A DNA stretch of 64,000 nt. It comes from Comamonas sp. BIGb0152. Its GTDB lineage: Bacteria > Pseudomonadota > Gammaproteobacteria > Burkholderiales > Burkholderiaceae_C. Every line of letters begins with the position of its first letter. Position 1 is the stretch's first letter. The translations under genes were made by a program, and so were the position numbers. The notes below the pieces were generated by a model that did not search any database, was not told where the DNA came from, and saw only the letters and a list, made by a program, of their open reading frames with translations. The stretch is taken from the NCBI RefSeq assembly GCF_024809975.1, contig NZ_JANUDY010000011.1, forward strand, positions 124,001 through 188,000. Reading direction: 5' to 3'. Shown one piece after another: positions 1-64,000 of this stretch.

Positions 1-70
1 CTAAGCCTGCGCAGCCCGCCTCTCAGCGCCTGCGCACAAAGGCAGAGCCCCCAAAACTGCGGCAGCGCCC

Positions 71-131
71 CTTGTCCCCAATGCACGGGCACAATGCTGT
101 GGAAAGCTGTGAAGAAGCTTGTAGATAAGCC
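71..131 (+). repeat. DnaA-box-like 61-bp element, copy 1
   Basis: This copy starts CTTGTCCCCA, contains GGGCACAAT and TGTGGAAAGCT, and ends TGTAGATAAGCC. TGTAGATAA differs by one base from the DnaA-box complement TGTGGATAA, and TGTGGAAA is a second, weaker match. It aligns without gaps to copy 2. Similarity to DnaA boxes is seen directly; any role in replication or DnaA titration is inference. Confidence 0.45.
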
Positions 132-295
132 AGTCAGGCGATTGATTCACAAAGACAATGCCGATGCTGCCCAAAATTGAGGCATGCAGCCCGGCCGCGC
201 TGCTTTTAGCCCCTTTATCTCGCTCGCCGGGGGCCTTAGGGGCCTGCAGCCCGCCGTTTGGCTAGGCGGAAAGCCGGTTTTCAGGCCTGGGCCAG

Positions 296-356
296 CTTGT
301 CCCCAGTCCGTGGGCACAATCTTGTGGAAAGCTCTGTGCACAGCTGTAGATAAGCC
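296..356 (+). repeat. DnaA-box-like 61-bp element, copy 2
   Basis: This is the second copy of the element at 71-131, same length and orientation, sharing the CTTGTCCCCA start, GGGCACAAT, TTGTGGAAAGCT-type core and TGTAGATAAGCC end. The middle differs and here carries TGTGCACA, a small palindrome. It sits about 40 bp from the terminator of the neighbouring minus-strand gene. Confidence 0.45.
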
Positions 357-397
357 TGCCAAGCCCTTGAAACCATGAGACAAAGAAATCCATGATG

Positions 398-425
398 AAA
401 AAAAAGGCAGCCTGCAAGGCTGCCT
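398..425 (-). terminator. Rho-independent terminator of the small minus-strand gene
   Basis: AGGCAGCC and GGCTGCCT form an 8-bp stem around a TGCAA loop. On the minus strand it is followed by a run of eight U (A's at 398-405). It lies 34 bp past the stop of the 79-residue gene. Confidence 0.85.
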
Positions 426-458
426 GGGCTCACGCTGCGAGGCGTTGGCGTGCGGGGA

Positions 459-698
459 TCAGGCATCGTTGCGCTTGATCAGTTGCAAACCCTGCTCGGT
501 AATGCTGATATGGCCATCGCGCTGCACCACCATGCCGCGCTCCAGCAAGCGCTTGGAGACGTGGTCATGCAAAGCATCTTCCAAAGAAATCGATTGGCCC
601 AGCTCCAGCTTTTTCAGCACCGCCAACTCATCGACCGTGGGTTCAAACACGGGGGCGTGGTAAGTGGTGTGGGTATGGGCAGCGTTTGTAGACAACAT
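459..698 (-). CDS. Small hypothetical protein, winged-helix-like
   Basis: A 79-residue acidic soluble protein of unknown function. After a His/Thr-rich start, the region from about residue 20 reads like a small winged helix: helix DELAVLKKLELG, helix LEDALHDHVSKRLLERGMV, then a short beta hairpin QRDGHISITEQG. It could bind DNA or be a regulatory partner, but no family is recognised. The ATG has a good AAGGAGT ribosome site 4 bases upstream, and a strong terminator follows, so it looks like a single-gene transcript. Coding is well supported; function is not. Confidence 0.75.
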   Translation of the reverse strand: MLSTNAAHTHTTYHAPVFEPTVDELAVLKKLELGQSISLEDALHDHVSKRLLERGMVVQRDGHISITEQGLQLIKRNDA

Positions 699-927
699 GG
701 CAACTCCTTGTATGGTTGCGATGCGTGCGTGTAGGCCTCGGGTTGCGCTCGGGGTCTGCGCGTTGGCGCATCTGGTAAATGAATGCCACGAAGCGTAAGA
801 CCGATTTTGGCAAGCGCCTGTAGGCGAATACCGCTAGCCTATCGCCCGCAGACGCCGCATTGCATAACTTTACGCCGCCGCTGCGCAGGCTTTACAGCCC
901 ACCGCAACCCAACCCAGCACAAGCCGT

Positions 928-1593
928 TTAGCGGGTAGGCCAGCTTCCCAACTGGTAGGCGCTGTCCCAGAACATCCATTCCAGCTCAGCGCTGTAGCGG
1001 TAGGCCTCGGCCATGCGCGTGCGGGTGGCGCTGTCTGCGGCCTCGGCCACACGGTCAATCGTGGCGATGACGGCGCGCACGGCGGCATGGAATTCCTCAC
1101 TCGCATAGGTGTCCACCCAGGCCTGATAAGGGTTGCCGGGCTGTGAGCGGGTATGGATGTCGCGCCCCACTTCGGCATAGATCCAAAAACAGGGCAACAA
1201 ACCGGCCAGCGCGACCGGGTAGCTTTCCGACCAGCTGTTGGCCAGCAAAAAGCTGGTGTAGTGGTGGCAGGCCGGCGTCAGCGGCGTGGCGGCAAAGTCT
1301 TGCGCCGAGATGCCGAAATCACGCATAAAGCCATCGTGCAGCTTGCGCTCTTCGACCACAGCCTCGTTCGCCGCATTGGCAAACTGCACCACGCCTTCTG
1401 CCTGGTCGGCCTTGGCAGCTGCCACCGCCAGCGCGCGGCCATAGGCCACCAGGTAATGCGCATCCTGGATCATGTAATGGCGAAAGCGCTCGACCGACAA
1501 GCTGCCTGCGGCCAGCTCGCGGTTGAAAGGGTGGTCCAGGGTGCGCTGGTACAGCGCTTGGTTGGCTTGCCACAGGGCCTGGCAGAACGACAT
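928..1593 (-). CDS. tenA: TenA family aminopyrimidine aminohydrolase (thiaminase II)
   Basis: A 221-residue cytoplasmic all-helical protein of the TenA/thiaminase II family, which salvages the thiamin pyrimidine by hydrolysing aminopyrimidine breakdown products. Family residues fall at the Bacillus subtilis TenA numbers: Asp44 (MIQD), catalytic Cys135 in LLPCFWIYAEVG, and Glu205 in ELEWMFW. The open frame extends upstream, but the start at 1593 begins with the family N-terminus and has AGGAG seven bases before it. Thiamin synthesis gene thiC lies about 39 kb away, so this is a separate thiamin locus. Confidence 0.93.
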   Translation of the reverse strand: MSFCQALWQANQALYQRTLDHPFNRELAAGSLSVERFRHYMIQDAHYLVAYGRALAVAAAKADQAEGVVQFANAANEAVVEERKLHDGFMRDFGISAQDFAATPLTPACHHYTSFLLANSWSESYPVALAGLLPCFWIYAEVGRDIHTRSQPGNPYQAWVDTYASEEFHAAVRAVIATIDRVAEAADSATRTRMAEAYRYSAELEWMFWDSAYQLGSWPTR

Positions 1594-1754
1594 GGAAACT
1601 CCTAGGGGGATCTTGGACAAGCGCTGATTGTCGGCCAGGGCTGCCAGGGTTTGCACGAACCAACCCCACAGGCGGCAGGACATGCCTGCAATACATAACC
1701 GGCTACGATCTGACAGTGCCCCGCGCTCAACTGCGCACCGAACCTGCACTGCCT

Positions 1755-2666
1755 ATGCCCAACTCCGAACCGACGTTGACTACCGCCCAACAGCAAGCGC
1801 TGCAAGCCGCACAGCGCCATGGCGGGCAGGTGCGCGAGCACTCACCCCCGACTACCGCCATCCATGTGCACTTTCACCCCGATTGGTTGGTGCAGGGCAC
1901 AGGCCTGCTGGCGCTGCTGTGCCAGCAAGGGCGCTACCTGTCGCAGTTTGAAAGCGGCAGCAGCAATGGCAGCTACAGCCCCGAGCCCCAGGGCGAACGC
2001 TGGCAGTGGGAGGACCAGCGGTTTGCGGGCGCTTACAACCAGGCCACGCCAGGCGAGCGGCCGGTGTACGGCGCCGTCGATCTGGGACCTTTGGGCCACC
2101 CCGGCCACCACGGTTATGGGGCGGCACCGCGTTTTGGATCGGCCTACTTGCAATTGCACAGCGCCGCCGCCGCGCGCAGCAGCTTCTGCGACCCCGACAG
2201 CTTTTGGCAACCCCGCCATACGGGGCTATGGCAGCAGATGGATTGGCAGCAGCTGCAATGCCTGCAACTGGCCGACCCGCTGGACCACTATGTGGAAGCG
2301 CAAGTGCATGGTGGCTTGCTGCTGGCGCGCGACGTGGCTGCTATCTGGCTGGATCCCTGCTACACCGACAGCCCTCTCGCGCAGGCCGTGCAGAACTGCG
2401 GCCTGGTGCTGCGCTTTCACCCGGGCTACCGCTTGCATGCCGGGCAGTTGGCGCAAGCCAGCCTGTACCGGGGCGCCGAGGTGGCCGAGGTGCTGGCCGA
2501 TATGCTGGAGCACGCGCCGGGCTGTCTGACCCCCGCCGACGTAGGCCAGGCCCAGGCCTGCGGCCGCTACCCCGCCCCACTGCTGAAAAAAGCCTGGCAT
2601 TGCCTGGCCCAGCTGGGCCGAGCGCAGGGTTTGGGAACCTCTGCCAAACTCCCTGCCTCGGCCTGA
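1755..2666 (+). CDS. DUF3626 domain-containing protein
   Basis: A protein of about 303 residues assigned to DUF3626 from its motifs HVHFHPDW near the start, then GRYLSQFESGSSNG, a WxWE segment and RFAGAYN. The His-rich HxHFHPD segment suggests metal binding, and the conserved pattern is reminiscent of ADP-ribosyltransferase-like folds, but no activity is established. Divergent from tenA. The start is uncertain: a GTG at 1716 extends it by 13 residues, and neither start has a clear ribosome site. I chose the ATG because the family region begins just after it. Confidence 0.8.
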   Translation: MPNSEPTLTTAQQQALQAAQRHGGQVREHSPPTTAIHVHFHPDWLVQGTGLLALLCQQGRYLSQFESGSSNGSYSPEPQGERWQWEDQRFAGAYNQATPGERPVYGAVDLGPLGHPGHHGYGAAPRFGSAYLQLHSAAAARSSFCDPDSFWQPRHTGLWQQMDWQQLQCLQLADPLDHYVEAQVHGGLLLARDVAAIWLDPCYTDSPLAQAVQNCGLVLRFHPGYRLHAGQLAQASLYRGAEVAEVLADMLEHAPGCLTPADVGQAQACGRYPAPLLKKAWHCLAQLGRAQGLGTSAKLPASA

Positions 2667-2802
2667 ACGCGGACTTGGGCGATCCGCATCCATGCCATTG
2701 GGCGAGGGTCATGCAGAGCCTCCCTTGCGCCGTATCACCGATAATCGCTGCTTTTGTCGGCGCAGGTACTCCCCGCAGTGCCTGGCCATCTTCCGGATCC
2801 GC

Positions 2803-4050
2803 ATGTCTTCTCCCGCTCCCACCCACCTGTTTGATACCGTCATCATTGGCGCAGGCGCTGCCGGCCTGTTTTGTGCGGCGCAGGCCGGCCAGCGTGGGCT
2901 CAAGGTGCTGCTGATCGACCATGCGGCCAAGGTAGCGGAAAAGATCCGTATCTCGGGCGGCGGCCGCAGCAACTTCAGCAACCGCGATCTGGATGTGCGC
3001 CAGCCCCACCGGCATTTTGTCGGCCAGAACCCGCAGTTTTGCCGCTCGGCGCTGTCGCGCTTTGGCCCGGCAGATTTTGTGGCCCTGGTCGACAAGCACG
3101 GTATCGCGTACCACGAAAAGCACAAGGGCCAGCTGTTTGCCGACAACTCGGCCGAAGACATCATTGCCATGCTGATGGCCGAGTGCCGCGCGGGCCAGGT
3201 GACCCACTGGCAGCCTTGTGCGGTGAGCGCCGTCACGGCTTTGGACGCAGACCCCCAAGGCTGCCGCTACGAAGTGGCCACCGCCCAGGGCCGCGTGCAC
3301 TGCCGCCACCTGGTGATTGCCACCGGCGGCCTGTCCATCCCCAAGATTGGTGCCACGGACCTGGGTTACCGCCTGGCCCAGCAGTTTGGGCTGGCGCTGG
3401 TGCCGCGTGTGCCCGGCCTCGTGCCGATGACTTTCGATGGCAGCGCCTGGGCACCCTATGCCCAACTGGCGGGACTGGCCTTGCCGGTGGTGATTGGCAC
3501 CGGCAGCAAAAAAGACCGCATGACCTTCCATGAAGACCTGCTGTTCACCCACCGAGGTCTGTCCGGGCCGGCGATCTTGCAGATCTCCAGCTACTGGACA
3601 CCAGGCACCCCCATCGACATCAACCTGCTACCCGATGTCGACGTGGCCGCGCACCTTCTGGGGGTCAAGCAGCATTCGCGCAAGCTGATCGCCAATGAAC
3701 TGGCCGGCCTGGTGCCCGCCCGCCTGGCCGATGCCTGGGTTGCCCAGGATGCCGACTGGCAGCGCCCCGTGGCGGAGGCCAGCGACAAGGCCTTGCAGCG
3801 CCTGGCCGAGCGCCTGACACGCTGGGAGCTGACGCCCACCGGTACCGAGGGCTACAAGAAGGCGGAGGTCACCGTCGGCGGTGTGGACACCCGGGAGCTG
3901 TCCCAGCAGACCATGGAGGCCAAACGTGCGCCAGGCCTGTACTGCATTGGCGAAGTGGTGGACATCACCGGTTGGCTGGGCGGCTACAACTTCCAGTGGG
4001 CCTGGGCCAGCGCAGCAGCCTGCGCTGCGGGGATGGCGCAAAGCCAATAG
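2803..4050 (+). CDS. NAD(P)/FAD-dependent oxidoreductase, BaiN/HI0933 family
   Basis: A flavoprotein of 415 residues. The N-terminal dinucleotide-binding motif is VIIGAGAAGLFCAAQAG, followed by the family signature EKIRISGGGRSNFSN. A second nucleotide segment ATGGLSIPKIGATDLGY lies in the middle, and the C-terminal FAD motif is GLYCIGEVVDITGWLGGYNFQWAWASG-like. Family members are uncharacterised reductases related to BaiN. The usual GGGRCN(F/L)TN reads GGGRSNFSN here, so Cys is replaced by Ser. The start at MSSPAP is chosen because the upstream 37 residues resemble nothing in the family. Soluble, single gene. Confidence 0.88.
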   Translation: MSSPAPTHLFDTVIIGAGAAGLFCAAQAGQRGLKVLLIDHAAKVAEKIRISGGGRSNFSNRDLDVRQPHRHFVGQNPQFCRSALSRFGPADFVALVDKHGIAYHEKHKGQLFADNSAEDIIAMLMAECRAGQVTHWQPCAVSAVTALDADPQGCRYEVATAQGRVHCRHLVIATGGLSIPKIGATDLGYRLAQQFGLALVPRVPGLVPMTFDGSAWAPYAQLAGLALPVVIGTGSKKDRMTFHEDLLFTHRGLSGPAILQISSYWTPGTPIDINLLPDVDVAAHLLGVKQHSRKLIANELAGLVPARLADAWVAQDADWQRPVAEASDKALQRLAERLTRWELTPTGTEGYKKAEVTVGGVDTRELSQQTMEAKRAPGLYCIGEVVDITGWLGGYNFQWAWASAAACAAGMAQSQ

Positions 4051-4136
4051 CAGCCCCAGCCCCGAGCAAGCCCAATACCTTGGTGTTTTGGAACCACAGC
4101 GCGAGGCTGGCATGCGGCTTGCCGCCAGCGGCCCTC

Positions 4137-4165
4137 TTGCCATTGGCTGAAAATCTGGTTATAAT
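4137..4165 (+). promoter_or_regulatory. Sigma70 promoter of rpsU
   Basis: TTGCCA at 4137-4142 and a perfect TATAAT at 4160-4165 are separated by 17 bases, close to ideal. Transcription should start near 4172, giving an rpsU leader of about 120 bases. Confidence 0.85.
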
Positions 4166-4185
4166 CCCACGACTTTGCTGGCAAA

Positions 4186-4220
4186 GCCCTGTCTGCCAAT
4201 ACTAGTCAATATGACAGGGC
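4186..4220 (+). promoter_or_regulatory. Hairpin in the rpsU 5' leader
   Basis: GCCCTGTC (4186-4193) and GACAGGGC (4213-4220) form a perfect 8-bp stem with a 19-base loop, inside the predicted untranslated leader of rpsU. Its role is unknown; many ribosomal-protein operons use such leaders for autoregulation. Confidence 0.5.
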
Positions 4221-4294
4221 AAAACCGCCATTCAAGGCTTTGGGGCCCGATCTTTCCCAAAACCCGCTGTTGGCACCAATTGAAATATTAGCTA

Positions 4295-4507
4295 ATGACG
4301 ACTATCCGTGTAAAAGAAAACGAACCCTTTGACGTTGCACTGCGCCGCTTCAAGCGCACGATCGAAAAACTGGGCCTGCTGACCGACCTGCGCGCTCGCG
4401 AGTTCTACGAAAAGCCAACGGCTGAGCGTAAGCGCAAGAAGGCTGCTGCCGTCAAGCGCCACTACAAGCGCGTTCGCAGCATGCAGCTGCCCAAAAAGCT
4501 GTACTAA
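4295..4507 (+). CDS. rpsU: 30S ribosomal protein S21
   Basis: A 70-residue basic protein matching bS21 over its whole length: [20 protein letters not shown], the central [16 protein letters not shown]-type stretch and a basic C-terminus. S21 binds the 30S platform near the anti-Shine-Dalgarno region. The gene has its own consensus promoter and terminator. No Shine-Dalgarno sequence is visible before the ATG (AATTGAAATATTAGCTA precedes it), which is unusual for a highly expressed ribosomal gene and is discussed as a finding. Confidence 0.98.
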
Positions 4508-4554
4508 TTGCAGCGTTCACACGCCCGGAGCAACTAGCCCAGGCTGTGACACCA

Positions 4555-4586
4555 CCCGCGCTCGGGACGCCAGGCGCGGGTTTTTT
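4555..4586 (+). terminator. Rho-independent terminator after rpsU
   Basis: CCCGCGC (4555-4561) pairs with GCGCGGG (4574-4580), followed by TTTTTT. Confidence 0.9.
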
Positions 4587-4658
4587 ATTTTCTGGCCACG
4601 GCCAGCATTGTTAGGCAGACCGCTGCTTGCTCGGACGGCCTGCCACCAGGAGCCTGTT

Positions 4659-5105
4659 ATGAGCTTGAAAGCACAAATCACCGAAGACATGAAGAACGCG
4701 ATGCGCGCCAAGGACACGGAACGCCTGGGCACCATCCGTTTGCTGCAAGCCGCGATGAAGCAAAAAGAAGTCGATGAGCGCGTCGAGCTCGATGACGCCA
4801 TGGTGATCGCCATCGTCGACAAGATGATCAAGCAGCGCAAGGACAGCATTGCCGCTTTTGAAAGCGCCAATCGCCAGGATCTGGCCGACAAGGAAAAGTC
4901 CGAGATCGAGGTCATCAAGGCCTACCTGCCAGAGCGCATGTCCGCCGAAGAAGTGACTGCCGCCGTCAAGGCCATCGTGGCGGAGCTGGGCGCCGCCGGC
5001 CCGGGCGACATGGGCAAGGTCATGGGCGCGGTCAAAACCCAGCTGGCTGGCAAGGCCGACATGGGCCAGGTCTCTGCTGCCGTGAAGGCGGCACTGGCCC
5101 CCTGA
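4659..5105 (+). CDS. GatB/YqeY domain-containing protein
   Basis: A 148-residue soluble protein of the YqeY family, related to the C-terminal tRNA-binding tail domain of GatB in the Asp/Glu-tRNA amidotransferase. Visible family features are the N-terminal MSLKAQITEDMKNAMRAKDTERL helix, the RKDSIAAFESANRQDLADKEK segment and the C-terminal GPGDMGKVMGAVK motif. Placement directly after rpsU is common in proteobacteria. The start has AGGAG at a good distance. The precise function of stand-alone YqeY proteins is not established. Confidence 0.93.
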   Translation: MSLKAQITEDMKNAMRAKDTERLGTIRLLQAAMKQKEVDERVELDDAMVIAIVDKMIKQRKDSIAAFESANRQDLADKEKSEIEVIKAYLPERMSAEEVTAAVKAIVAELGAAGPGDMGKVMGAVKTQLAGKADMGQVSAAVKAALAP

Positions 5106-5145
5106 TCGCAGGGGGCCGAGGCCCTCTGGGACCCCGAATCGAAGC

Positions 5146-5181
5146 AAAGCCACTGCAGCATCTGGCGGCAGTGGCTTTTTT
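5146..5181 (+). terminator. Rho-independent terminator after the yqeY-like gene
   Basis: AAAGCCACTGC and GCAGTGGCTTT form an 11-bp stem with an 11-base loop, running into six T's. It lies between convergent genes and may slow transcription from both sides. Confidence 0.88.
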
Positions 5182-5205
5182 GCGGGCGGCAGTTGCGTGT
5201 TGCGC

Positions 5206-8200
5206 TTAGGTCAAGCTGCGCTGGCGCGCGCTGCGCAAGCCCAGCGCTGCGGCCAGGGCCAGCAGCAAGGACATCAGCAGTTGCCCACCCATGGACACCG
5301 TCGGCACGGGCACTGGCACCGCCTCGGGCTCGGGCGGGGGCACCGGCGGATCCACATCAATGGCATTGCGGATCACCTCGTCCTCATCCTCACTGCTGCA
5401 CGCTGCCTCGCTGCTGCACTGGGCGGCATCGCGCACCCGGGCCAGGTTACGGATACGGGCTGGCGCCGTGGCAGTCACCTGGGCCAGCACTGCATAGCCG
5501 ATGGACTCGCCCCCTGCCAGGGTCACCCCGGTGCAGCCTGAGGGACTGCAAACACCGGCCGCGCTATGGGCTCCCACCTCGGTCGCGCTGATCTCGGTCA
5601 CCACCATGCCGGTGGGCACATCCTCCCACTGCAGCTGCACCGGCATTCCGCCCTGGTTGCTGAGGGTGACCAAGTAGCGGGTGCGGGTGCCTTCCAGTAC
5701 CTGGTCCACGCCATTGCTTTTGTGCACCGTGATTTGGGCTGGCGCCAGCACCTCGGTGCGTGCCTGGGCGCAGCTCTCGGCGGGCAGGCATGCAGCGCCA
5801 GGAACGGGGGGCTCACGGCCTCCCAGCGGATCGATGGCGGCATGGTTGGTGATGGTGCCTGCCACAGCCGGCGCGGTGGCATGCAAGGTATAGGCCGCGC
5901 TTGCACCCTGCTCCAGTGCCGCATCCAGCACCACCTCGCACAGCAAGGGCGAACCGGTGCATGCCACCGATGCCACACCCGCACCAGCCGTTGCACCGGT
6001 CAAGCGCATGCCATCCGGCAAGGCCTCGGCCACAATCAGCGTTTGCCCGGCTGCAGCAGCGGTCTGGCCGCTGTTGCCAATGCGGAAGTGGTAGTCCAAC
6101 GCCTGGCCGGCTTCCACGGTATTCGCAGCCGTCTTGGTCAGGCTCAAATGCACAGGCGTGCGCAAACTGTCGGTATCGGTGGCCACGCAAGGGGCCGCGG
6201 CGTTGCAGTGGGCACCGGTCAGCGTGGCCGTGTTGCGCACCACCGCATCAGCGCGCCCCTCCACCAGCGCGGTGACCCGTGCCTGCACCTGGTAGCTGAC
6301 ACTGGCCTGCGCAGCAACGGTAATGCCCGTGCAGCCCATCGGGGCCTCCAGGCGGCAGCTGCCCGCATCACTGGGCGGGCTTGCCCCCAGCGGCGTGATG
6401 GCCTCAATCTCCATGCCTTCGGGGCTGTCCAGCCAGGCCAGGTCCGTGGCGGGCATGCCGCCGCTGTTGCGGATGCTGACGGTGTAGGTGCTGCGGGCCC
6501 CTTCGCTCAGCGCATCGACGCCATTACCTTTGCTGATGCTGAGCGCGGCGGGCAGCGCAATGGCGTCCCGGTCCTCTGCGCTGCAGCTGTTGCCGCCCGT
6601 GCAGCTGGCACCGCTGAGGGTGACCGCATTGCGGGCGTTGTCCGGGCCCACTTCGCCGATCACCGTGGCCTGCACCGCGTACACAATGGCATCCCCCGCC
6701 GCCACCGTGATATCCGAGCAGCCACTGACCGTGCACAGGCCCGCCTCGCTGTTGGCGCCCACCGTGGTGGCCGCGATGCGGTCAATGCGCAGGCCCACCG
6801 GGCTTTCTGCCCAGCGCAGGCCCGCGGCCACGCTGCCGCCGGTATTGCGCAGCAGCACCTGGTAGACGGTACTGCCACCCTGGGCCAGTACATCCACCCC
6901 ATTGCTCTTGCTGATATGCATGTTGGCGGCAGCGACGACCAGATCGGTATCCGTGCTCGCGCAGCCGGCCACCGACTCGCTGGTGCAGGTGCCGCCGCGC
7001 ACCACCGCCTTGTTGCTGACCGAGGCGCCGGCTGCCACCGCAGCCAGCACCCGGGCGGTGACGAAATACTGAATCGATTGCCCTGCTGCCAAGCTGATGC
7101 CGCTGCAACCCGAGGTGGTGCAGGCACCTGCCAGGCTGCCAGCGCCCACGCTGCCCGCACGGATGCCCGTGACGGTCAGGCCGACGGGCGTATCCGCCCA
7201 GCTCAGCCCCGAGAATGCAGTCGCCGCACTGTTGCTCAAGGTCACGGTGTAAGTGGTCTCGGCGCCCACCGTGAGGCGGTCAACCCCATTGGTCTTGACC
7301 ACGCTGACCGAGTCGGCCGCGACGACCAGATCGGTGTCGGTACTGGTGCAGCTGCTGGGGCTGCCACTGCTGCAATTGGCCCCATCCACCGAGGCGGTGT
7401 TCGATGCCATCGATCCCACCGGCCCGGTCACCTCGGCCTCCACGCGGTAGGTGATGGACGCACCAGGCGCAAGCACCATAGCGCTGCAGCCGTTGCTGTC
7501 GCAGACCCCGGCATCGCTGCCCGCGCCCACCGCAGCGGCCTGGATACCCAGCACGCGCACACCGTCTGGCCTGTCCAGCCAGGACACATCGCTGGCCACC
7601 GAGCCGCCCGCATTGCTCACCGTCACGGTGTAGACCGCGCTGGCGCCCGCCGTCAGCGCCGCGACCTGGTTGGTCTTTTGCACGCTCAGGGAGGCAGGCG
7701 TGCTTACCGCCTCCTGGTTGTAGGCCACAAAGGCAATGTCAGAGTCACCGCTGAGCGTTTGCACAAAACCGGCCACCCGCGCCATGTTCTCAGGCGTGAT
7801 GCCGAAGTCGGCGAAATGGTAGGCGCGCATGCGCAGATCGCGGCTGCCATCGCCTACCGTGGACTTGGTGTGGTTGGGGTTCCAGAACTGCCAGTTCTGC
7901 CGGGCTACGACTGGCACGCTGCTCAGCGTGATGGTGACGGTATTGCCCACCACTGCGCCGGTGTCGTCAATAAAGTAGAACTGGTCTGACCTGCTCGATG
8001 GCTGGCCCACCTGGGTGACCAGCACATCGGGCACCGCATCCGTGGTGGACTCGGGATTGCCCACGCTGGCATTGAAGCGCAGCGAACCCGCAGGGATATT
8101 GAACAAGGCGGTGCTCAGGTCCAGGCCATGCACGCCGTCGGACAAGTACGACGCCCGCGTCTTGGAGACGTCGTAGCTGCCGCTTTGGGCAATGGCATTG

Positions 8201-8529
8201 AGCCCGCCAGTGGCCGGCAGTGAGCTGGGGTTGGGCGTAAAGGCCTGGAACACCGCTGCCTGGAAGGCCCCAGTCAACACGGCATCGTTGACCCCGGTCG
8301 AGTAGCGCACGCCACCGGCGGTGAACGCCAACAAATCATTGCGCCCATTGGCCGCCGCTGCGGTGGCGGCATTGCTGGTCGTCGCCGTCCAGCTGTTGCT
8401 GTTGAAGCTGCCCCAGACGGCACCCACATTGTCCGCGGCATGGGCGCAAGCCAGCCCTACCAGACAACCCAGCCCCACCGTCGCGCGCACCAGCCTGTCA
8501 CCCAGTGCCATCCCATTAACTGAACCCAT
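5206..8529 (-). CDS. Large DUF11-repeat surface protein with IPTL-CTERM-like anchor
   Basis: About 1107 residues. A signal peptide (MALGDRLVRATVGLGCLVGLACAHA) is followed by a globular region to about residue 275. Six DUF11-like repeats of roughly 120 residues follow; each opens with a K-x-NGVD-like motif (VSVVKTNGVD, MHISKSNGVD, LSISKGNGVD, ITVHKSNGVD). Several hold a C-x(3-4)-GC motif before a beta strand, suggesting disulfides. The C-terminus has PVPTVSMGG, one hydrophobic helix and an RSARQR tail, resembling IPTL-CTERM sorting signals. Likely exported and cell-surface attached; ligand or partner unknown. The ATG at 8529 has an AAAGGT ribosome site; the frame extends 23 residues further upstream. 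Confidence 0.82.
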   Translation of the reverse strand: MGSVNGMALGDRLVRATVGLGCLVGLACAHAADNVGAVWGSFNSNSWTATTSNAATAAAANGRNDLLAFTAGGVRYSTGVNDAVLTGAFQAAVFQAFTPNPSSLPATGGLNAIAQSGSYDVSKTRASYLSDGVHGLDLSTALFNIPAGSLRFNASVGNPESTTDAVPDVLVTQVGQPSSRSDQFYFIDDTGAVVGNTVTITLSSVPVVARQNWQFWNPNHTKSTVGDGSRDLRMRAYHFADFGITPENMARVAGFVQTLSGDSDIAFVAYNQEAVSTPASLSVQKTNQVAALTAGASAVYTVTVSNAGGSVASDVSWLDRPDGVRVLGIQAAAVGAGSDAGVCDSNGCSAMVLAPGASITYRVEAEVTGPVGSMASNTASVDGANCSSGSPSSCTSTDTDLVVAADSVSVVKTNGVDRLTVGAETTYTVTLSNSAATAFSGLSWADTPVGLTVTGIRAGSVGAGSLAGACTTSGCSGISLAAGQSIQYFVTARVLAAVAAGASVSNKAVVRGGTCTSESVAGCASTDTDLVVAAANMHISKSNGVDVLAQGGSTVYQVLLRNTGGSVAAGLRWAESPVGLRIDRIAATTVGANSEAGLCTVSGCSDITVAAGDAIVYAVQATVIGEVGPDNARNAVTLSGASCTGGNSCSAEDRDAIALPAALSISKGNGVDALSEGARSTYTVSIRNSGGMPATDLAWLDSPEGMEIEAITPLGASPPSDAGSCRLEAPMGCTGITVAAQASVSYQVQARVTALVEGRADAVVRNTATLTGAHCNAAAPCVATDTDSLRTPVHLSLTKTAANTVEAGQALDYHFRIGNSGQTAAAAGQTLIVAEALPDGMRLTGATAGAGVASVACTGSPLLCEVVLDAALEQGASAAYTLHATAPAVAGTITNHAAIDPLGGREPPVPGAACLPAESCAQARTEVLAPAQITVHKSNGVDQVLEGTRTRYLVTLSNQGGMPVQLQWEDVPTGMVVTEISATEVGAHSAAGVCSPSGCTGVTLAGGESIGYAVLAQVTATAPARIRNLARVRDAAQCSSEAACSSEDEDEVIRNAIDVDPPVPPPEPEAVPVPVPTVSMGGQLLMSLLLALAAALGLRSARQRSLT

Positions 8530-9064
8530 CACACCTTTACCAATCTTGTTGAAACCACGGTCACTGACGTACCAAAGCCCTGCCTGCCTGCGCAGCAACA
8601 GGGCCTGTACTCATCAGAGGAAATTCAAAAAATATATTAACTTAATCAATTATCAAAACCAAGCCTTCGATTCCATGTATTCACTTTGGTTAACAAAGCG
8701 TGAAACCACCCTTCATCGCAACACGGACCAGAGTCATAATTTCAATATGTGATATTTGTATCATTTTATTTCACAATCGGTATACCACCAAGCCACAGGT
8801 GTATCCCCCCTCAGGACCGATCACTTTGCGGCCTGGGCTTCCACTGACCGGTCGGCACTTGACAGGACCGGTGCATCTTCCTGATGCCATGTGTAGCCAC
8901 AGGCCAATACCGCCCGGAATGGGACGCCTAAGTGCAGGAATTAGTAACGAATACCAGCAAAATCTCGCATCTTGCCATCCTGCTTTTACAATGCCCGGTT
9001 GACCGTCGGTCTCAACGACATGTTGCTATGTCTTTGCGTGCCGTACCGCCTAGTTTCACTTCCT
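8530..9064. other. Divergent intergenic region with AT-rich core
   Basis: This 535-bp gap separates the divergent DUF11-repeat gene and the 776-residue secreted-protein gene. Positions about 8620-8800 are much richer in A/T than the surroundings and should hold both promoters. On the minus strand, TTGATAATTG followed by TTAATATATT is promoter-like. A perfect inverted repeat, TGATA-TTTG-TATCA, lies at 8750-8763. No gene is supported inside. Confidence 0.55.
8750..8763. promoter_or_regulatory. Inverted repeat, possible operator
   Basis: TGATA and TATCA form a perfect 5-bp inverted repeat around TTTG in the AT-rich divergent promoter zone. The spacing does not fit an FNR box (TGAT-N4-ATCA), so the protein that binds it, if any, is unknown. 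Confidence 0.3.
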
Positions 9065-11395
9065 ATGAAAACACCCATGCGACTGATCTCCAAAAGCATT
9101 ACAGCTGCGCTGATATCTTGCGCCGTCTCCGCAGGTTGGGCTGCCAACACGATTGCCCCACAGAACGGAAACTGGATCATTGCCGAGGAATTGGGCGGCA
9201 AGCCCGGCCGCGGCATGGGCATTGATGTCCAAGACGGCATCTTCCTGATGCAGCTGTACAACTACAACAAAGACGGCAGTGCCACCTTCCACATGGCAAC
9301 AGGCGCAGTGGTTGACAACAAGGTGGACGCACCCCTCAAAAAGTACAAGGATGGACCTTACTTTGGAAGCGGCCGCCGCGATGGCGTGGAAGCTGGAAAT
9401 GCCGGCAATGTGAAGATTGAATTCACCAGCCGCACTACCGCTACCATCCAGCTCCCAGGCGAAGAGCCCAAGCTGATGCAACGCTTCAACTACGAAAGCA
9501 CGCCAGAGGACCAATGGTCCGACCCCGCCTTTGTCGAGCGCTGGGCCATGGTGACGATGGATGCGGATGGCAAACCCACCTCGACCTTCTTTGCCGATAC
9601 GGCCATTGGCACCCAAATGGCCATGGTCCCAAACATGGCTGCAGGCTGGCCTTACAAATCCAGCAGCAAATTTACCGTGCATACGCTGGACCTGGCTACG
9701 CCCAACAAACATGGCTTCATGGAATGCGAGTACCTGGGCTCGAACATGGAATTCAGCTGCGTCGGCGAACAAGTGGACACCAGCTCGGGAAGTGCCGTGC
9801 GCAAGCCCATCAGCCTGGTCATGCAGCGCAGCATCGACGACCTGCAAGGCACGATGACGCTTGACGGTAGCGACACCAAGGTGATGGGCGCTCGGGTGGA
9901 GCAAACGGCGTACGCGATCGAAGAAAACAAGGTCGTCACGCGCGCTTATTTCCGCCGCAACTCTCTGCCCGAAGCCGGCACCTGGATTATCAGCAGCGAA
10001 GTCACCGGCAAAGCGGGCCGAGGCATCTCCCTGGACCTGCAAAAGCCGGTCGGCAGCAAGCACCTGCTGTTCATGCCCATCTACAACTACGATGAAAAGG
10101 GCAATGCGACTTTCCATATCGGCATGGCCACCCATAGCCCCAGCTCGGTCAACCCATCTTTGCCTGCCATCCCGGTGATGAAGTACAAGGGCGGACGTTA
10201 TCTGGGCGGCCCTGCGCAAGATGGCGTAGAAGACGTGTATGTTGGACCTGAACAGATCACCTTCAACACCACCGTGACCGGCCTGGTTCAGTTCCCCAAA
10301 GAAGACCCCATGGCCTTCAAGCGCTTTTACTTCGGGATCAACCAGGACAGCGTGGACAGTCTCGTTGGCACCTGGGCACTGGTGCCGCATGCTGGCGCCG
10401 TCAAGCACCGCATTCTCAACCTGAAGAAAACCTCCAGCGGTGTGGTCGAAGACAAGGATGCGGGCTACACCTGCACGGTGTCTTACTGGCTGGATCTGCG
10501 CTTTGTCTGCGAACCTAAGACAGTCACCTCTGACCAGCAGCGCATTCGCCTGGGCGCCGGTTTTTATGGTGCGGCCCGCGCTATTTTGGGCGATGGCGGC
10601 TCCCTGCCTAACAGCTCTCCCGAGTTGACCGCTATCCGTATTGCTGACGGCCAGGGCAACCTCGTGCAAGGCGGCCCCCTCTACCCCGTCGACGACGAAG
10701 GCAGCAACCCCGGCAACGGCGAGGCAATAGCGCCTACCGCCCAAATCGGCACGGTGACCGGCGCAGTGGAAGGCGGCACCGTGACCTTGGAAGGCAGCGG
10801 CAAGGCTGCGGCCGGCAAGCGCCTGACATACAAGTGGACGCTGAGCTCTGCCCCTGCAGGCAGCGAGGCACAACTGAAGTCTGCCGACACCATCAGCCCC
10901 AGCTTTGTCGCCGACAAAGCTGGCAGCTATGTGATCACGCTCGTGGTCAATGATGGCAGCAAGGACAGTGCGGCAGCCAAGGTGACGGTAACCGTCATGC
11001 CCAAGGACGGCATCCAGCTGCTGCGCGACGATGACTCCTCCGCGTCGGGCCAGGCGCTGAGCTGGCCATACACCGCTTCGTCGGAGATCAGCGCCAGCGT
11101 AGCTTGCGTGGGTGCTTGCGATAACACCTACAAGATTGCGCAGTACAAGCTCCAAGTCAATGGCGCGGATTACACGATTGCCGACCTCAAAGCGACCAAC
11201 CTGACCTCGGGGTCCAGCATCAAAGCGTCTTTTGAAGGTCTGACTGAAGGCCAAGTGGTCACTTCGGACAAACCTGTATCCTTTGCGCTGCGCAGCACCT
11301 ATACCAATGGCAAGACGGTTAATCTGAAGTTCAGCTTCACGATCAAGGAAACCGGTGAGGCCTTCATCTACACCAACACCTTTAGAACCAATTGA
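9065..11395 (+). CDS. Secreted protein with duplicated PGRG/Cys-pair module and PKD-like domain
   Basis: A 776-residue exported protein with a signal peptide ending near SAGWA. Two copies of a two-part module (residues about 35-300 and 305-545) each start with G-x-W-I-I, then PGRG or AGRG, a YNY strand, ATFH, a GG/DG-rYfG segment and a FPGE/FPKE strand. Each is followed by a second part with a Cys pair (CEYLGSNMEFSC; CTVSYWLDLRFVC). Residues about 560-650 look like a PKD/Ig-like domain, then a C-terminal domain of unknown type with one Cys pair (ACVGAC). The same module forms the whole protein at 14099-15643. Function unknown; extracellular or periplasmic location inferred. No clear ribosome site precedes the ATG; a second ATG lies at 9077. 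Confidence 0.8.
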   Translation: MKTPMRLISKSITAALISCAVSAGWAANTIAPQNGNWIIAEELGGKPGRGMGIDVQDGIFLMQLYNYNKDGSATFHMATGAVVDNKVDAPLKKYKDGPYFGSGRRDGVEAGNAGNVKIEFTSRTTATIQLPGEEPKLMQRFNYESTPEDQWSDPAFVERWAMVTMDADGKPTSTFFADTAIGTQMAMVPNMAAGWPYKSSSKFTVHTLDLATPNKHGFMECEYLGSNMEFSCVGEQVDTSSGSAVRKPISLVMQRSIDDLQGTMTLDGSDTKVMGARVEQTAYAIEENKVVTRAYFRRNSLPEAGTWIISSEVTGKAGRGISLDLQKPVGSKHLLFMPIYNYDEKGNATFHIGMATHSPSSVNPSLPAIPVMKYKGGRYLGGPAQDGVEDVYVGPEQITFNTTVTGLVQFPKEDPMAFKRFYFGINQDSVDSLVGTWALVPHAGAVKHRILNLKKTSSGVVEDKDAGYTCTVSYWLDLRFVCEPKTVTSDQQRIRLGAGFYGAARAILGDGGSLPNSSPELTAIRIADGQGNLVQGGPLYPVDDEGSNPGNGEAIAPTAQIGTVTGAVEGGTVTLEGSGKAAAGKRLTYKWTLSSAPAGSEAQLKSADTISPSFVADKAGSYVITLVVNDGSKDSAAAKVTVTVMPKDGIQLLRDDDSSASGQALSWPYTASSEISASVACVGACDNTYKIAQYKLQVNGADYTIADLKATNLTSGSSIKASFEGLTEGQVVTSDKPVSFALRSTYTNGKTVNLKFSFTIKETGEAFIYTNTFRTN

Positions 11396-11456
11396 GGTCT
11401 GGTGGCGGGACATCCATGGCACGGTGACATCCGCGCCTAGCCCCGCCAGCAACCCG

Positions 11457-11488
11457 GCCTTCTGCCCAGCGGCGGAAGGCTTTTTTTT
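11457..11488 (+). terminator. Rho-independent terminator
   Basis: GCCTTCTGCC and GGCGGAAGGC pair over ten positions (one G-T wobble) around a CAGC loop and run into eight T's. It ends the transcript of the secreted PKD-domain protein. Confidence 0.92.
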
Positions 11489-11669
11489 GCCCAGCTTCTT
11501 CGCAACCGGGACAGCCCAGAGCACCGGGTCTAGCCCGGATGTGGTACATACGGCAAACACCGCTGTCCCTACACGGCTTGCCAGCTGCTACCGCAACTGC
11601 GGCAAGATACGCCGAGCCCTGCGCTCAACCCCCGGCCTGCCGACGCTTTCGCTTTCGCTTTCCTGAGTC

Positions 11670-12917
11670 ATGCACCACAACGACGCTTCCGCTCCCCCGA
11701 ACACACCACCGAGCACGCCCCCCGCCCCCTCCACCCTGCCGCTGGCCGGCCTGCGCGTGGTCGAATTCAGCCACATGGTGATGGGACCCACCTGCGGTTT
11801 GGTGCTGGCCGATCTGGGCGCTGAGGTCATCAAGGTTGAGCCGGTTGAGGGCGATCGCACCCGCCATCTGCTGGGCGCGGGCGCCGGCTTTTTCCCGATG
11901 TTCAACCGCAACAAGAAGAGCGTGGCCATCGATCTGCGCCAGGCCTCGGGGCTGGAGGCGGCGATCCGCCTGGCCAGCACGGCCGATATCGTGGTGCAGA
12001 ACTTCAAGCCCGGCGTGATGCGCAAGTACGGGCTGGACTACCGCGCGCTGTCCCAGCTCAACCCGCGCCTGATCTATGTAAACCACACCGGCTTTCTGCC
12101 CGGCCCTTACGAGCACCGCACCGCGCTGGATGAGGTGGTGCAGATGATGGGCGGCCTGGCTTATATGACCGGCCGCCCCGGCGACCCGCTGCGCGCGGGC
12201 ACCAGCGTGAATGACATCATGGGCGGCATGTTCGGTGCCATAGGTGCCATGGCCGCACTGATGCAGCGTGCCCAGACCGGCCGGGGCCAGGAGATCGATT
12301 CGGCGCTGTTCGAGAACAATGTGTTCCTGGTGGGCCAGCACATGATGCAGTTCGCGGTGACCGGCCAGGCCGCCGAGCCCATGCCCAACCGCATCTCGGC
12401 CTGGTCGGTGTATGACGTGTTCACCGTGCAGGATGGCGCCCAGATCTTTCTGGCAGCGGTGAGCGATGCGCAGTGGAGCACCCTGTGCAAGGCCTTTGGC
12501 TGGGGCGATCTGCTGGCCCACCCCGGCTACACCAGCAACAACGAGCGGGTGCGCCTGCGCCCCCAGTTGCTGCCCGAGCTGCGCCAGCGCTTTGCCACCA
12601 TGACTGCGGCGCACATTGGCCAGGTATTTGAGGACAACGGCCTGCCCTATGCCCCGATCAGCAAGCCCGAAGAACTGCTGGACGACCCGCATCTGCTGGC
12701 CAGCGGCGGCCTGGCCCCTGTGCGCTTGAGCGATGGGGAACGCGCCGGACAAATGGCACCTACCACCTTGCTGCCGCTGCGCATGGCCGGTGAGCGCCTG
12801 GGCGTGCGCATGGACCCGCCTCAACTGGGCCAGCACACGCAGGAGCTGCTGCGCAGCCTGGGCTATGGCGACGACAGCATTGCGGCGTTGCGCGACAGCC
12901 AGGCCATTGCGGGTTAA
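11670..12917 (+). CDS. CaiB/BaiF family (family III) CoA-transferase
   Basis: A 415-residue cytoplasmic enzyme of the family III CoA-transferases, which move CoA between carboxylic acids through an aspartyl-CoA intermediate. The N-terminus has the family start LAGLRVVEFSHMVMGP and VLADLGAEVIKVEP. The predicted nucleophile is Asp154 in HRTALDEVVQMMGG. The mid-region GxxSxxF/MGGMFGAIGAMAALM helix and the late LEDPHL-like LDDPHLLASGG are typical. The acyl substrate cannot be told from sequence. A Pro-rich 20-residue extension precedes the domain. Three copies of GCTTTC lie just upstream of the start; the ribosome site is weak. Confidence 0.9.
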   Translation: MHHNDASAPPNTPPSTPPAPSTLPLAGLRVVEFSHMVMGPTCGLVLADLGAEVIKVEPVEGDRTRHLLGAGAGFFPMFNRNKKSVAIDLRQASGLEAAIRLASTADIVVQNFKPGVMRKYGLDYRALSQLNPRLIYVNHTGFLPGPYEHRTALDEVVQMMGGLAYMTGRPGDPLRAGTSVNDIMGGMFGAIGAMAALMQRAQTGRGQEIDSALFENNVFLVGQHMMQFAVTGQAAEPMPNRISAWSVYDVFTVQDGAQIFLAAVSDAQWSTLCKAFGWGDLLAHPGYTSNNERVRLRPQLLPELRQRFATMTAAHIGQVFEDNGLPYAPISKPEELLDDPHLLASGGLAPVRLSDGERAGQMAPTTLLPLRMAGERLGVRMDPPQLGQHTQELLRSLGYGDDSIAALRDSQAIAG

Positions 12918-13173
12918 GAATGGGTCCACGGCCCAGGCCCAAATGTGAAAATCCCTCAACCCGGGCCATTGCGGCAGTCTGTCCTACATGGCTGCCGCCA
13001 ACGCCAGCCTACGCTGTGGCTCTTTGCTGCGGGGCAGGGCCTGCCCCAAGAGACTTGGAACAGATGGTAAGGCTTGCGAAACTTGCAGCCCATCGCCCAC
13101 TCCAAGCCCGGCAACCCGGGCACCCAGGCCTTCGGCAGGATGCCCTCCGTGACTGTTTTGAAAAGGAATTTTG

Positions 13174-13902
13174 ATGAAAAAAATGCGCATGCTGGCCACC
13201 GCCGCCTTGATCGCCGCCACCCCCTTTGTAGCCTCTACTGCCATGGCCCAAAACACCACGCCTGCCACTGTCGACAAACGCCCCAGCCTGAACCTGGATG
13301 CAGAAGCCACCACCCGCGTGCCTGAAGACACGGCCTGGGCGCAGTTCAGCGTCGAGAAGGAATCCAAGGACCAGGCCCAGGCCCAGCAACTGGGCAAGAC
13401 GGCGCTGGCCGATGTGCTGGCCACCGCCAAGAAGTCCCAGGTCCTGCAGGTCACGACCGAGAACCTGTTCACCACCCCGGTCTACAACAAGGACGGCAAG
13501 GTCACCAGCTGGCGCACCCAGTTCAATGTGCAGCTGGAGTCGACGGACACCGCCGTGCTCGGCCAGACCATGGCAGCACTGATGGACAAGGCCCGCCTGA
13601 GCGGATCGGGCTTCCGCCTGTCGGATGCGGCGCGCAACAAGGCGCAAGACCAGCTGATTGCCGAGGCGGTCAAAAACTTCAACGCCAAGGCCAAGGTCAC
13701 CGCCAATGCCATGGGTTACGCGCAGTACGAGTACGACACCATCAATCTGAGCCAAAGTGGCAGCAGCCAGCCGATGCCCCGCATGGGCCGGGGCGTGGCC
13801 ATGATGAGCAAGATGGAAGACAGCAGCGCCCCCGTGGGCCTGGAGCCCGGCTACACCACCGTGTCGGTCAGCATGTCGGGCGCAGTGCGTTTGATCAAGT
13901 AA
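13174..13902 (+). CDS. SIMPL domain-containing (DUF541) periplasmic protein
   Basis: A 242-residue exported protein. The signal peptide MKKMRMLATAALIAATPFVASTAMA is followed by a DUF541/SIMPL domain: LDAEATTRVPEDTAWAQFSVE, a middle TENLFTTPVYN segment, and a C-terminal strand PGYTTVSVSMSGAVRLI. Related proteins (BP26/OMP28) form oligomeric envelope channels or chaperone-like rings, but function is poorly known. The ATG at 13174 is preferred over the in-frame TTG at 13171 because AAGGA sits six bases upstream. Monocistronic, with a terminator downstream. Confidence 0.88.
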   Translation: MKKMRMLATAALIAATPFVASTAMAQNTTPATVDKRPSLNLDAEATTRVPEDTAWAQFSVEKESKDQAQAQQLGKTALADVLATAKKSQVLQVTTENLFTTPVYNKDGKVTSWRTQFNVQLESTDTAVLGQTMAALMDKARLSGSGFRLSDAARNKAQDQLIAEAVKNFNAKAKVTANAMGYAQYEYDTINLSQSGSSQPMPRMGRGVAMMSKMEDSSAPVGLEPGYTTVSVSMSGAVRLIK

Positions 13903-13947
13903 GCGGCGCCTGAAGTGCGCAGTTGACCAACGCTCACCCCAACCCAG

Positions 13948-13985
13948 GCCAGGTGATGGCAGCGAAACCATTCCCTGGCTTTTTT
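13948..13985 (+). terminator. Rho-independent terminator after the SIMPL-domain gene
   Basis: GCCAGG pairs with CCTGGC, with a second inner stem ATGG/CCAT, followed by six T's. Confidence 0.85.
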
Positions 13986-13998
13986 GCGCCCTTCCCCC

Positions 13999-14018
13999 GC
14001 AAGTGATTAACCACTTGC
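13999..14018. promoter_or_regulatory. Inverted repeat, possible operator
   Basis: GCAAGTG and CACTTGC form a perfect 7-bp inverted repeat around ATTAAC, about 80 bp upstream of the secreted-protein start at 14099. It has no U-tract, so an operator is more likely than a terminator. Confidence 0.4.
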
Positions 14019-14098
14019 CACCGTCGACCAATCCCACAAGCCGTAAACATTTGTAGCAATATGGGCGCCGTAGCCATCCCGGCTAGCAGGAGTGAATC

Positions 14099-15643
14099 AT
14101 GTCCCGTACTGTTCGCCCTTGGCTGCAGCGCAGCCCGCTCTTTCGATCCTCTTTGCTGGCCGGCGCCCTGGTGCTGCTGGGCAGCCCGCCGGCACAGGCG
14201 GCCAGCGATTTCACCCCTTTGCCGGGTACCTGGATCGTCAGCGCCGAGCAAGACGGCAAGCCGGGTCGGGGCATGGCCATCGATGTGCAGGATGGCGTGC
14301 TGGTGATGCAGGTCTACAACTACGGGGCCAATGGCAATGCGACTTTCCATCTGGCCGTCGGCAGCATCGATGGCAACCAGGTGGCCGCCCCGCTCAAAAG
14401 CTACCGGGGTGGGCGCTATTTCGGCAGCGGGCCTTTGTCAGGCGTCGAGGATGGCGATGCTGGCGAGGTCCGCATTGAATTCACCAGCGCCACCCAGGCA
14501 CAGCTGCGCTTTCCCGGCGAGCCTACGGTGGCGATACAGCGCTTCCGCTTCGACAACACCGCGCCCTCCGCCTTACCGGGTGCCTACTGGCTGTTGTCCA
14601 TGCAAGACAGCACCGGCAGGGCGGTCTCATCGGCCCTCGCACTCAGCGGGGTGGACAGCACCAGTCCCTACCTGATCATGGCCTTGGCCGATGGCACGCA
14701 AATCCCGACAACATGTAGCTACAGCCCGACCTTGCAAGGCTTTAACTGCAGCAACGGCAGTGCCACGCCCGCCGTCAGGCTGCAGTTCCAGACGGTGCTG
14801 CACCAGTTGAGCGGCTCGGCGCAGTTGGACGGCAGCAGCTACCAGCTGGTGGGGCAGCGCCTGCTCAGCCCGGATGGCTATGACTCCCTGGTGTTCAGCG
14901 AAACCACGCCCGTGCCCGCCAGCGGCACCTGGATCGTGACCGGCGAGAAAAATGGCCAGCCCGGACGCGGCATGGCCATCGATGTGCAGACCGGCACCCT
15001 GGTCATGCAGGTCTACAACTACCAGGCCGATGGCCATGCCACCTTCCACCTGGGCGTGGGCGCCTTTGCCAATGGCCAGGCCAGCGCGCCGCTTAAAAGC
15101 TACCAGGGCGGCCGCTACTTTGGCAGCGGCCCGCGCAGTGGTACCGAGGCTTCCAGCGCTGGCGAGGTGTTTCTGGATTTCAGCTCGCCCACACGCGGCC
15201 ATATCCGTTTTCCGGGTGAAGGGGCGGTGGCCATCGAGCGCTTTGTGTTCGCGCCCGTCGCGCCAGACCCTGCCAGCCTGCTGGGCAACTGGACCTTCCA
15301 CGACACCACCAACAAGGAGACCGCGCATGTAGCGCTGACCCAGGTCGATGGCACGGCCGCCACCACGGCTGGCGGCGGCGTGCGCTGCAGCTTTCTGAAC
15401 CCGGCCACTGCCCAAGTGCGCTGTGTGGAGACCTTCACGATCTCCGGCCGGGGCAGTGTCTACCTCAAGGACTACCGCTTTGTGCTGCAGACCGATATGG
15501 GCTCGGGCAAGGCTTTGAAAGCAGGTGAGCTGGCGCGCAGCGATGCACTGCCCGATGACAGCAGCACCCAGAAAAACTCCCTGCTGGCGCTGCGCACGGC
15601 CGACCGCCGAGGCATGAAGCGGGGCCTGGGTACGGCTTTCTAG
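14099..15643 (+). CDS. Secreted protein of two PGRG/Cys-pair modules
   Basis: A 514-residue exported protein. After a signal peptide (cleavage near PPAQA), the whole chain is two copies of the module also found at 9065-11395. Module 1 (about 42-272) has GTWIVSAEQDGKPGRGMAID, VYNYGANGNATFHL and the Cys pair CSYSPTLQGFNC. Module 2 (about 275-505) has GTWIVTGEKNGQPGRGMAID, VYNYQADGHATFHL and CSFLNPATAQVRC. The two modules are closer to each other here than in the longer paralogue. An AGGAG ribosome site supports the start. The function is unknown; the beta-rich repeats suggest a carbohydrate- or protein-binding extracellular protein, which is only a guess. Confidence 0.82.
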   Translation: MSRTVRPWLQRSPLFRSSLLAGALVLLGSPPAQAASDFTPLPGTWIVSAEQDGKPGRGMAIDVQDGVLVMQVYNYGANGNATFHLAVGSIDGNQVAAPLKSYRGGRYFGSGPLSGVEDGDAGEVRIEFTSATQAQLRFPGEPTVAIQRFRFDNTAPSALPGAYWLLSMQDSTGRAVSSALALSGVDSTSPYLIMALADGTQIPTTCSYSPTLQGFNCSNGSATPAVRLQFQTVLHQLSGSAQLDGSSYQLVGQRLLSPDGYDSLVFSETTPVPASGTWIVTGEKNGQPGRGMAIDVQTGTLVMQVYNYQADGHATFHLGVGAFANGQASAPLKSYQGGRYFGSGPRSGTEASSAGEVFLDFSSPTRGHIRFPGEGAVAIERFVFAPVAPDPASLLGNWTFHDTTNKETAHVALTQVDGTAATTAGGGVRCSFLNPATAQVRCVETFTISGRGSVYLKDYRFVLQTDMGSGKALKAGELARSDALPDDSSTQKNSLLALRTADRRGMKRGLGTAF

Positions 15644-15662
15644 CCCGGTGGCTGCGTGCGTC

Positions 15663-16619
15663 TCAGGCGCGCATCAGAATCAGCACCACACCGGCCACGG
15701 TCAGCACCGCGCCGGCCATGGCACCCAGGGTGGGCGGCACCCGGGTCTTCCACCACAGCAGCGGCAGCAGCAGGATGGGCGAGACGGAAGACAGCATGCC
15801 CACCAGGCCGGCGCTGCCATATTTGAGGGCGGCCAGAATCAAGGTCATGCCCATGGCCATCGACAGGAAAGCGCTGCCCGCCAGCAGCAACCAGTCACGG
15901 CGCTCCATCATGGCGGTCAGCCGCGCGGGCTTCCAGCCCACTAGCAGCAGCACCGCATGAAAGCCAAAACCCGCCGCCATGCGCACGGCCGATGCGGCCA
16001 CCGGGTCCACATCCGGGCCCATCACCGGCTTGACCACCAAGGTGCCCAGCGCCTGGCCCAAGGCCGCAATCAGACCCAGACCCACGCCAATGCCCAACCG
16101 GCCACGCGTGGCCTCTAGGCTCGACTCGTTGCCTGCACGCTTGCCAAAGGCAATGGCGCACATCACGCCGCTCAGCACCAGCGCGCAACCCAGCATGGCG
16201 ACGGCGCCCATGCGCTCGCCCAAGAACAAGGCCGCCAGCACGGCCGACATCATCGAATGCGTGGCAAACAAAATGCCCGAGCGGCGCGGGCCCAGCCGGT
16301 TCATGCAGGCGAACAGCACCGTGTCGCCAATGAAGATGCCGATAAAGCCCGACAGCACCAGCACGCTGACCAAGGCCAGGTTCAGGCTGCCCCAGGTGCC
16401 CGCCGCTGTGGCCCAGCCGCCCAGCATCACGGTGGCAAACACCATGCGCCAGCGGGTAAAGGCAAAGGCCCCCATCTTGCGTGCAACAGGGGCCGAGAAC
16501 AGCGCAGCCATCGCCCAACAGGCGGCAGCCAATACGGCCAGGGACTCAGGGGGAAAAGGAAAAGGCGACACGGCAGACTGCAAAATGAGGCGCCAGCGGT
16601 GCAGGCTGTCTCGCACCAT
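15663..16619 (-). CDS. EamA/DMT family transporter
   Basis: An inner-membrane protein of about 318 residues with around ten predicted hydrophobic helices in two EamA halves. Visible features are LAVLAAACWAMAALFSAP at the N-terminus, ILFATHSMMSAVLAALFLGERM in half one (the ALFLGE motif) and VGMLSSVSPILLLPLLWW in half two. Drug/metabolite-superfamily exporters carry amino acids, sugars or other small metabolites; the substrate is unknown. The start is uncertain: the frame runs 48 residues upstream, but the DMT fold begins shortly after the ATG at 16619. Convergent with the secreted two-module protein. Confidence 0.85.
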   Translation of the reverse strand: MVRDSLHRWRLILQSAVSPFPFPPESLAVLAAACWAMAALFSAPVARKMGAFAFTRWRMVFATVMLGGWATAAGTWGSLNLALVSVLVLSGFIGIFIGDTVLFACMNRLGPRRSGILFATHSMMSAVLAALFLGERMGAVAMLGCALVLSGVMCAIAFGKRAGNESSLEATRGRLGIGVGLGLIAALGQALGTLVVKPVMGPDVDPVAASAVRMAAGFGFHAVLLLVGWKPARLTAMMERRDWLLLAGSAFLSMAMGMTLILAALKYGSAGLVGMLSSVSPILLLPLLWWKTRVPPTLGAMAGAVLTVAGVVLILMRA

Positions 16620-16781
16620 GCTGCGCAGCCGCTCCAACAGCGCTAGGATGCCATCCAGACACCCCAGCCCCGGCACCCAGGTGCAAGGACGAGCGATTGT
16701 AGAGCCCAGCCATGGCCTTTGCGAGCGCGGCCAGTCACCCGGGCGGCCAACATCCCTATTCACCAGAATTTCAGGACCAGC

Positions 16782-17864
16782 ATGAGCAAGAAACTACGTA
16801 TCGCGGTATTGGCGGGCGACGGCATTGGCAAGGAAGTGATGCCCGAGGGCATCCGCGTGCTGGAGGCCGCCGCCAAGCGCTTTGACCTGCCGCTGGAGAT
16901 GCAGCATTTTGACTGGGCGCATTGCGACTACTTTGCCACCCACGGCCAGATGATGCCCGACGACTGGAAGGCCCAGTTGCAAGGCTTTGACGCCATCCTG
17001 TTTGGCGCGGTGGGCTGGCCCGCCACCGTGCCCGACCATGTCTCGCTCTGGGGCTCGCTGCTCAAGTTCCGCCGCGAGTTCGACCAGTACGTGAACCTGC
17101 GCCCGGTGCGTTTGTTTGAAGGCGTGCCCTGCCCACTGGCCGGCCGCAAGCCCGGTGATATCGACTACTACGTGGTGCGCGAGAACACCGAGGGCGAATA
17201 CACCGCGCTGGGCGGCATCATGTTCGAAGGCACGGACCGCGAGATGGTGCTGCAAGAGTCCGTGTTCACCCGCAAGGGCGCCGACCGCCTGCTGAAATTT
17301 GCCTTTGACCTGGCCCAAAGCCGCAGCAAAAAGCATGTGACCCTGGCCACCAAGTCCAACGGCATTGCCATCAGCATGCCCTGGTGGGACAAGTGCGCCG
17401 AGGCCATGGCCAAGAACTACCCCGATGTAGTGCTGGACAAGCAGCACATCGACATCCTGACCGCCCGCTTTGTGCTGCAGCCGGGCCGCTTCGATGTGGT
17501 GGCTGCCACCAACCTGTTTGGCGACATCCTGAGCGACCTGGGCCCTGCCACTACCGGCACCATTGGCCTGGCACCTTCTGCCAACCTCAACCCCGAGCGC
17601 GACTTCCCCTCGCTGTTTGAGCCGGTGCATGGCTCGGCGCCCGATATCTATGGCCAGAACATTGCCAACCCGATCGCGATGATCTGGTCGGTCGCGCTGA
17701 TGCTGGACTTCCTGGGTGACGGCAAGGGCGCCTGGCGCAGCGCCCACGATGCCATCGTCGAGGCCATCAGCCAGACGATTCTGAGCGGCCCGCGCACGCC
17801 CGACCTGGGTGGCCAGGGCAAGACGCCGGATGTGGGCAAGGCGATTGCGCAGCTGCTGGACTGA
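16782..17864 (+). CDS. Tartrate/D-malate-type dehydrogenase (isocitrate/isopropylmalate DH family)
   Basis: A 360-residue NAD-dependent, metal-dependent oxidative decarboxylase of the isocitrate/isopropylmalate dehydrogenase family. It begins RIAVLAGDGIGKEVMPEG. The substrate loop SLWGSLLKFRREFDQYVNLRPVR is the tartrate/D-malate version of the IPMDH loop, and YVVRENTEGEYTALGG and TKSNGIAISMPWWD carry the catalytic Tyr and Lys. The NAD site is EPVHGSAPDI. Tartrate dehydrogenase and D-malate dehydrogenase are hard to separate by sequence. AGGA precedes the start. It heads a run of organic-acid genes and divergently faces an EamA transporter. Confidence 0.92.
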   Translation: MSKKLRIAVLAGDGIGKEVMPEGIRVLEAAAKRFDLPLEMQHFDWAHCDYFATHGQMMPDDWKAQLQGFDAILFGAVGWPATVPDHVSLWGSLLKFRREFDQYVNLRPVRLFEGVPCPLAGRKPGDIDYYVVRENTEGEYTALGGIMFEGTDREMVLQESVFTRKGADRLLKFAFDLAQSRSKKHVTLATKSNGIAISMPWWDKCAEAMAKNYPDVVLDKQHIDILTARFVLQPGRFDVVAATNLFGDILSDLGPATTGTIGLAPSANLNPERDFPSLFEPVHGSAPDIYGQNIANPIAMIWSVALMLDFLGDGKGAWRSAHDAIVEAISQTILSGPRTPDLGGQGKTPDVGKAIAQLLD

Positions 17865-19125
17865 GCGCCTGGCGCTCCAGGCAACGGTCACAGCGCTGGC
17901 CAGCGTGCTGCTGGCCTGGGCGCCGCTGGCGCATGCACGGGGCTACACGCCCCAGGGCCGCTGCGGCGGCTATGAAAAAGTCAGCATCGCCAGCCCGACC
18001 GGCAGCTGCGTGGCCCTGGTCGCCGATGAGCGCGAGGGCCTGCGCGCGCCGCGCCGGCTGCTGGAGATCAGCCCCGGGCGCCTGTGGATCATCGACATGG
18101 GCAGCTGGGTGCCACGCCAGGGCCGGCTGCTGGAGCTGCGCTTGCCAGCGCAGCCGTCTGCCACCCCCGCACAGCGCCCCCAGGTCCACGTGCTGGCCGA
18201 CAAGCTCGACCGCCCGCTGGCCCTGGTGCGCGGGCCCGATGCGCAGATCTATATTGGCGAGGCAGGCCGTATCTGGCGCACACCCGTGCCCGCTGCAGGC
18301 CAGGCGATCCAGGCGCAGACCGTTCTGGACCAGCTGCCCGACGACGGTGCCCACCCGCTCAAGGAAATCACGTTCGGGCCCGATGGCAGCCTCTACGTCA
18401 ACATAGGCTCGGTCAGCGACCGCTGCCAAGACGCGCAGGGCGCGCTGCCCTACCCCTGCCCCGAGCGCGGCGCGATGCAGTTCCGGGGCGCGGTCTGGCG
18501 CGCGGTATTGCGCAACCCCGCTGTAAAAGGGCAGTCGCCGGTGCAGCAGTTTGCGCCCTTTGCGCTGGGCCTGCGCAATTCTGTGGCACTTGCCACCCTA
18601 CCCGACGGCCCCGCTGCCGGCAGCCTGTGGCAGGCCGAAAACAACATCGACTACCGCGACAAGAACGAGCCCCCCGAAGAGCTCAACGAGCTGGTGGAAG
18701 GCGCCGACTATGGCTGGCCTTATTGCCTGGGCCAGCAGCGCCTGGCACGCGGCTATGAGCAACGCGCCCGCTGCACGGCCACCAAGACACCCCATATGCG
18801 CTGGCCCGCCCACACCGCACCACTGCATTTGCTCGCCACCCCGCTGGCCAGCCCCTTCAACGGCCAGCTGCTGGCGGCCTGGCACGGCCCACAAGGCCAT
18901 CGCGTGGTGGGCTTTGCCCGCCAGAAAGACGGCAAACCCGGTGGCCAACCCGTGGAATGGCTCACTGGATGGACAGCAGACGGCAAAACCCGCCCGCTGG
19001 GCCGCCCCACCGGCCTGGCACTGAACCATGCAGGCCAGCTGATGGTGGTTGAAGACTACAACCGCAGCTTGCTGATGCTGCTGCCCGATACCGCAGCAAC
19101 GGCCGCTCCAGCACCCCAGCGCTGA
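17830..19125 (+). CDS. PQQ-dependent sugar (sorbosone) dehydrogenase-like protein
   Basis: About 431 residues; a signal-peptide-like N-terminus (Arg-rich, then TVTALASVLLAWAPLAHA) precedes a six-bladed propeller of the glucose/sorbosone dehydrogenase type. Visible blade motifs are DRPLALVRGPDAQIYIGEAG, KEITFGPDGSLYVNIGS, FALGLRNSVALA, the NELVEGADYGWPYC segment and a final RPTGLALNHAGQLMVVED strand. Such proteins oxidise sugars in the periplasm using PQQ, but activity here is untested. No ribosome site is visible; both candidate starts (GTG 17809, ATG 17830) overlap the previous gene, and the true start could be a downstream GTG or CTG. Confidence 0.8.
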   Translation: MWARRLRSCWTERLALQATVTALASVLLAWAPLAHARGYTPQGRCGGYEKVSIASPTGSCVALVADEREGLRAPRRLLEISPGRLWIIDMGSWVPRQGRLLELRLPAQPSATPAQRPQVHVLADKLDRPLALVRGPDAQIYIGEAGRIWRTPVPAAGQAIQAQTVLDQLPDDGAHPLKEITFGPDGSLYVNIGSVSDRCQDAQGALPYPCPERGAMQFRGAVWRAVLRNPAVKGQSPVQQFAPFALGLRNSVALATLPDGPAAGSLWQAENNIDYRDKNEPPEELNELVEGADYGWPYCLGQQRLARGYEQRARCTATKTPHMRWPAHTAPLHLLATPLASPFNGQLLAAWHGPQGHRVVGFARQKDGKPGGQPVEWLTGWTADGKTRPLGRPTGLALNHAGQLMVVEDYNRSLLMLLPDTAATAAPAPQR

Positions 19126-19266
19126 ACACCCGTCCAGCAAGGCTGCCGCGCGGGCGACATCCAGCCCTGCCTTCGGGCTTGCCGATCCTGCGCCCAGGCC
19201 TATCATCGGCACTCACTCATCCCTTGTTGCGCAGGCCTCTGACGGGCGCCTCGCGGCCAACGCGTC

Positions 19267-20550
19267 ATGACAGCGCTCAACCCCTCCCTGCCTCCGGGCC
19301 CTACGCCGCCGAGCGGCCTGTATTTTGGCTGGGTGATCGTCGCAGCTTCCACCCTCCTCACTCTGCTCACGGTGGGCATGCGCATGGGGATCGGTCCCTT
19401 CATCGTGCCGCTGTCGCAAGACCTGGGTTTCAGCCGCAGCCTGCTGTCCTCCATCATCGCCATTGGCATGCTGTGCTATGGCCTGGGCATGCCCCTGGCC
19501 GGCTGGCTGGTAGCGCGCCATGGCACGCGGCGGGTATTGCTGCTGGGCACCGTCATCGTGGTGCTCTCCAGCATCTGGGCCGTCAACGCCCGCACGCCCT
19601 GGCTGTTCTTCTGGTCTTACGGCGTGGCACTGTCCTTGGGCCTGGCCTTCACCAGCCCGGTGGCGGTCACGCCCATGATCAGCAGCTGGTTCACGCGCCA
19701 GCGCGGCATGGCACTGTTCTTTCTGTCCACCGGCTCCATGGCCGGCATTGCGGTGATGACGCCGGTCTTCACCTTCACGATTGCGCGCTGGGGCTGGCAG
19801 CACACCCTGCTGGGCTTTGCGCTGGTGTTTGCGCTGATCGTCACGGCCATGGCGCTGTGGGTGGTGCGCGACGATGCGCCTGAGCACACCGACCTGACCC
19901 CCGCCGAGCAGGCGGCCCGCCAGGAGCGCCTGCGCGCGATGGCCGGCCAGCCGGCCGCGCCCAGCTTGCGCTTTGCGCAAGCCGTTGCCACGGCACCTTT
20001 TTGGCAGATCTTTCTGGGCCTGTTTGCCTGCGGCTTCAGCATGAACCTGCTGGGCACCCATGGCGTGCCCATGCTGATGGACCATGGCTTTGATGCCGGC
20101 AGCAGCGCAGGCGGCATCGGCTTGATTGGCCTGGTCGCCATCTTCAGCACCCTGGGCCTGGGCAAGCTGTCCGACATGGTGCCGCGCCGCTATATCCTGG
20201 CCGTCATCTACCTGGTGCGCGGACTGGGCTTTGTCGGGCTCGTTGCCGTCATCCACCACTGGCAGCTCTATGCCGTGGCCGCCCTGGGCGGCATTGTCTG
20301 GGCCGGCTCGATTGCCGCATCCTCGGCCATTCTGGGTGATCTCTACGGCATCAAGCTGGTCGGCATGCTCTATGGCTGCGCCTACCTGGGCCACCAAATT
20401 GGCGCGATGATCAGCAGCTGGCTGGGCGGCTGGGCCTACGAGCAGTTCGGCACCCATTGGATTGCCTTTGGCGCTGCCGCCGTGCTGCTGGTGCTGGCCG
20501 CCGGGGTGTCGCTGCTGCTGCCCAGCAAGCTGGCAGCCACGACGCACTGA
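19267..20550 (+). CDS. MFS transporter
   Basis: A 427-residue inner-membrane permease with twelve predicted helices and a cytoplasmic loop after helix 6 (DAPEHTDLTPAEQAARQERL). The first half has GWLVARHGTRRVLLLG, a version of the major-facilitator loop 2-3 motif, and loop 8-9 has GKLSDMVPRR. Its overall style resembles monocarboxylate or oxalate/formate-type MFS carriers, which fits the neighbouring hydroxy-acid genes, but the substrate is not determined. The ATG has no obvious ribosome site. Convergent with the Bug receptor gene. Confidence 0.88.
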   Translation: MTALNPSLPPGPTPPSGLYFGWVIVAASTLLTLLTVGMRMGIGPFIVPLSQDLGFSRSLLSSIIAIGMLCYGLGMPLAGWLVARHGTRRVLLLGTVIVVLSSIWAVNARTPWLFFWSYGVALSLGLAFTSPVAVTPMISSWFTRQRGMALFFLSTGSMAGIAVMTPVFTFTIARWGWQHTLLGFALVFALIVTAMALWVVRDDAPEHTDLTPAEQAARQERLRAMAGQPAAPSLRFAQAVATAPFWQIFLGLFACGFSMNLLGTHGVPMLMDHGFDAGSSAGGIGLIGLVAIFSTLGLGKLSDMVPRRYILAVIYLVRGLGFVGLVAVIHHWQLYAVAALGGIVWAGSIAASSAILGDLYGIKLVGMLYGCAYLGHQIGAMISSWLGGWAYEQFGTHWIAFGAAAVLLVLAAGVSLLLPSKLAATTH

Positions 20551-20577
20551 TGCGGCCGCCCCGGACCGAGAACGGTA

Positions 20578-21561
20578 TCAGTCGATCTTCAGCTTGGTGG
20601 CCTGCGCCACGTCGGCCCAGCGCTTGATTTCGCTGTTGAAAAAGCGCTGAAAGCTGGCCGGCGAGTTGGGCGCCGGCGGCTGCATAAAGCCGTTGGCTTG
20701 GTACTTGGCGCGCACATCGGGGTTGGTATTCAGCGCCCGGTTGATGGCCTTGTTGACGGACTCCACCACCTGTGCCGGTGTGCCGGCGGGCGCAAACACG
20801 CCAAACCAGGCGGCCACCTCAAAGCCGGGCACGCCGGATTCGGCCACGGTGGGGATGTCTGCCGCAAAATCGACGCGCTCGGCCGTGGTCACCGCCAAAC
20901 CCTTGAGCTTGCCCGCACGGATCTGCGCCAGCAGCGGCGGCAGGTTGTCCATCATCGAATCCACCTGGCCACCCAGCAAGTCCGACACGGCCGGGCCGCT
21001 GCCGCGGTAGGGCACATGCAAGATGCTGGTTCCCGTCTTGAGCTTGAACAGCTCACAGCCCAGATGGGCCGACGAGCCACTGCCCGGCGACGCACAGCTC
21101 AGCTTGTCCGGGTGTTGCTTGCCGTAGGCGATGTACTCGGCCACCGAGTTGACCGGCAGCTTGGCGCTCACCGCCAGAATATTGGGCACCACATTGAGCT
21201 GAGCCACGGGCACCAGGTCCTTGCCGGCATCAAAGCCCAGCTTGGTGTAGAGGCCCTGGTTGATCGCTGTGGAGATAGAGCCCACAAACAAGGTATAGCC
21301 ATCGGCCGGCGCGCGCACCACATACTCGGCACCGATATTGCTGTTGGCGCCCGGGCGGTTTTCCACGATAAAGGTCTGGCCCAGGTCCTTGCCCAGCGCG
21401 TCGGCCATCAGCCGCGCACCAATGTCGGTGGCGCCGCCGGGTGCATAGCCCACCACCAGCTTGACGGGCTTGCTGGGGTAGCCGGCGCCTTGTGCATGTG
21501 CTGCAGGCAACACCGCCAATGCGGCGGCCACGGCCAGTACGGCCTTGCTTGGTTTCATCAT
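20578..21561 (-). CDS. Bug family tripartite tricarboxylate transporter substrate-binding protein
   Basis: A 327-residue periplasmic receptor of the Bug/TctC family, greatly expanded in Comamonadaceae and Bordetella. A signal peptide ends near AAHAQ; then comes YPSKPVKLVVGYAPGGATDIGARL, the family's first ligand loop, and IVENRPGANSNIGAEYV. HVPYRGSGPAVSDLLGGQVD is a standard internal motif. No TctA/TctB membrane genes are adjacent, so it probably works with components encoded elsewhere or as a sensor. AAGGAG lies seven bases before the ATG at 21561. It is the last gene of a probable operon with the hydroxy-acid oxidase. Confidence 0.93.
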   Translation of the reverse strand: MMKPSKAVLAVAAALAVLPAAHAQGAGYPSKPVKLVVGYAPGGATDIGARLMADALGKDLGQTFIVENRPGANSNIGAEYVVRAPADGYTLFVGSISTAINQGLYTKLGFDAGKDLVPVAQLNVVPNILAVSAKLPVNSVAEYIAYGKQHPDKLSCASPGSGSSAHLGCELFKLKTGTSILHVPYRGSGPAVSDLLGGQVDSMMDNLPPLLAQIRAGKLKGLAVTTAERVDFAADIPTVAESGVPGFEVAAWFGVFAPAGTPAQVVESVNKAINRALNTNPDVRAKYQANGFMQPPAPNSPASFQRFFNSEIKRWADVAQATKLKID

Positions 21562-21611
21562 TTTTTGTCTCCTTGATTGCAAACGAAGGCTGCGCTTCCC
21601 GCTTCTAGCTT

Positions 21612-22811
21612 TTAGCGTTGGCTTGAGCTTTGGCCCTGGCGCAGCGAAAAATCTCCCTGGACCCGCAGCCAGTCGGGTGTCAGCTCCTGCGGGCGGTTCA
21701 CGCCCAGCAAGGCCAGGTTGGTCATCAGCTCCTGGCGGAACAGCTGCACCGCGTGCGCAATGCCCGCCTCGCCAGCCACGGCCGCGCCAAACAGCTGCGG
21801 CCGGCCGGTAAAGACCAGATCGGCGCCCAGCGCCATGGCCTTGAGCACATCGCTGCCCCGGCGAAAGCCGCCATCGATAAACACCGGATAGCCGGCCGGC
21901 ACGGCCTGCCGAATCTCGGGCAGCGCCTGCAAAGGCGAGATGCAGGCGTCGAGCTGGCGCCCGCCATGGGTGGAGACGATGACGGCATCAGCGCCGTGGG
22001 CAACGGCCTGCCTGGCGTCATCCGGGTGCATCACGCCTTTGAGCACCAGCTTGCCCTTCCAGGCGGCGCGTATCTGGTCAATGCAGTCCCAGTCGAGCTG
22101 GTCGCGCTCGCCCCGAAAGCCGTTGGGCGGGTCGGCGGTGATGGCCGGCCCGGCCTCATGGGCCAGGTTGGCAAAGCGGGGCACGCCCTGGCTCAACACC
22201 GTGCGCAGGAACACATCGCAGCTCCAGCGCGGGTGGCACAGGCCGTCGAGCAGCAGGCGCCAACTGGGGCGAAACGGCACGGTAAAGCGCAGGCGCTGAA
22301 GGTTCTCGCGGTTGGCGCCCACGCAGGTATCAATCGTGATCACCAGCACGGGCACCTGCGCCCTTTCCAGGCGCTGCAGCAGCGGCAGAATGCGCGCCAT
22401 ATTGCCCGGCAGGTAGGCCTGGTACCAACAGCGCTGGCCATGGACGCTTTGCAGCTGCTCCAGCGGCACGGTCGATGCGCCGCTGATGATAAAGGGCAGC
22501 GCCTGCGCCTGCGCCACCTTGGCCAGCGCGGCATCGCAGTCCTTCATCACAATGGCGGCAAAGCCGGTGGGCGCAAAGCCCATGGGCAGCGAATAGGTCT
22601 GTCCCCACAAGCTGGTGGCCGTGCTGCGCTGGGCCACATGGCGCAGGCCACGCGGCACAAAGCCTAGGCGCGAGAAGGCCTGCAGGCTTTCTTGCAGCGA
22701 TACGCCGTCTTCCGTGCCGCCGCAGACATAGCCGCGCACACAGGCGGGCATGCGCCGGCGGGCAGCGCGTTCCAGATCGGCAATCGAGAGGTAGTGGTGC
22801 AGCGCGGCCAT
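21612..22811 (-). CDS. FMN-dependent alpha-hydroxy-acid oxidizing protein
   Basis: A 399-residue TIM-barrel flavoenzyme of the lactate/glycolate/mandelate oxidase family, oxidising (S)-2-hydroxy acids to 2-oxo acids. Features are the N-terminal LSIADLERAARRRMP, PMGFAPTGFAAIV, the LVLKGVMHPDDARQA lysine strand, the active-site VSTHGGRQLD (usually SNHGGRQLD, so Asn is Thr) and FIDGGFRRGSDVLKAMALGAD for phosphate binding. The substrate is unknown; neighbouring Bug receptor and LysR genes suggest uptake and oxidation of one hydroxy acid. The start MAALHHYL is chosen because the family N-terminus begins there. Confidence 0.92.
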   Translation of the reverse strand: MAALHHYLSIADLERAARRRMPACVRGYVCGGTEDGVSLQESLQAFSRLGFVPRGLRHVAQRSTATSLWGQTYSLPMGFAPTGFAAIVMKDCDAALAKVAQAQALPFIISGASTVPLEQLQSVHGQRCWYQAYLPGNMARILPLLQRLERAQVPVLVITIDTCVGANRENLQRLRFTVPFRPSWRLLLDGLCHPRWSCDVFLRTVLSQGVPRFANLAHEAGPAITADPPNGFRGERDQLDWDCIDQIRAAWKGKLVLKGVMHPDDARQAVAHGADAVIVSTHGGRQLDACISPLQALPEIRQAVPAGYPVFIDGGFRRGSDVLKAMALGADLVFTGRPQLFGAAVAGEAGIAHAVQLFRQELMTNLALLGVNRPQELTPDWLRVQGDFSLRQGQSSSQR

Positions 22812-22912
22812 GGTGCGCGGTCTCCGTGGTTGTTTCTTCTTCAAGCCACGCATTGTTGACAGCACCCCGGCCCGGGGCAAACGAAATTAAATGATCGGGC
22901 TATTCCAAAAGC

Positions 22913-23818
22913 TCATGCGGTCGGCGGGCTGGCACTGGCCTGCGCCAGCACCCAATCGACAAAATGGCGGATCTTGGGCAAGGCCGCGCAATGGCTGGCA
23001 TAGGCCACGTGGTAGGCGCCGTCGCTGGGCTGCACAAAAGACCAGGGCAGCACCAGCCTGCCCCGGGCCAGCGCCTGCTCGGCAAACATGCGCGGCATGA
23101 TGGCCACGCCAATGCCCTCTTGCGCAGCCTGCAAGCACATCGAGAAGGTGTCAAAGCGCGGGCCCCGGTAGGCATCGGCCGGCACAAAGCCCTGGCAGGC
23201 AAACCAGTCGCGCCAGATCTCGGGGCGGGAGGAGCACTGGACCATTGGCAACTGCTCCAGATCGGTGAGCGACGCCAGGCCATGGGCGGGCAGGATCTCC
23301 GGCGCACAGACCACCGCCACACCGGCCTCGAACAGGCGATGGCAATCCGCGCCCGGCAGGCTGCCTTCGCCATAAAACAGCGAGATATCAATGCGCGACT
23401 GCATCAGGTCAAAAGGCCGCGCATCGCCCTTGGTGACGACCTGGATATGCGGGTAGGCCTGCATGAACTGCCGCAAACGCGGAATCAGCCAGGTGATGCC
23501 AAAGGTGGGCTGCACGGCAATCGTCAGGGTTTCGTCCGCCTCGCCATAGCCCATCACATAGCGGGCCGAGGCATCGACCTGGTTCAGGATGCTGCGCACC
23601 TCGCCCAGGTACATGCGCCCAGCAGGGGTCAGCGCCAGCCCACGCGCCGAGCGGTGGAACAGCGCCTGGCAGACGGTGGCCTCGAGCTGCGCAATCTGCT
23701 TGCTGATCGCGCTTTGGGTCAGAAACAAATCCTGGGCCGCCAGGGTAAAGCTCATGTGGCGCGCTACGGCCTCAAAGCACTGCAAGGCCATCATCGACGG
23801 CATAACGCGTTTTTGCAT
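22913..23818 (-). CDS. LysR family transcriptional regulator (GcvA/AmpR type)
   Basis: A 301-residue LysR regulator. The winged helix at the N-terminus reads MALQCFEAVARHMSFTLAAQDLFLTQSAISKQIAQLE, typical of the GcvA/AmpR branch, and the effector domain begins near residue 92 (ADETLTIAVQPTFGITWLIPRL). Its ATG lies one base after the stop of the upstream LysR gene (TGATATG), so the two are almost certainly translated from one message. It probably controls the downstream hydroxy-acid oxidase and Bug receptor genes. Confidence 0.92.
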   Translation of the reverse strand: MQKRVMPSMMALQCFEAVARHMSFTLAAQDLFLTQSAISKQIAQLEATVCQALFHRSARGLALTPAGRMYLGEVRSILNQVDASARYVMGYGEADETLTIAVQPTFGITWLIPRLRQFMQAYPHIQVVTKGDARPFDLMQSRIDISLFYGEGSLPGADCHRLFEAGVAVVCAPEILPAHGLASLTDLEQLPMVQCSSRPEIWRDWFACQGFVPADAYRGPRFDTFSMCLQAAQEGIGVAIMPRMFAEQALARGRLVLPWSFVQPSDGAYHVAYASHCAALPKIRHFVDWVLAQASASPPTA

Positions 23819-23819
23819 A

Positions 23820-24749
23820 TCAGGCGGCTCCCTTGCGCGGCGACTGCAGGGCCAGCTGCTGGTCGAGGATGCTGCCCAGGTGCTGCAGCAGCACGCGGGC
23901 CTGGGCCTCCGGGCGGCGCTGGCTGACCAGGATCAGCGGTGCCACCAGGCCGGGCGCAGCAGTCAACCGCCGGTAGGCCAGCCCATCGCTGCGCAGGTGC
24001 TGCATAGAGGCCGGCACAATGCTCAGGCCCAGGCCCGCAGCCACCAGGCTCAGGGTGGCCGTCAGTCGCGGGGCCTCTTGCACCACCTGGGGATGAAAGC
24101 CCGCACCCACGCAGGCGGCCACAATGCCATCGTGCAGACCCGGGCCCGCAGGCCGCTTGTATAGCACCAGCGGCTGGCCCCGCAGCTGGGCCAACGGCAA
24201 GGCGCGCTTGGATTGCATCAGCGCATGCCCGGCCGGCCCGGCCACCACCATGGGCTCGCTCAGCAAATGCCGGCTGTGCAGGCTGGGCTGCGCCTCCCAG
24301 GCCGAGCGCACCAGGGCCGCATGCAGGCGCTGCGCCAGCAAGGCCTCCAGCAATTCACCCGAGCCGGCCTCTTCCAGCGTGACCTTCACACGCGGCCACT
24401 GGGCACGGAAGGCCCGCAGCACCTGGGCCACCAAGGGGTGCAAGGCTGCCGAGCTGGTAAAGCCGATGGCCACATGGCCACGCCCGCCCTGGGCGGCATC
24501 CTGCACCAGGGCGGCCATCGCCTCGACCTTGGCCAGCACAATGCGTGCCTCTTGCACCAGCGCCAGGCCAGCGGCGGTGGGCCGCATGCCACGCGGCAGG
24601 CGCTCCATCAAGGCAGTCCCCATCTCCGCCTCCAGCTGCTGCAGCAAACGCGTCAGCGGCGGCTGCTGCATGCCCAGCTGCTGCGCAGCCCGGGTCAGGT
24701 TGCAGCATTCGGCAATGCAGACCAAGGCCCGCAAATGTCTCAGCTCCAT
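23820..24749 (-). CDS. LysR family transcriptional regulator
   Basis: A 309-residue LysR regulator of the CatR/BenM-like branch, judged by MELRHLRALVCIAECCNLTRAAQQLGMQQPPLTRLLQQLEAEMG at the N-terminus; members often respond to aromatic or organic acids. The effector domain starts near residue 92 (GHVAIGFTSSAALHPL). It is first in a probable operon LysR-LysR-oxidase-Bug receptor and divergent from the trans-aconitate methyltransferase gene across 98 bp, where a LysR target site would be expected. Confidence 0.92.
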   Translation of the reverse strand: MELRHLRALVCIAECCNLTRAAQQLGMQQPPLTRLLQQLEAEMGTALMERLPRGMRPTAAGLALVQEARIVLAKVEAMAALVQDAAQGGRGHVAIGFTSSAALHPLVAQVLRAFRAQWPRVKVTLEEAGSGELLEALLAQRLHAALVRSAWEAQPSLHSRHLLSEPMVVAGPAGHALMQSKRALPLAQLRGQPLVLYKRPAGPGLHDGIVAACVGAGFHPQVVQEAPRLTATLSLVAAGLGLSIVPASMQHLRSDGLAYRRLTAAPGLVAPLILVSQRRPEAQARVLLQHLGSILDQQLALQSPRKGAA

Positions 24750-24847
24750 CTAGCAATACCTCAAAAGTATGGATAAGGTTTTTATAGCGCATTTGTCAGC
24801 ATGGGTAAAGCGCACTACAGTGCCCTGCACCACACAAGGAGAACCCC

Positions 24848-25609
24848 ATGACCTGGTCCGCCCAGCAGTACAGCCAGTTTGAAGCCGAACGCACCCGCCC
24901 CGTGCGCGACCTGGTAGCCGCCATTCCGAACACGGAGGTACAGACCGCCATTGACCTGGGCTGCGGCCCCGGCAACTCCACCGAGGTGCTGCAAGCCCGC
25001 TACCCCGGCGCCGCCGTGACGGGCCTGGACAACGACGAAGACATGCTGCGCGCTGCCCGCGAGCGCCTGCCGCAAACGGCGTTTGCACTGGCCGATATCG
25101 GCCACTGGCAAGCGGCGCCAGCCGTCGATGTGATTCTGGCCAATGCCAGCCTGCAATGGCTGCCCGACCACGCCCGCCTCTACCCGCATTTGCTGCAGCA
25201 GTTGCGCGCTGGCGGCAGCCTGGCGGTGCAGACGCCCGACAACCTGCAAGAGCCTGCGCATGTATTGGCGCGCGAGGTGGCGGCACAAGGCCCCTGGGCT
25301 TCGCGCATCGGCGCGGTGCGCCACCCGGACCGGCACAGCATTGACTGGTATTACGCGCTGCTGCAGCCGCTGTGCAGCCGGGTCGATGCCTGGCGCACGA
25401 CCTATATGCATCCTTTGGCCAACCACCAGGCGGTGGTGGAATGGTTCAAAGGCTCGGCGCTGCGCCCTTTTCTGGCCCAGCTCGATGCGCAAGAGCAGGC
25501 GCAGTACCTGGCGGACTACCTGGCCGCCATCCGCCAGGCCTATCCGGCGCTGCCCAGCGGCACGGTACTGCTGCCCTTTCCTCGGATCTTTATCGTGGCG
25601 ACCCGTTAA
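24848..25609 (+). CDS. tam: Trans-aconitate 2-methyltransferase
   Basis: A 253-residue cytoplasmic SAM-dependent methyltransferase that methylates trans-aconitate, a by-product that inhibits aconitase. It begins MTWSAQQYSQFEAERTRPV, as Tam proteins do (W-x-P/A-x-x-Y-x-x-F-x-x-x-R-x-RP). The SAM site is AIDLGCGPGNSTEVL, the next acidic loop VTGLDNDEDML, and the post-I motif ANASLQWLPDH. AAGGAG precedes the start. Convergent with the riboflavin synthase gene, with 22 bp between stops. Confidence 0.95.
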   Translation: MTWSAQQYSQFEAERTRPVRDLVAAIPNTEVQTAIDLGCGPGNSTEVLQARYPGAAVTGLDNDEDMLRAARERLPQTAFALADIGHWQAAPAVDVILANASLQWLPDHARLYPHLLQQLRAGGSLAVQTPDNLQEPAHVLAREVAAQGPWASRIGAVRHPDRHSIDWYYALLQPLCSRVDAWRTTYMHPLANHQAVVEWFKGSALRPFLAQLDAQEQAQYLADYLAAIRQAYPALPSGTVLLPFPRIFIVATR

Positions 25610-25631
25610 TCCAGTCCTTGGGCCTTGGGCC

Positions 25632-26339
25632 TCAGGCCTTGGGCAACTGCGGCGGCGTTACCAGGTCATCCAGGCTCAAGCCCTTCTCGCGCAGCAGCGC
25701 TTCAAGCAGGGGCTTGAGTTGGCCCAGGCTCTCGTCCACCGCTTCGCGCACGGTGTCGACCACCACCTGAGTGCTGCGCTCGATCTCGATGTTCAGGCGG
25801 TCGCCAGCGCGCTTGCTGCCAAACACGGTCATGCGCAAGGTCTCGGGGATCAGCCAGACTTCGAACCAGCCCTCTTGCCGGTTCACCTCGGCGACGGTCA
25901 GGCTGGCGCCATTGATGGCGATGTAGCCCTTGGCAAACACATAGCGGCGGAAGGCCTCGGGCACCGCCACGCGCATCACATGGTTGTTGTCGAACTGGCG
26001 CACCTGCGCCAGGGTGCCAGTAAAGTCCACATGGCCTGACAGCGGGTGGCCACCAATCTCGGCGCCATCCTTGGCGGCGCGCTCCACGTTGACGGGCGAA
26101 TCCAGTTCCAGCGCGCCCAAGGTGGTGATGTTCAGGCTTTGCTGCATCACATCAAAGCGTGCGTGCGTGGCATCCACCAGCTCGGTCACCGTCAGGCATA
26201 CGCCGTCGTGCGACACGCTGGCCCCTATGGCCAGGTCTTCGCAGAAGCCATCGGGAAAGGCCACGGTAAAGCTCCGCAGCCCCGGTTGGTCGTCGATGGC
26301 GCTGATGCGCGCCACTGCTTGAATAATGCCGGTAAACAC
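25632..26339 (-). CDS. ribE: Riboflavin synthase (alpha subunit)
   Basis: A 235-residue cytoplasmic enzyme dismutating two 6,7-dimethyl-8-ribityllumazines to riboflavin. The start is a GTG giving the invariant MFTGII N-terminus, with AAGGAG six bases upstream; the frame runs 16 residues further back. Two lumazine-binding barrels are visible: N-domain with SHDGVCLTVTEL and IGGHPLSGHVDFTG, C-domain with FAKGYIAINGASLTV. A C-terminal tail of about 30 residues (after VDTVREAVDES) exceeds the minimal enzyme. No other riboflavin gene and no FMN riboswitch is nearby. Confidence 0.96.
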   Translation of the reverse strand: MFTGIIQAVARISAIDDQPGLRSFTVAFPDGFCEDLAIGASVSHDGVCLTVTELVDATHARFDVMQQSLNITTLGALELDSPVNVERAAKDGAEIGGHPLSGHVDFTGTLAQVRQFDNNHVMRVAVPEAFRRYVFAKGYIAINGASLTVAEVNRQEGWFEVWLIPETLRMTVFGSKRAGDRLNIEIERSTQVVVDTVREAVDESLGQLKPLLEALLREKGLSLDDLVTPPQLPKA

Positions 26340-26385
26340 AGCCCACTCCTTACAGCGCTGGCAAGCCTGGGCCAGCGGCTGACAC

Positions 26386-26436
26386 AAAAAAATAAAACCC
26401 GCCCGCCGCCCGTCGATTGGATGGCTGTGAGCGGGC
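26386..26436 (-). terminator. Probable rho-independent terminator of pmbA
   Basis: On the minus strand GCCCGC and GCGGGC can pair across a 24-base loop, with a GC-rich tail running into TTTTATTTTTTT. The U-tract is strong; the stem is moderate. Confidence 0.65.
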
Positions 26437-26460
26437 TGGACGCTAGTCAGCGGCGAGGGA

Positions 26461-27861
26461 TCAGGACCCTGCCACCTTCATGCGGTTGATCAGGATACTG
26501 CCCAAAGTCTTGGAGCCGGCGTTGTACGCATCGGCGCCCACTGCCTCAATGCCCTTGAACATGTCCTTGAGGTTGCCGGCGATAGTGATTTCTTCCACCG
26601 GGAAGGCAATCTTGCCGTTCTCGACCCAGAAGCCACTGGCGCCACGCGAGTAATCGCCGGTGACCGGGTTCACGCCCTGGCCCATCAGCTCGATCACAAA
26701 CAGGCCCGTGCCCAGCTTTTGCAGCATGGCGTCCAGGTCGTCCGAAGGGCGCGTCTTGGTCGAGTAGAAGTGCAGGTTGTGCGCGCCGCCGGCATTGCCA
26801 GTGGTGTGCATGCTCAGCTTGCGGGCCGAATAGGTGGACAGGAAATAGCCGGCCACCTTGCCGTCCTCGATCACCGAGCGCTTGGATACGCGCACGCCTT
26901 CATCGTCATAAGGCGCGCTGCCCTTGCCGCCGATGATGAACGGGTCTTCCACCAGCTGGATGTGCTTGGGGAAGACCTTCTTGCCCAGCGAATGCAGCAA
27001 AAAGGAGCTGCGGCGGTACAGGGCGCCACCGCTGATGGCCTGCACCAGCGAGCCCACGAGGCCTGCGGCCAGCGGTGCATCGAACAGCACCGGGCATTCG
27101 GTGGTGGGGATCTTGCGTGCGCCCAGGCGCGACAGCGCCCGCTCTGCGGCATAGCGGCCTACCACCGCCGGATCGGCCAGATCGCCCGCATGGCGCATGC
27201 TGCTGTACCAGGCATCGCGCTGCATATCGGCACCCTTGCCAGCGATGGGCGCCACCGACAGGCTGTGGCGCGAGCTGGCATAGCCACCGGCAAAGCCGTT
27301 GGTGTGGGCGCTGTAGAAATGGCTTTGCTGGGCCGATACACCGGCGCCTTCGCTGTTGCTGATGCGCTTGTCGGTGGCAAAAGCTGCGGCCTCGCATTGC
27401 AGGGCCAATTGGGCCGCTGCTTCGCTGTCAATGGCCCAAGGATGGAATAGCTCCAGGTCACGGTGCTCGGCTACTGGCACAATGTCGGCTGCGTCGGGCA
27501 GGCCTGCGATCGGGTCCTCGGCGGTGAAGCGTGCAATGTCATAGGCCGCCTGCACGGTGCGCTGCACTGCTTGGGCAGAAAAGTCGGAGGTACTGGCATT
27601 GCCACGGCGTTTGCCCAGATAGACTGTCACCCCCAGTGATTTGTCCCGGTTGCGCTCCACCGTCTCCAGCTCGCCTTTGCGCACACTGACCGACAGACCG
27701 GAGCCTTCGGAGGCATCGGCCCCGGCATCACTGGCCCCCAGTTTTTTGGCATGCGAGAGCGCCTGCTCGACTAGATCTTTGAAAAATGCGCGGCTGTAGC
27801 TAAAGCCGGACTCAGCCTTGGCATCGCCTTGGCTGTTAGAGCTGGATACGGATTTTTTCAT
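26461..27861 (-). CDS. pmbA: Metalloprotease PmbA (TldE)
   Basis: A 466-residue cytoplasmic protein of the TldD/PmbA family. With TldD it forms a protease that matures small peptides such as microcin B17 and degrades CcdA; PmbA itself is the non-catalytic partner. Visible family segments are LSVSVRKGELETVERNRDKSLGVTVYLG near residue 60, an internal FDAPLAAGLVGSLVQAISGGALY, and the C-terminal MGQGVNPVTGDYSRGASGFWVENG. The start MKKSVSSSN is chosen over the longer frame, as it follows the gap to the divergent darP gene. A terminator-like structure follows. Confidence 0.94.
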   Translation of the reverse strand: MKKSVSSSNSQGDAKAESGFSYSRAFFKDLVEQALSHAKKLGASDAGADASEGSGLSVSVRKGELETVERNRDKSLGVTVYLGKRRGNASTSDFSAQAVQRTVQAAYDIARFTAEDPIAGLPDAADIVPVAEHRDLELFHPWAIDSEAAAQLALQCEAAAFATDKRISNSEGAGVSAQQSHFYSAHTNGFAGGYASSRHSLSVAPIAGKGADMQRDAWYSSMRHAGDLADPAVVGRYAAERALSRLGARKIPTTECPVLFDAPLAAGLVGSLVQAISGGALYRRSSFLLHSLGKKVFPKHIQLVEDPFIIGGKGSAPYDDEGVRVSKRSVIEDGKVAGYFLSTYSARKLSMHTTGNAGGAHNLHFYSTKTRPSDDLDAMLQKLGTGLFVIELMGQGVNPVTGDYSRGASGFWVENGKIAFPVEEITIAGNLKDMFKGIEAVGADAYNAGSKTLGSILINRMKVAGS

Positions 27862-27886
27862 ACTGCCCGCTATGATACTGATAACC

Positions 27887-27918
27887 GCCATCGCCCAGGC
27901 ACTGCGCCGGGCGATGGC
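27887..27918 (+). promoter_or_regulatory. Strong hairpin in the darP leader
   Basis: GCCATCGCCC (27887-27896) and GGGCGATGGC (27909-27918) form a perfect 10-bp stem around a 12-base loop, ending 23 bp before the darP start. The sequence TATGAT at 27871-27876 upstream could be a -10 box. No Shine-Dalgarno is evident before darP, so the hairpin may influence its translation. Confidence 0.5.
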
Positions 27919-27941
27919 CTTTTGAACAAAAGCATTTAACC

Positions 27942-28625
27942 ATGTCACGCAAACCCAAAAAAGGCTATTTCGTACGCGGCAAGTTCGTGGCCGAAGGCAG
28001 CGAACTCGATATCGAGCTGAAGGCCGAACTCAAAGGCACCACCGAGTCGAGCAAATCCGACCTGAAAAAGGAGATGGATGGCCTGCAAGACCTGGGCAAA
28101 GAACTGCTGACCTTGCGCAGCGACCTCTTCAAGCGGCTGGAGCTGCCAGAGATCCTGGCCACTGCCCTGGCCGAGGCCAAGCGCATCACCAATTTTGAAG
28201 GCAAGCGCCGCCAGATGCAGTTCATCGGCAAGCTGATGCGCAAGCTCGATGAGAAAGAGCTCGCCGCTGTCAACGCCGCCCTGGCCGAGCAAAAAGAAGG
28301 CTCCAGCCTGGAAAAAGGCCTGCTGCATGCGGCAGAGCAGTGGCGCGATCGCATGATCGTCAGCGACGACGCGGTCGCCCAATGGATCAACGAAGCCCCC
28401 GATACCGACATCCAGCAGCTGCGCTCGCTGGTGCGCCAGGCCCGCAAGGATCTGCCCAGCGCGCATGACGCGAATGTGCAGGAATCCACCGGCCTGGCCG
28501 CCCGCAAAGGCCGGGCCTACCGCGAGCTGTTCCAGCTGGTGCGCGACCACGTGATGGCCTCGCACGGTGCCAGCCGCAGCGCTGCCGATGCCGAAGACGG
28601 CGACGATGAAGACGACCAGGCTTAA
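27942..28625 (+). CDS. darP: Ribosome biogenesis factor DarP (YjgA, DUF615)
   Basis: A 227-residue cytoplasmic helical protein of the YjgA/DarP family, which binds late 50S precursors and aids peptidyl-transferase-centre assembly. Family motifs are MSRKPKKGYFVRGKFV at the N-terminus, KSDLKKEMDGLQDLGKELL, RKRQxQFIGKLMR (here GKRRQMQFIGKLMRKLD) and KGRAYRELFQLVRD near the end. The tail is very acidic (DAEDGDDEDDQA). Its pairing with pmbA on the opposite strand is conserved in proteobacteria and supports both calls. Confidence 0.95.
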   Translation: MSRKPKKGYFVRGKFVAEGSELDIELKAELKGTTESSKSDLKKEMDGLQDLGKELLTLRSDLFKRLELPEILATALAEAKRITNFEGKRRQMQFIGKLMRKLDEKELAAVNAALAEQKEGSSLEKGLLHAAEQWRDRMIVSDDAVAQWINEAPDTDIQQLRSLVRQARKDLPSAHDANVQESTGLAARKGRAYRELFQLVRDHVMASHGASRSAADAEDGDDEDDQA

Positions 28626-28652
28626 CCACAGCCAAGCAAGGCAAGCAACCCC

Positions 28653-29249
28653 ATGAGCGCAAGCTACGACACCGTCAAGATTGGCCTGGTCTCCATCAGC
28701 GACCGCGCCAGCACTGGCGTCTATGAAGACAAGGGCCTGCCCGCACTGCAAGACTGGCTGGGCCGCGCCCTGCGCAACCCCGTGCAGTACGAGACCCGAT
28801 TGATTGCCGACGAGCAGGCGCTGATCAGCCAGACCCTGGTGGCGCTGGTGGACGCTGGGTGCGCGCTGGTGCTGACCACCGGCGGCACGGGCCCCGCCTT
28901 GCGCGATGTAACGCCCGAGGCCACCCTCGCCGTGGCCGACAAGCTGATGCCCGGCTTTGGCGAGCAAATGCGCCAGATCAGCCTGCAGTTTGTGCCCACC
29001 GCGATTCTGTCGCGCCAGGTGGCCGTCATCCGGGGCAGCAGCCTCATCATCAACCTGCCCGGCCAGCCCAAGGCGATTGCCCAAACCCTGGAAGGCCTGA
29101 AGGACGCAGACGGCCAGCAGCAGGTGCCCGGCATCTTTGCGGCAGTGCCCTACTGCATCGACCTGATCGGCGGCCCCTATCTGCAGACCGTGGAAGCTGT
29201 TTGCAAAGCCTTCCGCCCCAAAGGCGCCGAACGCCCCAGCGCGGGCTAG
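28653..29249 (+). CDS. mog: Molybdopterin adenylyltransferase
   Basis: A 198-residue cytoplasmic enzyme that adenylates molybdopterin before molybdate insertion. MogA/MoeA-type motifs are KIGLVSISDRASTGVYEDKG at the N-terminus, LVLTTGGTGPALRDVTPEAT (the TTGGTG loop with the D-x-T-P-E signature) and the STAILSRQ-like PTAILSRQVAVIRGSSLIINLPGQP. It follows darP by 27 bp on the same strand, so the two are probably co-transcribed. AAGG lies upstream of the ATG. Confidence 0.95.
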   Translation: MSASYDTVKIGLVSISDRASTGVYEDKGLPALQDWLGRALRNPVQYETRLIADEQALISQTLVALVDAGCALVLTTGGTGPALRDVTPEATLAVADKLMPGFGEQMRQISLQFVPTAILSRQVAVIRGSSLIINLPGQPKAIAQTLEGLKDADGQQQVPGIFAAVPYCIDLIGGPYLQTVEAVCKAFRPKGAERPSAG

Positions 29250-29279
29250 GCGCTCCAGACAGCAAAGATCACCAACCAA

Positions 29280-29313
29280 GAGCGCGAAATGTGTACACAG
29301 TTTCGCGCTCTTT
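29280..29313 (+). terminator. Hairpin terminator after mog
   Basis: GAGCGCGAAA pairs with TTTCGCGCTC over 10 bp around an 11-base loop, itself containing the palindrome TGTGTACACA, followed by a short TTT. The U-tract is weak. The remaining gap to 29553 holds no supported gene; only upstream frame of the next gene is open. Confidence 0.7.
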
Positions 29314-29553
29314 GCATTTCAGGCGGCCAATGCCCCAGGTCTTTTAAGCTGCGCAGCCAGCCAGCACGGGCAACCGCATTTTTTGGTTAAATGCTTGCTT
29401 GCCGCTTTGCCGCTCAGGTCTTCTGGGCGGCCAGTGCTTCTTCATTTCGGCGCCCTCGCCCCCACCCGCCTGTTCCTCCATCCAAGCCTTTGGCCAGCAC
29501 GGCCAAGCAGCGCTTGCTGCGATTGCGGCCTGGGGCAGCGCGCCCAGCGCCCC

Positions 29554-30762
29554 ATGCAAAAGTCACCCGTTACGCTCACCCTGCTGTTCGCCCTGTGCAC
29601 CATGATTGGTCCACTGGGCATCGATACCTACCTGCCCTCCTTCCATGCCATTGGGCAGGAATTTGGTGCATCACCCATAGCGGTGCAGCAGACCCTGAGC
29701 GTCTATGTCTTTGCGATGGCGACCACCATGCTGTTCTACGGCACGCTCAGCGACACCTTTGGCCGCCGCCGGGTGCTGCTGGTCTCCGCCCTGGGCTACT
29801 GCGTCACCTCGCTGGCAGCGGCCTTTGCCGCATCCATCGAATCGCTGGTGCTGATGCGCCTGGTGCAAGGCCTGTGCGCCGGCTCGGGCATGGTGATCGT
29901 GCGTGCCATGGTGCAAGACCAGCACCAAGGGGCCGAGGCGCAGCGCATGATGGCGCTCGTCATGATGGTGTTTGGCCTGGCCCCAGCCCTGGCGCCCGTG
30001 CTGGGTGGCTGGCTGCAAAGCCATGGCGGCTGGCGCTACAGCTTCTATTTTCTGTCCGCCTTTGGCGCCGTGCTGGCACTGCTGATCTGGCGCCAACTGC
30101 CCGAGACCCTGCCGCCCGAGCGCCGCACGCCGTTAAAGCTCAAGGTCATCGCCGGCAACTACCTGCAGGCGCTGCGCAACCGCAAGTTCCGCACCATGCT
30201 CATCGGCCTGGCGCTGATGGCTGGCGCCAACTCCATCTACATCAGCTCAGCGGCTGAGTTTGTGATGACCATCCTGGGCATGGACGAAACCTCGCTGGGC
30301 TGGCTGTTCATCCCGCTGATCGCCGGCACCATGCTGGGCTCGGCCGTCTCCAGCATCTTTGCCCGCCGCATTCCGCCCACCGTGCAAAAGCGCATCGGCT
30401 ACGCCTGCCTGCTCATCGCCTGCGCCTGCAACCTGCTCTACAACAGCCTGACCCAGCAGCCCACTGTGCCCTGGGCCGTCCTGCCGATCACGCTCTACAC
30501 CTTTGGCATCTCCCAGCTGATGCCCATCCTGACCCTGGAAGCCATGGGCCAGTTCCCCCAGATGCGCGGCCTGGCCTCGTCGCTGCAGGGCTTTAGCCAG
30601 ATGATGGTCTTCACCATCATCTCCGCCCTGGTTGCCCCCCAGCTCTTTCATAGCGGCCTGATGCTGGCGCTAGGGCTGGCGGTGACGGTGCTGTTGGGGA
30701 TGGCGGTGTTTGCCTGGGCTTCGCGCATGCCGGATACGCGGGGGGTTGGGCAGGCGGTTTGA
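29554..30762 (+). CDS. Bcr/CflA family multidrug efflux MFS transporter
   Basis: A 402-residue inner-membrane drug:H+ antiporter with twelve predicted helices. It shows the Bcr/CflA N-terminus (TLLFALCTMIGPLGIDTYLPSF), loop 2-3 motif GTLSDTFGRRRVLL, motif B-like RLVQGLCAGSGMVIVRAMVQDQ, and the drug-antiporter motif C region LAPALAPVLGGWL. Relatives export bicyclomycin, chloramphenicol or sulfonamides, and some export Cys or arabinose. The frame is open 57 residues upstream, but homology begins at the ATG at 29554. Confidence 0.92.
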   Translation: MQKSPVTLTLLFALCTMIGPLGIDTYLPSFHAIGQEFGASPIAVQQTLSVYVFAMATTMLFYGTLSDTFGRRRVLLVSALGYCVTSLAAAFAASIESLVLMRLVQGLCAGSGMVIVRAMVQDQHQGAEAQRMMALVMMVFGLAPALAPVLGGWLQSHGGWRYSFYFLSAFGAVLALLIWRQLPETLPPERRTPLKLKVIAGNYLQALRNRKFRTMLIGLALMAGANSIYISSAAEFVMTILGMDETSLGWLFIPLIAGTMLGSAVSSIFARRIPPTVQKRIGYACLLIACACNLLYNSLTQQPTVPWAVLPITLYTFGISQLMPILTLEAMGQFPQMRGLASSLQGFSQMMVFTIISALVAPQLFHSGLMLALGLAVTVLLGMAVFAWASRMPDTRGVGQAV

Positions 30763-30854
30763 GCGCGTATGGATGACCAGGGTCGCGCTTGGCCGGTCCT
30801 AGAGCACTTCAGGTTGCTGCTGTTCCCGAGGCCCGCCAAGCATTCAAACCTCGA

Positions 30855-31268
30855 TCAGTTACCCCGGTAGCTTGAGAAGCCATAAGGGCTCAGCAGCAAG
30901 GGGATGTGGTAGTGCGGGACCGAGCCGTCTGCCTTGAAGATCACTGGGATTTCCGGGAAGAAGGTGGAGGTGTTTTGTTTGTTGAACCACTCCTCGGTCT
31001 GGAAGGTGACGCGGTAGCTGCCTTTGTCCATGGTGGACTCGGAGGGGTAGAGTGCGGCAATACGTCCTTGGGCGTTGGTGACGCCTTCATTGATTTGCAC
31101 CCACTTGTCATTGACCTTCTTTTCCAGCTTCACGTTCACACCCGCTGACGGCAGGCCGTCTTGCAAGTTCAGCACATGAACGCTCAAAGGGTTCTGCGCG
31201 GCCAGCGCGGAGGTGGCGATGGCGGCGTTCAGCAGCAGGCCGGTGAGAAGCAGTTTGGTTTTTTGCAT
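30855..31268 (-). CDS. hiuH: Periplasmic hydroxyisourate hydrolase (transthyretin-like)
   Basis: A 137-residue protein hydrolysing 5-hydroxyisourate in the urate pathway. A signal peptide (MQKTKLLLTGLLLNAAIATSALAA) places it in the periplasm, as for E. coli HiuH (YedX). Active-site landmarks are His31 in LSVHVLN, the late HYHIPLLLSPYGFSSYRG, and the conserved YRG end. AGGAG precedes the ATG at 31268, so the longer upstream frame is rejected. It lies 52 bp after the GlcG-like gene and is probably co-transcribed with it, divergent from a two-component system, as in E. coli hprRS-hiuH. Confidence 0.93.
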   Translation of the reverse strand: MQKTKLLLTGLLLNAAIATSALAAQNPLSVHVLNLQDGLPSAGVNVKLEKKVNDKWVQINEGVTNAQGRIAALYPSESTMDKGSYRVTFQTEEWFNKQNTSTFFPEIPVIFKADGSVPHYHIPLLLSPYGFSSYRGN

Positions 31269-31320
31269 GAAAACTCCTGGGTTTAGGTCAATGAACAAGA
31301 AATTGAAGTAATAAAGGCAG

Positions 31321-31821
31321 TCACTTGGCGGTGCCCAGCACTTTGTCGATGGCTTCCAAGGCGCAAGCCTCGTCAAAGACGGAGCCCCCTGCGCCACCCA
31401 CGCCGATCGCGCCGATGACTTCGTCGCCCACTTTGACGGGCACGCCGCCGCCGATCAGCAAGAGGCTGTCAATCGTGTTCAGATTGTTGGATTCGGGGTT
31501 CTTGCGGGCGTTTTCCGCAAAAATGCGCGAAGGTGTCTTGGTTGAAAGCGCAGTGAATGCCTTCTTGATCGCAGCGTCGGTGTTATGCGGGCCGACCCGG
31601 TCGTCGCGCTGCAAAGACAGCAGATGGCCACCCCGGTCAATCACGGCGGCCACGGCCACACGGCCTTGTGCGTGGCAGGCCGACATGGTTGCCTCCACCA
31701 AAGCATTTGCCAAAGGGAGAGACATATTGCTTTGCTGCAGTGGCGCAGGCGGGGCGGCAAAGGCATGGACTGCGGTCATCAGAAGAACACCGCACACGGG
31801 TGTGGTGGAAAGCCATTGCAT
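31321..31821 (-). CDS. GlcG/HbpS family (DUF336) periplasmic protein
   Basis: A 166-residue exported protein: signal peptide ending near VHAFA, then a DUF336 domain with ANALVEATMSACHAQG, VAAVIDRGGHLLSLQRDD, and GGVPVKVGDEVIGAIGVGGAGGSVFDEACA. The family includes GlcG of the glycolate operon and HbpS, a heme-binding, redox-responsive accessory of a two-component system in Streptomyces. Of two starts, 31821 is preferred because AGGA lies eight bases upstream; 31830 is too close to it. It heads a two-gene unit with hiuH and could be an accessory sensor for the divergent HprRS-like system (inference). Confidence 0.87.
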   Translation of the reverse strand: MQWLSTTPVCGVLLMTAVHAFAAPPAPLQQSNMSLPLANALVEATMSACHAQGRVAVAAVIDRGGHLLSLQRDDRVGPHNTDAAIKKAFTALSTKTPSRIFAENARKNPESNNLNTIDSLLLIGGGVPVKVGDEVIGAIGVGGAGGSVFDEACALEAIDKVLGTAK

Positions 31822-31899
31822 TTTGGTCATCCTGCATTCGAATTGTTTAGCGATTAGCGGGCATTTTGCGCAGGGCGCTTAACACCAAGATGGCAGCTT

Positions 31900-31917
31900 C
31901 ATTACATTTTTTTAATG
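31900..31917. promoter_or_regulatory. HprR/CusR-type palindrome
   Basis: CATTACATTTTTTTAATG is an 18-bp imperfect palindrome with CATTA and TAATG arms, between the divergent hiuH unit and the two-component genes. It has the length and arms of the E. coli HprR box (CATTACA-N4-TGTAATG as I recall it), with T for G at one position. A TATGAT at 31938-31943 would place the box over the -35 region of the regulator promoter. Confidence 0.55.
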
Positions 31918-31983
31918 TTCCAGCCTCTATTTATGGTTATGATTTCTGGATTTTAAAAACGCAGCATTAATACTAATAAATTT

Positions 31984-32658
31984 ATGCGCATATTAATCAT
32001 TGAAGACGAAACAAAATCGGCAGAATACCTGAAGAAGGGTCTCCGAGATTCAGGCTATCAGGTCGAGGTGGCCCACGATGGTATTGATGGCCTGTTCATC
32101 GCCCAATCCAGCGACTTTGATCTACTGATCCTGGATGTCATGCTGCCCGGCATGGATGGCTGGGGTGTGATCCGCCGCTTTCGCGAGCGCAGCCAGGTTC
32201 CCGTGCTTTTTTTGACGGCGCGAGATTCCGTGGAGGACCGCGTCAAAGGCCTGGAGCTGGGCGCTGATGACTACCTGATCAAACCTTTTTCCTACGCCGA
32301 GCTTTTGGCGCGGGTGCGTACCCTGCTGCGCAGAACCCCGATGCGCCAGCAAGACATTGTTGCGCTGGCCGATCTGGAGGTGGACATTCGCAAACGCCGG
32401 GCCACGCGCGGCGGCCAGCGCATTGACCTGACGAACAAAGAGTTTGCCCTGCTGCAATTGCTGCTGCAGCACAAGGGGGAGGTGATGTCGCGCAGCCAGA
32501 TTGCCTCCCAGGTCTGGGACATGAACTTCGACAGCGACACGAATGTGGTGGATGTGGCCATCCGCCGCCTGCGCGCCAAGATTGATGATGCGTTTGCAGT
32601 CAAGCTCATCCAAACCGTGCGCGGAATGGGTTACCGCATGGAGGACCCACTGCCGTGA
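31984..32658 (+). CDS. OmpR-family response regulator, CusR/HprR type
   Basis: A 224-residue two-component response regulator. The receiver domain (1-120) starts [20 protein letters not shown], with phospho-acceptor Asp51 in [14 protein letters not shown], Thr in FLTARDS and Lys in [19 protein letters not shown]. The C-terminal OmpR winged helix covers about 125-224 ([37 protein letters not shown]). This is the heavy-metal (CusR/CopR/IrlR/HprR) subgroup. Its location next to a periplasmic hiuH makes an HprR role, sensing H2O2/HOCl, more likely than copper sensing. No ribosome site is seen before the ATG. The stop overlaps the GTG start of the kinase. Confidence 0.92.
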
Positions 32659-34028
32659 CAGGCCAAAAATATGCCAGCCTGCGGTTACGACTCGCCTTGC
32701 TGTTTGCATTGGCAAGTGCAGTTTTGTTTGCCTTGATGGGGGCTTATGTTTTCAACGCGCTGGAAAGAGAAGTCGCCTACCGCGATGACATGGCCTTGCT
32801 TGGGCGAATTGATCGCATCAAAAACATTATCAAAGACAATAACAACATCGATTTATTAAAAAAGCAGCCCAAGATTTATTCCAATATGCTGGGCAACAAA
32901 GACAATGCGCTATGGATTATGGATGGCAGCGGTGCGCTTTTGATTGAGGTGAACCCGGAAAACCTGCCGACACCGGTCATCTCCGAACTCAATCCCCTTC
33001 CCTTGTTCACCACCGCAGGCGCAAAAACAGCGCGCATGGCCTGGAAGCGGATCAACAACGGAGATTCGGACCTGTTTATCATCGCCAGCAAATTACTGGC
33101 CGAGCGAGAGCAGATGATGGCCGCTTATCGCTGGAACCTGGGCGCGGCGTGGATGGTCGGTGTGCTTCTGGCTTTTGCTGTCGGCTGGGAAGTGGTGCGC
33201 CGTGGGCTTTTCCCCTTGCACCGGCTCAGCCAGCAAGCGGCCGCTGTCAGCCCCCAGCATCTGGGCCTGCGTCTGGATGAACAAAAACAGCCCCAAGAGC
33301 TGCAAGCCTTGACGGCTGCCTTGAACTTGATGCTTGCACGGCTTGAGCAAGGCTATGCAAAACTGGGCCAGTTTTCGGAAGACTTGGCCCATGAGATGCG
33401 GACACCGCTGAACAATCTCATGCTTCAAAACCAGTTGGCCTTGAGCCAGCCCCGAACGTTTGACGACTATGCGCAGTTGCTTGACTCCCAGCAGGAGGAA
33501 TACGAGCGTTTGGCGCGGATGATCGACAACATGCTGTTTCTGGCCCGCGCAGAAAAGCAAGACGCGGCCTTGCAGTTGGAGTCGGTGGATTTGGAAAAAT
33601 TATTCCAACAGCTTTCTGGCTACTTCGAGGGAATGGCCCAAGAGCGGGGAATTCGGATCGAGGCCACCGCCCACGGCCATCTGAGCGCGGACAGCAGCCT
33701 GGTACGCCGTGCGTTGGCCAATCTTCTGGCAAACGCGATTCGCTACGGGGAGGCGGATACCGTCGTCACATTGCGCTGCAACACGCCTTCCCCGAAGTGG
33801 CTGGATATTGAGGTGCTGAATCAAGGGGCGCCCATCGCAGAAGAACACCTCCCCCGGATATTTGACCGTTTCTACCGCTGTGATGCATCCCGCTCCCACC
33901 CCGATGATTCAGGCGGCCTGGGCCTGGCCATTGTCCAGTCGATCATGCATATGCATGGTGGTGAAGTGGTGGTCAGCAGCACGGATGCGGGCACCCAGTT
34001 CAGCCTTCGCTTTCCCAGACGGGATTAG
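32655..34028 (+). CDS. Heavy-metal/oxidative-stress sensor histidine kinase
   Basis: A 457-residue inner-membrane histidine kinase, partner of the preceding regulator (GTG start overlaps its stop). It has helix 1 at about 12-32, a periplasmic loop to about 160, helix 2 ([19 protein letters not shown]), a HAMP domain, and the H-box [15 protein letters not shown] with His246. The N-box is [12 protein letters not shown] and the G-boxes DRFYR and [12 protein letters not shown]. The family is the CusS/CzcS/SilS/CopS type. The sensor loop (32815-32900) is strikingly AT-rich. No metal-binding His/Cys cluster is visible in the loop, consistent with an HprS-like redox role rather than metal sensing. 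Confidence 0.92.
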
Positions 34029-34141
34029 CGCCGGAGCGGTGCACACCCGCTGTCAGCAGCGTGGCCGCAAGCAGCGTCGGCCATGGCAATTGCAATGCAA
34101 TAGCACCACCGCGAGGCATGCGGACCGTCCCCACTTCTCCT

Positions 34142-34179
34142 AAAAAAACCGCCAGGGCGCCCTAAGACACCCTGGCGGT
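34142..34179 (-). terminator. Rho-independent terminator of the phosphodiesterase gene
   Basis: ACCGCCAGGG and CCCTGGCGGT form a 10-bp stem with a 12-base loop; on the minus strand seven U's follow. Confidence 0.9.
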
Positions 34180-34203
34180 CAACTACCGCTCAAAAGCTAA
34201 AGA

Positions 34204-37200
34204 TCAGACCAGCGCCTTGCGCTTGCGGCGCCAGGCCAGCAAGCCCATGCCGCCTGAGAGCAGTGCCAGCGCGGCGTGCCCCAAAGTTGGCACCGGGGTT
34301 GCAGTCGCGCCCGGCGTGCCAGGGCTGCCTGGGTCATCCGCCAACAGCGCCACACCACCTGGATCGCGAATAACGCCGTTGGCCAGCAGATCGTCGTCGC
34401 CGGTCTGGCCGTCGGTCAAAGTCAGCACGACCTTGTTGCCGCTGATCGTGGCGTTGGGGTAGGCATACCAGTGGTCCTGTTTGTTGTCGGTGGTCTTACC
34501 GTACTTGTAGTACTTGGCATTCGCGGGCAGCGCCTGGGGGTAGGTCATCTCCACCGTGGCGCTCTGCCCTGGCTGGCCGCCGTTCAGCTGCAGGCTCACC
34601 ACGCCGAAGGGAAAGCTCACCCCCTTGGGCGGTGCGGCAGCCGGGCTGACGGCAACGGCTTGCGCGGCATCAAAGGCCCACAGGCCCGTGCCACCGCCGC
34701 GCACGGTGGCTTGCATCTCGCCTTCCTTGCCGATAGGCGTCAGGGAGGCGCTGGCGGGCTTGGCGGCAAAGTCAAAGCGAAGCTGGCATTGCGCGGCAAT
34801 TGTGCCGGTGGTGTAGGCCGTGTTATCGGCGTTCCATTGCCCAGCCGGGCAGGTGCTGTCTACCGACAGGCCCACCAGCTGGTAGCCCGGTTGCGGCAGC
34901 ACCGTGCAGGTGCTGGTCTGGCCGGGTACGGCGCTGCTGCAGGCTACATTGCCGGCAGCGGGCGCATTGGGCGTGCCCACCACACCATCGCTGCCGTCGC
35001 CCACCACCAAGGTCACAGGCTTGCCCATGATCACATAGCTGTAGGTGCCATCCATCTGGTGGCGGTAGCCGGGCATGACGATAGCCGTGCCAGCGCTGCT
35101 GAAGCTCAGCGCCCCATTGCCATTGCGCACGGCGGTAGCCGTGCCACCCAGGTACACCAACTCATTGGCCACGGCCTCGGTCTGCGTGCGGATCTGGGTG
35201 GTCAAATTCAAGCCCAGGCTCAGCGGCTCGTTCAAGGCCAGTGCGGCGGTCTGCGGCTTGGCGGCGATCTCCACGGGGAAGTTGCTGGCCAGGTAGGCAT
35301 GGTCGGTGGTGATGCCGTTGGTGCCCCAGCTGTAGTACTTGTAGAACGTAGCCGCGTCATTCACGGTCCAGGGCCAGAAGCTCACGCCCCGGTGCTTGGC
35401 CGCCTCCATCGTGCTTTGGCGGATGGCGGCAAAGCTGGGGTTGAAGGTGGAAGAGTTGGCCTGCGTGGCCTCCAGCACATTGCGCACGCTGGCCGGTACG
35501 TCGGCACTGTCGGCAATGCTGTTGAGGAAGCCACCGGTCAGCTCAGGCATTTGCTCGCCGCTGCGCTTGAGTTGATCGGCCATGAAGGAGATGGCGACGG
35601 ACTGGTCCGCCACGCCCTCTTCGGCCATTTCCTTTTTGAGCTGGGCAATGATGCGCGGGTTGCTGCTCTTGAGCTCGATCACATGGGTGATGGGATCGTT
35701 CTTGAACGCCTTGAAGTACTCGCGCATGGTGGGCACCTGGTAGCCCTTGGTCTTGGTGGTCAGGGCCTTGACCTGCGCCAGCGTCATGCCCTCGACATTG
35801 CCGGTCCCACTGGTGGTGCGGTTGACGGTGTCGTCATGCATGATGACCAGGTGGTCATCGGTGGTGATGTAGATATCGTTTTCCACCGCATCGGCACCGG
35901 CTGCGACCGCCGCACGGGCGCTTTCCAGCGTGTTTTCGTCCTCGCGGCTGGGCATGCCGCGGTGGCCAATCACCAGGGGCTTGCGCAGCAAGGTGTTGGC
36001 CGGCAGCTTGCGCAGCACATCGGCATAGGCGGCGCTGTTGCGCGAGACCACGCCGTTGACGCCGCTCACCAGCACCTGGGCAGCTTGCTCGGGCGTTGTG
36101 GCCTCGGCATTGCTCCACACCGTGATCAGCAGGCGCTGCAGGTGGGACACCAACGCGCGGCTGGTCAGGCTCTCGGGCAGGATGGCGATCTTGGCACCCG
36201 CGCGGTTGGTGTCACCGACGATGGTCAGCAGATCGGCTGGGGAGGTCGTCAGCTTGCGCTCGCTGAAATCCACCGCCGTGCGCAGCTTGGGCAGGGCGAC
36301 GCGGGCCTGCTTGAGCAGCGTTACATCGCTGGACATCAGGGTCAGATCGGCCAGGTTGTGCACCTGGTCGGAGAAGCTCAGCAAGGCATTCAAGGTGGCT
36401 TCATCCTGGATGCGCAGCAGTGGGATGGTGTTGCGCTTGGCCTGGGCGTAGTAGGCCTGGAGCGTGCCCACGGCGGCACCGCTGGCGTCGCGCAGGTTGA
36501 GGGCGCTGTCCAGCGTCCACAGCGCGTTGCTAGCGCCAGTGCCCTCGACCGATGGCAGGCCTTCTGCGGCCTGCACCAAGGTGGGCGCCATCGCTGCCGG
36601 TGTGCCGGTGTCCTGCACGGCCACGGGCATGTCCAGGTCGGGCAGTGGCGTGATTTGCTCGGTCACCTTGATGCTCTTGACCCGCATGATCAGGCCTGCC
36701 GTCTGCATGCCGATGCCGCCCTTGGCCAGCTCGGCGCTCAGGATGGTGTCATGCTGCAAGGCACCGTTGAGGTACTGGCGCACCCGGTTGCCGTGCACCA
36801 CCACGCTGGCCGTATAGGTCTTGGTCTGGTCAATGGCTTCGCTGAAGGGCTTGGTCGCTTGCACCGACCAGGCACCCGCATTGCGGTATGCGAACTCGGT
36901 GCCATTGTTGGCGGTGGCTGCCTGGCGAATGGCGAACTGGTAGTAAGGCTCATGCGCCGGGGTGTTGGTAGCCGCGGAGCTGCGGTACATCACGCTGCCC
37001 CAACGCGCGGTGTTGTTGGGCTGCTCGAAGCTGAACTCCATGTCCACCCGGTAGTTGGACAGCGATTCCAGGCTTTGCGGCAACAGCACAGCCGTCATCG
37101 CCGTGCTGTCGGCCTTGCCATTGATCAGCAGATTGCCGGTGTTCGCATCGATCGAGACCGTGCCCTTGTTCCAGCTCGCGGTGCGCCAGCCTGCGGGCAA

Positions 37201-37386
37201 GCCAACGGCCGCTTTGTTGCTGAAGACATGGTCGGCATAGACCTGGCCTTGGGGATCGGCCACGGCCAGCTTAGCCTCCAGTGCCTGGCGGGCCTGTGCC
37301 TGCAAACCCAGGTCTGCGGCTGCGGTGGTTTGTGTCGTGAGGATGAGCAAAGAGGCCAGGGCGGCCACAAGGGGTAAGCGTCGCAT
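34204..37386 (-). CDS. Anchored multidomain glycerophosphodiester phosphodiesterase
   Basis: A 1060-residue exported protein. A signal peptide (ends near TTAAA) is followed by a lectin-like/LamG-type region at about 40-245 (GSVMYRSS, RQYLNGALQHD). A second region lies before the catalytic GDPD domain at about 468-725: IGHRG with His475, DENTLESARAAVAAGADAVENDIYITTDD, MHDDTVNRTT. The C-terminal part resembles the choice-of-anchor U domain (FGVVSLQLNG, KYYKYGKT, DDDLLANGVIRDPGG). It ends in VPTLGHAALALLSGGMGLLAWRRKRK, an IPTL-CTERM-like sorting signal with one membrane helix. Probably releases glycerol phosphate from phosphodiesters at the cell surface. Confidence 0.87.
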   Translation of the reverse strand: MRRLPLVAALASLLILTTQTTAAADLGLQAQARQALEAKLAVADPQGQVYADHVFSNKAAVGLPAGWRTASWNKGTVSIDANTGNLLINGKADSTAMTAVLLPQSLESLSNYRVDMEFSFEQPNNTARWGSVMYRSSAATNTPAHEPYYQFAIRQAATANNGTEFAYRNAGAWSVQATKPFSEAIDQTKTYTASVVVHGNRVRQYLNGALQHDTILSAELAKGGIGMQTAGLIMRVKSIKVTEQITPLPDLDMPVAVQDTGTPAAMAPTLVQAAEGLPSVEGTGASNALWTLDSALNLRDASGAAVGTLQAYYAQAKRNTIPLLRIQDEATLNALLSFSDQVHNLADLTLMSSDVTLLKQARVALPKLRTAVDFSERKLTTSPADLLTIVGDTNRAGAKIAILPESLTSRALVSHLQRLLITVWSNAEATTPEQAAQVLVSGVNGVVSRNSAAYADVLRKLPANTLLRKPLVIGHRGMPSREDENTLESARAAVAAGADAVENDIYITTDDHLVIMHDDTVNRTTSGTGNVEGMTLAQVKALTTKTKGYQVPTMREYFKAFKNDPITHVIELKSSNPRIIAQLKKEMAEEGVADQSVAISFMADQLKRSGEQMPELTGGFLNSIADSADVPASVRNVLEATQANSSTFNPSFAAIRQSTMEAAKHRGVSFWPWTVNDAATFYKYYSWGTNGITTDHAYLASNFPVEIAAKPQTAALALNEPLSLGLNLTTQIRTQTEAVANELVYLGGTATAVRNGNGALSFSSAGTAIVMPGYRHQMDGTYSYVIMGKPVTLVVGDGSDGVVGTPNAPAAGNVACSSAVPGQTSTCTVLPQPGYQLVGLSVDSTCPAGQWNADNTAYTTGTIAAQCQLRFDFAAKPASASLTPIGKEGEMQATVRGGGTGLWAFDAAQAVAVSPAAAPPKGVSFPFGVVSLQLNGGQPGQSATVEMTYPQALPANAKYYKYGKTTDNKQDHWYAYPNATISGNKVVLTLTDGQTGDDDLLANGVIRDPGGVALLADDPGSPGTPGATATPVPTLGHAALALLSGGMGLLAWRRKRKALV

Positions 37387-37674
37387 AGGGTTCCCAACAG
37401 AAAGGCGGGAGTGTTGCAACGATAGGTGACATCCTGATGAAGAAAATTTGACATTCCCGCTCTGAGAACAGCATGCCCTCTAGACAGAAAAAACTTAGTG
37501 TTATTTGGTGTGTATTTGTATTTATCAAATTACTAAATATTGCCCACCCACCGCTGGCCGGTAACGTGGGTGACAAGCATGGCGCACTGGCGCCGCTGGC
37601 CCCTTGGCGCTGGGCGGCTTCTGCTCTTAGCATGGGTCTTCCTGCACCTACCTACCCATAACAAAGGAGTCAAC
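37387..37674. other. Divergent promoter region
   Basis: The 288-bp gap between the divergent phosphodiesterase and receptor genes has a strongly AT-rich core at about 37480-37550, which should hold the promoters. No palindrome stood out, and no gene is supported. Confidence 0.4.
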
Positions 37675-38889
37675 ATGTCCAAGCCCTCTTCTCTGCGCTT
37701 TCGTCTGCCCGCACTCAGCGCCTGCGCGCTGGCCTGCTGCGCGCTCAGCAGCGCCGCCCATGCGCAAGAGCCGGTGCGCCTGGGTTTTCTCACCGACATG
37801 TCCAGCCAGTACTCGGACGGCGATGGCAAAGGCGGCGTGACCGCCATCCAGATGGCCATCGAAGACTTTGGCGGCAAGCTGCTGGGCCGGCCCATTGAGC
37901 TGCTGTCGGCCGACCACCAGAACAAGGCCGATATCGCCTCCACCAAATCGCGCGAATGGGTAGACACCCAGGATGTGCAGCTGCTGATTGCCGGCACCAA
38001 CACGGCGACCGCCTTGGCCATGGGCCAGGTGGCCAATGAGAAAAAACGCGTGCTGCTGATCAACGGTGCCTATTCATCGAACCTGACCGGCAGCCAATGC
38101 TCCCCCTACTGGGTGCACTACAACAGCGACACCACCGCCATTGCGCGCGGCACGGGCCGGGCGGTGTCCGAGCAAGGCGCCAAGACCTGGGCGCTCTTGG
38201 TGGCCGACTACACCTTTGGCCACACCTTGGAAGCCGATGTGACCCAAGTCGTGCAGGCCCAAGGCGGCCAGATCGTCAAATCGGTGCGCGCGCCCTTCCA
38301 TGCCAACGATTTCTCGTCCTACCTGGTACAGGTGCAGGCCAGCAAGGCCGAGATTCTGGGCTTTGCCAATGCCGGCGGCGACTTCATGAACGCGCTCAAG
38401 GCCGCGCGTGAGTTTGGCATCACCCCCAAGATGAAACCCGTCGCACTGATGGTGTTTGCCAACGAGGTCGAGAGCCTGGGCCTCAAGCTGGCCGGTGGCC
38501 TGATGTTTACCGACAGCTGGTACTGGGACCGCTCGCCCGAGGCACGCACCTGGACGGACCGCTTCTACGCCCGCACCAAGAAGATGCCCACCTCCCTGCA
38601 GGCCTCCGATTACTCGTCGGCCATGAGCTACTTCAAGGCTGTGGAAAAAGCCCAGAGCCTGGATGCCGACAAGGTGATGCAGACGCTCAAGTCCATGCCG
38701 CTGAACGACATGTTCGGCAAGGGCAAGATTGAACCCAATGGCCGCTATGTGCACGACATGTACCTGCTGCAGGTCAAGACCCCGCAGGAATCCAAGGGCA
38801 AGCATGACTCCTTCAAGCTGATCAAGGCGCTGCCGGGCGACACGCTGTTTGCCAGCAAGCAAGAGGCGCAGTGCCCGATCTGGAAGTAA
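37675..38889 (+). CDS. Branched-chain amino-acid-type ABC transporter substrate-binding protein (paralogue 1)
   Basis: A 404-residue periplasmic receptor. The signal peptide ends near AAHAQ, then VRLGFLTDMSSQYSDGDGKGGV, DFGGKLLGRPIELLSADHQNKADIAS, SQCSPYWVHYNSDT and DYTFGHTLEADV. It is clearly homologous to the receptors at 43319 and 46646 and ends like them in C-x-x-WK. AAAGGAG precedes the ATG. The ligand may be an amino acid, amide or aromatic acid. It has no membrane or ATPase genes of its own and could share the LivHMGF set downstream, which is inference. Confidence 0.93.
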   Translation: MSKPSSLRFRLPALSACALACCALSSAAHAQEPVRLGFLTDMSSQYSDGDGKGGVTAIQMAIEDFGGKLLGRPIELLSADHQNKADIASTKSREWVDTQDVQLLIAGTNTATALAMGQVANEKKRVLLINGAYSSNLTGSQCSPYWVHYNSDTTAIARGTGRAVSEQGAKTWALLVADYTFGHTLEADVTQVVQAQGGQIVKSVRAPFHANDFSSYLVQVQASKAEILGFANAGGDFMNALKAAREFGITPKMKPVALMVFANEVESLGLKLAGGLMFTDSWYWDRSPEARTWTDRFYARTKKMPTSLQASDYSSAMSYFKAVEKAQSLDADKVMQTLKSMPLNDMFGKGKIEPNGRYVHDMYLLQVKTPQESKGKHDSFKLIKALPGDTLFASKQEAQCPIWK

Positions 38890-38920
38890 GCGCCGCGACC
38901 ACGACCCTGGATACGTCGTT

Positions 38921-38960
38921 GTGAAGCCTTGTCGTACGCTTGTACTGCCTGCGGCTTCAC
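38921..38960 (+). terminator. Hairpin after receptor gene 1
   Basis: GTGAAGCC and GGCTTCAC form a perfect 8-bp stem with a 24-base loop, 32 bp after the stop. There is no U-tract, so termination would be weak. Confidence 0.4.
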
Positions 38961-39010
38961 GCCTAGTTGGGGACGCCTAGTCGGGGGCGCCTAGTCGGGG
39001 GCGCCAAGTC
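38961..39010 (+). repeat. 14-bp tandem repeat, about 3.6 copies
   Basis: GCCTAGTCGGGGGC occurs at 38975-38988 and 38989-39002, with a variant at 38961-38974 and a partial copy at 39003-39010. It follows the hairpin of the receptor gene in a 335-bp gap that holds no gene. Confidence 0.75.
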
Positions 39011-39224
39011 TCAACCGCAAACCTGCAGTTTGCTGGGCCGTGCCAGCGGCTGACATGCAGCGATGTGCGCAACCAGCCATAACGCTGCGCCAATCCTCGT
39101 CAGGGTTTGAGGGATAAGGGTTAGCCCTATATTTCAGGGCTATCTCGCCTTTTGCCGGGGCCTGGCCAGACGGGGGCGCATGCGTTGCGCCCAAGCTGGC
39201 AGGACTCTTGCTTGCCCTCTTGCC

Positions 39225-39908
39225 ATGACCCGATACCGACTTTCCGCCAGCGCCGGCTTTGCGCGCGTGAGCCAGCTCACGACTGATAAATTCCGCTGGG
39301 CCCTCAAGTCCGGCTCCTCCGGCCATTCCTGGCTGGAGGATGGCATTGCAATGGCCGTCGGCATTTTGCTGATCTCCACCGCCTTGGTGCTGTACAAAAG
39401 CGCCGGCCTGCTGAGCGGCGGCATTGCAGGTATTGCCCTGCTGGGGCACTACGCCACGGGCACCGATCTGGGCCTGCTGTTTTTCTGCCTGAACCTGCCG
39501 TTTTACTGGCTCGCCGCCAAGCGCATGGGCACGGCCTTTGTGGTCAAGACCTTTATCAGCGTCGTCGCCACCTCCTGGCTCACCGAGCTGCTGCCCGGCC
39601 TGCTGTCCATCTCTTATGTATCGCAGCCCCTAGCCGGCATTCTGGGTGGCGTTCTGCTGGGCACCGGCTTTTTGATTCTGTTCCGCCACCGGGTCAGCCT
39701 GGGCGGCTTTGGCATTCTGGTGCTGTACCTGCAGGAGCGCCATGGCTGGTCGGCCGGCAAGCTGCAGATGGGCCTGGACTGCATCATCGTCGCGTTCGCG
39801 CTGTGGCTGGTGCCAGCGGTGTCGGTGGCCTGGTCGATTGCCGGTGCGGTGATCCTGAACCTGATCGTGGCGATGAACCACCGCAAAGACCGCTATATCG
39901 CGGTCTGA
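39225..39908 (+). CDS. YitT family membrane protein
   Basis: A protein of about 227 residues with five to six predicted membrane helices, assigned to YitT (DUF161). Visible family segments are GIAMAVGILLISTALVLYKSAGLLSGGIAGIALL, the ILGGVLLGTGFLILFRHRVSLGGFGIL segment with the GG-F-G-I motif, and a terminal helix VSVAWSIAGAVILNLIVAM. The C-terminal soluble DUF2179 domain found in Bacillus YitT is absent. Transport function is suspected but unproven. An upstream ATG at 39180 would add 15 residues; no clear ribosome site distinguishes them. Convergent with the nitroreductase. Confidence 0.85.
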   Translation: MTRYRLSASAGFARVSQLTTDKFRWALKSGSSGHSWLEDGIAMAVGILLISTALVLYKSAGLLSGGIAGIALLGHYATGTDLGLLFFCLNLPFYWLAAKRMGTAFVVKTFISVVATSWLTELLPGLLSISYVSQPLAGILGGVLLGTGFLILFRHRVSLGGFGILVLYLQERHGWSAGKLQMGLDCIIVAFALWLVPAVSVAWSIAGAVILNLIVAMNHRKDRYIAV

Positions 39909-39917
39909 TCTCTCGGC

Positions 39918-40589
39918 CTAAATGCCGTCAAACCCGCGCATCTGCGCCCAGTCGGCAAAGGGCGCACGTTCGGCGCGCAGGGTGTTGATGGGTGCGGCCA
40001 GGTCTTCATAGCCCAGCGCAATGCCGTAGGCCACCCGGTAGGGTTCGGGCGCCTTCAGCACCCGCTCCACCGTATCGCCATAACGGCGCCAGTAGCCTTG
40101 GGCGCAGGTGGCCAGGCCGCGCTCGGTGGCCAGCAGCATGAGGGACTGCAGATAAATGCCCAGGTCCACCCACTGCGCATAACCCATGCGCTCGTCGGCA
40201 AACACCAGCAGGCCCACGGGGGCATCAAAAAATCGGCCGTTCTTGGCCAGCTGCTCTAGGCGCGCGGTCTTGTCTTCGCGGGGGATCTCAATCGTCTTGT
40301 ACAGGTCCTCGCCGTTCTTGAAGCGGCGGCTGCGATAAGGCTCCCACAGGTTGGGCGGGTAGGTGTAGTTGTTGCCGCCTTCGGGCAGCGGCTGCGCGCT
40401 GCCAATGGCATCGGTCAGCGCTTGCAAGGCATCGCCTGCCAGCGCCACCACCCGCCAGGGCTGCAGGTTGCCACCTGATGCCGCCTGCGCCGCGTCGGCA
40501 ATCAGGCTGCGCACCTCCAGGGCAGGCGGGGCTTTGGGCAAAAAGGAGCGCACCGAGCGGCGCTCTTTCATGGCTTGCGTGACGTTCAT
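39918..40589 (-). CDS. Nitroreductase family protein
   Basis: A 223-residue FMN-dependent oxidoreductase of the nitroreductase family. FMN-binding motifs are ERRSVRSFLPKAP near residue 12, AAQAASGGNLQPWRVVAL, and the C-terminal AYGIALGYEDLAAPINTLRAERAP. The region NNYTYPPNLWEPYRSRR is like PnbA-type nitrobenzoate/nitroaromatic reductases. It reduces nitro groups or quinones using NAD(P)H; the natural substrate is unknown. The start is uncertain, as a longer frame begins at 40625 and neither has a good ribosome site. Confidence 0.9.
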   Translation of the reverse strand: MNVTQAMKERRSVRSFLPKAPPALEVRSLIADAAQAASGGNLQPWRVVALAGDALQALTDAIGSAQPLPEGGNNYTYPPNLWEPYRSRRFKNGEDLYKTIEIPREDKTARLEQLAKNGRFFDAPVGLLVFADERMGYAQWVDLGIYLQSLMLLATERGLATCAQGYWRRYGDTVERVLKAPEPYRVAYGIALGYEDLAAPINTLRAERAPFADWAQMRGFDGI

Positions 40590-40676
40590 GGCAAAGGGCT
40601 TTCTGGCGTTGAAAGGGGCTGGCACATTGCAGCACGCAGTTTAGTGCAGCGCAGCAAAAGCAGCTGACACCGATGC

Positions 40677-40711
40677 GCCAAGGCGGCCACACGCGCTGTG
40701 GTCGCCTTGGC
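40677..40711 (-). terminator. Long hairpin between thiC and the nitroreductase gene
   Basis: GCCAAGGCG-G-CCACA and TGTGG-T-CGCCTTGGC pair over 15 positions with one G-T wobble and a five-base CGCGC loop, about 50 bp past the thiC stop. There is no adjacent U-tract. It may end or stabilise thiC mRNA. Confidence 0.5.
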
Positions 40712-40759
40712 TATCGCTATCGATCTCGATCTCTTAGCGCCTTCCAATCCCTCACCGCC

Positions 40760-43119
<2,360 letters not shown>

Positions 43120-43125
43120 GCGTGG

Positions 43126-43131
43126 AGTATA
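43126..43131 (-). promoter_or_regulatory. -10 box for thiC
   Basis: TATACT on the minus strand ends 7 bases before the aptamer start, so transcription would begin just at the riboswitch. No convincing -35 was found. Confidence 0.5.
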
Positions 43132-43318
43132 GCGGTTTCAGGCCCTGCTGCGCCAGCCCCCGCCGCCCGGATGCTGCCGCAGGGCGGGCCTGCGCTGGTG
43201 CTTACCCCAGTAGGCGCACGCCATGCAGCCTGCAACCATCGGGGCGCAGCAGCCCACGGGTGCGCCGCACCTGGCCGTCGCGCTGTACGCATGTCTATAT
43301 GAACAAGGAGACCTTCCG

Positions 43319-44557
43319 ATGAAAGTTCCTGCAATGCCCTCTTTGCGTTCTGCGCTGCCGCACCGGCGACGAGCGGTTGCGGCCGCTGCCGCCGGCTGCG
43401 TGCTGGCCCTGTTTGCCCAGGGTGCGCTGGCGCAAGACAAGGTCCGGATCGGCTTTATCACCGACATGTCCAGCGTCTATGCCGACGTCGATGGCAAGGG
43501 CGGCGCCCTGGCGCTGCAGATGGCGATGGACGACTTTGGCGGCAAGCTGCTGGGCAAACCACTGGAGCTGATGGTGGCCGACCACCAGAACAAAGCGGAC
43601 GTGGCGGCTTCGAAAGCCCGAGAGTGGTTTGACCAGCGTGATATGCAGATGCTGGTGGGTGGCACCACCTCCAGCACCGGCCTGGCGATGGCCAAGGTGG
43701 CCGAAGAGAAAAAGCGCCTCATTATCGTGAATGGCTCGGGCACATCGGCCCTCACCAACGACCAGTGCAGCCCCTACACCGTGCACTACGCCTATGACAC
43801 CGTCGCACTGGCCAAGGGCACCGGCGGCGCCATTGTGGGCCTGGGAGACAAGGACTGGTTCTTTCTGACGGCCGACTATGCCTTTGGCCATGCACTGGAG
43901 GCCGATACCACCAAGGTGATCAAGGCGGCGGGCGGCCGCGTGATTGGGGCCGTGCGGCACCCGATCAATGCCTCGGATTTCTCCTCCTTCCTGCTGCAGG
44001 CCCAAAGCTCCAAGGCACAGATTCTGGCCATGGCCAATGCAGGCGGTGACACCATCAACACCATCAAGGCCGCGCGGGAGTTTGGCGTCACCAAAACCAT
44101 GAAGCTGGCTGGCATGCTGCTGTTCAGCTCGGACATCCACAGCCTGGGGCTCAAGCAGACCGAAGGGCTGATGTTCACCGACAGCTGGCATTGGGACTTG
44201 AACCCCGAGAGCCGCAAGTTCTCTGAGCGCTTCTTCGAGAAATTCAAGAAGATGCCGACCTCGCTGCAGGCGGCAGATTACTCCGCGATGATGACCTACC
44301 TGAAGACGGCGGACAAGATCAAATCCACCGATTCGGACAAAGTGATGGCCGCCCTCAAGGCCGAGCCCTTGTCTGACTTTTATGCCAAGGGCATCGTCCG
44401 GCCCGATGGCCGCTACGCCCATGACATGTACCTGATGCAGGTGAAAGCGCCTGCCGAATCCAAGGGCGCCTGGGATTACTTCAAGGTGCTCAAGACGCTG
44501 AGCCCCGACGAGGTCTGGACGACCAAAGCCGAGTCCACTTGCAAGCTCTGGAAGTAG
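43319..44557 (+). CDS. Branched-chain amino-acid-type ABC transporter substrate-binding protein (paralogue 2)
   Basis: A 412-residue periplasmic receptor, close paralogue of those at 37675 and 46646. Signal peptide region ends in GALAQDK; then VRIGFITDMSSVYADVDGKGG, DDFGGKLLGKPLELMVADHQNKADVAA, NDQCSPYTVHYAYDT and DYAFGHALEADTTKV. It is nearer to the receptor at 46646 than to that at 37675. AAGGAG lies upstream of the ATG; longer frames upstream are rejected. Its gene points towards the livHM genes on the opposite strand, with a shared terminator hairpin. Confidence 0.93.
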   Translation: MKVPAMPSLRSALPHRRRAVAAAAAGCVLALFAQGALAQDKVRIGFITDMSSVYADVDGKGGALALQMAMDDFGGKLLGKPLELMVADHQNKADVAASKAREWFDQRDMQMLVGGTTSSTGLAMAKVAEEKKRLIIVNGSGTSALTNDQCSPYTVHYAYDTVALAKGTGGAIVGLGDKDWFFLTADYAFGHALEADTTKVIKAAGGRVIGAVRHPINASDFSSFLLQAQSSKAQILAMANAGGDTINTIKAAREFGVTKTMKLAGMLLFSSDIHSLGLKQTEGLMFTDSWHWDLNPESRKFSERFFEKFKKMPTSLQAADYSAMMTYLKTADKIKSTDSDKVMAALKAEPLSDFYAKGIVRPDGRYAHDMYLMQVKAPAESKGAWDYFKVLKTLSPDEVWTTKAESTCKLWK

Positions 44558-44575
44558 ATTTCCCCTCTTCCCGGC

Positions 44576-44608
44576 AAAAAACAAAGGCCCGCGCAATGCG
44601 GGCCTTTG
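44576..44608 (-). terminator. Terminator of the liv operon (bidirectional stem)
   Basis: CAAAGGCCCGC and GCGGGCCTTTG form a perfect 11-bp stem with a GCAAT loop. On the minus strand six U's follow (A's at 44576-44581), so it ends the liv operon; the stem may also end the convergent receptor gene transcript. Confidence 0.9.
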
Positions 44609-44634
44609 ACTTGGAGGAGGTCTGCGACCTTCCG

Positions 44635-45618
44635 CTATTTCTTCTTGCGGTCGATGAAGGCGATCAACTCGCCCATGATGCCGCGGCGGAACGCCAGCAC
44701 ACAGATCACAAAAATCAGGCCGGTCACAATGGTCACCGACTCGCCCAAGGTATTGAACCATTCGACGCCGGTCAGGCGCGACAGCCAGGTGCCGATATCG
44801 CCGATCTTGTTCTCCAAGGCAACGATCACGGCCGAGCCGACGATCGGGCCGGACAGCAGACCCAGGCCGCCGACCAGGGTCATCAGGATGACCTGGCCGG
44901 ATGCCGTCCAGTGCACGTCCGTCAGGGTGGCAAAACCCAGCACCACGGTCTTGAGCGAACCTGCCAGCCCGGCCAGTGCGGCAGAGATGACAAAGGCCAG
45001 CAGCTTGAAGCGGTCCACGTCATAGCCCAGCGAGATGGCGCGTGGCTCGTTTTCCTTCAAGGCCTTGAGCACCTGCCCAAAGGGCGAATGCACGGTGCGC
45101 ATGATCAGCAGGAAGGCCAACACCACGATGGCCAGGGCCACGTAGTACATGGTCCAGTCGCTCTCCAGGCTCAGCACGCCGAACAGCTTGCCGCGCGGCA
45201 CCGCTTGCAGGCCGTCTTCACCACCGGTAAAGGGCATTTGCAGGCAGGCAAAGAACAGCATCTGCGCCAGCGCCAAGGTAATCATCGAGAAATAAATACC
45301 CTGGCGGCGGATGGCCAGCCAACCGAACACCACGCCCAGTGCGGCACCAAAGGCCACACCCAGCAAGATGCCCAGCTCCGGCGTCAGATGCCAGACCTTG
45401 ATCGCATGGCCGGTGATGTAGGCCGCACCGCCAAAGAAGGCGGCGTGACCGAAGGACAGCAGACCGGTGTAGCCCAGCAGCAGGTTGAACGCACAGGCGA
45501 ACAGCGCGAAGCACATCAGCTTCATCACGAACACGGGGTAGGCCCCCATGAACGGTGCAGCAATCATGCCGAGCAGCAGCAGCCCATAACCCAGTTTGGC
45601 AAACTTCTTGGAATTCAT
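44635..45618 (-). CDS. livM: Branched-chain amino-acid ABC transporter permease LivM
   Basis: A 327-residue inner-membrane permease with about nine hydrophobic helices, the second transmembrane subunit of a HAAT-type transporter. Landmarks are LMCFALFACAFNLLLGYTGLLSFGHAAFFGGAAYITG at the N-terminus and the ATPase-contact loop RTVHSPFGQVLKALKENEPRAISLGYDVDRFKLLAFVISAALAG. It is the last gene of the operon livG-livF-receptor-livH-livM, 9 bp after livH, and is followed by a strong terminator. Confidence 0.94.
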   Translation of the reverse strand: MNSKKFAKLGYGLLLLGMIAAPFMGAYPVFVMKLMCFALFACAFNLLLGYTGLLSFGHAAFFGGAAYITGHAIKVWHLTPELGILLGVAFGAALGVVFGWLAIRRQGIYFSMITLALAQMLFFACLQMPFTGGEDGLQAVPRGKLFGVLSLESDWTMYYVALAIVVLAFLLIMRTVHSPFGQVLKALKENEPRAISLGYDVDRFKLLAFVISAALAGLAGSLKTVVLGFATLTDVHWTASGQVILMTLVGGLGLLSGPIVGSAVIVALENKIGDIGTWLSRLTGVEWFNTLGESVTIVTGLIFVICVLAFRRGIMGELIAFIDRKKK

Positions 45619-45627
45619 CCCCTCACC

Positions 45628-46512
45628 TCACTTCGCTTTGCCAAACAGGCCAGCCGGGCGCACCAGCAGCACGATGACCATGATCACGAACACGACCGTG
45701 GCCGAAGCTTCCGGGTAGAAAACCTTGGTCAGCCCTTCGATCACGCCCAAGCCCAAGCCGGTGACGATGGCCCCCATGATGGAGCCCATGCCGCCGATCA
45801 CCACCACGGCAAACACCGTGATGATCAGGTTCTGGCCCATCAGTGGCGTGACCTGGTAGACCGGCGCTGCCAGCACACCGGCAAAGGCGGCCAGGCCTAC
45901 ACCAAAGGCATAGGTCAGCATGATCATCAGCGGCACGTTGACGCCAAAGGCCTCCACCAGACGCGGGTTCTCGGTGCCGGCACGCAGGTAGGCGCCCAGG
46001 CGGGTTTTTTCGATCACGAACCAGGTCGCAAAGCAGACCACCAAGGACGCCACCACCACCCACATGCGGTAGTTGGGCAGCAGCATCACGCCGACATTGG
46101 TGGCGCCTTCGAGCAGCTCGGGCGTGTCATAGCCCAGGCCCGACACCCCGTAGATCGAGCGGAACACGCCCTCGATCAGCAAGGACAGACCCAGGGTCAG
46201 CAGCAGGCCATAGAGGTGGTCGAGCTTGTAGATATGGCGCAGCAAAAACCGCTCGATCAGCACCCCGATGATGCCCACCAGAATCGGCGACAAGAGCAGC
46301 ATGACCCAGTAGTTGATCCCGAAGTAGGACCCCGCCATCCAGGTGAACATGGCGCCCAGCATGAACAATGCGCCGTGGGCGAAATTGATCACGTTGAGCA
46401 GGCCAAAGATCACGGCCAATCCCAGACTGAGAATGGCATAGAACGAGCCATTGACCAGACCCAGCAACAGCTGGCTCATCAAGGCCGGTAGTGAAATACC
46501 AAAGATTTCCAT
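45628..46512 (-). CDS. livH: Branched-chain amino-acid ABC transporter permease LivH
   Basis: A 294-residue inner-membrane permease with about eight helices. LivH features are QLLLGLVNGSFYAILSLGLAVIFGLLNVINFAHGALFMLGA and the coupling loop FVIEKTRLGAYLRAGTENPRLVEAFGVNV. It follows the receptor gene across a 133-bp gap containing a hairpin, so its expression may be set below that of the receptor. Together with LivM it forms the pore. Confidence 0.94.
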   Translation of the reverse strand: MEIFGISLPALMSQLLLGLVNGSFYAILSLGLAVIFGLLNVINFAHGALFMLGAMFTWMAGSYFGINYWVMLLLSPILVGIIGVLIERFLLRHIYKLDHLYGLLLTLGLSLLIEGVFRSIYGVSGLGYDTPELLEGATNVGVMLLPNYRMWVVVASLVVCFATWFVIEKTRLGAYLRAGTENPRLVEAFGVNVPLMIMLTYAFGVGLAAFAGVLAAPVYQVTPLMGQNLIITVFAVVVIGGMGSIMGAIVTGLGLGVIEGLTKVFYPEASATVVFVIMVIVLLVRPAGLFGKAK

Positions 46513-46557
46513 GAAAAGCTCACGAATCGGTGAATGAACACAACACGCCTGGCATCA

Positions 46558-46618
46558 GGCTGCTGCTGCCACCGGCACCCCATCCACCAGGCGTGGGCAG
46601 GGGCCGCAGCAGGCAGCC
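46558..46618 (-). promoter_or_regulatory. Intercistronic hairpin between receptor and livH
   Basis: GGCTGC-TGCTGC at 46558-46569 pairs with GCAGCA-G-GCAGCC at 46606-46618 with one bulged G, enclosing a GC-rich loop. Such hairpins between receptor and permease genes often protect receptor mRNA or limit read-through. No U-tract is present. Confidence 0.45.
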
Positions 46619-46645
46619 ATGGCGCAGCTTAGGCGTGAGCGGTGC

Positions 46646-47842
46646 TTACTTCCAGAGCGCGCACTTGGATTCGGCCTTGGTCGTCCAGACCTGGTCCGCA
46701 GGCAAGGTGGACAGGACCTTCAGGTAATCCCAGGGCTTCTTGGATTCGGCAGGCGACTTGGCTTCCACCAGGTACATGTCGTGGGCGTAGCGGCCATCAG
46801 GGCGGATGACACCCTTGCCGTAGAAGTCGTTGAGCGGCGTGCTCTTGAGGTAGGCCATGACCTTATCGGCATCGGTGGTCTTGACCGCCTCGACCGCCTT
46901 CAGGTAGTTCATCGTGGCCGAGTAGTCCGCCGCATGCAGATCGGTAGGCATGCGCTTGGTCTTGGCGAAGAACTTGTCGGCAAACTTGCGCGTGTCGTCG
47001 TTCAGATCCCAGTACCAGCTGGTGGTGTGCAGCAGGCCTTCGGTGTTCTTCAAGCCCATGCTGTGGATATCCGAGAGGAACACCAGCAAACCGGCGGTCT
47101 TCATGGTCTTGTTGATGCCGAACTCACGCGCTGCCTTGATGGCATTGATGGTGTCGCCACCCGCATTGGCCAAGCCCAGGATCTGGGCCTTGGAGCTTTG
47201 CGCCTGCAGCAGGAAGGACGAGAAGTCAGACGCATTGAGTGGGTGGCGCACCGAGCCCAGCACCTGGCCGCCCTTGGCCTTGATGACGGCCGTGGTATCG
47301 GATTCGAGCGAATGGCCAAAAGCATAGTCAGCCGTCAGGAAGAACCAGGACTTGCCACCCCGGTCTACCACCGCACCGCCCGTGCCCTTGGCCAAGGCCA
47401 CGGTGTCGTAGGCATAGTGCACGGTGTAGGGGCTGCACTGCTCATTGGTCAGTGCAGAAGAGCCGGCACCGCTGTTGAAGTAAACGCGCTTTTTCTCTTG
47501 GGCCACCTTGGCAGCGGCCAGTGCCGTGCCAGAGTTGGTGCCGCCAAACAGCATGGTGACGCCTGCGGTATCGATCCACTCACGCGCCTTGGAAGCAGCG
47601 ATGTCGGCCTTGTTCTGGTGGTCGGCCGAGACCATCTCGATGGGCTGGCCCAACAGCTTGCCGCCGAAGTCATCGATGGCCATCTGGATGGCGACCGCGC
47701 CGTTTTTGCCTTCCACATCGGCGTAGAGGCTGGACATGTCCGTGATGAAGCCGATCTTCACCTTTTCTTGTGCCTGTGCTGCGCCTGCGGACAGAGCGGC
47801 CAAACATGCCACCTGGGCAAGGGCTTTGAGCTTTGCTTTCAT
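46646..47842 (-). CDS. Branched-chain amino-acid-type ABC transporter substrate-binding protein (paralogue 3)
   Basis: A 398-residue periplasmic receptor inside the liv operon, so the most likely partner of LivHMGF. The signal peptide MKAKLKALAQVACLAALSAGAAQAQ is followed by VKIGFITDMSSLYADVEGKNG, DDFGGKLLGQPIEMVSADHQNKADIAA, NEQCSPYTVHYAYDT and DYAFGHSLESDTTAV, and the end reads CALWK. AGGAGA before the ATG sets the start. The ligand is not certain; relatives bind branched-chain amino acids, amides or aromatic acids. Confidence 0.94.
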   Translation of the reverse strand: MKAKLKALAQVACLAALSAGAAQAQEKVKIGFITDMSSLYADVEGKNGAVAIQMAIDDFGGKLLGQPIEMVSADHQNKADIAASKAREWIDTAGVTMLFGGTNSGTALAAAKVAQEKKRVYFNSGAGSSALTNEQCSPYTVHYAYDTVALAKGTGGAVVDRGGKSWFFLTADYAFGHSLESDTTAVIKAKGGQVLGSVRHPLNASDFSSFLLQAQSSKAQILGLANAGGDTINAIKAAREFGINKTMKTAGLLVFLSDIHSMGLKNTEGLLHTTSWYWDLNDDTRKFADKFFAKTKRMPTDLHAADYSATMNYLKAVEAVKTTDADKVMAYLKSTPLNDFYGKGVIRPDGRYAHDMYLVEAKSPAESKKPWDYLKVLSTLPADQVWTTKAESKCALWK

Positions 47843-47917
47843 CTTGTCTCCTAAAAAATATCTGTTTTCAATACATGGCGGCAGTCTTCGCTGCGCCAGG
47901 GTTGCAAAAAATTGGGA

Positions 47918-48640
47918 CTAGACCCCCAGCAAGGTGTTGAGCAAAGGCATCTTGCCTTCGAGTTCATTGGAGCTGAACTGCTCGACGATCTGGCCGTGCT
48001 CCATCACATAAAGACGGTCGGCCAGCGGCGCGGCAAAGCGGAAGTTCTGCTCCACCATCACGACGGTATAGCCCTTGGCGCGCAGGCTCACGATCATGCG
48101 GGCCAGCGCCTGCACGATGACGGGCGCCAGGCCTTCGGAGATTTCATCGAGCAGCAGCAGCTTGGCACCGGTGCGCAAAATGCGCGCCACGGCCAGCATC
48201 TGCTGCTCGCCGCCCGACAGGCGCGTGCCCGGGCTGTGGCGGCGTTCTGCCAGGTTGGGGAACATCTCGTAGATCTCTTCGACCGACATGCCGGGCGAGC
48301 CGGTTTTCAGCTCCGGCGGCAGCATCAGGTTTTCTTCGCAGGAGAGGCTGGCAAAGATGCCGCGCTCTTCCGGGCAATAACCCAGGCCCAAATGCGCAAT
48401 CTTGTGCGTAGGCATCTGGATGGTTTCAACGCCATGGATCTTGATCGAGCCCTTGCGCGAACCCGTCAGGCCCATCACGGCGCGCATGGTCGATGTGCGG
48501 CCCGCGCCATTGCGGCCCAGCAGGGTCACCACTTCGCCGGGCATCACGCGCATGTTCACGCCATGCAGCACATGGGATTCGCCATACCAGGCGTGCAGAT
48601 CGCTGATCTCCAGTGCAGGCACTCCGTTTTTTTCACTCAT
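47918..48640 (-). CDS. livF: Branched-chain amino-acid ABC transporter ATP-binding protein LivF
   Basis: A 240-residue cytoplasmic ATPase of the liv transporter. It begins ALEISDLHAWYGESHVLHGVNM. The Walker A is GRNGAGRTS, so the usual Lys is Arg (codon CGC). Later motifs are the Q-loop region CPEERGIF, signature LSGGEQQMLAVARIL, Walker B LLLLDEISEGLAP and switch MVEQNF (Gln where His is common, as in other LivF proteins). The ATG comes one base after the livG stop, indicating coupling. The Arg substitution may be normal for this lineage but would be unusual in most ABC ATPases. Confidence 0.94.
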   Translation of the reverse strand: MSEKNGVPALEISDLHAWYGESHVLHGVNMRVMPGEVVTLLGRNGAGRTSTMRAVMGLTGSRKGSIKIHGVETIQMPTHKIAHLGLGYCPEERGIFASLSCEENLMLPPELKTGSPGMSVEEIYEMFPNLAERRHSPGTRLSGGEQQMLAVARILRTGAKLLLLDEISEGLAPVIVQALARMIVSLRAKGYTVVMVEQNFRFAAPLADRLYVMEHGQIVEQFSSNELEGKMPLLNTLLGV

Positions 48641-48641
48641 G

Positions 48642-49412
48642 TCAGTGCGCTCCCTGCAGCTGTCCGTCGGTCGTTCCCATATACGCTTCCATCACCTGGG
48701 GGTTTTGCGACACCGTCTGGTAGTCGCCCTCTGCCAGGATCGCCCCGCGCTGCAGCACCGTGATGCGGTCTGCAATCGTGGAGATGACCTTCATGTTGTG
48801 TTCGACCATCAAGATGGTGCGGCCGGCCGATACCTTCTTGATCAGCTGGGTGACGCGCTCGACGTCTTCATGGCCCATGCCCTGCGTGGGCTCATCGAGC
48901 AGCATCAGCTCGGGCTCCATCGCCAAGGTGGTGGCAATTTCCAGTGCCCGCTTCTGGCCGTAAGGCAGGTTCAAGGTGATCTCGTCGGCCAGATGGGCCA
49001 GGCCCACCTCTTCGAGCAAGGCCACGGCGCGGCCGTTGAGCTTGTCCAGGCTGCGCTCGCTGCTCCAGAAATGGAAGGACGTGCCCAGCTTGCGCTGCAA
49101 GGCGATACGCACGTTCTCCATCAGGCTCAGGTGCGGGAACACCGCCGAGATCTGGAACGAGCGGATCACCCCTCTGCGGGCGATCTGCGCTGGCTCCTCA
49201 CTGGTGATATCCGTTCCGTTGAAATGGATGATGCCCTTGGTGGGCGTCAGAAACTTGGTGAGCAGGTTGAAGCATGTCGTCTTGCCGGCACCGTTAGGGC
49301 CGATCAGCGCATGGATCGAGCCCCGCTGCACCGACAGGTTGACATTGCTGACTGCTGTAAATCCCCGAAATTCTTTGGTGAGATCTCGGGTTTGAAGAAT
49401 GACATCACTCAT
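48642..49412 (-). CDS. livG: Branched-chain amino-acid ABC transporter ATP-binding protein LivG
   Basis: A 256-residue ATPase, first gene of the liv operon. It starts MSDVILQTRDLTKEFRGFTAVSNVNL, with canonical Walker A GPNGAGKTT, Q-loop SFQISAVFPHLSLMENV, signature LPYGQKRALEIA, Walker B LMLLDEPTQGMGHED and switch MVEHNM, so this subunit keeps the standard Lys and His residues. LivG proteins typically have a LPYGQ-type signature. The start is the ATG at 49412; the frame upstream is open but without homology. Confidence 0.94.
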   Translation of the reverse strand: MSDVILQTRDLTKEFRGFTAVSNVNLSVQRGSIHALIGPNGAGKTTCFNLLTKFLTPTKGIIHFNGTDITSEEPAQIARRGVIRSFQISAVFPHLSLMENVRIALQRKLGTSFHFWSSERSLDKLNGRAVALLEEVGLAHLADEITLNLPYGQKRALEIATTLAMEPELMLLDEPTQGMGHEDVERVTQLIKKVSAGRTILMVEHNMKVISTIADRITVLQRGAILAEGDYQTVSQNPQVMEAYMGTTDGQLQGAH

Positions 49413-49741
49413 GGGCACGGCACCGCTTCGCTGGAAAAAAGCGCGGCGCCTATTCCAGGTTGGAAATGCACGCCGCTTCGATGCTGCCAATACTAGGAAA
49501 GAATACTGCAATGCAACACTGGGGAAAGCCTGTAGGTGTGGCTGCGTACACGTTTACCCGTGGCGTTTATGCGCTCTCTTTTTGATAGTCACCTGAGGGA
49601 CAAGCGGTCGTCTTTTTGTCATCTAAATCAAGCAGGGACGACAATTGAGCGCCCCGCAAGCGCAGCTTTGACATGCGCTGTGCAGTGCCTATGCAGCCGG
49701 ACGCATCCAGACGCTATTGCTGCCTTGGTGACACCAGACGC
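49413..49741. other. Intergenic region upstream of livG
   Basis: A 329-bp gap between livG and the DUF1178 gene. A weak promoter for livG on the minus strand, TTGCAT (49511-49516) with TAGTAT (49490-49495), has a spacer of only 15 bases. I see no gene, repeat or strong hairpin in it. Confidence 0.4.
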
Positions 49742-50257
49742 TTATTGCAGACGGTGTTTGCTGGCTTCCGGCAGCAGCAAGGGCAGCACGTCAATGCCCT
49801 CTTCGACCAGGGCACGCTGCTCATCGGGGGTGGCGGTGCCCCGTATCGGGCGCGCATCGACCTCGCCCTCATGCATCTGCCGGGCCAAGTCGGCAAAGCC
49901 GCTGCCGACATCATCGGTGTTGGCCACCACCTGGCGTGACAGCTCCAGCCAGGCCTGCTGCAGGCGCTGGGCATCGCTGAGAGGGGTGCTCGCTGCCTGG
50001 GATGACGGGGATGAAGCCACCGCCCTTCCGGGCTGTGCAGCTGCAGCAGACGCGGTGGGCGCAGCAGGCACCGGCTGGGCCAGGGTATTGGATTTGCGCG
50101 CCAGATGCGGCGCACTCAGGCCTTTGACGATCTCGTGCGAATTGCACATCGGGCAGCTGAGCCAGCCCTGGCTCTTTTGCTGCTCGAACGCGGCGTCCGA
50201 CGCGAACCAGCCTTCAAAGATATGGTCCAGCGGGCAGCGCAGGTTGAAGACCTTCAT
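49742..50257 (-). CDS. DUF1178 family protein
   Basis: A 171-residue soluble protein of DUF1178. The N-terminal domain is a small zinc-ribbon-like module, MKVFNLRCPLDHIFEGWF and CPMCNSHEIVKGLSAPHL (CxxC near residues 35-40). A variable Ala/Pro/Ser linker follows (about 60-90), then a helical C-terminal domain with the GTATPDEQRALVEEGIDVLPL motif. Function unknown. It follows the DUF2818 gene at the end of the complex I operon, a common betaproteobacterial arrangement. Confidence 0.9.
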   Translation of the reverse strand: MKVFNLRCPLDHIFEGWFASDAAFEQQKSQGWLSCPMCNSHEIVKGLSAPHLARKSNTLAQPVPAAPTASAAAAQPGRAVASSPSSQAASTPLSDAQRLQQAWLELSRQVVANTDDVGSGFADLARQMHEGEVDARPIRGTATPDEQRALVEEGIDVLPLLLPEASKHRLQ

Positions 50258-50280
50258 GGTGTGAGAACCTGTGAACGTCC

Positions 50281-50607
50281 TTAGCCTTTTGCACGCACCT
50301 TGCGCAGCAGGTACTGGTAGGCAAAGCCGGGGAAGGCAAAGGTCAGGAACAAGGTGCCGGTAACGGCATAGAACTCCCAGCCTTGGCTGCTGCGCTGGCC
50401 GCCCCGGCCTTCAAGCAGCATCGCAAAGGCGCCGATCAGAAAATAGAGCAGCACCAGCTCAACCAGGCGAATCCACAGCGCCTTGCCGTCATCGCCGCCC
50501 TGCCCGCACACCGGCCCAGCGGCCAGGATGCGGTGGTTCAGAAATGGCAGATTGGCCGCAACAAAGCCCGCCACGATCACCAGCCAAATGGATGCAGTGA
50601 TAGACAT
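50281..50607 (-). CDS. DUF2818 family membrane protein
   Basis: A 108-residue protein with three predicted hydrophobic segments: IWLVIVAGFVAANLPFL, LVELVLLYFLIGAFAML, and the C-terminal FYAVTGTLFLTFAFPGFAYQYLL. This is the DUF2818 family, found in betaproteobacteria right after nuoN, which suggests an accessory role for complex I; no function is proven. It lies 30 bp after nuoN. Confidence 0.9.
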   Translation of the reverse strand: MSITASIWLVIVAGFVAANLPFLNHRILAAGPVCGQGGDDGKALWIRLVELVLLYFLIGAFAMLLEGRGGQRSSQGWEFYAVTGTLFLTFAFPGFAYQYLLRKVRAKG

Positions 50608-50637
50608 GCGGGCTTTGCAGGGCCTGAGCGCGGGCGT

Positions 50638-52131
50638 TTAGCTGGCCAGCGCGCGCAGCACGGCGTCAGAGCACAGCTTCATCAAGCCGCCAGGCATGAT
50701 GCCCAGGATCAGCACCAGCGCGCCATTGACGACCAGCACCGCACGCACGTCCAACGGTGCATGCACCTTGGCAGCCGTGATGGGCTTGTCAAAGTACATG
50801 ACCTTGACCACACGCAGGTAGTAGAAGGCGCCGATCAGCGACATAACCACGGCAAACACGGCCAGCGCAATGTACAGGCCGCTGCCCGATGCCACCAGTG
50901 CCTGCAGCACAGCCAGCTTCGAGTAAAAGCCCACCAGCGGAGGAATACCGGCCATCGAGAACAGGCAGATCGCCATCACACCAGCGTACAGCGGGCTGCG
51001 CTGGTTCAGGCCGGCAAAGTCGGCAATCTCTTCGCTCTCAAAGCCTTCGCGGGCCAGCAGCAGGATCACACCGAAGGTGGCCAAGGTGGTCAGCACATAG
51101 CTCACCACATAGAACATCGATGCGCTGTAGGCGTTGCCAGCGGTGGCGGCTTCGACATTGCCATTGACCACGCCGGACATCAGGCCCAGCAGCACAAAAC
51201 CCATTTGCGAGATGGTCGAGTAGGCCAGCATGCGCTTGATATTGGTCTGGGCGATAGCGGCCAGGTTACCAATCAGCAGCGACAGGATGGCGAGCACGCC
51301 CAGCATCTGTTGCCAGTCAAAGGCCAGCGGCAGCAGGCCATCGACCAGCAGGCGGATCACGATGGCAAAGGCTGCCAGCTTGGGCGCGCCGCCCACGATC
51401 ATGGTGATGGCCGTGGGTGCGCCTTGGTAGACGTCAGGCACCCACATGTGGAAAGGCACCACACCCAGCTTGAACGCCAGGCCAGCGACCACAAACACCA
51501 GACCGAAGACCAGCACCTGGTGGCGGATCAGGCCGGAGTTCACCGCCTTGAACACTTCACCGATGTCGAGCGAGCCGGTCGCACCGTAGATCATGGACAG
51601 GCCGTACAGCAAGAAGCCCGACGCCATGGCCCCCAGCACGAAGTACTTCATGCCCGCTTCCACCGCAGCGGAGTTGTCACGGCGCAGGCAGACCAGGGCG
51701 TAGCTCGACAGGGTCAGCAGCTCCAGGCCCAGGTAGATGATCAGGAAGTTGTTGCCCGAGATCATCACGTTCATGCCCAGCAAAGCCAGCAGCGACAGGA
51801 TGAAGTACTCGCCGCCCTTGAGCATGCCACGGTCACGCGAGTAGCCACGGCCATAAACCAGGGTCACCGCCATCGCGATGGCAGCAGCGCACTTGAGCCA
51901 GTTGCCCATGGCGTCGGAGACGACCATGTTGCCAAAGGCGTAGAAGGTATTGCCATTGCTGGCGTAAATACCGGTGATGACCGCCACGACCCCGAGGGTC
52001 AGCAGCGACAGCACGTAGGTGAGCGTGCGGCCGGGGCTCTTGACGCCCAGGTCCACGAGGGTGATGACGCAGGCCATCACCAACAGCACGATTTCAGGAT
52101 AGATAGCCAGCCAGCTGATGTTATCAATCAT
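50638..52131 (-). CDS. nuoN: NADH-quinone oxidoreductase subunit N
   Basis: A 497-residue antiporter-like membrane subunit of complex I with about fourteen helices, one of three proton channels in the membrane arm. Characteristic parts are [71 protein letters not shown] with the channel Lys, and [18 protein letters not shown]. It follows nuoM by 27 bp and is the last structural nuo gene. Confidence 0.97.
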
Positions 52132-52158
52132 CTCAAGTCTCTCAATTCTGTCTGACCA

Positions 52159-53628
52159 TCACAGCTTGGACACAGCGACATGCTTGAGCAGGTCGGCCAC
52201 CGAGGCACCCATCACATCAGTGAACGGTGCGGGGTAGATACCCATGATCAGCACGGCAGCGGCCAAGATGCCCAGGATAAGGAATTCGCGGCAACCGATG
52301 TCCTTGAGCTCGCGCACATGGTCATTGGCGATGGGGCCGAAGTACACGCGCTTGTACATCCACAGCGTGTAGGCAGCACCCAGAATCAGTGCCGTGGCAG
52401 ACAGCACACCAATCCAGAAGTTGAACTTGGTAGCGCCCAGAATCACCATCCACTCGCCGATGAAACCGGCGGTGCCTGGCAGGCCGCAGTTGGCCATCGC
52501 AAACAGCAGCGAGAAAGCGGCAAACTTGGGCATGGTGTTGACCACACCGCCGTAGGCTGCGATGTCACGCGAATGCACGCGGTCGTACAGCACGCCGATA
52601 CACAGGAACATGGCACCCGACACAAAGCCGTGGGCAATCATCTGCACCAGGCCACCCATGACACCGATGTCATTGAAGATGAAGAAGCCCAGGGTCACAA
52701 AGCCCATGTGTGCGACGGACGAATAAGCCACCAGCTTTTTCATGTCCTTTTGCACAATCGCCACCAGGCCCACATAGATCACAGCGATCAGCGACAAGGT
52801 GATGATCAGCCAGGCCCACTCATGCGCCGCATCGGGAGCGATGGGCATCGAGAAGCGCAGGAAACCATAGGCGCCCAGCTTCAGCATGATCGCAGCCAGC
52901 ACGGCAGAGCCACCGGTAGGTGCTTCGACGTGAACGTCGGGCAGCCAGGTGTGGAACGGGAACATCGGCACCTTCACCGCAAAGGCCGCGAAGAAGGCAA
53001 AGAAGATCAAGGTCTGCTCAGTCATCGACAGCTGCAGCTGGTGCCAGGCCAAGATCTCGAAGCTGCCCGCCTTGGTGTACAGGTACAGCAGCGCGATCAA
53101 GGTCAGCAACGAACCCATCAAGGTGTACAGGAAGAACTTGAACGCCGCATAGATGCGGTTCGGTCCGCCCCAGATACCGATGATCAGGTACATCGGGATC
53201 AGGGTTGCTTCAAAGAACACGTAGAACAGCAGGCCGTCCAGTGCGGAGAACACACCGATCATCAGACCCGACAGAATCAGGAACGCGCCCATGTACTGGT
53301 TCACGCGCTCGGTGATCGACTCCCAGGACGCCAGCACCACGATGACCGTGATGAAGGCCGTCAGCGGCACAAACCAGAAGGAGATGCCATCAACACCCAG
53401 GTAGTAGTTGATACCAAAGCGCGGAATCCAGGATGCCTTCTCGACGAACTGCATCGCCGAGGTGCCCAGCTGGAAGCCGGTGTACAAAGGCAGCGTAACC
53501 AGCAGCCCGATCAGCGCACCGACCAGTGCGATCCAGCGCACCATCTTGGCCTGCTCTTGCTTGCCAAAGGCCAGCAAGGCAGCACCAAAGACGATGGGCG
53601 TCCAAATTGCAAGACTCAACAATCCCAT
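52159..53628 (-). CDS. nuoM: NADH-quinone oxidoreductase subunit M
   Basis: A 489-residue antiporter-like subunit of complex I with about fourteen helices. It has the helix 5 glutamate region FYVFFEATLIPMYLIIGIWGG, channel lysine segment FAVKVPMFPFHTWLPDVHVEAPTGGSAVLAAIMLKLGAYGFLR, and KKLVAYSSVAHMGFVTLG. A GGAAGAAG stretch precedes the ATG. It lies 12 bp after nuoL. Confidence 0.97.
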   Translation of the reverse strand: MGLLSLAIWTPIVFGAALLAFGKQEQAKMVRWIALVGALIGLLVTLPLYTGFQLGTSAMQFVEKASWIPRFGINYYLGVDGISFWFVPLTAFITVIVVLASWESITERVNQYMGAFLILSGLMIGVFSALDGLLFYVFFEATLIPMYLIIGIWGGPNRIYAAFKFFLYTLMGSLLTLIALLYLYTKAGSFEILAWHQLQLSMTEQTLIFFAFFAAFAVKVPMFPFHTWLPDVHVEAPTGGSAVLAAIMLKLGAYGFLRFSMPIAPDAAHEWAWLIITLSLIAVIYVGLVAIVQKDMKKLVAYSSVAHMGFVTLGFFIFNDIGVMGGLVQMIAHGFVSGAMFLCIGVLYDRVHSRDIAAYGGVVNTMPKFAAFSLLFAMANCGLPGTAGFIGEWMVILGATKFNFWIGVLSATALILGAAYTLWMYKRVYFGPIANDHVRELKDIGCREFLILGILAAAVLIMGIYPAPFTDVMGASVADLLKHVAVSKL

Positions 53629-53640
53629 TTTTCTTCTTCC

Positions 53641-55680
53641 TTACTTGTTGAGCAGCACGAAGTACGTCATGGCCAGGAAGATACCCAGAATCATGACCAA
53701 TGCGTAGTGGTACACATAACCCGTCTGCAGCCAGCGCACCAGTGCGGAGATGCGGCCAACCACCTTCCAGGAACCGTTGACAATCAGGCCATCGATCAGG
53801 CCCTGGTCGCCCACCTTCCAGAACACACCGCCCAGCACGCGCGAGCCGCGGGCAAAGATGTTCTCGTAGACCCAGTCCACACCGTACTTGCCTTCCAGCA
53901 CCTGGTACAGGCCAATCTTTTCGCTGATGCGCTTGATGGCAGCAGGAATCTGGGGCATGACCATGTAGAACACATAGGAGGTCACCACACCGGCCAGGGC
54001 CAGCCAGAACGGCGCGGCGGTAAAGCCGTGCAGTGCCATCGGAATCCAGCCATGGATCTTCTCGGCCAGCTCGGCCATTGCGCCGTGCTTGCTGCCATCC
54101 ACATAGATGACGCCCTTGAAGAAATCACCGAACAGCATCGGCATCAGCGCAATCGCACCGATCACCACCGAAGGGATCGCCAGCAGCACCAGCGGCAGGG
54201 TCACCACCCAAGGCGACTCATGCGGCTTGGCATCGTGGCCATGGCCATGGTGGTCGTCGTGCGCGTGGTGGTCATCGTGGTGGGCATCGGGGTTCTGGTC
54301 GTAGCGCTCTTTACCGTGGAACACGATGAAGTACAGGCGGAACGAGTAGAACGCGGTGATGAACACACCGGCCAGCACGGCAAAGTTGGCAAAGCCGGCA
54401 GCAGGCAGGTTGGAGGCGTGCACCGCTTCGATGATCGCGTCCTTCGAGTAGAAGCCCGAGAAGAACGGCGTACCAATCAGCGCCAGATTACCCAGCAGGA
54501 AAGTGATCCAGGTGATGGGCATGTACTTGCGCACGCCACCCATCCAGCGGATGTCCTGGTTGTGGTGCATGCCCATGATGACCGAGCCAGCGCCAAGGAA
54601 CAGCAGTGCCTTGAAGAACGCATGCGTCATCAGGTGGAACACGGACACCGAGTAGGCCGACACGCCCAGCGCGATGGTCATGTAACCCAGCTGCGACAAG
54701 GTGGAGTACGCGATCACGCGCTTGATGTCGTTCTGGATGATGCCCAGGATACCCATGAACAGCGCGGTGATCGAGCCAATCACGAGGATGAAGTTCAGCG
54801 CCGTATCGGACAGCTCATAGAGCGGCGACATGCGCGAGACCATGAAGATACCGGCGGTCACCATGGTGGCCGCGTGGATCAGTGCCGAGATGGGGGTAGG
54901 ACCTTCCATCGAGTCAGGCAGCCAGGCGTGCAGCGGGAACTGGGCCGACTTGCCCATCGCACCGATGAACAGGCAGATGCAGATCACCGTCATCAGCGAC
55001 CAGGTGGAGCCTGGCAGGGTCATGCCGCTCAGCTCATTGGTCTTGGCGAAGATCTCGGTGTAGTTCAAGGTGCCGGTGTAGGCAGCGATCAGGCCGATGC
55101 CCAGGATGAAGCCAAAGTCACCGACACGGTTGACCACAAAGGCCTTCATGTTGGCGAAGATCGCCGTTTCCTTCTTGAAGTAGAAACCGATCAGCAGGTA
55201 CGACACCAGGCCCACCGCTTCCCAGCCGAAGAACAGCTGCAGCAAGTTGTTGCTCATCACCAGCATCAGCATGGAGAAGGTGAACAGCGAGATGTACGAG
55301 AAGAAGCGGTCATAGCCTTCGTCTTCTTCCATGTAGCCCATCGTGTAGATGTGCACCATCAGCGACACAAAGGTCACCACGCACATCATCATCGCGGTGA
55401 TGGAGTCGATCAGGAAACCGATCTCCATCTTCAGCGACCCGACGGTCATCCAGGTGTAGAGCGTCTGGTTGAAGGTGGCACCTTCAAACACAACGCTCTG
55501 GAACGTCATCGCAGAGATGACGAAGGCAATGAACACACCCAGGATGGTGAGCGTGCGGCTGCCAACGCGGCCGATGCGGTTACCACCCAGGGCGGTACCG
55601 AAAATGCCTGCCAGCAAAGATCCTGCCAGGGGCGCCAGAGGCACCGCCAACAGTGTTGAAGCAGAAAGGGTTTGACTCAT
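53641..55680 (-). CDS. nuoL: NADH-quinone oxidoreductase subunit L
   Basis: A 679-residue distal antiporter-like subunit of complex I, with the long C-terminal lateral helix along the membrane arm. Landmarks are FFGWEAVGLVSYLLIGFYF, MGKSAQFPLHAWLPDSMEGPTPISALIHAATMVTAGIFM and KRVIAYSTLSQLGYMTIALG. The loop near residue 460-485 is extremely His/Asp-rich (about eleven His), so it may bind metal. nuoK precedes it by 28 bp. Confidence 0.97.
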   Translation of the reverse strand: MSQTLSASTLLAVPLAPLAGSLLAGIFGTALGGNRIGRVGSRTLTILGVFIAFVISAMTFQSVVFEGATFNQTLYTWMTVGSLKMEIGFLIDSITAMMMCVVTFVSLMVHIYTMGYMEEDEGYDRFFSYISLFTFSMLMLVMSNNLLQLFFGWEAVGLVSYLLIGFYFKKETAIFANMKAFVVNRVGDFGFILGIGLIAAYTGTLNYTEIFAKTNELSGMTLPGSTWSLMTVICICLFIGAMGKSAQFPLHAWLPDSMEGPTPISALIHAATMVTAGIFMVSRMSPLYELSDTALNFILVIGSITALFMGILGIIQNDIKRVIAYSTLSQLGYMTIALGVSAYSVSVFHLMTHAFFKALLFLGAGSVIMGMHHNQDIRWMGGVRKYMPITWITFLLGNLALIGTPFFSGFYSKDAIIEAVHASNLPAAGFANFAVLAGVFITAFYSFRLYFIVFHGKERYDQNPDAHHDDHHAHDDHHGHGHDAKPHESPWVVTLPLVLLAIPSVVIGAIALMPMLFGDFFKGVIYVDGSKHGAMAELAEKIHGWIPMALHGFTAAPFWLALAGVVTSYVFYMVMPQIPAAIKRISEKIGLYQVLEGKYGVDWVYENIFARGSRVLGGVFWKVGDQGLIDGLIVNGSWKVVGRISALVRWLQTGYVYHYALVMILGIFLAMTYFVLLNK

Positions 55681-55708
55681 TCTTCTTAACCTTGCAAGTA
55701 TGGGTGCC

Positions 55709-56017
55709 TCAACCCTTCAGGGAGTTGAGATCTTCCGCATCAATGGTGGATTTGTTACGGAACAGCAACACCAAGATTGCCAACCCAATTGCCGACTCCG
55801 CCGCCGCAACGGTCAGGATGAAGAACACGAAAATCTGGCCGTGCATGTCTCCCAGATAGTGGGAGAAGGCAACAAAGTTCGTATTCACCGCCAGCAGCAT
55901 CAATTCGATGGCCATCAGCAGCACGATCAGGTTGCGGCGGTTCATGAAGATACCGACCACGGACAGCGCGAACAGCATCGCGCCCAACGTCAGAAAATGA
56001 CCCAGTGTGAGCGTCAT
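55709..56017 (-). CDS. nuoK: NADH-quinone oxidoreductase subunit K
   Basis: A 102-residue subunit with three helices. The proton-transfer glutamates are in [19 protein letters not shown] and [19 protein letters not shown]. Its start overlaps the nuoJ stop (ATGA), so translation is coupled. Confidence 0.97.
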
Positions 56018-56682
56018 ACCTTCTTCTCCTCGGCATCAGCAGCAGGCGGCACCACGGGTGCAGCGGGCTTGCTGGCCTCGACTTTGACCAATTGCAGACG
56101 ATCTGCAGCACGTACGCGCACTTGCAGCGAGGCATCGATGGCCTTGGAATCCTTGCGCTGGCGCAGGGTCAGGGCAATCGCGGCAATCATCGCCACCAGC
56201 AAGATGACCGCAGCCACTTGCACCGGGAACAGATACTCGGTGTAGAGCATGGTGCCCAGCGCCTTGACGTTGCTGTAAGGCACCACCTTGCCGGCCGCAT
56301 CCACCACCGCAGGAATGGCCTTGGGCGCATCAATGGCGCTGAAGCCACCGATCAACACCACACCCATTTCAAAGGCAACGATGGCAAAAATCACCGCCGC
56401 CAGCGGGAAGTTCTTCCAGAAGTTCTTGCGCAGTTGGTCGATGCGGATATCCAGCATCATCACCACGAACAAGAACAGCACCATGACAGCGCCCAGGTAG
56501 ACCATCACCAGCACGATGGCCAGGAACTCAGCCTTGAGCAGCAACCAGATACCGGCTGCCTGAGAGAAAGCCAACATCAGGTGCAGCACAGCGTGCACCG
56601 GATTTGGGGAAGTGACCACTCGGAATGCCGCATACAGCAGCACTACCGAGAACAGATAGAAAAAACCAGTTGTGACATCCAT
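56014..56682 (-). CDS. nuoJ: NADH-quinone oxidoreductase subunit J
   Basis: A 222-residue membrane subunit with five helices; the segment [22 protein letters not shown] holds the pi-bulge helix that moves during turnover. The C-terminus carries a long hydrophilic tail ([23 protein letters not shown]). The frame starts nine residues earlier at a TTG, but the ATG at 56682 matches the family start. Confidence 0.95.
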
Positions 56683-56717
56683 GTGGGGCTCTTTTCGATC
56701 AGTCTCCAAGTGCCGCG

Positions 56718-57230
56718 TTAGCGGTACTTTGCGTCCGCAGCCTTGGCTGCAGCAATTTCAGGTTCGTAACGGTCGCCCACGGCCAGCAGCATTTCCTTGG
56801 TGAAGTACAGGTCGCCGCGCTTTTCTCCGTGGTATTCCAGAATCTGGGTTTCCACGATGGAGTCAACCGGGCAGCTCTCTTCACAGAAGCCACAGAAAAT
56901 GCACTTGGTCAGGTCGATGTCGTAGCGGGTGGTGCGGCGCGAGCCGTCCTCACGCACATCCGACTCGATCGTGATCGCCATGGCGGGGCATACGGCTTCG
57001 CACAGCTTGCAGGCAATGCAACGCTCTTCGCCGTTTTCATAACGGCGCAGCGCGTGCAGGCCACGGAAGCGGGGAGACAAAGGCGTCTTCTCTTCCGGGA
57101 ACTGGACCGTGATCTTGCGCGCAAAGGTGTAGCGGCCGGTCAGGGCCATACCCTTCATCAACTCCCAGAGCATGAAGCTCTTGAAGAAATCCTTCACCGA
57201 GAAAGAGCGGGGAGAAACTGCAGTAGTCAT
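56718..57230 (-). CDS. nuoI: NADH-quinone oxidoreductase subunit I
   Basis: A 170-residue peripheral subunit holding clusters N6a and N6b. Two ferredoxin motifs are visible: [12 protein letters not shown] and [12 protein letters not shown]. The amphipathic N-terminus ([22 protein letters not shown]) packs on the membrane arm. It lies 15 bp after nuoH. Confidence 0.97.
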
Positions 57231-57245
57231 GTTGTATTCCTCCGC

Positions 57246-58322
57246 TTATTTCCAGATGTTCCATGGCGACAGCAACCAGCCGCCGACAAAGACCAGGTAC
57301 ACCAGAGTCACGGGGATGAAGATCTTCCAGCCCAGACGCATGATCTGGTCATAGCGGAAACGTGGGAAAGTAGCGCGAATCCAGATGAACATCGACACCA
57401 CCAAGAAGGTCTTGGCCGCCAGCCAGATCCAGCCTGGGATGAAGGACAGGAAATCAAACGGTGGCAACCAGCCGCCCAGGAACATGATCACGGCCAGAAT
57501 CGACACCAGCCACATGCTCGCGTACTCGGCCAGGAAGAACACGGCAAAGCCCATGCCCGAATATTCCACCATGTGACCGGCGACGATTTCCGCTTCGCCT
57601 TCGACCACGTCGAAGGGGTGGCGGTTGGTCTCAGCCACGGCCGAGATCAGGTAGACGATGAACATCGGGAACAGTGGCAGCCAGTTCCAGGACAGGATGC
57701 TGGCACCGGACGATGCCATCATGCCCTTGCCCTGGGCCAGCACGATCTCGGTCAGGTTCATGCTGCCGGTGACCATGATGACCACCAGGAAACAGAAGCC
57801 CATCGCGATTTCATAGCTCACCATCTGGGCCGATGCGCGCAGCGCACCCAGGAAGGCGTACTTGGAGTTCGATGCCCAGCCGGCGATGATCACGCCATAG
57901 ACTTCGATCGAGGTAATCGCCATCACCAGCAGCAGGCCCACGTTCACGTTGGCCAGCGCCACATCGGGGCCGAAGGGGATCACCACCCAGGCGGCCAGCG
58001 CAGGCATGATCGCCATGATGGGGCCCAGGCGGTAGAGACCGGAGCTCGCTGCCGTAGGCGTGATGATTTCCTTGGTCATCAGCTTGAGGCCATCGGCCAA
58101 AGGCTGGAGCAGACCGAAAGGGCCGACCCGGTTAGGGCCGTAACGCACCTGCATGAAGCCCAGGAGCTTGCGCTCCCACAAGGTCAGGTAGGCGACGGCG
58201 CCCATCAGCGGCAAAACAATGCACAGGATCTTGATCAGGTTCCAGAGTACCGGCCAGACCAGGGTCGCCCACCAGTCCGCTGCGATCAGGGTCAGACCGC
58301 CGTTGTAAATTGCGTCGATCAT
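57246..58322 (-). CDS. nuoH: NADH-quinone oxidoreductase subunit H
   Basis: A 358-residue membrane subunit with about eight helices, forming the quinone channel with NuoB/D. Family motifs are [38 protein letters not shown] near the N-terminus and [31 protein letters not shown], the conserved acidic quinone-site loop. Its start overlaps the nuoG stop (ATGA). Confidence 0.97.
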
Positions 58323-60433
58323 GCTGCCACCACCTCCGAGGATTGGCGGGCATCCGCCGTCATTTGCAACGAAGGCGCGCGACGCACGATGCCATCGAGT
58401 TGGTAGATGCTGGCAACCACCGGCTCCTGGCCTGCAGGTGCCGACACTGCCATGTTGGTCTTGGTGCTGTTGGACAGCAGCTCGGCAGGCACCTGGCCTT
58501 GCGAGCCCGTGGCCACGGCCAGCACATCCTGCGAGGAATCAAAGTCCATGCCTGCCGCATCCAGCAGATTGCCCAGCACGCGCAGCACCTTCCAACCGGG
58601 ACGGGTATCGCCCAGCGGCTTGACCACCGCGTGGAAGCTCTGCACACGGCCTTCGGCATTCACGAACGAGCCCGAGGTCTCGGTGAACGGCGCGATCGGC
58701 AGCATGACATCGGCGATGTCCATGTTGGCCTTGAAGGGGCTCAGGCTCACCACCATCTCGCAGCCCTGCAGCGCCTGGCTGCCAGCAGCCGTGTCAAATG
58801 CCGGTTCGCAGTTGAGCAAGATCGCTGCCTTGATGCCGCCAGCGAGCATCTCGCCGGCATGCATGCCATGGGCCTGGGGCACCGCACCCACCCACTGCGC
58901 GCCCACGGTGTTGGCCGCTTCGGTCAGGAAGCCAACCGTGGCACCCGTCTGCGCGCCAATCCAGTTGGCAATCGACAGCAAGGTGCTGGCTTGCGCATGG
59001 TGTGCCACCGCATTGCCCAGCAAGATCGCCTTTTGCTCGCCGTTTTGCAGCGCGCGGGCAATCTCGATGGACTCAGGCGTCACCGTACCGGCATTGTTAG
59101 GCGCCTCAATACCCTTGGACTGGGCAATGGCCGCTGCCACCGAGGACAGCGCATAGGCCCACTGCGCAGCAGGCGCGATGACCTGGTGTGCCAGCGGAAT
59201 CGCCAGATCAAAAGCCTTGGACTGGACAGCGGTCACCACCGCGCCCTTGCGGGCGGCCTGGCGGATACGCTGGGCAAACAGCGGATGCTCCTTGCGCACG
59301 TTCGAGCCCACGATCAAGACCGTGTTCAGGTCCGACAGCGACGCGACCGAGCGGCCCAGCCAGCGCACACCGTCCGCCTTGGCGAAATCGGCATTGCGCA
59401 GGCGGTAGTCCACGTTCTGGCTGCCCAGCGAGCGCAGCAGTTCACCGGACAGGAACAGCTCTTCGAGCGTGCTGTGCGGGCTGACCAGGGCACCCAGGGC
59501 GCTGGCGCCATGGTCGCGCTGCACGCTCTTGATGCCATTGGCCACGTATTCCAGCGCAGCTTGCCAGCTCACTTCGAGCCACTGGCCGCCTTGCTTGATC
59601 ATCGGCGCCTTCAGGCGCTCTTCACCGTTGAGCGCTTCGTAGGAGAAGCGGTCACGGTCGGCAATCCAGCATTCGTTGACGGCATCGTTCTCGAAAGGCA
59701 CAACGCGCATCACCTTGTTGTTCTTGACCTGAACGATCAAGTTGGCACCGGTGGAATCGTGCGGCGAGACCGACTTGCGGCGCGACAGCTCCCAGGTACG
59801 GGCGCTGTAGCGGAAAGGCTTGCTCGTGAGCGCGCCCACGGGGCAGATGTCGATCATGTTGCCCGACAGCTCGGAGTCCACCGTATCGCCCACCACGGTG
59901 GTGATCTCAGCGTGCTCGCCGCGGTTGACCATGCCCAGCTCCATGATGCCCGAGACTTCTTGCCCGAAGCGCACACAGCGGGTGCAGTGGATGCAACGGC
60001 TCATCTCTTCCATGGAGATCAGCGGGCCCACGTTCTTGTGGAACACCACGCGCTTTTCTTCTTCGTAGCGCGAGCTGCTGGCACCGTAGCCCACCGCCAA
60101 GTCCTGCAACTGGCATTCACCGCCTTGGTCGCAGATCGGGCAGTCCAGCGGGTGGTTGATGAGCAGGAACTCCATCACCGATTGCTGGGCCTTGATGGCC
60201 TTGTCCGAGGTGGTACGCACAATCATGCCCTGCGTCACCGGCGTGGCGCATGCGGGCATGGCCTTGGGCGCCTTCTCGACGTCTACCAGGCACATGCGGC
60301 AGTTGGCCGCGATCGACAGTTTCTTGTGGTAGCAGAAGTGAGGGATGTACTTGCCCGCCGCATCAGCCGCGTGCATGACCATGCTGCCTTCCGCGACCTC
60401 GACCTTCTGGCCGTCTATTTCAATTTCAACCAT
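58319..60433 (-). CDS. nuoG: NADH-quinone oxidoreductase subunit G
   Basis: A 704-residue peripheral subunit. The N-terminal [2Fe-2S] domain has [20 protein letters not shown] and a later CATP; the His-Cys loop follows with [14 protein letters not shown], and [10 protein letters not shown] plus CPVGAL bind the next cluster. The C-terminal part is a molybdopterin-oxidoreductase-like fold without cofactor. It lies 14 bp after nuoF. Confidence 0.96.
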
Positions 60434-60447
60434 ATGCTCACTCGCGA

Positions 60448-61803
60448 TCAGGAAGAAGCAGCGGTCTGCTTTTCAGCAGCGTTGATCTTTGCTTCGAATT
60501 CATGGCGGAAATGCTTGATCATTGCGCGCACCGGCATCGCAGCCGCATCGCCCAATGCGCAAATCGTGCGCCCCATGATGTTGCCGGCTACCGAATCCAG
60601 CTTCTCCAAATCCTCGGCGCGGCCGTGGCCGTGCTGGATGCGGTCGACCATGCGCCACAGCCAGCCCGTGCCTTCGCGGCAAGGGGTGCACTGTCCGCAG
60701 GACTCGTGCTGGTAGAAGTAGGACAGGCGCAGCAGGCTCTCGACCATGTCGCGCGAGTCGTCCATCACGATGACGGCGCCCGAGCCCAGCATCGAGCCGG
60801 CCTTGGAGATGGAGTCATAGTCCATCGTGCAGGCCATCATGATGTCGGCAGGCAGCACAGGGGCCGACGATCCACCAGGGATCACGGCCTTGAGCTTGCG
60901 ACCGGTGCGCACACCGCCCGCCAGCTCCAGCAAGGTGGAGAACGGCGTGCCCATCGGAACTTCGTAGTTGCCGGGCTTGTTCACATCACCGCTGACCGAG
61001 AAGATCTTGGTGCCGCCGTTGTTGGGCTTGCCGCATTCCAGGTAAGCCTGGCCACCGTTGCGGATGATCCAGGGGACGGCCGCAAAGGTTTCGGTGTTGT
61101 TGATCGTCGTGGGCTTGCCATACAGACCAAAGCTGGCCGGGAATGGCGGCTTGAAGCGGGGCTGGCCCTTCTTGCCTTCGAGCGATTCGAGCAAGGCGGT
61201 TTCTTCGCCGCAGATGTAGGCGCCAAAACCATGGTGGGCATGCAGCTCGAAGCTGAAGTTGCTGCCCATGATGTTGTCACCCAGGTAGCCTGCAGCACGC
61301 GCCTCTTCCAGCGCCGCTTCAAAGCGTTCGTAGACCTGGAAGATTTCGCCGTGGATGTAGTTGTAACCCAGCGAGATGCCCATCGCATACGCGGCGATGG
61401 CCATGCCTTCGATCACGATATGCGGGTTGAACATCAGGATGTCGCGGTCCTTGCAGGTACCCGGCTCGCCCTCGTCCGAATTGCACACCAGGTGCTTTTG
61501 GCCGGGGAAGTTGCGGGGCATGAAGCTCCACTTCAGACCCGTCGGGAAACCCGCGCCGCCACGGCCACGCAGGCCCGACTCTTTCATCGTGGCAATGACC
61601 TGGTCCTGGGTCAGACCCTCGCCACCATCCTTGCCCAGCAGCTTGCGCAGGGCCTGGTAGCCGCCGCGTGCTTCGTAGTCTTTGATCGACCAGTTCGTGC
61701 CATCCAGACCTGCATAGATCTGGGGTTCGATGTGGCGATCGTGAAAGCAGGTTTCCACGCCGGTGGCCTGGAACTGCGACAGAATTTGAGCAGCTGTAGT
61801 CAC
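60448..61803 (-). CDS. nuoF: NADH-quinone oxidoreductase subunit F
   Basis: A 451-residue subunit binding NADH, FMN and cluster N3. FMN and NADH motifs are [48 protein letters not shown]; cluster residues are in [12 protein letters not shown] with a later Cys in TICALGD. The start is the GTG at 61803 overlapping the nuoE stop (GTGA), with GGAGG nine bases before; the longer frame lies inside nuoE. Confidence 0.96.
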
Positions 61804-62291
61804 TTGGTGTCCTCCGCTGTCCGCAGGCCGGTCAGCAGCTGATCGAGCTTTTCGTTGTCCATGAAACTGCACATATGGCGGTCATTGACCAGCAGCACCG
61901 GCGCATCGGCGCAGGCGCCCAGGCATTCGGACTGTTCGATGGTGAACACGCCATCGGCGGTGGTATCACCCATCTTGATGCCCAGCTTGTCTTCTAGGTG
62001 CTTGAGCGCCTCGCGGCCACGGCGCAGCTGGCAAGGCAGGTTGGTGCACACGCTCAACTTGTACTTGCCCACCGAGTGCTGGTTGTACATGTTGTAGAAG
62101 GTGGTCACTTCATGCACGGCGATTTCGGGCATCTCCAGGTACTCGGCGATCACCGCCTCGCTCTCCTGGCTTACCCAGCCTTGCTCCTGCTGCACGATAG
62201 ACAGGCAAGCCATCACGGCCGACTGCTTCTGCTCTGCCGGATACTTGGCAACTTCGCGGGCAAAGCGTGCTTTTGTTGCTTCGGTAATCAT
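61800..62291 (-). CDS. nuoE: NADH-quinone oxidoreductase subunit E
   Basis: A 163-residue thioredoxin-like [2Fe-2S] subunit (cluster N1a). Cluster cysteines are in [11 protein letters not shown] and [10 protein letters not shown]. The helical N-terminus ([31 protein letters not shown]) is typical. Its start overlaps the nuoD stop (ATGA) and its stop overlaps the nuoF GTG. Confidence 0.97.
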
Positions 62292-63541
62292 CGGTCAACG
62301 TCTCCAAACACGATGTCCAAGGTGCTCAGCACCATCACGGCATCGGCCAGCATATGGCCACGGCTCATTTCATCGAGCGCCGAGAGATGCACAAATCCTG
62401 GTGGACGAATCTTCAGGCGGTAAGGCTTGTTGGCACCGTCGCTGATCAGGTAGATGCCGAATTCGCCCTTGGGGTGTTCCACCGATGCGTAAGCCTCGCC
62501 CTCAGGCACTTTGAAGCCTTCGGTGAACAGCTTGAAGTGGTGGATCAGCTCTTCCATGTTGGACTTCATGGCTTCGCGATCGGGAGGTGCCACCTTGTGG
62601 TTGTCGGTGATCACTGGGCCGGGGTTGACACGCAGCCAGTCCACGCACTGCTTGATGATGCGGTTGGACTCGCGCATCTCGGCGATGCGCACCAGGTAGC
62701 GGTCATAGCAGTCGCCGGTCTTGCCCACGGGGATGTCGAAATCCATGCGGTCATAGACTTCATAGGGCTGCGACTTGCGCATGTCCCAGGCCAGGCCCGA
62801 GCCGCGCAGCATCGGGCCCGTCAGGCCCAGGTTCATCGCGCGGTCGATATCAACCACGCCGATGCCCACATTGCGCTGCTTCCAGATGCGGTTGTCGGTC
62901 AGAAGGGTTTCGTACTCGTCCACGCACTTGGGGAAACGTGCGCTGAAGTCGTCGATGAAGTCCAGCATCGAGCCTTGGCGGTTGCGGTTCATCTGCTCGA
63001 TGGACTTGGCATTGCGCACCTTGCTGGCCTTGTACTGCGGCATGCTGTCGGGCAGGTCGCGGTACACGCCACCGGGACGGAAGTACGCCGCGTGCATGCG
63101 CGCGCCGGAGACGGCCTCGTACATGTCCATCAGGTCTTCACGTTCGCGGAAGCTGTAGATCAGGATGGTGGAGCTGCCGCCGTCATTGCCCGAAGAGCCC
63201 AGCCACATCAAGTGGTTCATGATGCGGGTGATTTCGGAGAACAGCACGCGGATGTATTGCGCGCGGATCGGCACTTCCAGGCCCAGCAGCTTTTCAATGG
63301 CCAGGCAGTAGGCATGCTCGTTGCTCATCATCGAGCAGTAATCCAGCCGGTCCATGTAGGGCAGCGACTGGATGAAGGTCTTGCTTTCCGCCAGCTTCTC
63401 GGTGGCGCGGTGCAGCAGGCCGATATGCGGGTCTGCACGTTGCACCACTTCACCATCGAGCTCCAGCACAAGACGCAGCACGCCGTGTGCTGCAGGATGC
63501 TGGGGACCGAAGTTGAGTGTGTAGTTTTTGATTTCAGCCAT
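62288..63541 (-). CDS. nuoD: NADH-quinone oxidoreductase subunit D
   Basis: A 417-residue subunit lining the quinone pocket. It begins [31 protein letters not shown] (quinone-site His-x-x-x-His region), with [31 protein letters not shown]-like sequence, and the C-terminal [22 protein letters not shown]-like end. Hydrogenase large-subunit fold without nickel cysteines. nuoC precedes it by 27 bp. Confidence 0.97.
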
Positions 63542-63568
63542 GGTTCTTCATCGTGAGGACAGAGCGCC

Positions 63569-64000
63569 TCAGTGCAGGCCTCCGTAATGGTCTTCACGAA
63601 TAATGCGGGGCGTGATCTCGCGCGGCTCGATCGACACGGGCTCGTAGATCACACGGCCTTGCTCGGCGTCGTAGCGCATTTCCACATGTCCCGACAGCGG
63701 GAAATCCTTGCGGAAAGGGTGGCCGATAAAGCCGTAATCGGTCAGGATGCGGCGCAGGTCGTCATGGCCTTCAAAGACGATGCCGAACAGGTCAAAGGCT
63801 TCGCGCTCCAGCCAGTTGGCCGAGGCCCAGAGCTGGCTGAGGGTGTCGAGCACCGGGAAGTCATCGTCCTGGCAGAACACACGTACGCGCACGCGCTGGT
63901 TCAGGCTGATCGACAGCAGGTGCGAGACCACTGCAAAGCGCGGGCCATCAGTACCCACGTCCTTGTAGGCGGAGTAATCCACGCCGCACAGGTCCATCAG
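63569..64000 (-). CDS. nuoC: NADH-quinone oxidoreductase subunit C (5' end outside window)
   Basis: Residues visible cover the C-terminal 143 or so of a roughly 200-residue subunit (30-kDa type). Present are [26 protein letters not shown], and the signature [39 protein letters not shown]. The frame is open to the window edge, so the N-terminus and true start lie beyond 64000; an internal ATG at 63997 is not the start. nuoA and nuoB presumably lie further upstream. Confidence 0.95.

Follow-up and report, generated by a model that had tools for sequence, protein, structure and literature searches.

A family of exported-looking Comamonas proteins with paired, predicted calycin-like barrels

Introduction

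Several described groups of proteins are built on eight-stranded barrels. Two papers describe a calycin signature consisting of a Trp in the first strand and an Arg or Lys in the last (PMC2954199, PMC5040251). AimA from Aeromonas has two calycin domains and came to light in a comparison of supernatants between a type II secretion mutant and the complemented strain (PMC6219842). The cargo proteins of type 11 secretion systems (T11SS) are unified by a C-terminal eight-stranded barrel (PMC12282271).

Here we describe two genes, A and B, from Comamonas sp. BIGb0152. They lie in a window of 64,000 nucleotides (contig NZ_JANUDY010000011.1, positions 124,001 to 188,000; coordinates below are those of the window), in which a first-pass annotation had noticed a duplicated module made of a part with a PGRG motif (PGRG part) and a part with two Cys residues (Cys part). 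Among the open-access matches listed by our literature search, none dealt with this family.

Results

Genes A and B each encode two modules

Gene A (P0001, 776 aa; 9065..11395, + strand) encodes an exported-looking protein with a Sec-type signal peptide (9065..9142), recognized by eye from the sequence only, two modules, a PKD domain (10730..10996) and a C-terminal domain (11000..11392). Profile matches place the PGRG barrels of modules 1 and 2 at 9155..9511 and 9968..10351; each is followed by a Cys-pair part with approximate boundaries (9512..9958 and 10352..10699). The PKD domain is assigned by Pfam model PF22352 (44.3 bits against a cut-off of 27, residues 572-644), and PF18911 matches residues 556-644 under its own cut-off. 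The C-terminal domain has no match of its own in Pfam or NCBIfam at E<=1, and is also present in the full-length orthologues of A, which occur in four other genomes of the genus (95, 93, 63 and 63%).

Gene B (P0002, 514 aa; 14099..15643) follows on the same strand after 2.7 kb. Its exported-looking product consists of a signal peptide of the Sec type (14099..14203), again seen by eye, and two modules only. Module 1 comprises a PGRG barrel (14213..14569), predicted by models and fold matching to be eight-stranded and calycin-like, and a Cys part (14570..14884), which forms a second eight-stranded domain in the predicted structure. Module 2 comprises a PGRG barrel supported by profile match and model (14909..15265) and a less surely modelled Cys part (15266..15613). 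Orthologues of B were found at 89 and 88% (genomes G014 and G018) and 51% (G008). No lipobox was seen by eye in A or B. Nei-Gojobori dN/dS is below 1 for every segment compared between orthologues, including those of A, and approaches 1 in none.

The four PGRG parts were combined into a profile, which matches B at residues 39-157 (E 2e-62) and 272-390 (E 1e-59), and A at residues ~31-149 (E 5e-62) and ~302-429 (E 6e-55). Because these same parts built the profile, independent support comes from their identity to the first PGRG part of B (63% for the second of B, 54% and 41% for the first and second of A), and from a search with B alone, which returned 18 matches in its own genome, B and A among them. 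Gene positions, profile and 41-63% identity bear out the annotated two modules per protein. The motifs that had been quoted are real, with FPGE appearing in A as LPGE or FPKE, and each of the four modules has a Cys pair of the form C-x10-C or C-x11-C (C206/C217 and C430/C442 in B). The pair is kept in 24/24 aligned sequences for module 1 and 23/24, with one gap, for module 2.

A two-part module with a distinct Cys half is supported, and the PGRG halves are repeated. Between module 1 and module 2, the Cys halves display no profile similarity (hhalign probability 2.9%), so that duplication of the module as a whole, as first annotated, is not demonstrated. The PGRG and Cys parts of one module likewise show no kinship by profile (probability under 3%).

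The first-pass annotation recognized no named sequence family for the modules, and our searches agree. At E<=1, Pfam and NCBIfam matches of A are confined to the PKD region and B has none. Pfam finds nothing in 10 of 10 further paralogues from the same genome, and its avidin and lipocalin models do not match A, B or these ten at E<=1. B has no match in PHROGs at E<=0.001; a sequence search of the PDB gave no match below E 0.02 and none that was credible, and BFVD gave none at E<=0.001.

Predicted structures of the two parts

Modelled alone with AlphaFold from an alignment of 76 rows (A6: 72 PGRG parts plus the four from the window, identical frames collapsed), the PGRG part displays eight strands with a mean pLDDT of 89.5. 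The best VIA-align matches include a redesigned β-barrel (6czj; Z 9.9, 96 aligned, rmsd 3.0), the alpha subunit of quinohemoprotein amine dehydrogenase (1jmx; Z 9.1, rmsd 5.3), Cap15 (Z 9.0) and AimA (6b7l; Z 8.2, 91 aligned, rmsd 2.9). Among the 50 best rows are 34 avidin-type chains (Z 7.9-9.0), 5 nitrophorins (Z 8.0-8.3) and 7 designed barrels. Z reaches 8 in 63 of 1000 chains; unmatched models typically give 7-8, which values of 8-10 exceed by a moderate margin only. Foldseek is weak for this part, with nitrophorin 2 as its best match (E 7e-4, TM 0.51). The calycin signature is present in the aligned sequences: strand A has G in 74/76 and W in 75/76, and strand H has R in 74/76 and K in 1/76. 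In the DSSP string of the model, a short helix follows strand A rather than preceding it. Model and signature together indicate that the PGRG part very probably adopts an eight-stranded calycin/streptavidin-like barrel. As for the candidate undescribed family of the first-pass annotation, the predicted fold is one already known.

The Cys part of B module 1 is also modelled with eight strands (block pLDDT 84-93); that of module 2 has irregular strands, and its residue blocks 461-490 fall below pLDDT 50. The module 1 part matches 1jju, like 1jmx a quinohemoprotein amine dehydrogenase alpha chain (Z 11.1, 102 aligned, rmsd 3.2), in a range that extends into module 2, and the D-aminopeptidase 1ei5 matches the whole of module 1 (residues 38-257; Z 8.8, 160 aligned, rmsd 14.1). 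The Trp/Arg signature is absent from the Cys part of module 1. In that of module 2, G and W are each found in 23/24 sequences (one gap), and the last-strand position is R or K in 15/24 and Q in 7/24; in one-module proteins, the Cys part has W in 14/19 (F in 5), and R in 15/19 plus K in 1. We consider it probable, more clearly for module 1, that the Cys part is a calycin-like barrel as well. In the model of B, C206 and C217 lie on adjacent strands and would face each other, provided that pairing in the hairpin follows the register implied by the ends of its strands (206+217 = 209+214). This cross-strand pair is probably a disulfide.

Foldseek searches with whole B gave DNA sliding clamps as best matches (E 3e-4, TM ~0.1, rmsd 24), and TbpB at E 9e-4 and TM 0.14. 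We took both as spurious superpositions on a multi-domain model.

A conserved and a divergent half

Mean pairwise identity among paralogues in module 1 is 56.2% for the PGRG barrel versus 16.6% for the Cys part; the corresponding values are 45.4% versus 23.0% in module 2 and 53.2% versus 31.5% in 19 one-module proteins. The low values for the Cys part may reflect drift and, in part, misalignment. Between the closest orthologues, the Cys parts of A evolve no faster than its barrels.

Within the PGRG part, the information content of loops AB, CD, EF and GH, taken with two flanking residues, exceeds that of BC, DE and FG (2.40 vs 1.58 bits; rank test P 1.5e-4), a contrast reached by 52 of 5000 circular shifts (105 distinct ones). 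Strands A (3.39 bits) and B (2.89 bits) are the most conserved, conservation is not confined to the mouth, and loop CD scores low, at 1.74 bits. Positions conserved in at least 90% are not significantly enriched at the mouth (12 of 48, 9.5 expected, P 0.165). There are 21 such positions in the part, 13 of them Gly, Pro, Phe or Leu and thus structural in look. The conserved residues also include E15, R22, D27, Q29, Y40 and E106.

Size, forms and distribution of the family

The genome contains 22 PGRG parts in 13 genes (grouped by hand), a paralogue count that the first-pass annotation had proposed as a check. Short stand-alone forms of 281-568 aa make up 11 of the 13. One form has a single module (~285 aa, a signal peptide and two probable barrels), and a divergent copy of it adjoins prophage lysis genes. 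The two-module unit also forms the C-terminal end of giant choice-of-anchor P proteins with adhesin-type repeats. NF040603 (choice-of-anchor P), applied to the giants only, matches all three with an intact N-terminus (54.6, 64.4 and 56.2 bits; cut-off 27), and is absent from the first part of one 5'-cut giant.

Profile searches support the suspected kinship of the PGRG part with wider G-x-W...GRG repeats of exported proteobacterial proteins. In the fetched frames, the profile built from the four parts in the window finds the G-x-W-W...GRG barrels of RCC1, subtilase and DUF5122 proteins at E 2e-6 to 1e-12, and a single such barrel in a plastocyanin-like protein at E 6e-4.

Of 53 genomes of the genus, 14 bear the module. 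Seventeen had matched; we set aside G441, G017 and G027, whose matches, among those listed, fall in the PKD region, and the latter two also have no match to B. The counts from class and family genomes are lower bounds, as at most 12 or 15 candidates per genome were scored. Two plasmid records carry the family, one of them a 373-kb plasmid of C. odontotermitis on which it occurs at three places. A phage origin was considered and rejected: a search of 50,697 phage records with B gave nothing at E<=1e-5. The divergent copy has no match in viral contigs, and profile A3 matched one contig, a putative phage at most.

Of the other alignments, A1 holds 48 of 86 PGRG parts, six rows being from RCC1-type proteins; A4 omits L101 (wrong frame), L139 (overlapping frames) and L131 (split), and A5 omits L120, L129, L131, L136 and L141 (fused, split or short).

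Discussion

Our best reading is that these are extracytoplasmic binding proteins whose architecture resembles that of AimA, without detectable sequence kinship. We put the probability that A and B are exported binding proteins of paired eight-stranded calycin (streptavidin-like) barrels at roughly 0.5, and regard a binding function for the family as rather likely. The suggestion of extracellular binding or adhesion survives in its first half: an exported binding role is plausible, and adhesion is not supported as such, even if giant proteins that carry adhesin-type repeats have the unit at their end. Type II secretion can be proposed only tentatively; the genome encodes the secretin GspD (TIGR02517; 619.5 and 429.1 bits, cut-off 351.35).

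In such proteins, the PGRG barrel would be the constant half of the module and the Cys-pair domain the variable half. The constant barrel could perform, through its conserved end, a job common to the paralogues: it may dock on a surface partner or ligand that they share, or hold its variable neighbour. Specificity would lie with the variable barrel. Copies multiply by dispersed and tandem duplication and by fusion to giant surface proteins, with at least one in a prophage. A stronger version, in which a near-invariant docking barrel is combined with a disulfide-pinned barrel that has diverged for different targets, the whole being duplicated, fused to giants and carried by prophage, would make the family an equivalent in nature of engineered anticalin libraries; it seems to us unlikely as it stands.

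We wondered whether the PGRG barrel might instead be a sorting or secretion tag that sends varied N-terminal domains to an outer-membrane exporter, like the barrel of T11SS cargo. Unrelated exported proteins (choice-of-anchor P giants, RCC1, subtilase and DUF5122 propeller proteins) do end in the barrel or in a pair of barrels, and fold matching of B also returns TbpB chains (Z 4.2-7.0). However, the modules of A are N-terminal with PKD after them, neither A nor B has a visible lipobox, and the T11SS exporter PF04575 is found in 0 of the 14 module-bearing genomes and 5 of 53 in the genus; among 143 class genomes the same search gave matches in 17, above the cut-off in 12, and it gave matches in 0 of 14 control genomes. 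This distribution makes type 11 cargo unlikely, and the tag as such is improbable. The cargo barrel model PF01298 matched neither this genome nor any control genome. We also give little credence to the barrels as structural filler, stable surface or periplasmic spacers lacking a specific ligand: fusion to long repeat proteins, poor conservation of the Cys part and the 13 of 21 structural-looking positions would suit a spacer, but most of the genes are short and stand-alone, Pfam finds nothing else in B and ten others, and E15 and the five other residues listed with it above are conserved.

A role like that of AimA, as secreted factors that interact with a host and affect eukaryotic immunity or grazing, would be consistent with the one-module form, which like AimA pairs a signal peptide with two probable barrels in ~285 aa, with the AimA fold match and with the type II secretin. 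As 6b7l is absent from the PDB sequence hits that profiles A6 and A5 give at E<=5, and its fold match is no better than those of avidins, this is quite improbable. Capture of siderophores or haem for neighbouring TonB-dependent receptors is suggested by two of the 13 genes, whose distances to siderophore receptor genes are 199 and 86 bp (L045, L047), and by a third ~1.7 kb from a plug-domain gene (C8:40014). Yet the 33 plug-domain matches in the genome lead one to expect, as a rough estimate, ~0.7 such neighbours for 13 genes (Poisson P ~0.15 for two and ~0.04 for three, at a distance chosen post hoc), and the two close receptor genes are on the opposite strand. A receptor lies within 1.5 kb in 7 of 65 overlapping loci, 6 of which repeat the gap sizes of L045 and L047. 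The link is weak and post hoc, and receptor-coupled capture is very improbable.

Paired binding barrels remain our preferred reading. The analysis provides a predicted fold and a testable anatomy for a sizeable exported family that our searches of Pfam, NCBIfam and PHROGs do not name, and it connects this family with a wider G-x-W...GRG domain found at the ends of further secreted proteins of proteobacteria. The family would be a natural system for studying the diversification of a calycin scaffold in binding, provided that specificity lies in the variable barrel; should the constant barrel serve as a dock or an export signal, one would expect its partner to be a new component of the surface or of secretion.

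The PGRG part shares with avidins, lipocalins and other calycins the eight-stranded meander barrel, predicted here, and the Trp and Arg of the first and last strands, whereas the conserved motifs PGRG, D-x-Q and GGR set it apart. The barrels of 1ei5 and of 1jju/1jmx, which we take to share SCOP fold b.61 with avidin, match both the Cys part and the PGRG part, but they are parts of enzymes and identity is ~10%. The C-terminal barrels of RCC1, subtilase and DUF5122 exported proteins are homologous to the PGRG part; unlike the modules of A and B, they follow one another directly in pairs with no Cys part. TbpB and other type 11 cargo (PF01298) are, like the modules, exported, two-lobed and made of eight-stranded barrels, and differ in that A and B have no lipobox, the exporter is absent from the module-bearing genomes of the genus and the fold match is weak. 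AimA is secreted with two tandem calycin domains, a likeness that is architectural and, on our side, predicted. In the available portion of its description, AimA homologues are reported from no genus but Aeromonas, where AimB is a single, divergent second copy, as against 13 genes here, and the Cys pair and PGRG loop of our modules do not appear (PMC6219842).

Genes A and B belong to a set of PGRG-module proteins

The first-pass annotation described two neighbouring secreted-looking paralogues with two modules apiece, and this is borne out: A (9065-11395, + strand, 776 aa) and B (14099-15643, + strand, 514 aa) both encode exported-looking products in which a PGRG part followed by a Cys part occurs twice, and B as sole query returned 18 matches within its own genome. 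The genome-wide count of paralogues, made with a 76-row profile and all 63 of 63 candidates scored, gave 22 PGRG parts, which manual grouping placed in 13 genes: nine hold two parts each, four a single one. Full-length orthologues of A were found in four other genomes of the genus (63-95% identity, among the matches listed), and orthologues of B in two at 88-89% identity and one at 51%. One genus genome (G014) retains the 2.7-kb spacing between the two genes, and another (G018) has B, with full-length A absent among the matches listed. dN/dS was below 1 for every segment compared between A or B orthologues. Judged from these sequence comparisons, the two-module finding exceeds chance by far and the genes are evidently maintained.

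The stretch separating A from B (11670-13902, +) holds two genes of the same orientation, one for a CoA-transferase III and one for a SIMPL (DUF541) protein. At 5206-8598 (- strand) the window encodes a 1130-aa DUF11-repeat protein whose C-terminus (PTV, a hydrophobic stretch and an Arg-rich end) resembles an IPTL/PEP-type sorting tail; the NCBIfam sorting models did not match it at E<=0.001.

Searches of Pfam and NCBIfam at E<=1 returned no match for B and, for A, matches confined to the PKD region. None of 10 further paralogues in this genome had a Pfam match (excluding its giant, a very long protein ending in a two-module unit). The earlier statement that no named family is recognisable thus holds by sequence for the module proteins in the libraries searched.

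The PGRG part is predicted to be a calycin

Modelled alone with AlphaFold (76 rows), the PGRG part forms eight strands with a pLDDT of 89.5. In the AlphaFold model of B (24 rows, mean pLDDT 79.4), domains 43-148, 162-256 and 276-381 have eight strands each, with pLDDT mostly 84-94, and the fourth (396-501) is irregular, with pLDDT <50 in residue blocks 461-490. A second look with VIA-align matched the PGRG part to redesigned beta-barrels (Z 9.9), quinohemoprotein amine dehydrogenase alpha (Z 9.1), Cap15 (Z 9.0), AimA, a two-calycin protein of Aeromonas (Z 8.2), and, among the matches listed, avidin-type proteins (Z 7.9-9.0) and nitrophorins (Z 8.0-8.3). A Z of 8 was reached by 63 of 1000 chains, and Foldseek's own scores were weak. 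Two accounts give the calycin signature as a Trp in the first strand and an Arg or Lys in the last (PMC2954199, PMC5040251). Both are present in the PGRG part, each in 75 of 76 rows, so the sequence agrees with the predicted fold, by which the PGRG part is a calycin.

The Cys part of module 1 has 1jju as its top structural match (Z 11.1, 102 aligned, rmsd 3.2). A whole module aligns with the D-aminopeptidase 1ei5 at Z 8.8 over 160 residues; the rmsd of 14.1 means that it does not match 1ei5 as a rigid pair. The Cys pair is invariant wherever the residue is present (24/24 in module 1, 23/24 in module 2 with one gap, 19/19 in one-module proteins), and in the predicted model the two Cys sit on neighbouring strands, those of module 1 so placed that they would lie opposite one another.

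A nearly constant predicted barrel and its variable partner

The two halves differ clearly in how far they vary between paralogue sequences. Across 24 two-module proteins the first PGRG barrel has a mean pairwise identity of 56.2%, its Cys partner one of 16.6%; the second pair gives 45.4% versus 23.0%. The corresponding values for 19 one-module proteins are 53.2% versus 31.5%. Between close orthologues of B, dN/dS is 0.20-0.22 in the first Cys part and 0.02 in the PGRG barrel; for A, the three closest species lack this difference. These dN/dS values do not show selection for change.

Loops AB, CD, EF and GH of a meander barrel lie together at one end, which in lipocalins is the ligand end. In the PGRG barrel these loops and their flanks are richer in information (2.40 bits) than the opposite loops (1.58 bits). 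Conservation is higher even than this in strands A and B, and positions at least 90% conserved are not in significant excess at the AB/CD/EF/GH end (12/48, P 0.165).

The proposal of a duplicated two-part module is supported for the PGRG halves only: hhalign joins those of module 1, module 2 and the one-module proteins in a single family (E 5e-49 to 3e-58). It also links the module 2 Cys part to its counterpart in one-module proteins (probability 84%), and it detected no kinship between the module 1 Cys part and either of these (2.9% with module 2, 0.5% with one-module proteins). In a tree of 60 PGRG parts, module 1 of A groups with the first modules of the giants (100/96) and module 2 with their second (100/97), which indicates a single two-module unit as the common source of A and the giants. 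No firm deeper order emerges, with 21 of 57 inner branches open.

Distribution and genomic company

A profile search for the phyletic distribution returned matches in at least 22 of 299 genomes and at least 13 of 141 genera of the family; in five of the 22 genomes all matches are weaker ones of the G-x-W...GRG type (best E 1e-16 to 1e-18). Within the genus, 14 of 53 genomes carry modules among the matches listed, PKD-only matches set aside. Carriers include Comamonas, Delftia, Acidovorax, Paracidovorax, Diaphorobacter, Xylophilus and Lampropedia. A genome of another genus in the family (G670, C29:506971-513438) has eight PGRG parts within 6.5 kb in four frames, which by sequence would make about four tandem two-module genes.

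The giants, of choice-of-anchor P type (L055:1-14691, L058, L057, L059 and L048:8245-11850), have about 1200-3700 residues and are made of Ig-like repeats. All three tested with their N-terminus exceed the cut-off for choice-of-anchor P; for the adhesin repeat Ca_tandemer two do, and the third falls just below. Their two-module unit stands where a known anchor would, and two loci (L055, L057) have two giants in succession. More distant PGRG-type pairs occur at the C-terminus of RCC1, subtilase and DUF5122 proteins. Pairs or singles of G-x-W-W...GRG barrels end RCC1, subtilase, DUF5122 propeller and plastocyanin-like exported proteins (L061, L084, L078, L076), and no Pfam model matches that part.

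In this genome, one divergent one-module gene (L052:8296-9138, - strand) sits in a prophage, on the opposite strand to its neighbours: holin, endolysin and Rz-like spanin genes on one side and a protease gene on the other, a moron-like position.

Proposed function and comparison with known systems

Binding is the chief role of the calycin fold. Given this, the conserved end of the constant barrel and the variation of its partner, A, B and their relatives are most likely binding proteins outside the cytoplasm. As for their route, type 11 secretion cargo shares a C-terminal eight-stranded barrel (PMC12282271), a habit that the module proteins have in common and that would point to this system; however, its exporter (PF04575) is present in none of the 14 module-bearing genus genomes, which disfavours them as such cargo. 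A type II secretin was found in this genome.

The nearest architectural parallel to these putative binding proteins is AimA (PDB 6B7L), which is built of two calycin domains and came to light when the supernatant of a type II secretion mutant was compared with that of the complemented strain (PMC6219842). The module would likewise join a PGRG barrel to a second eight-stranded domain, as predicted for module 1 of B: by analogy of architecture the module proteins are AimA-like, a likeness that carries no claim of kinship.
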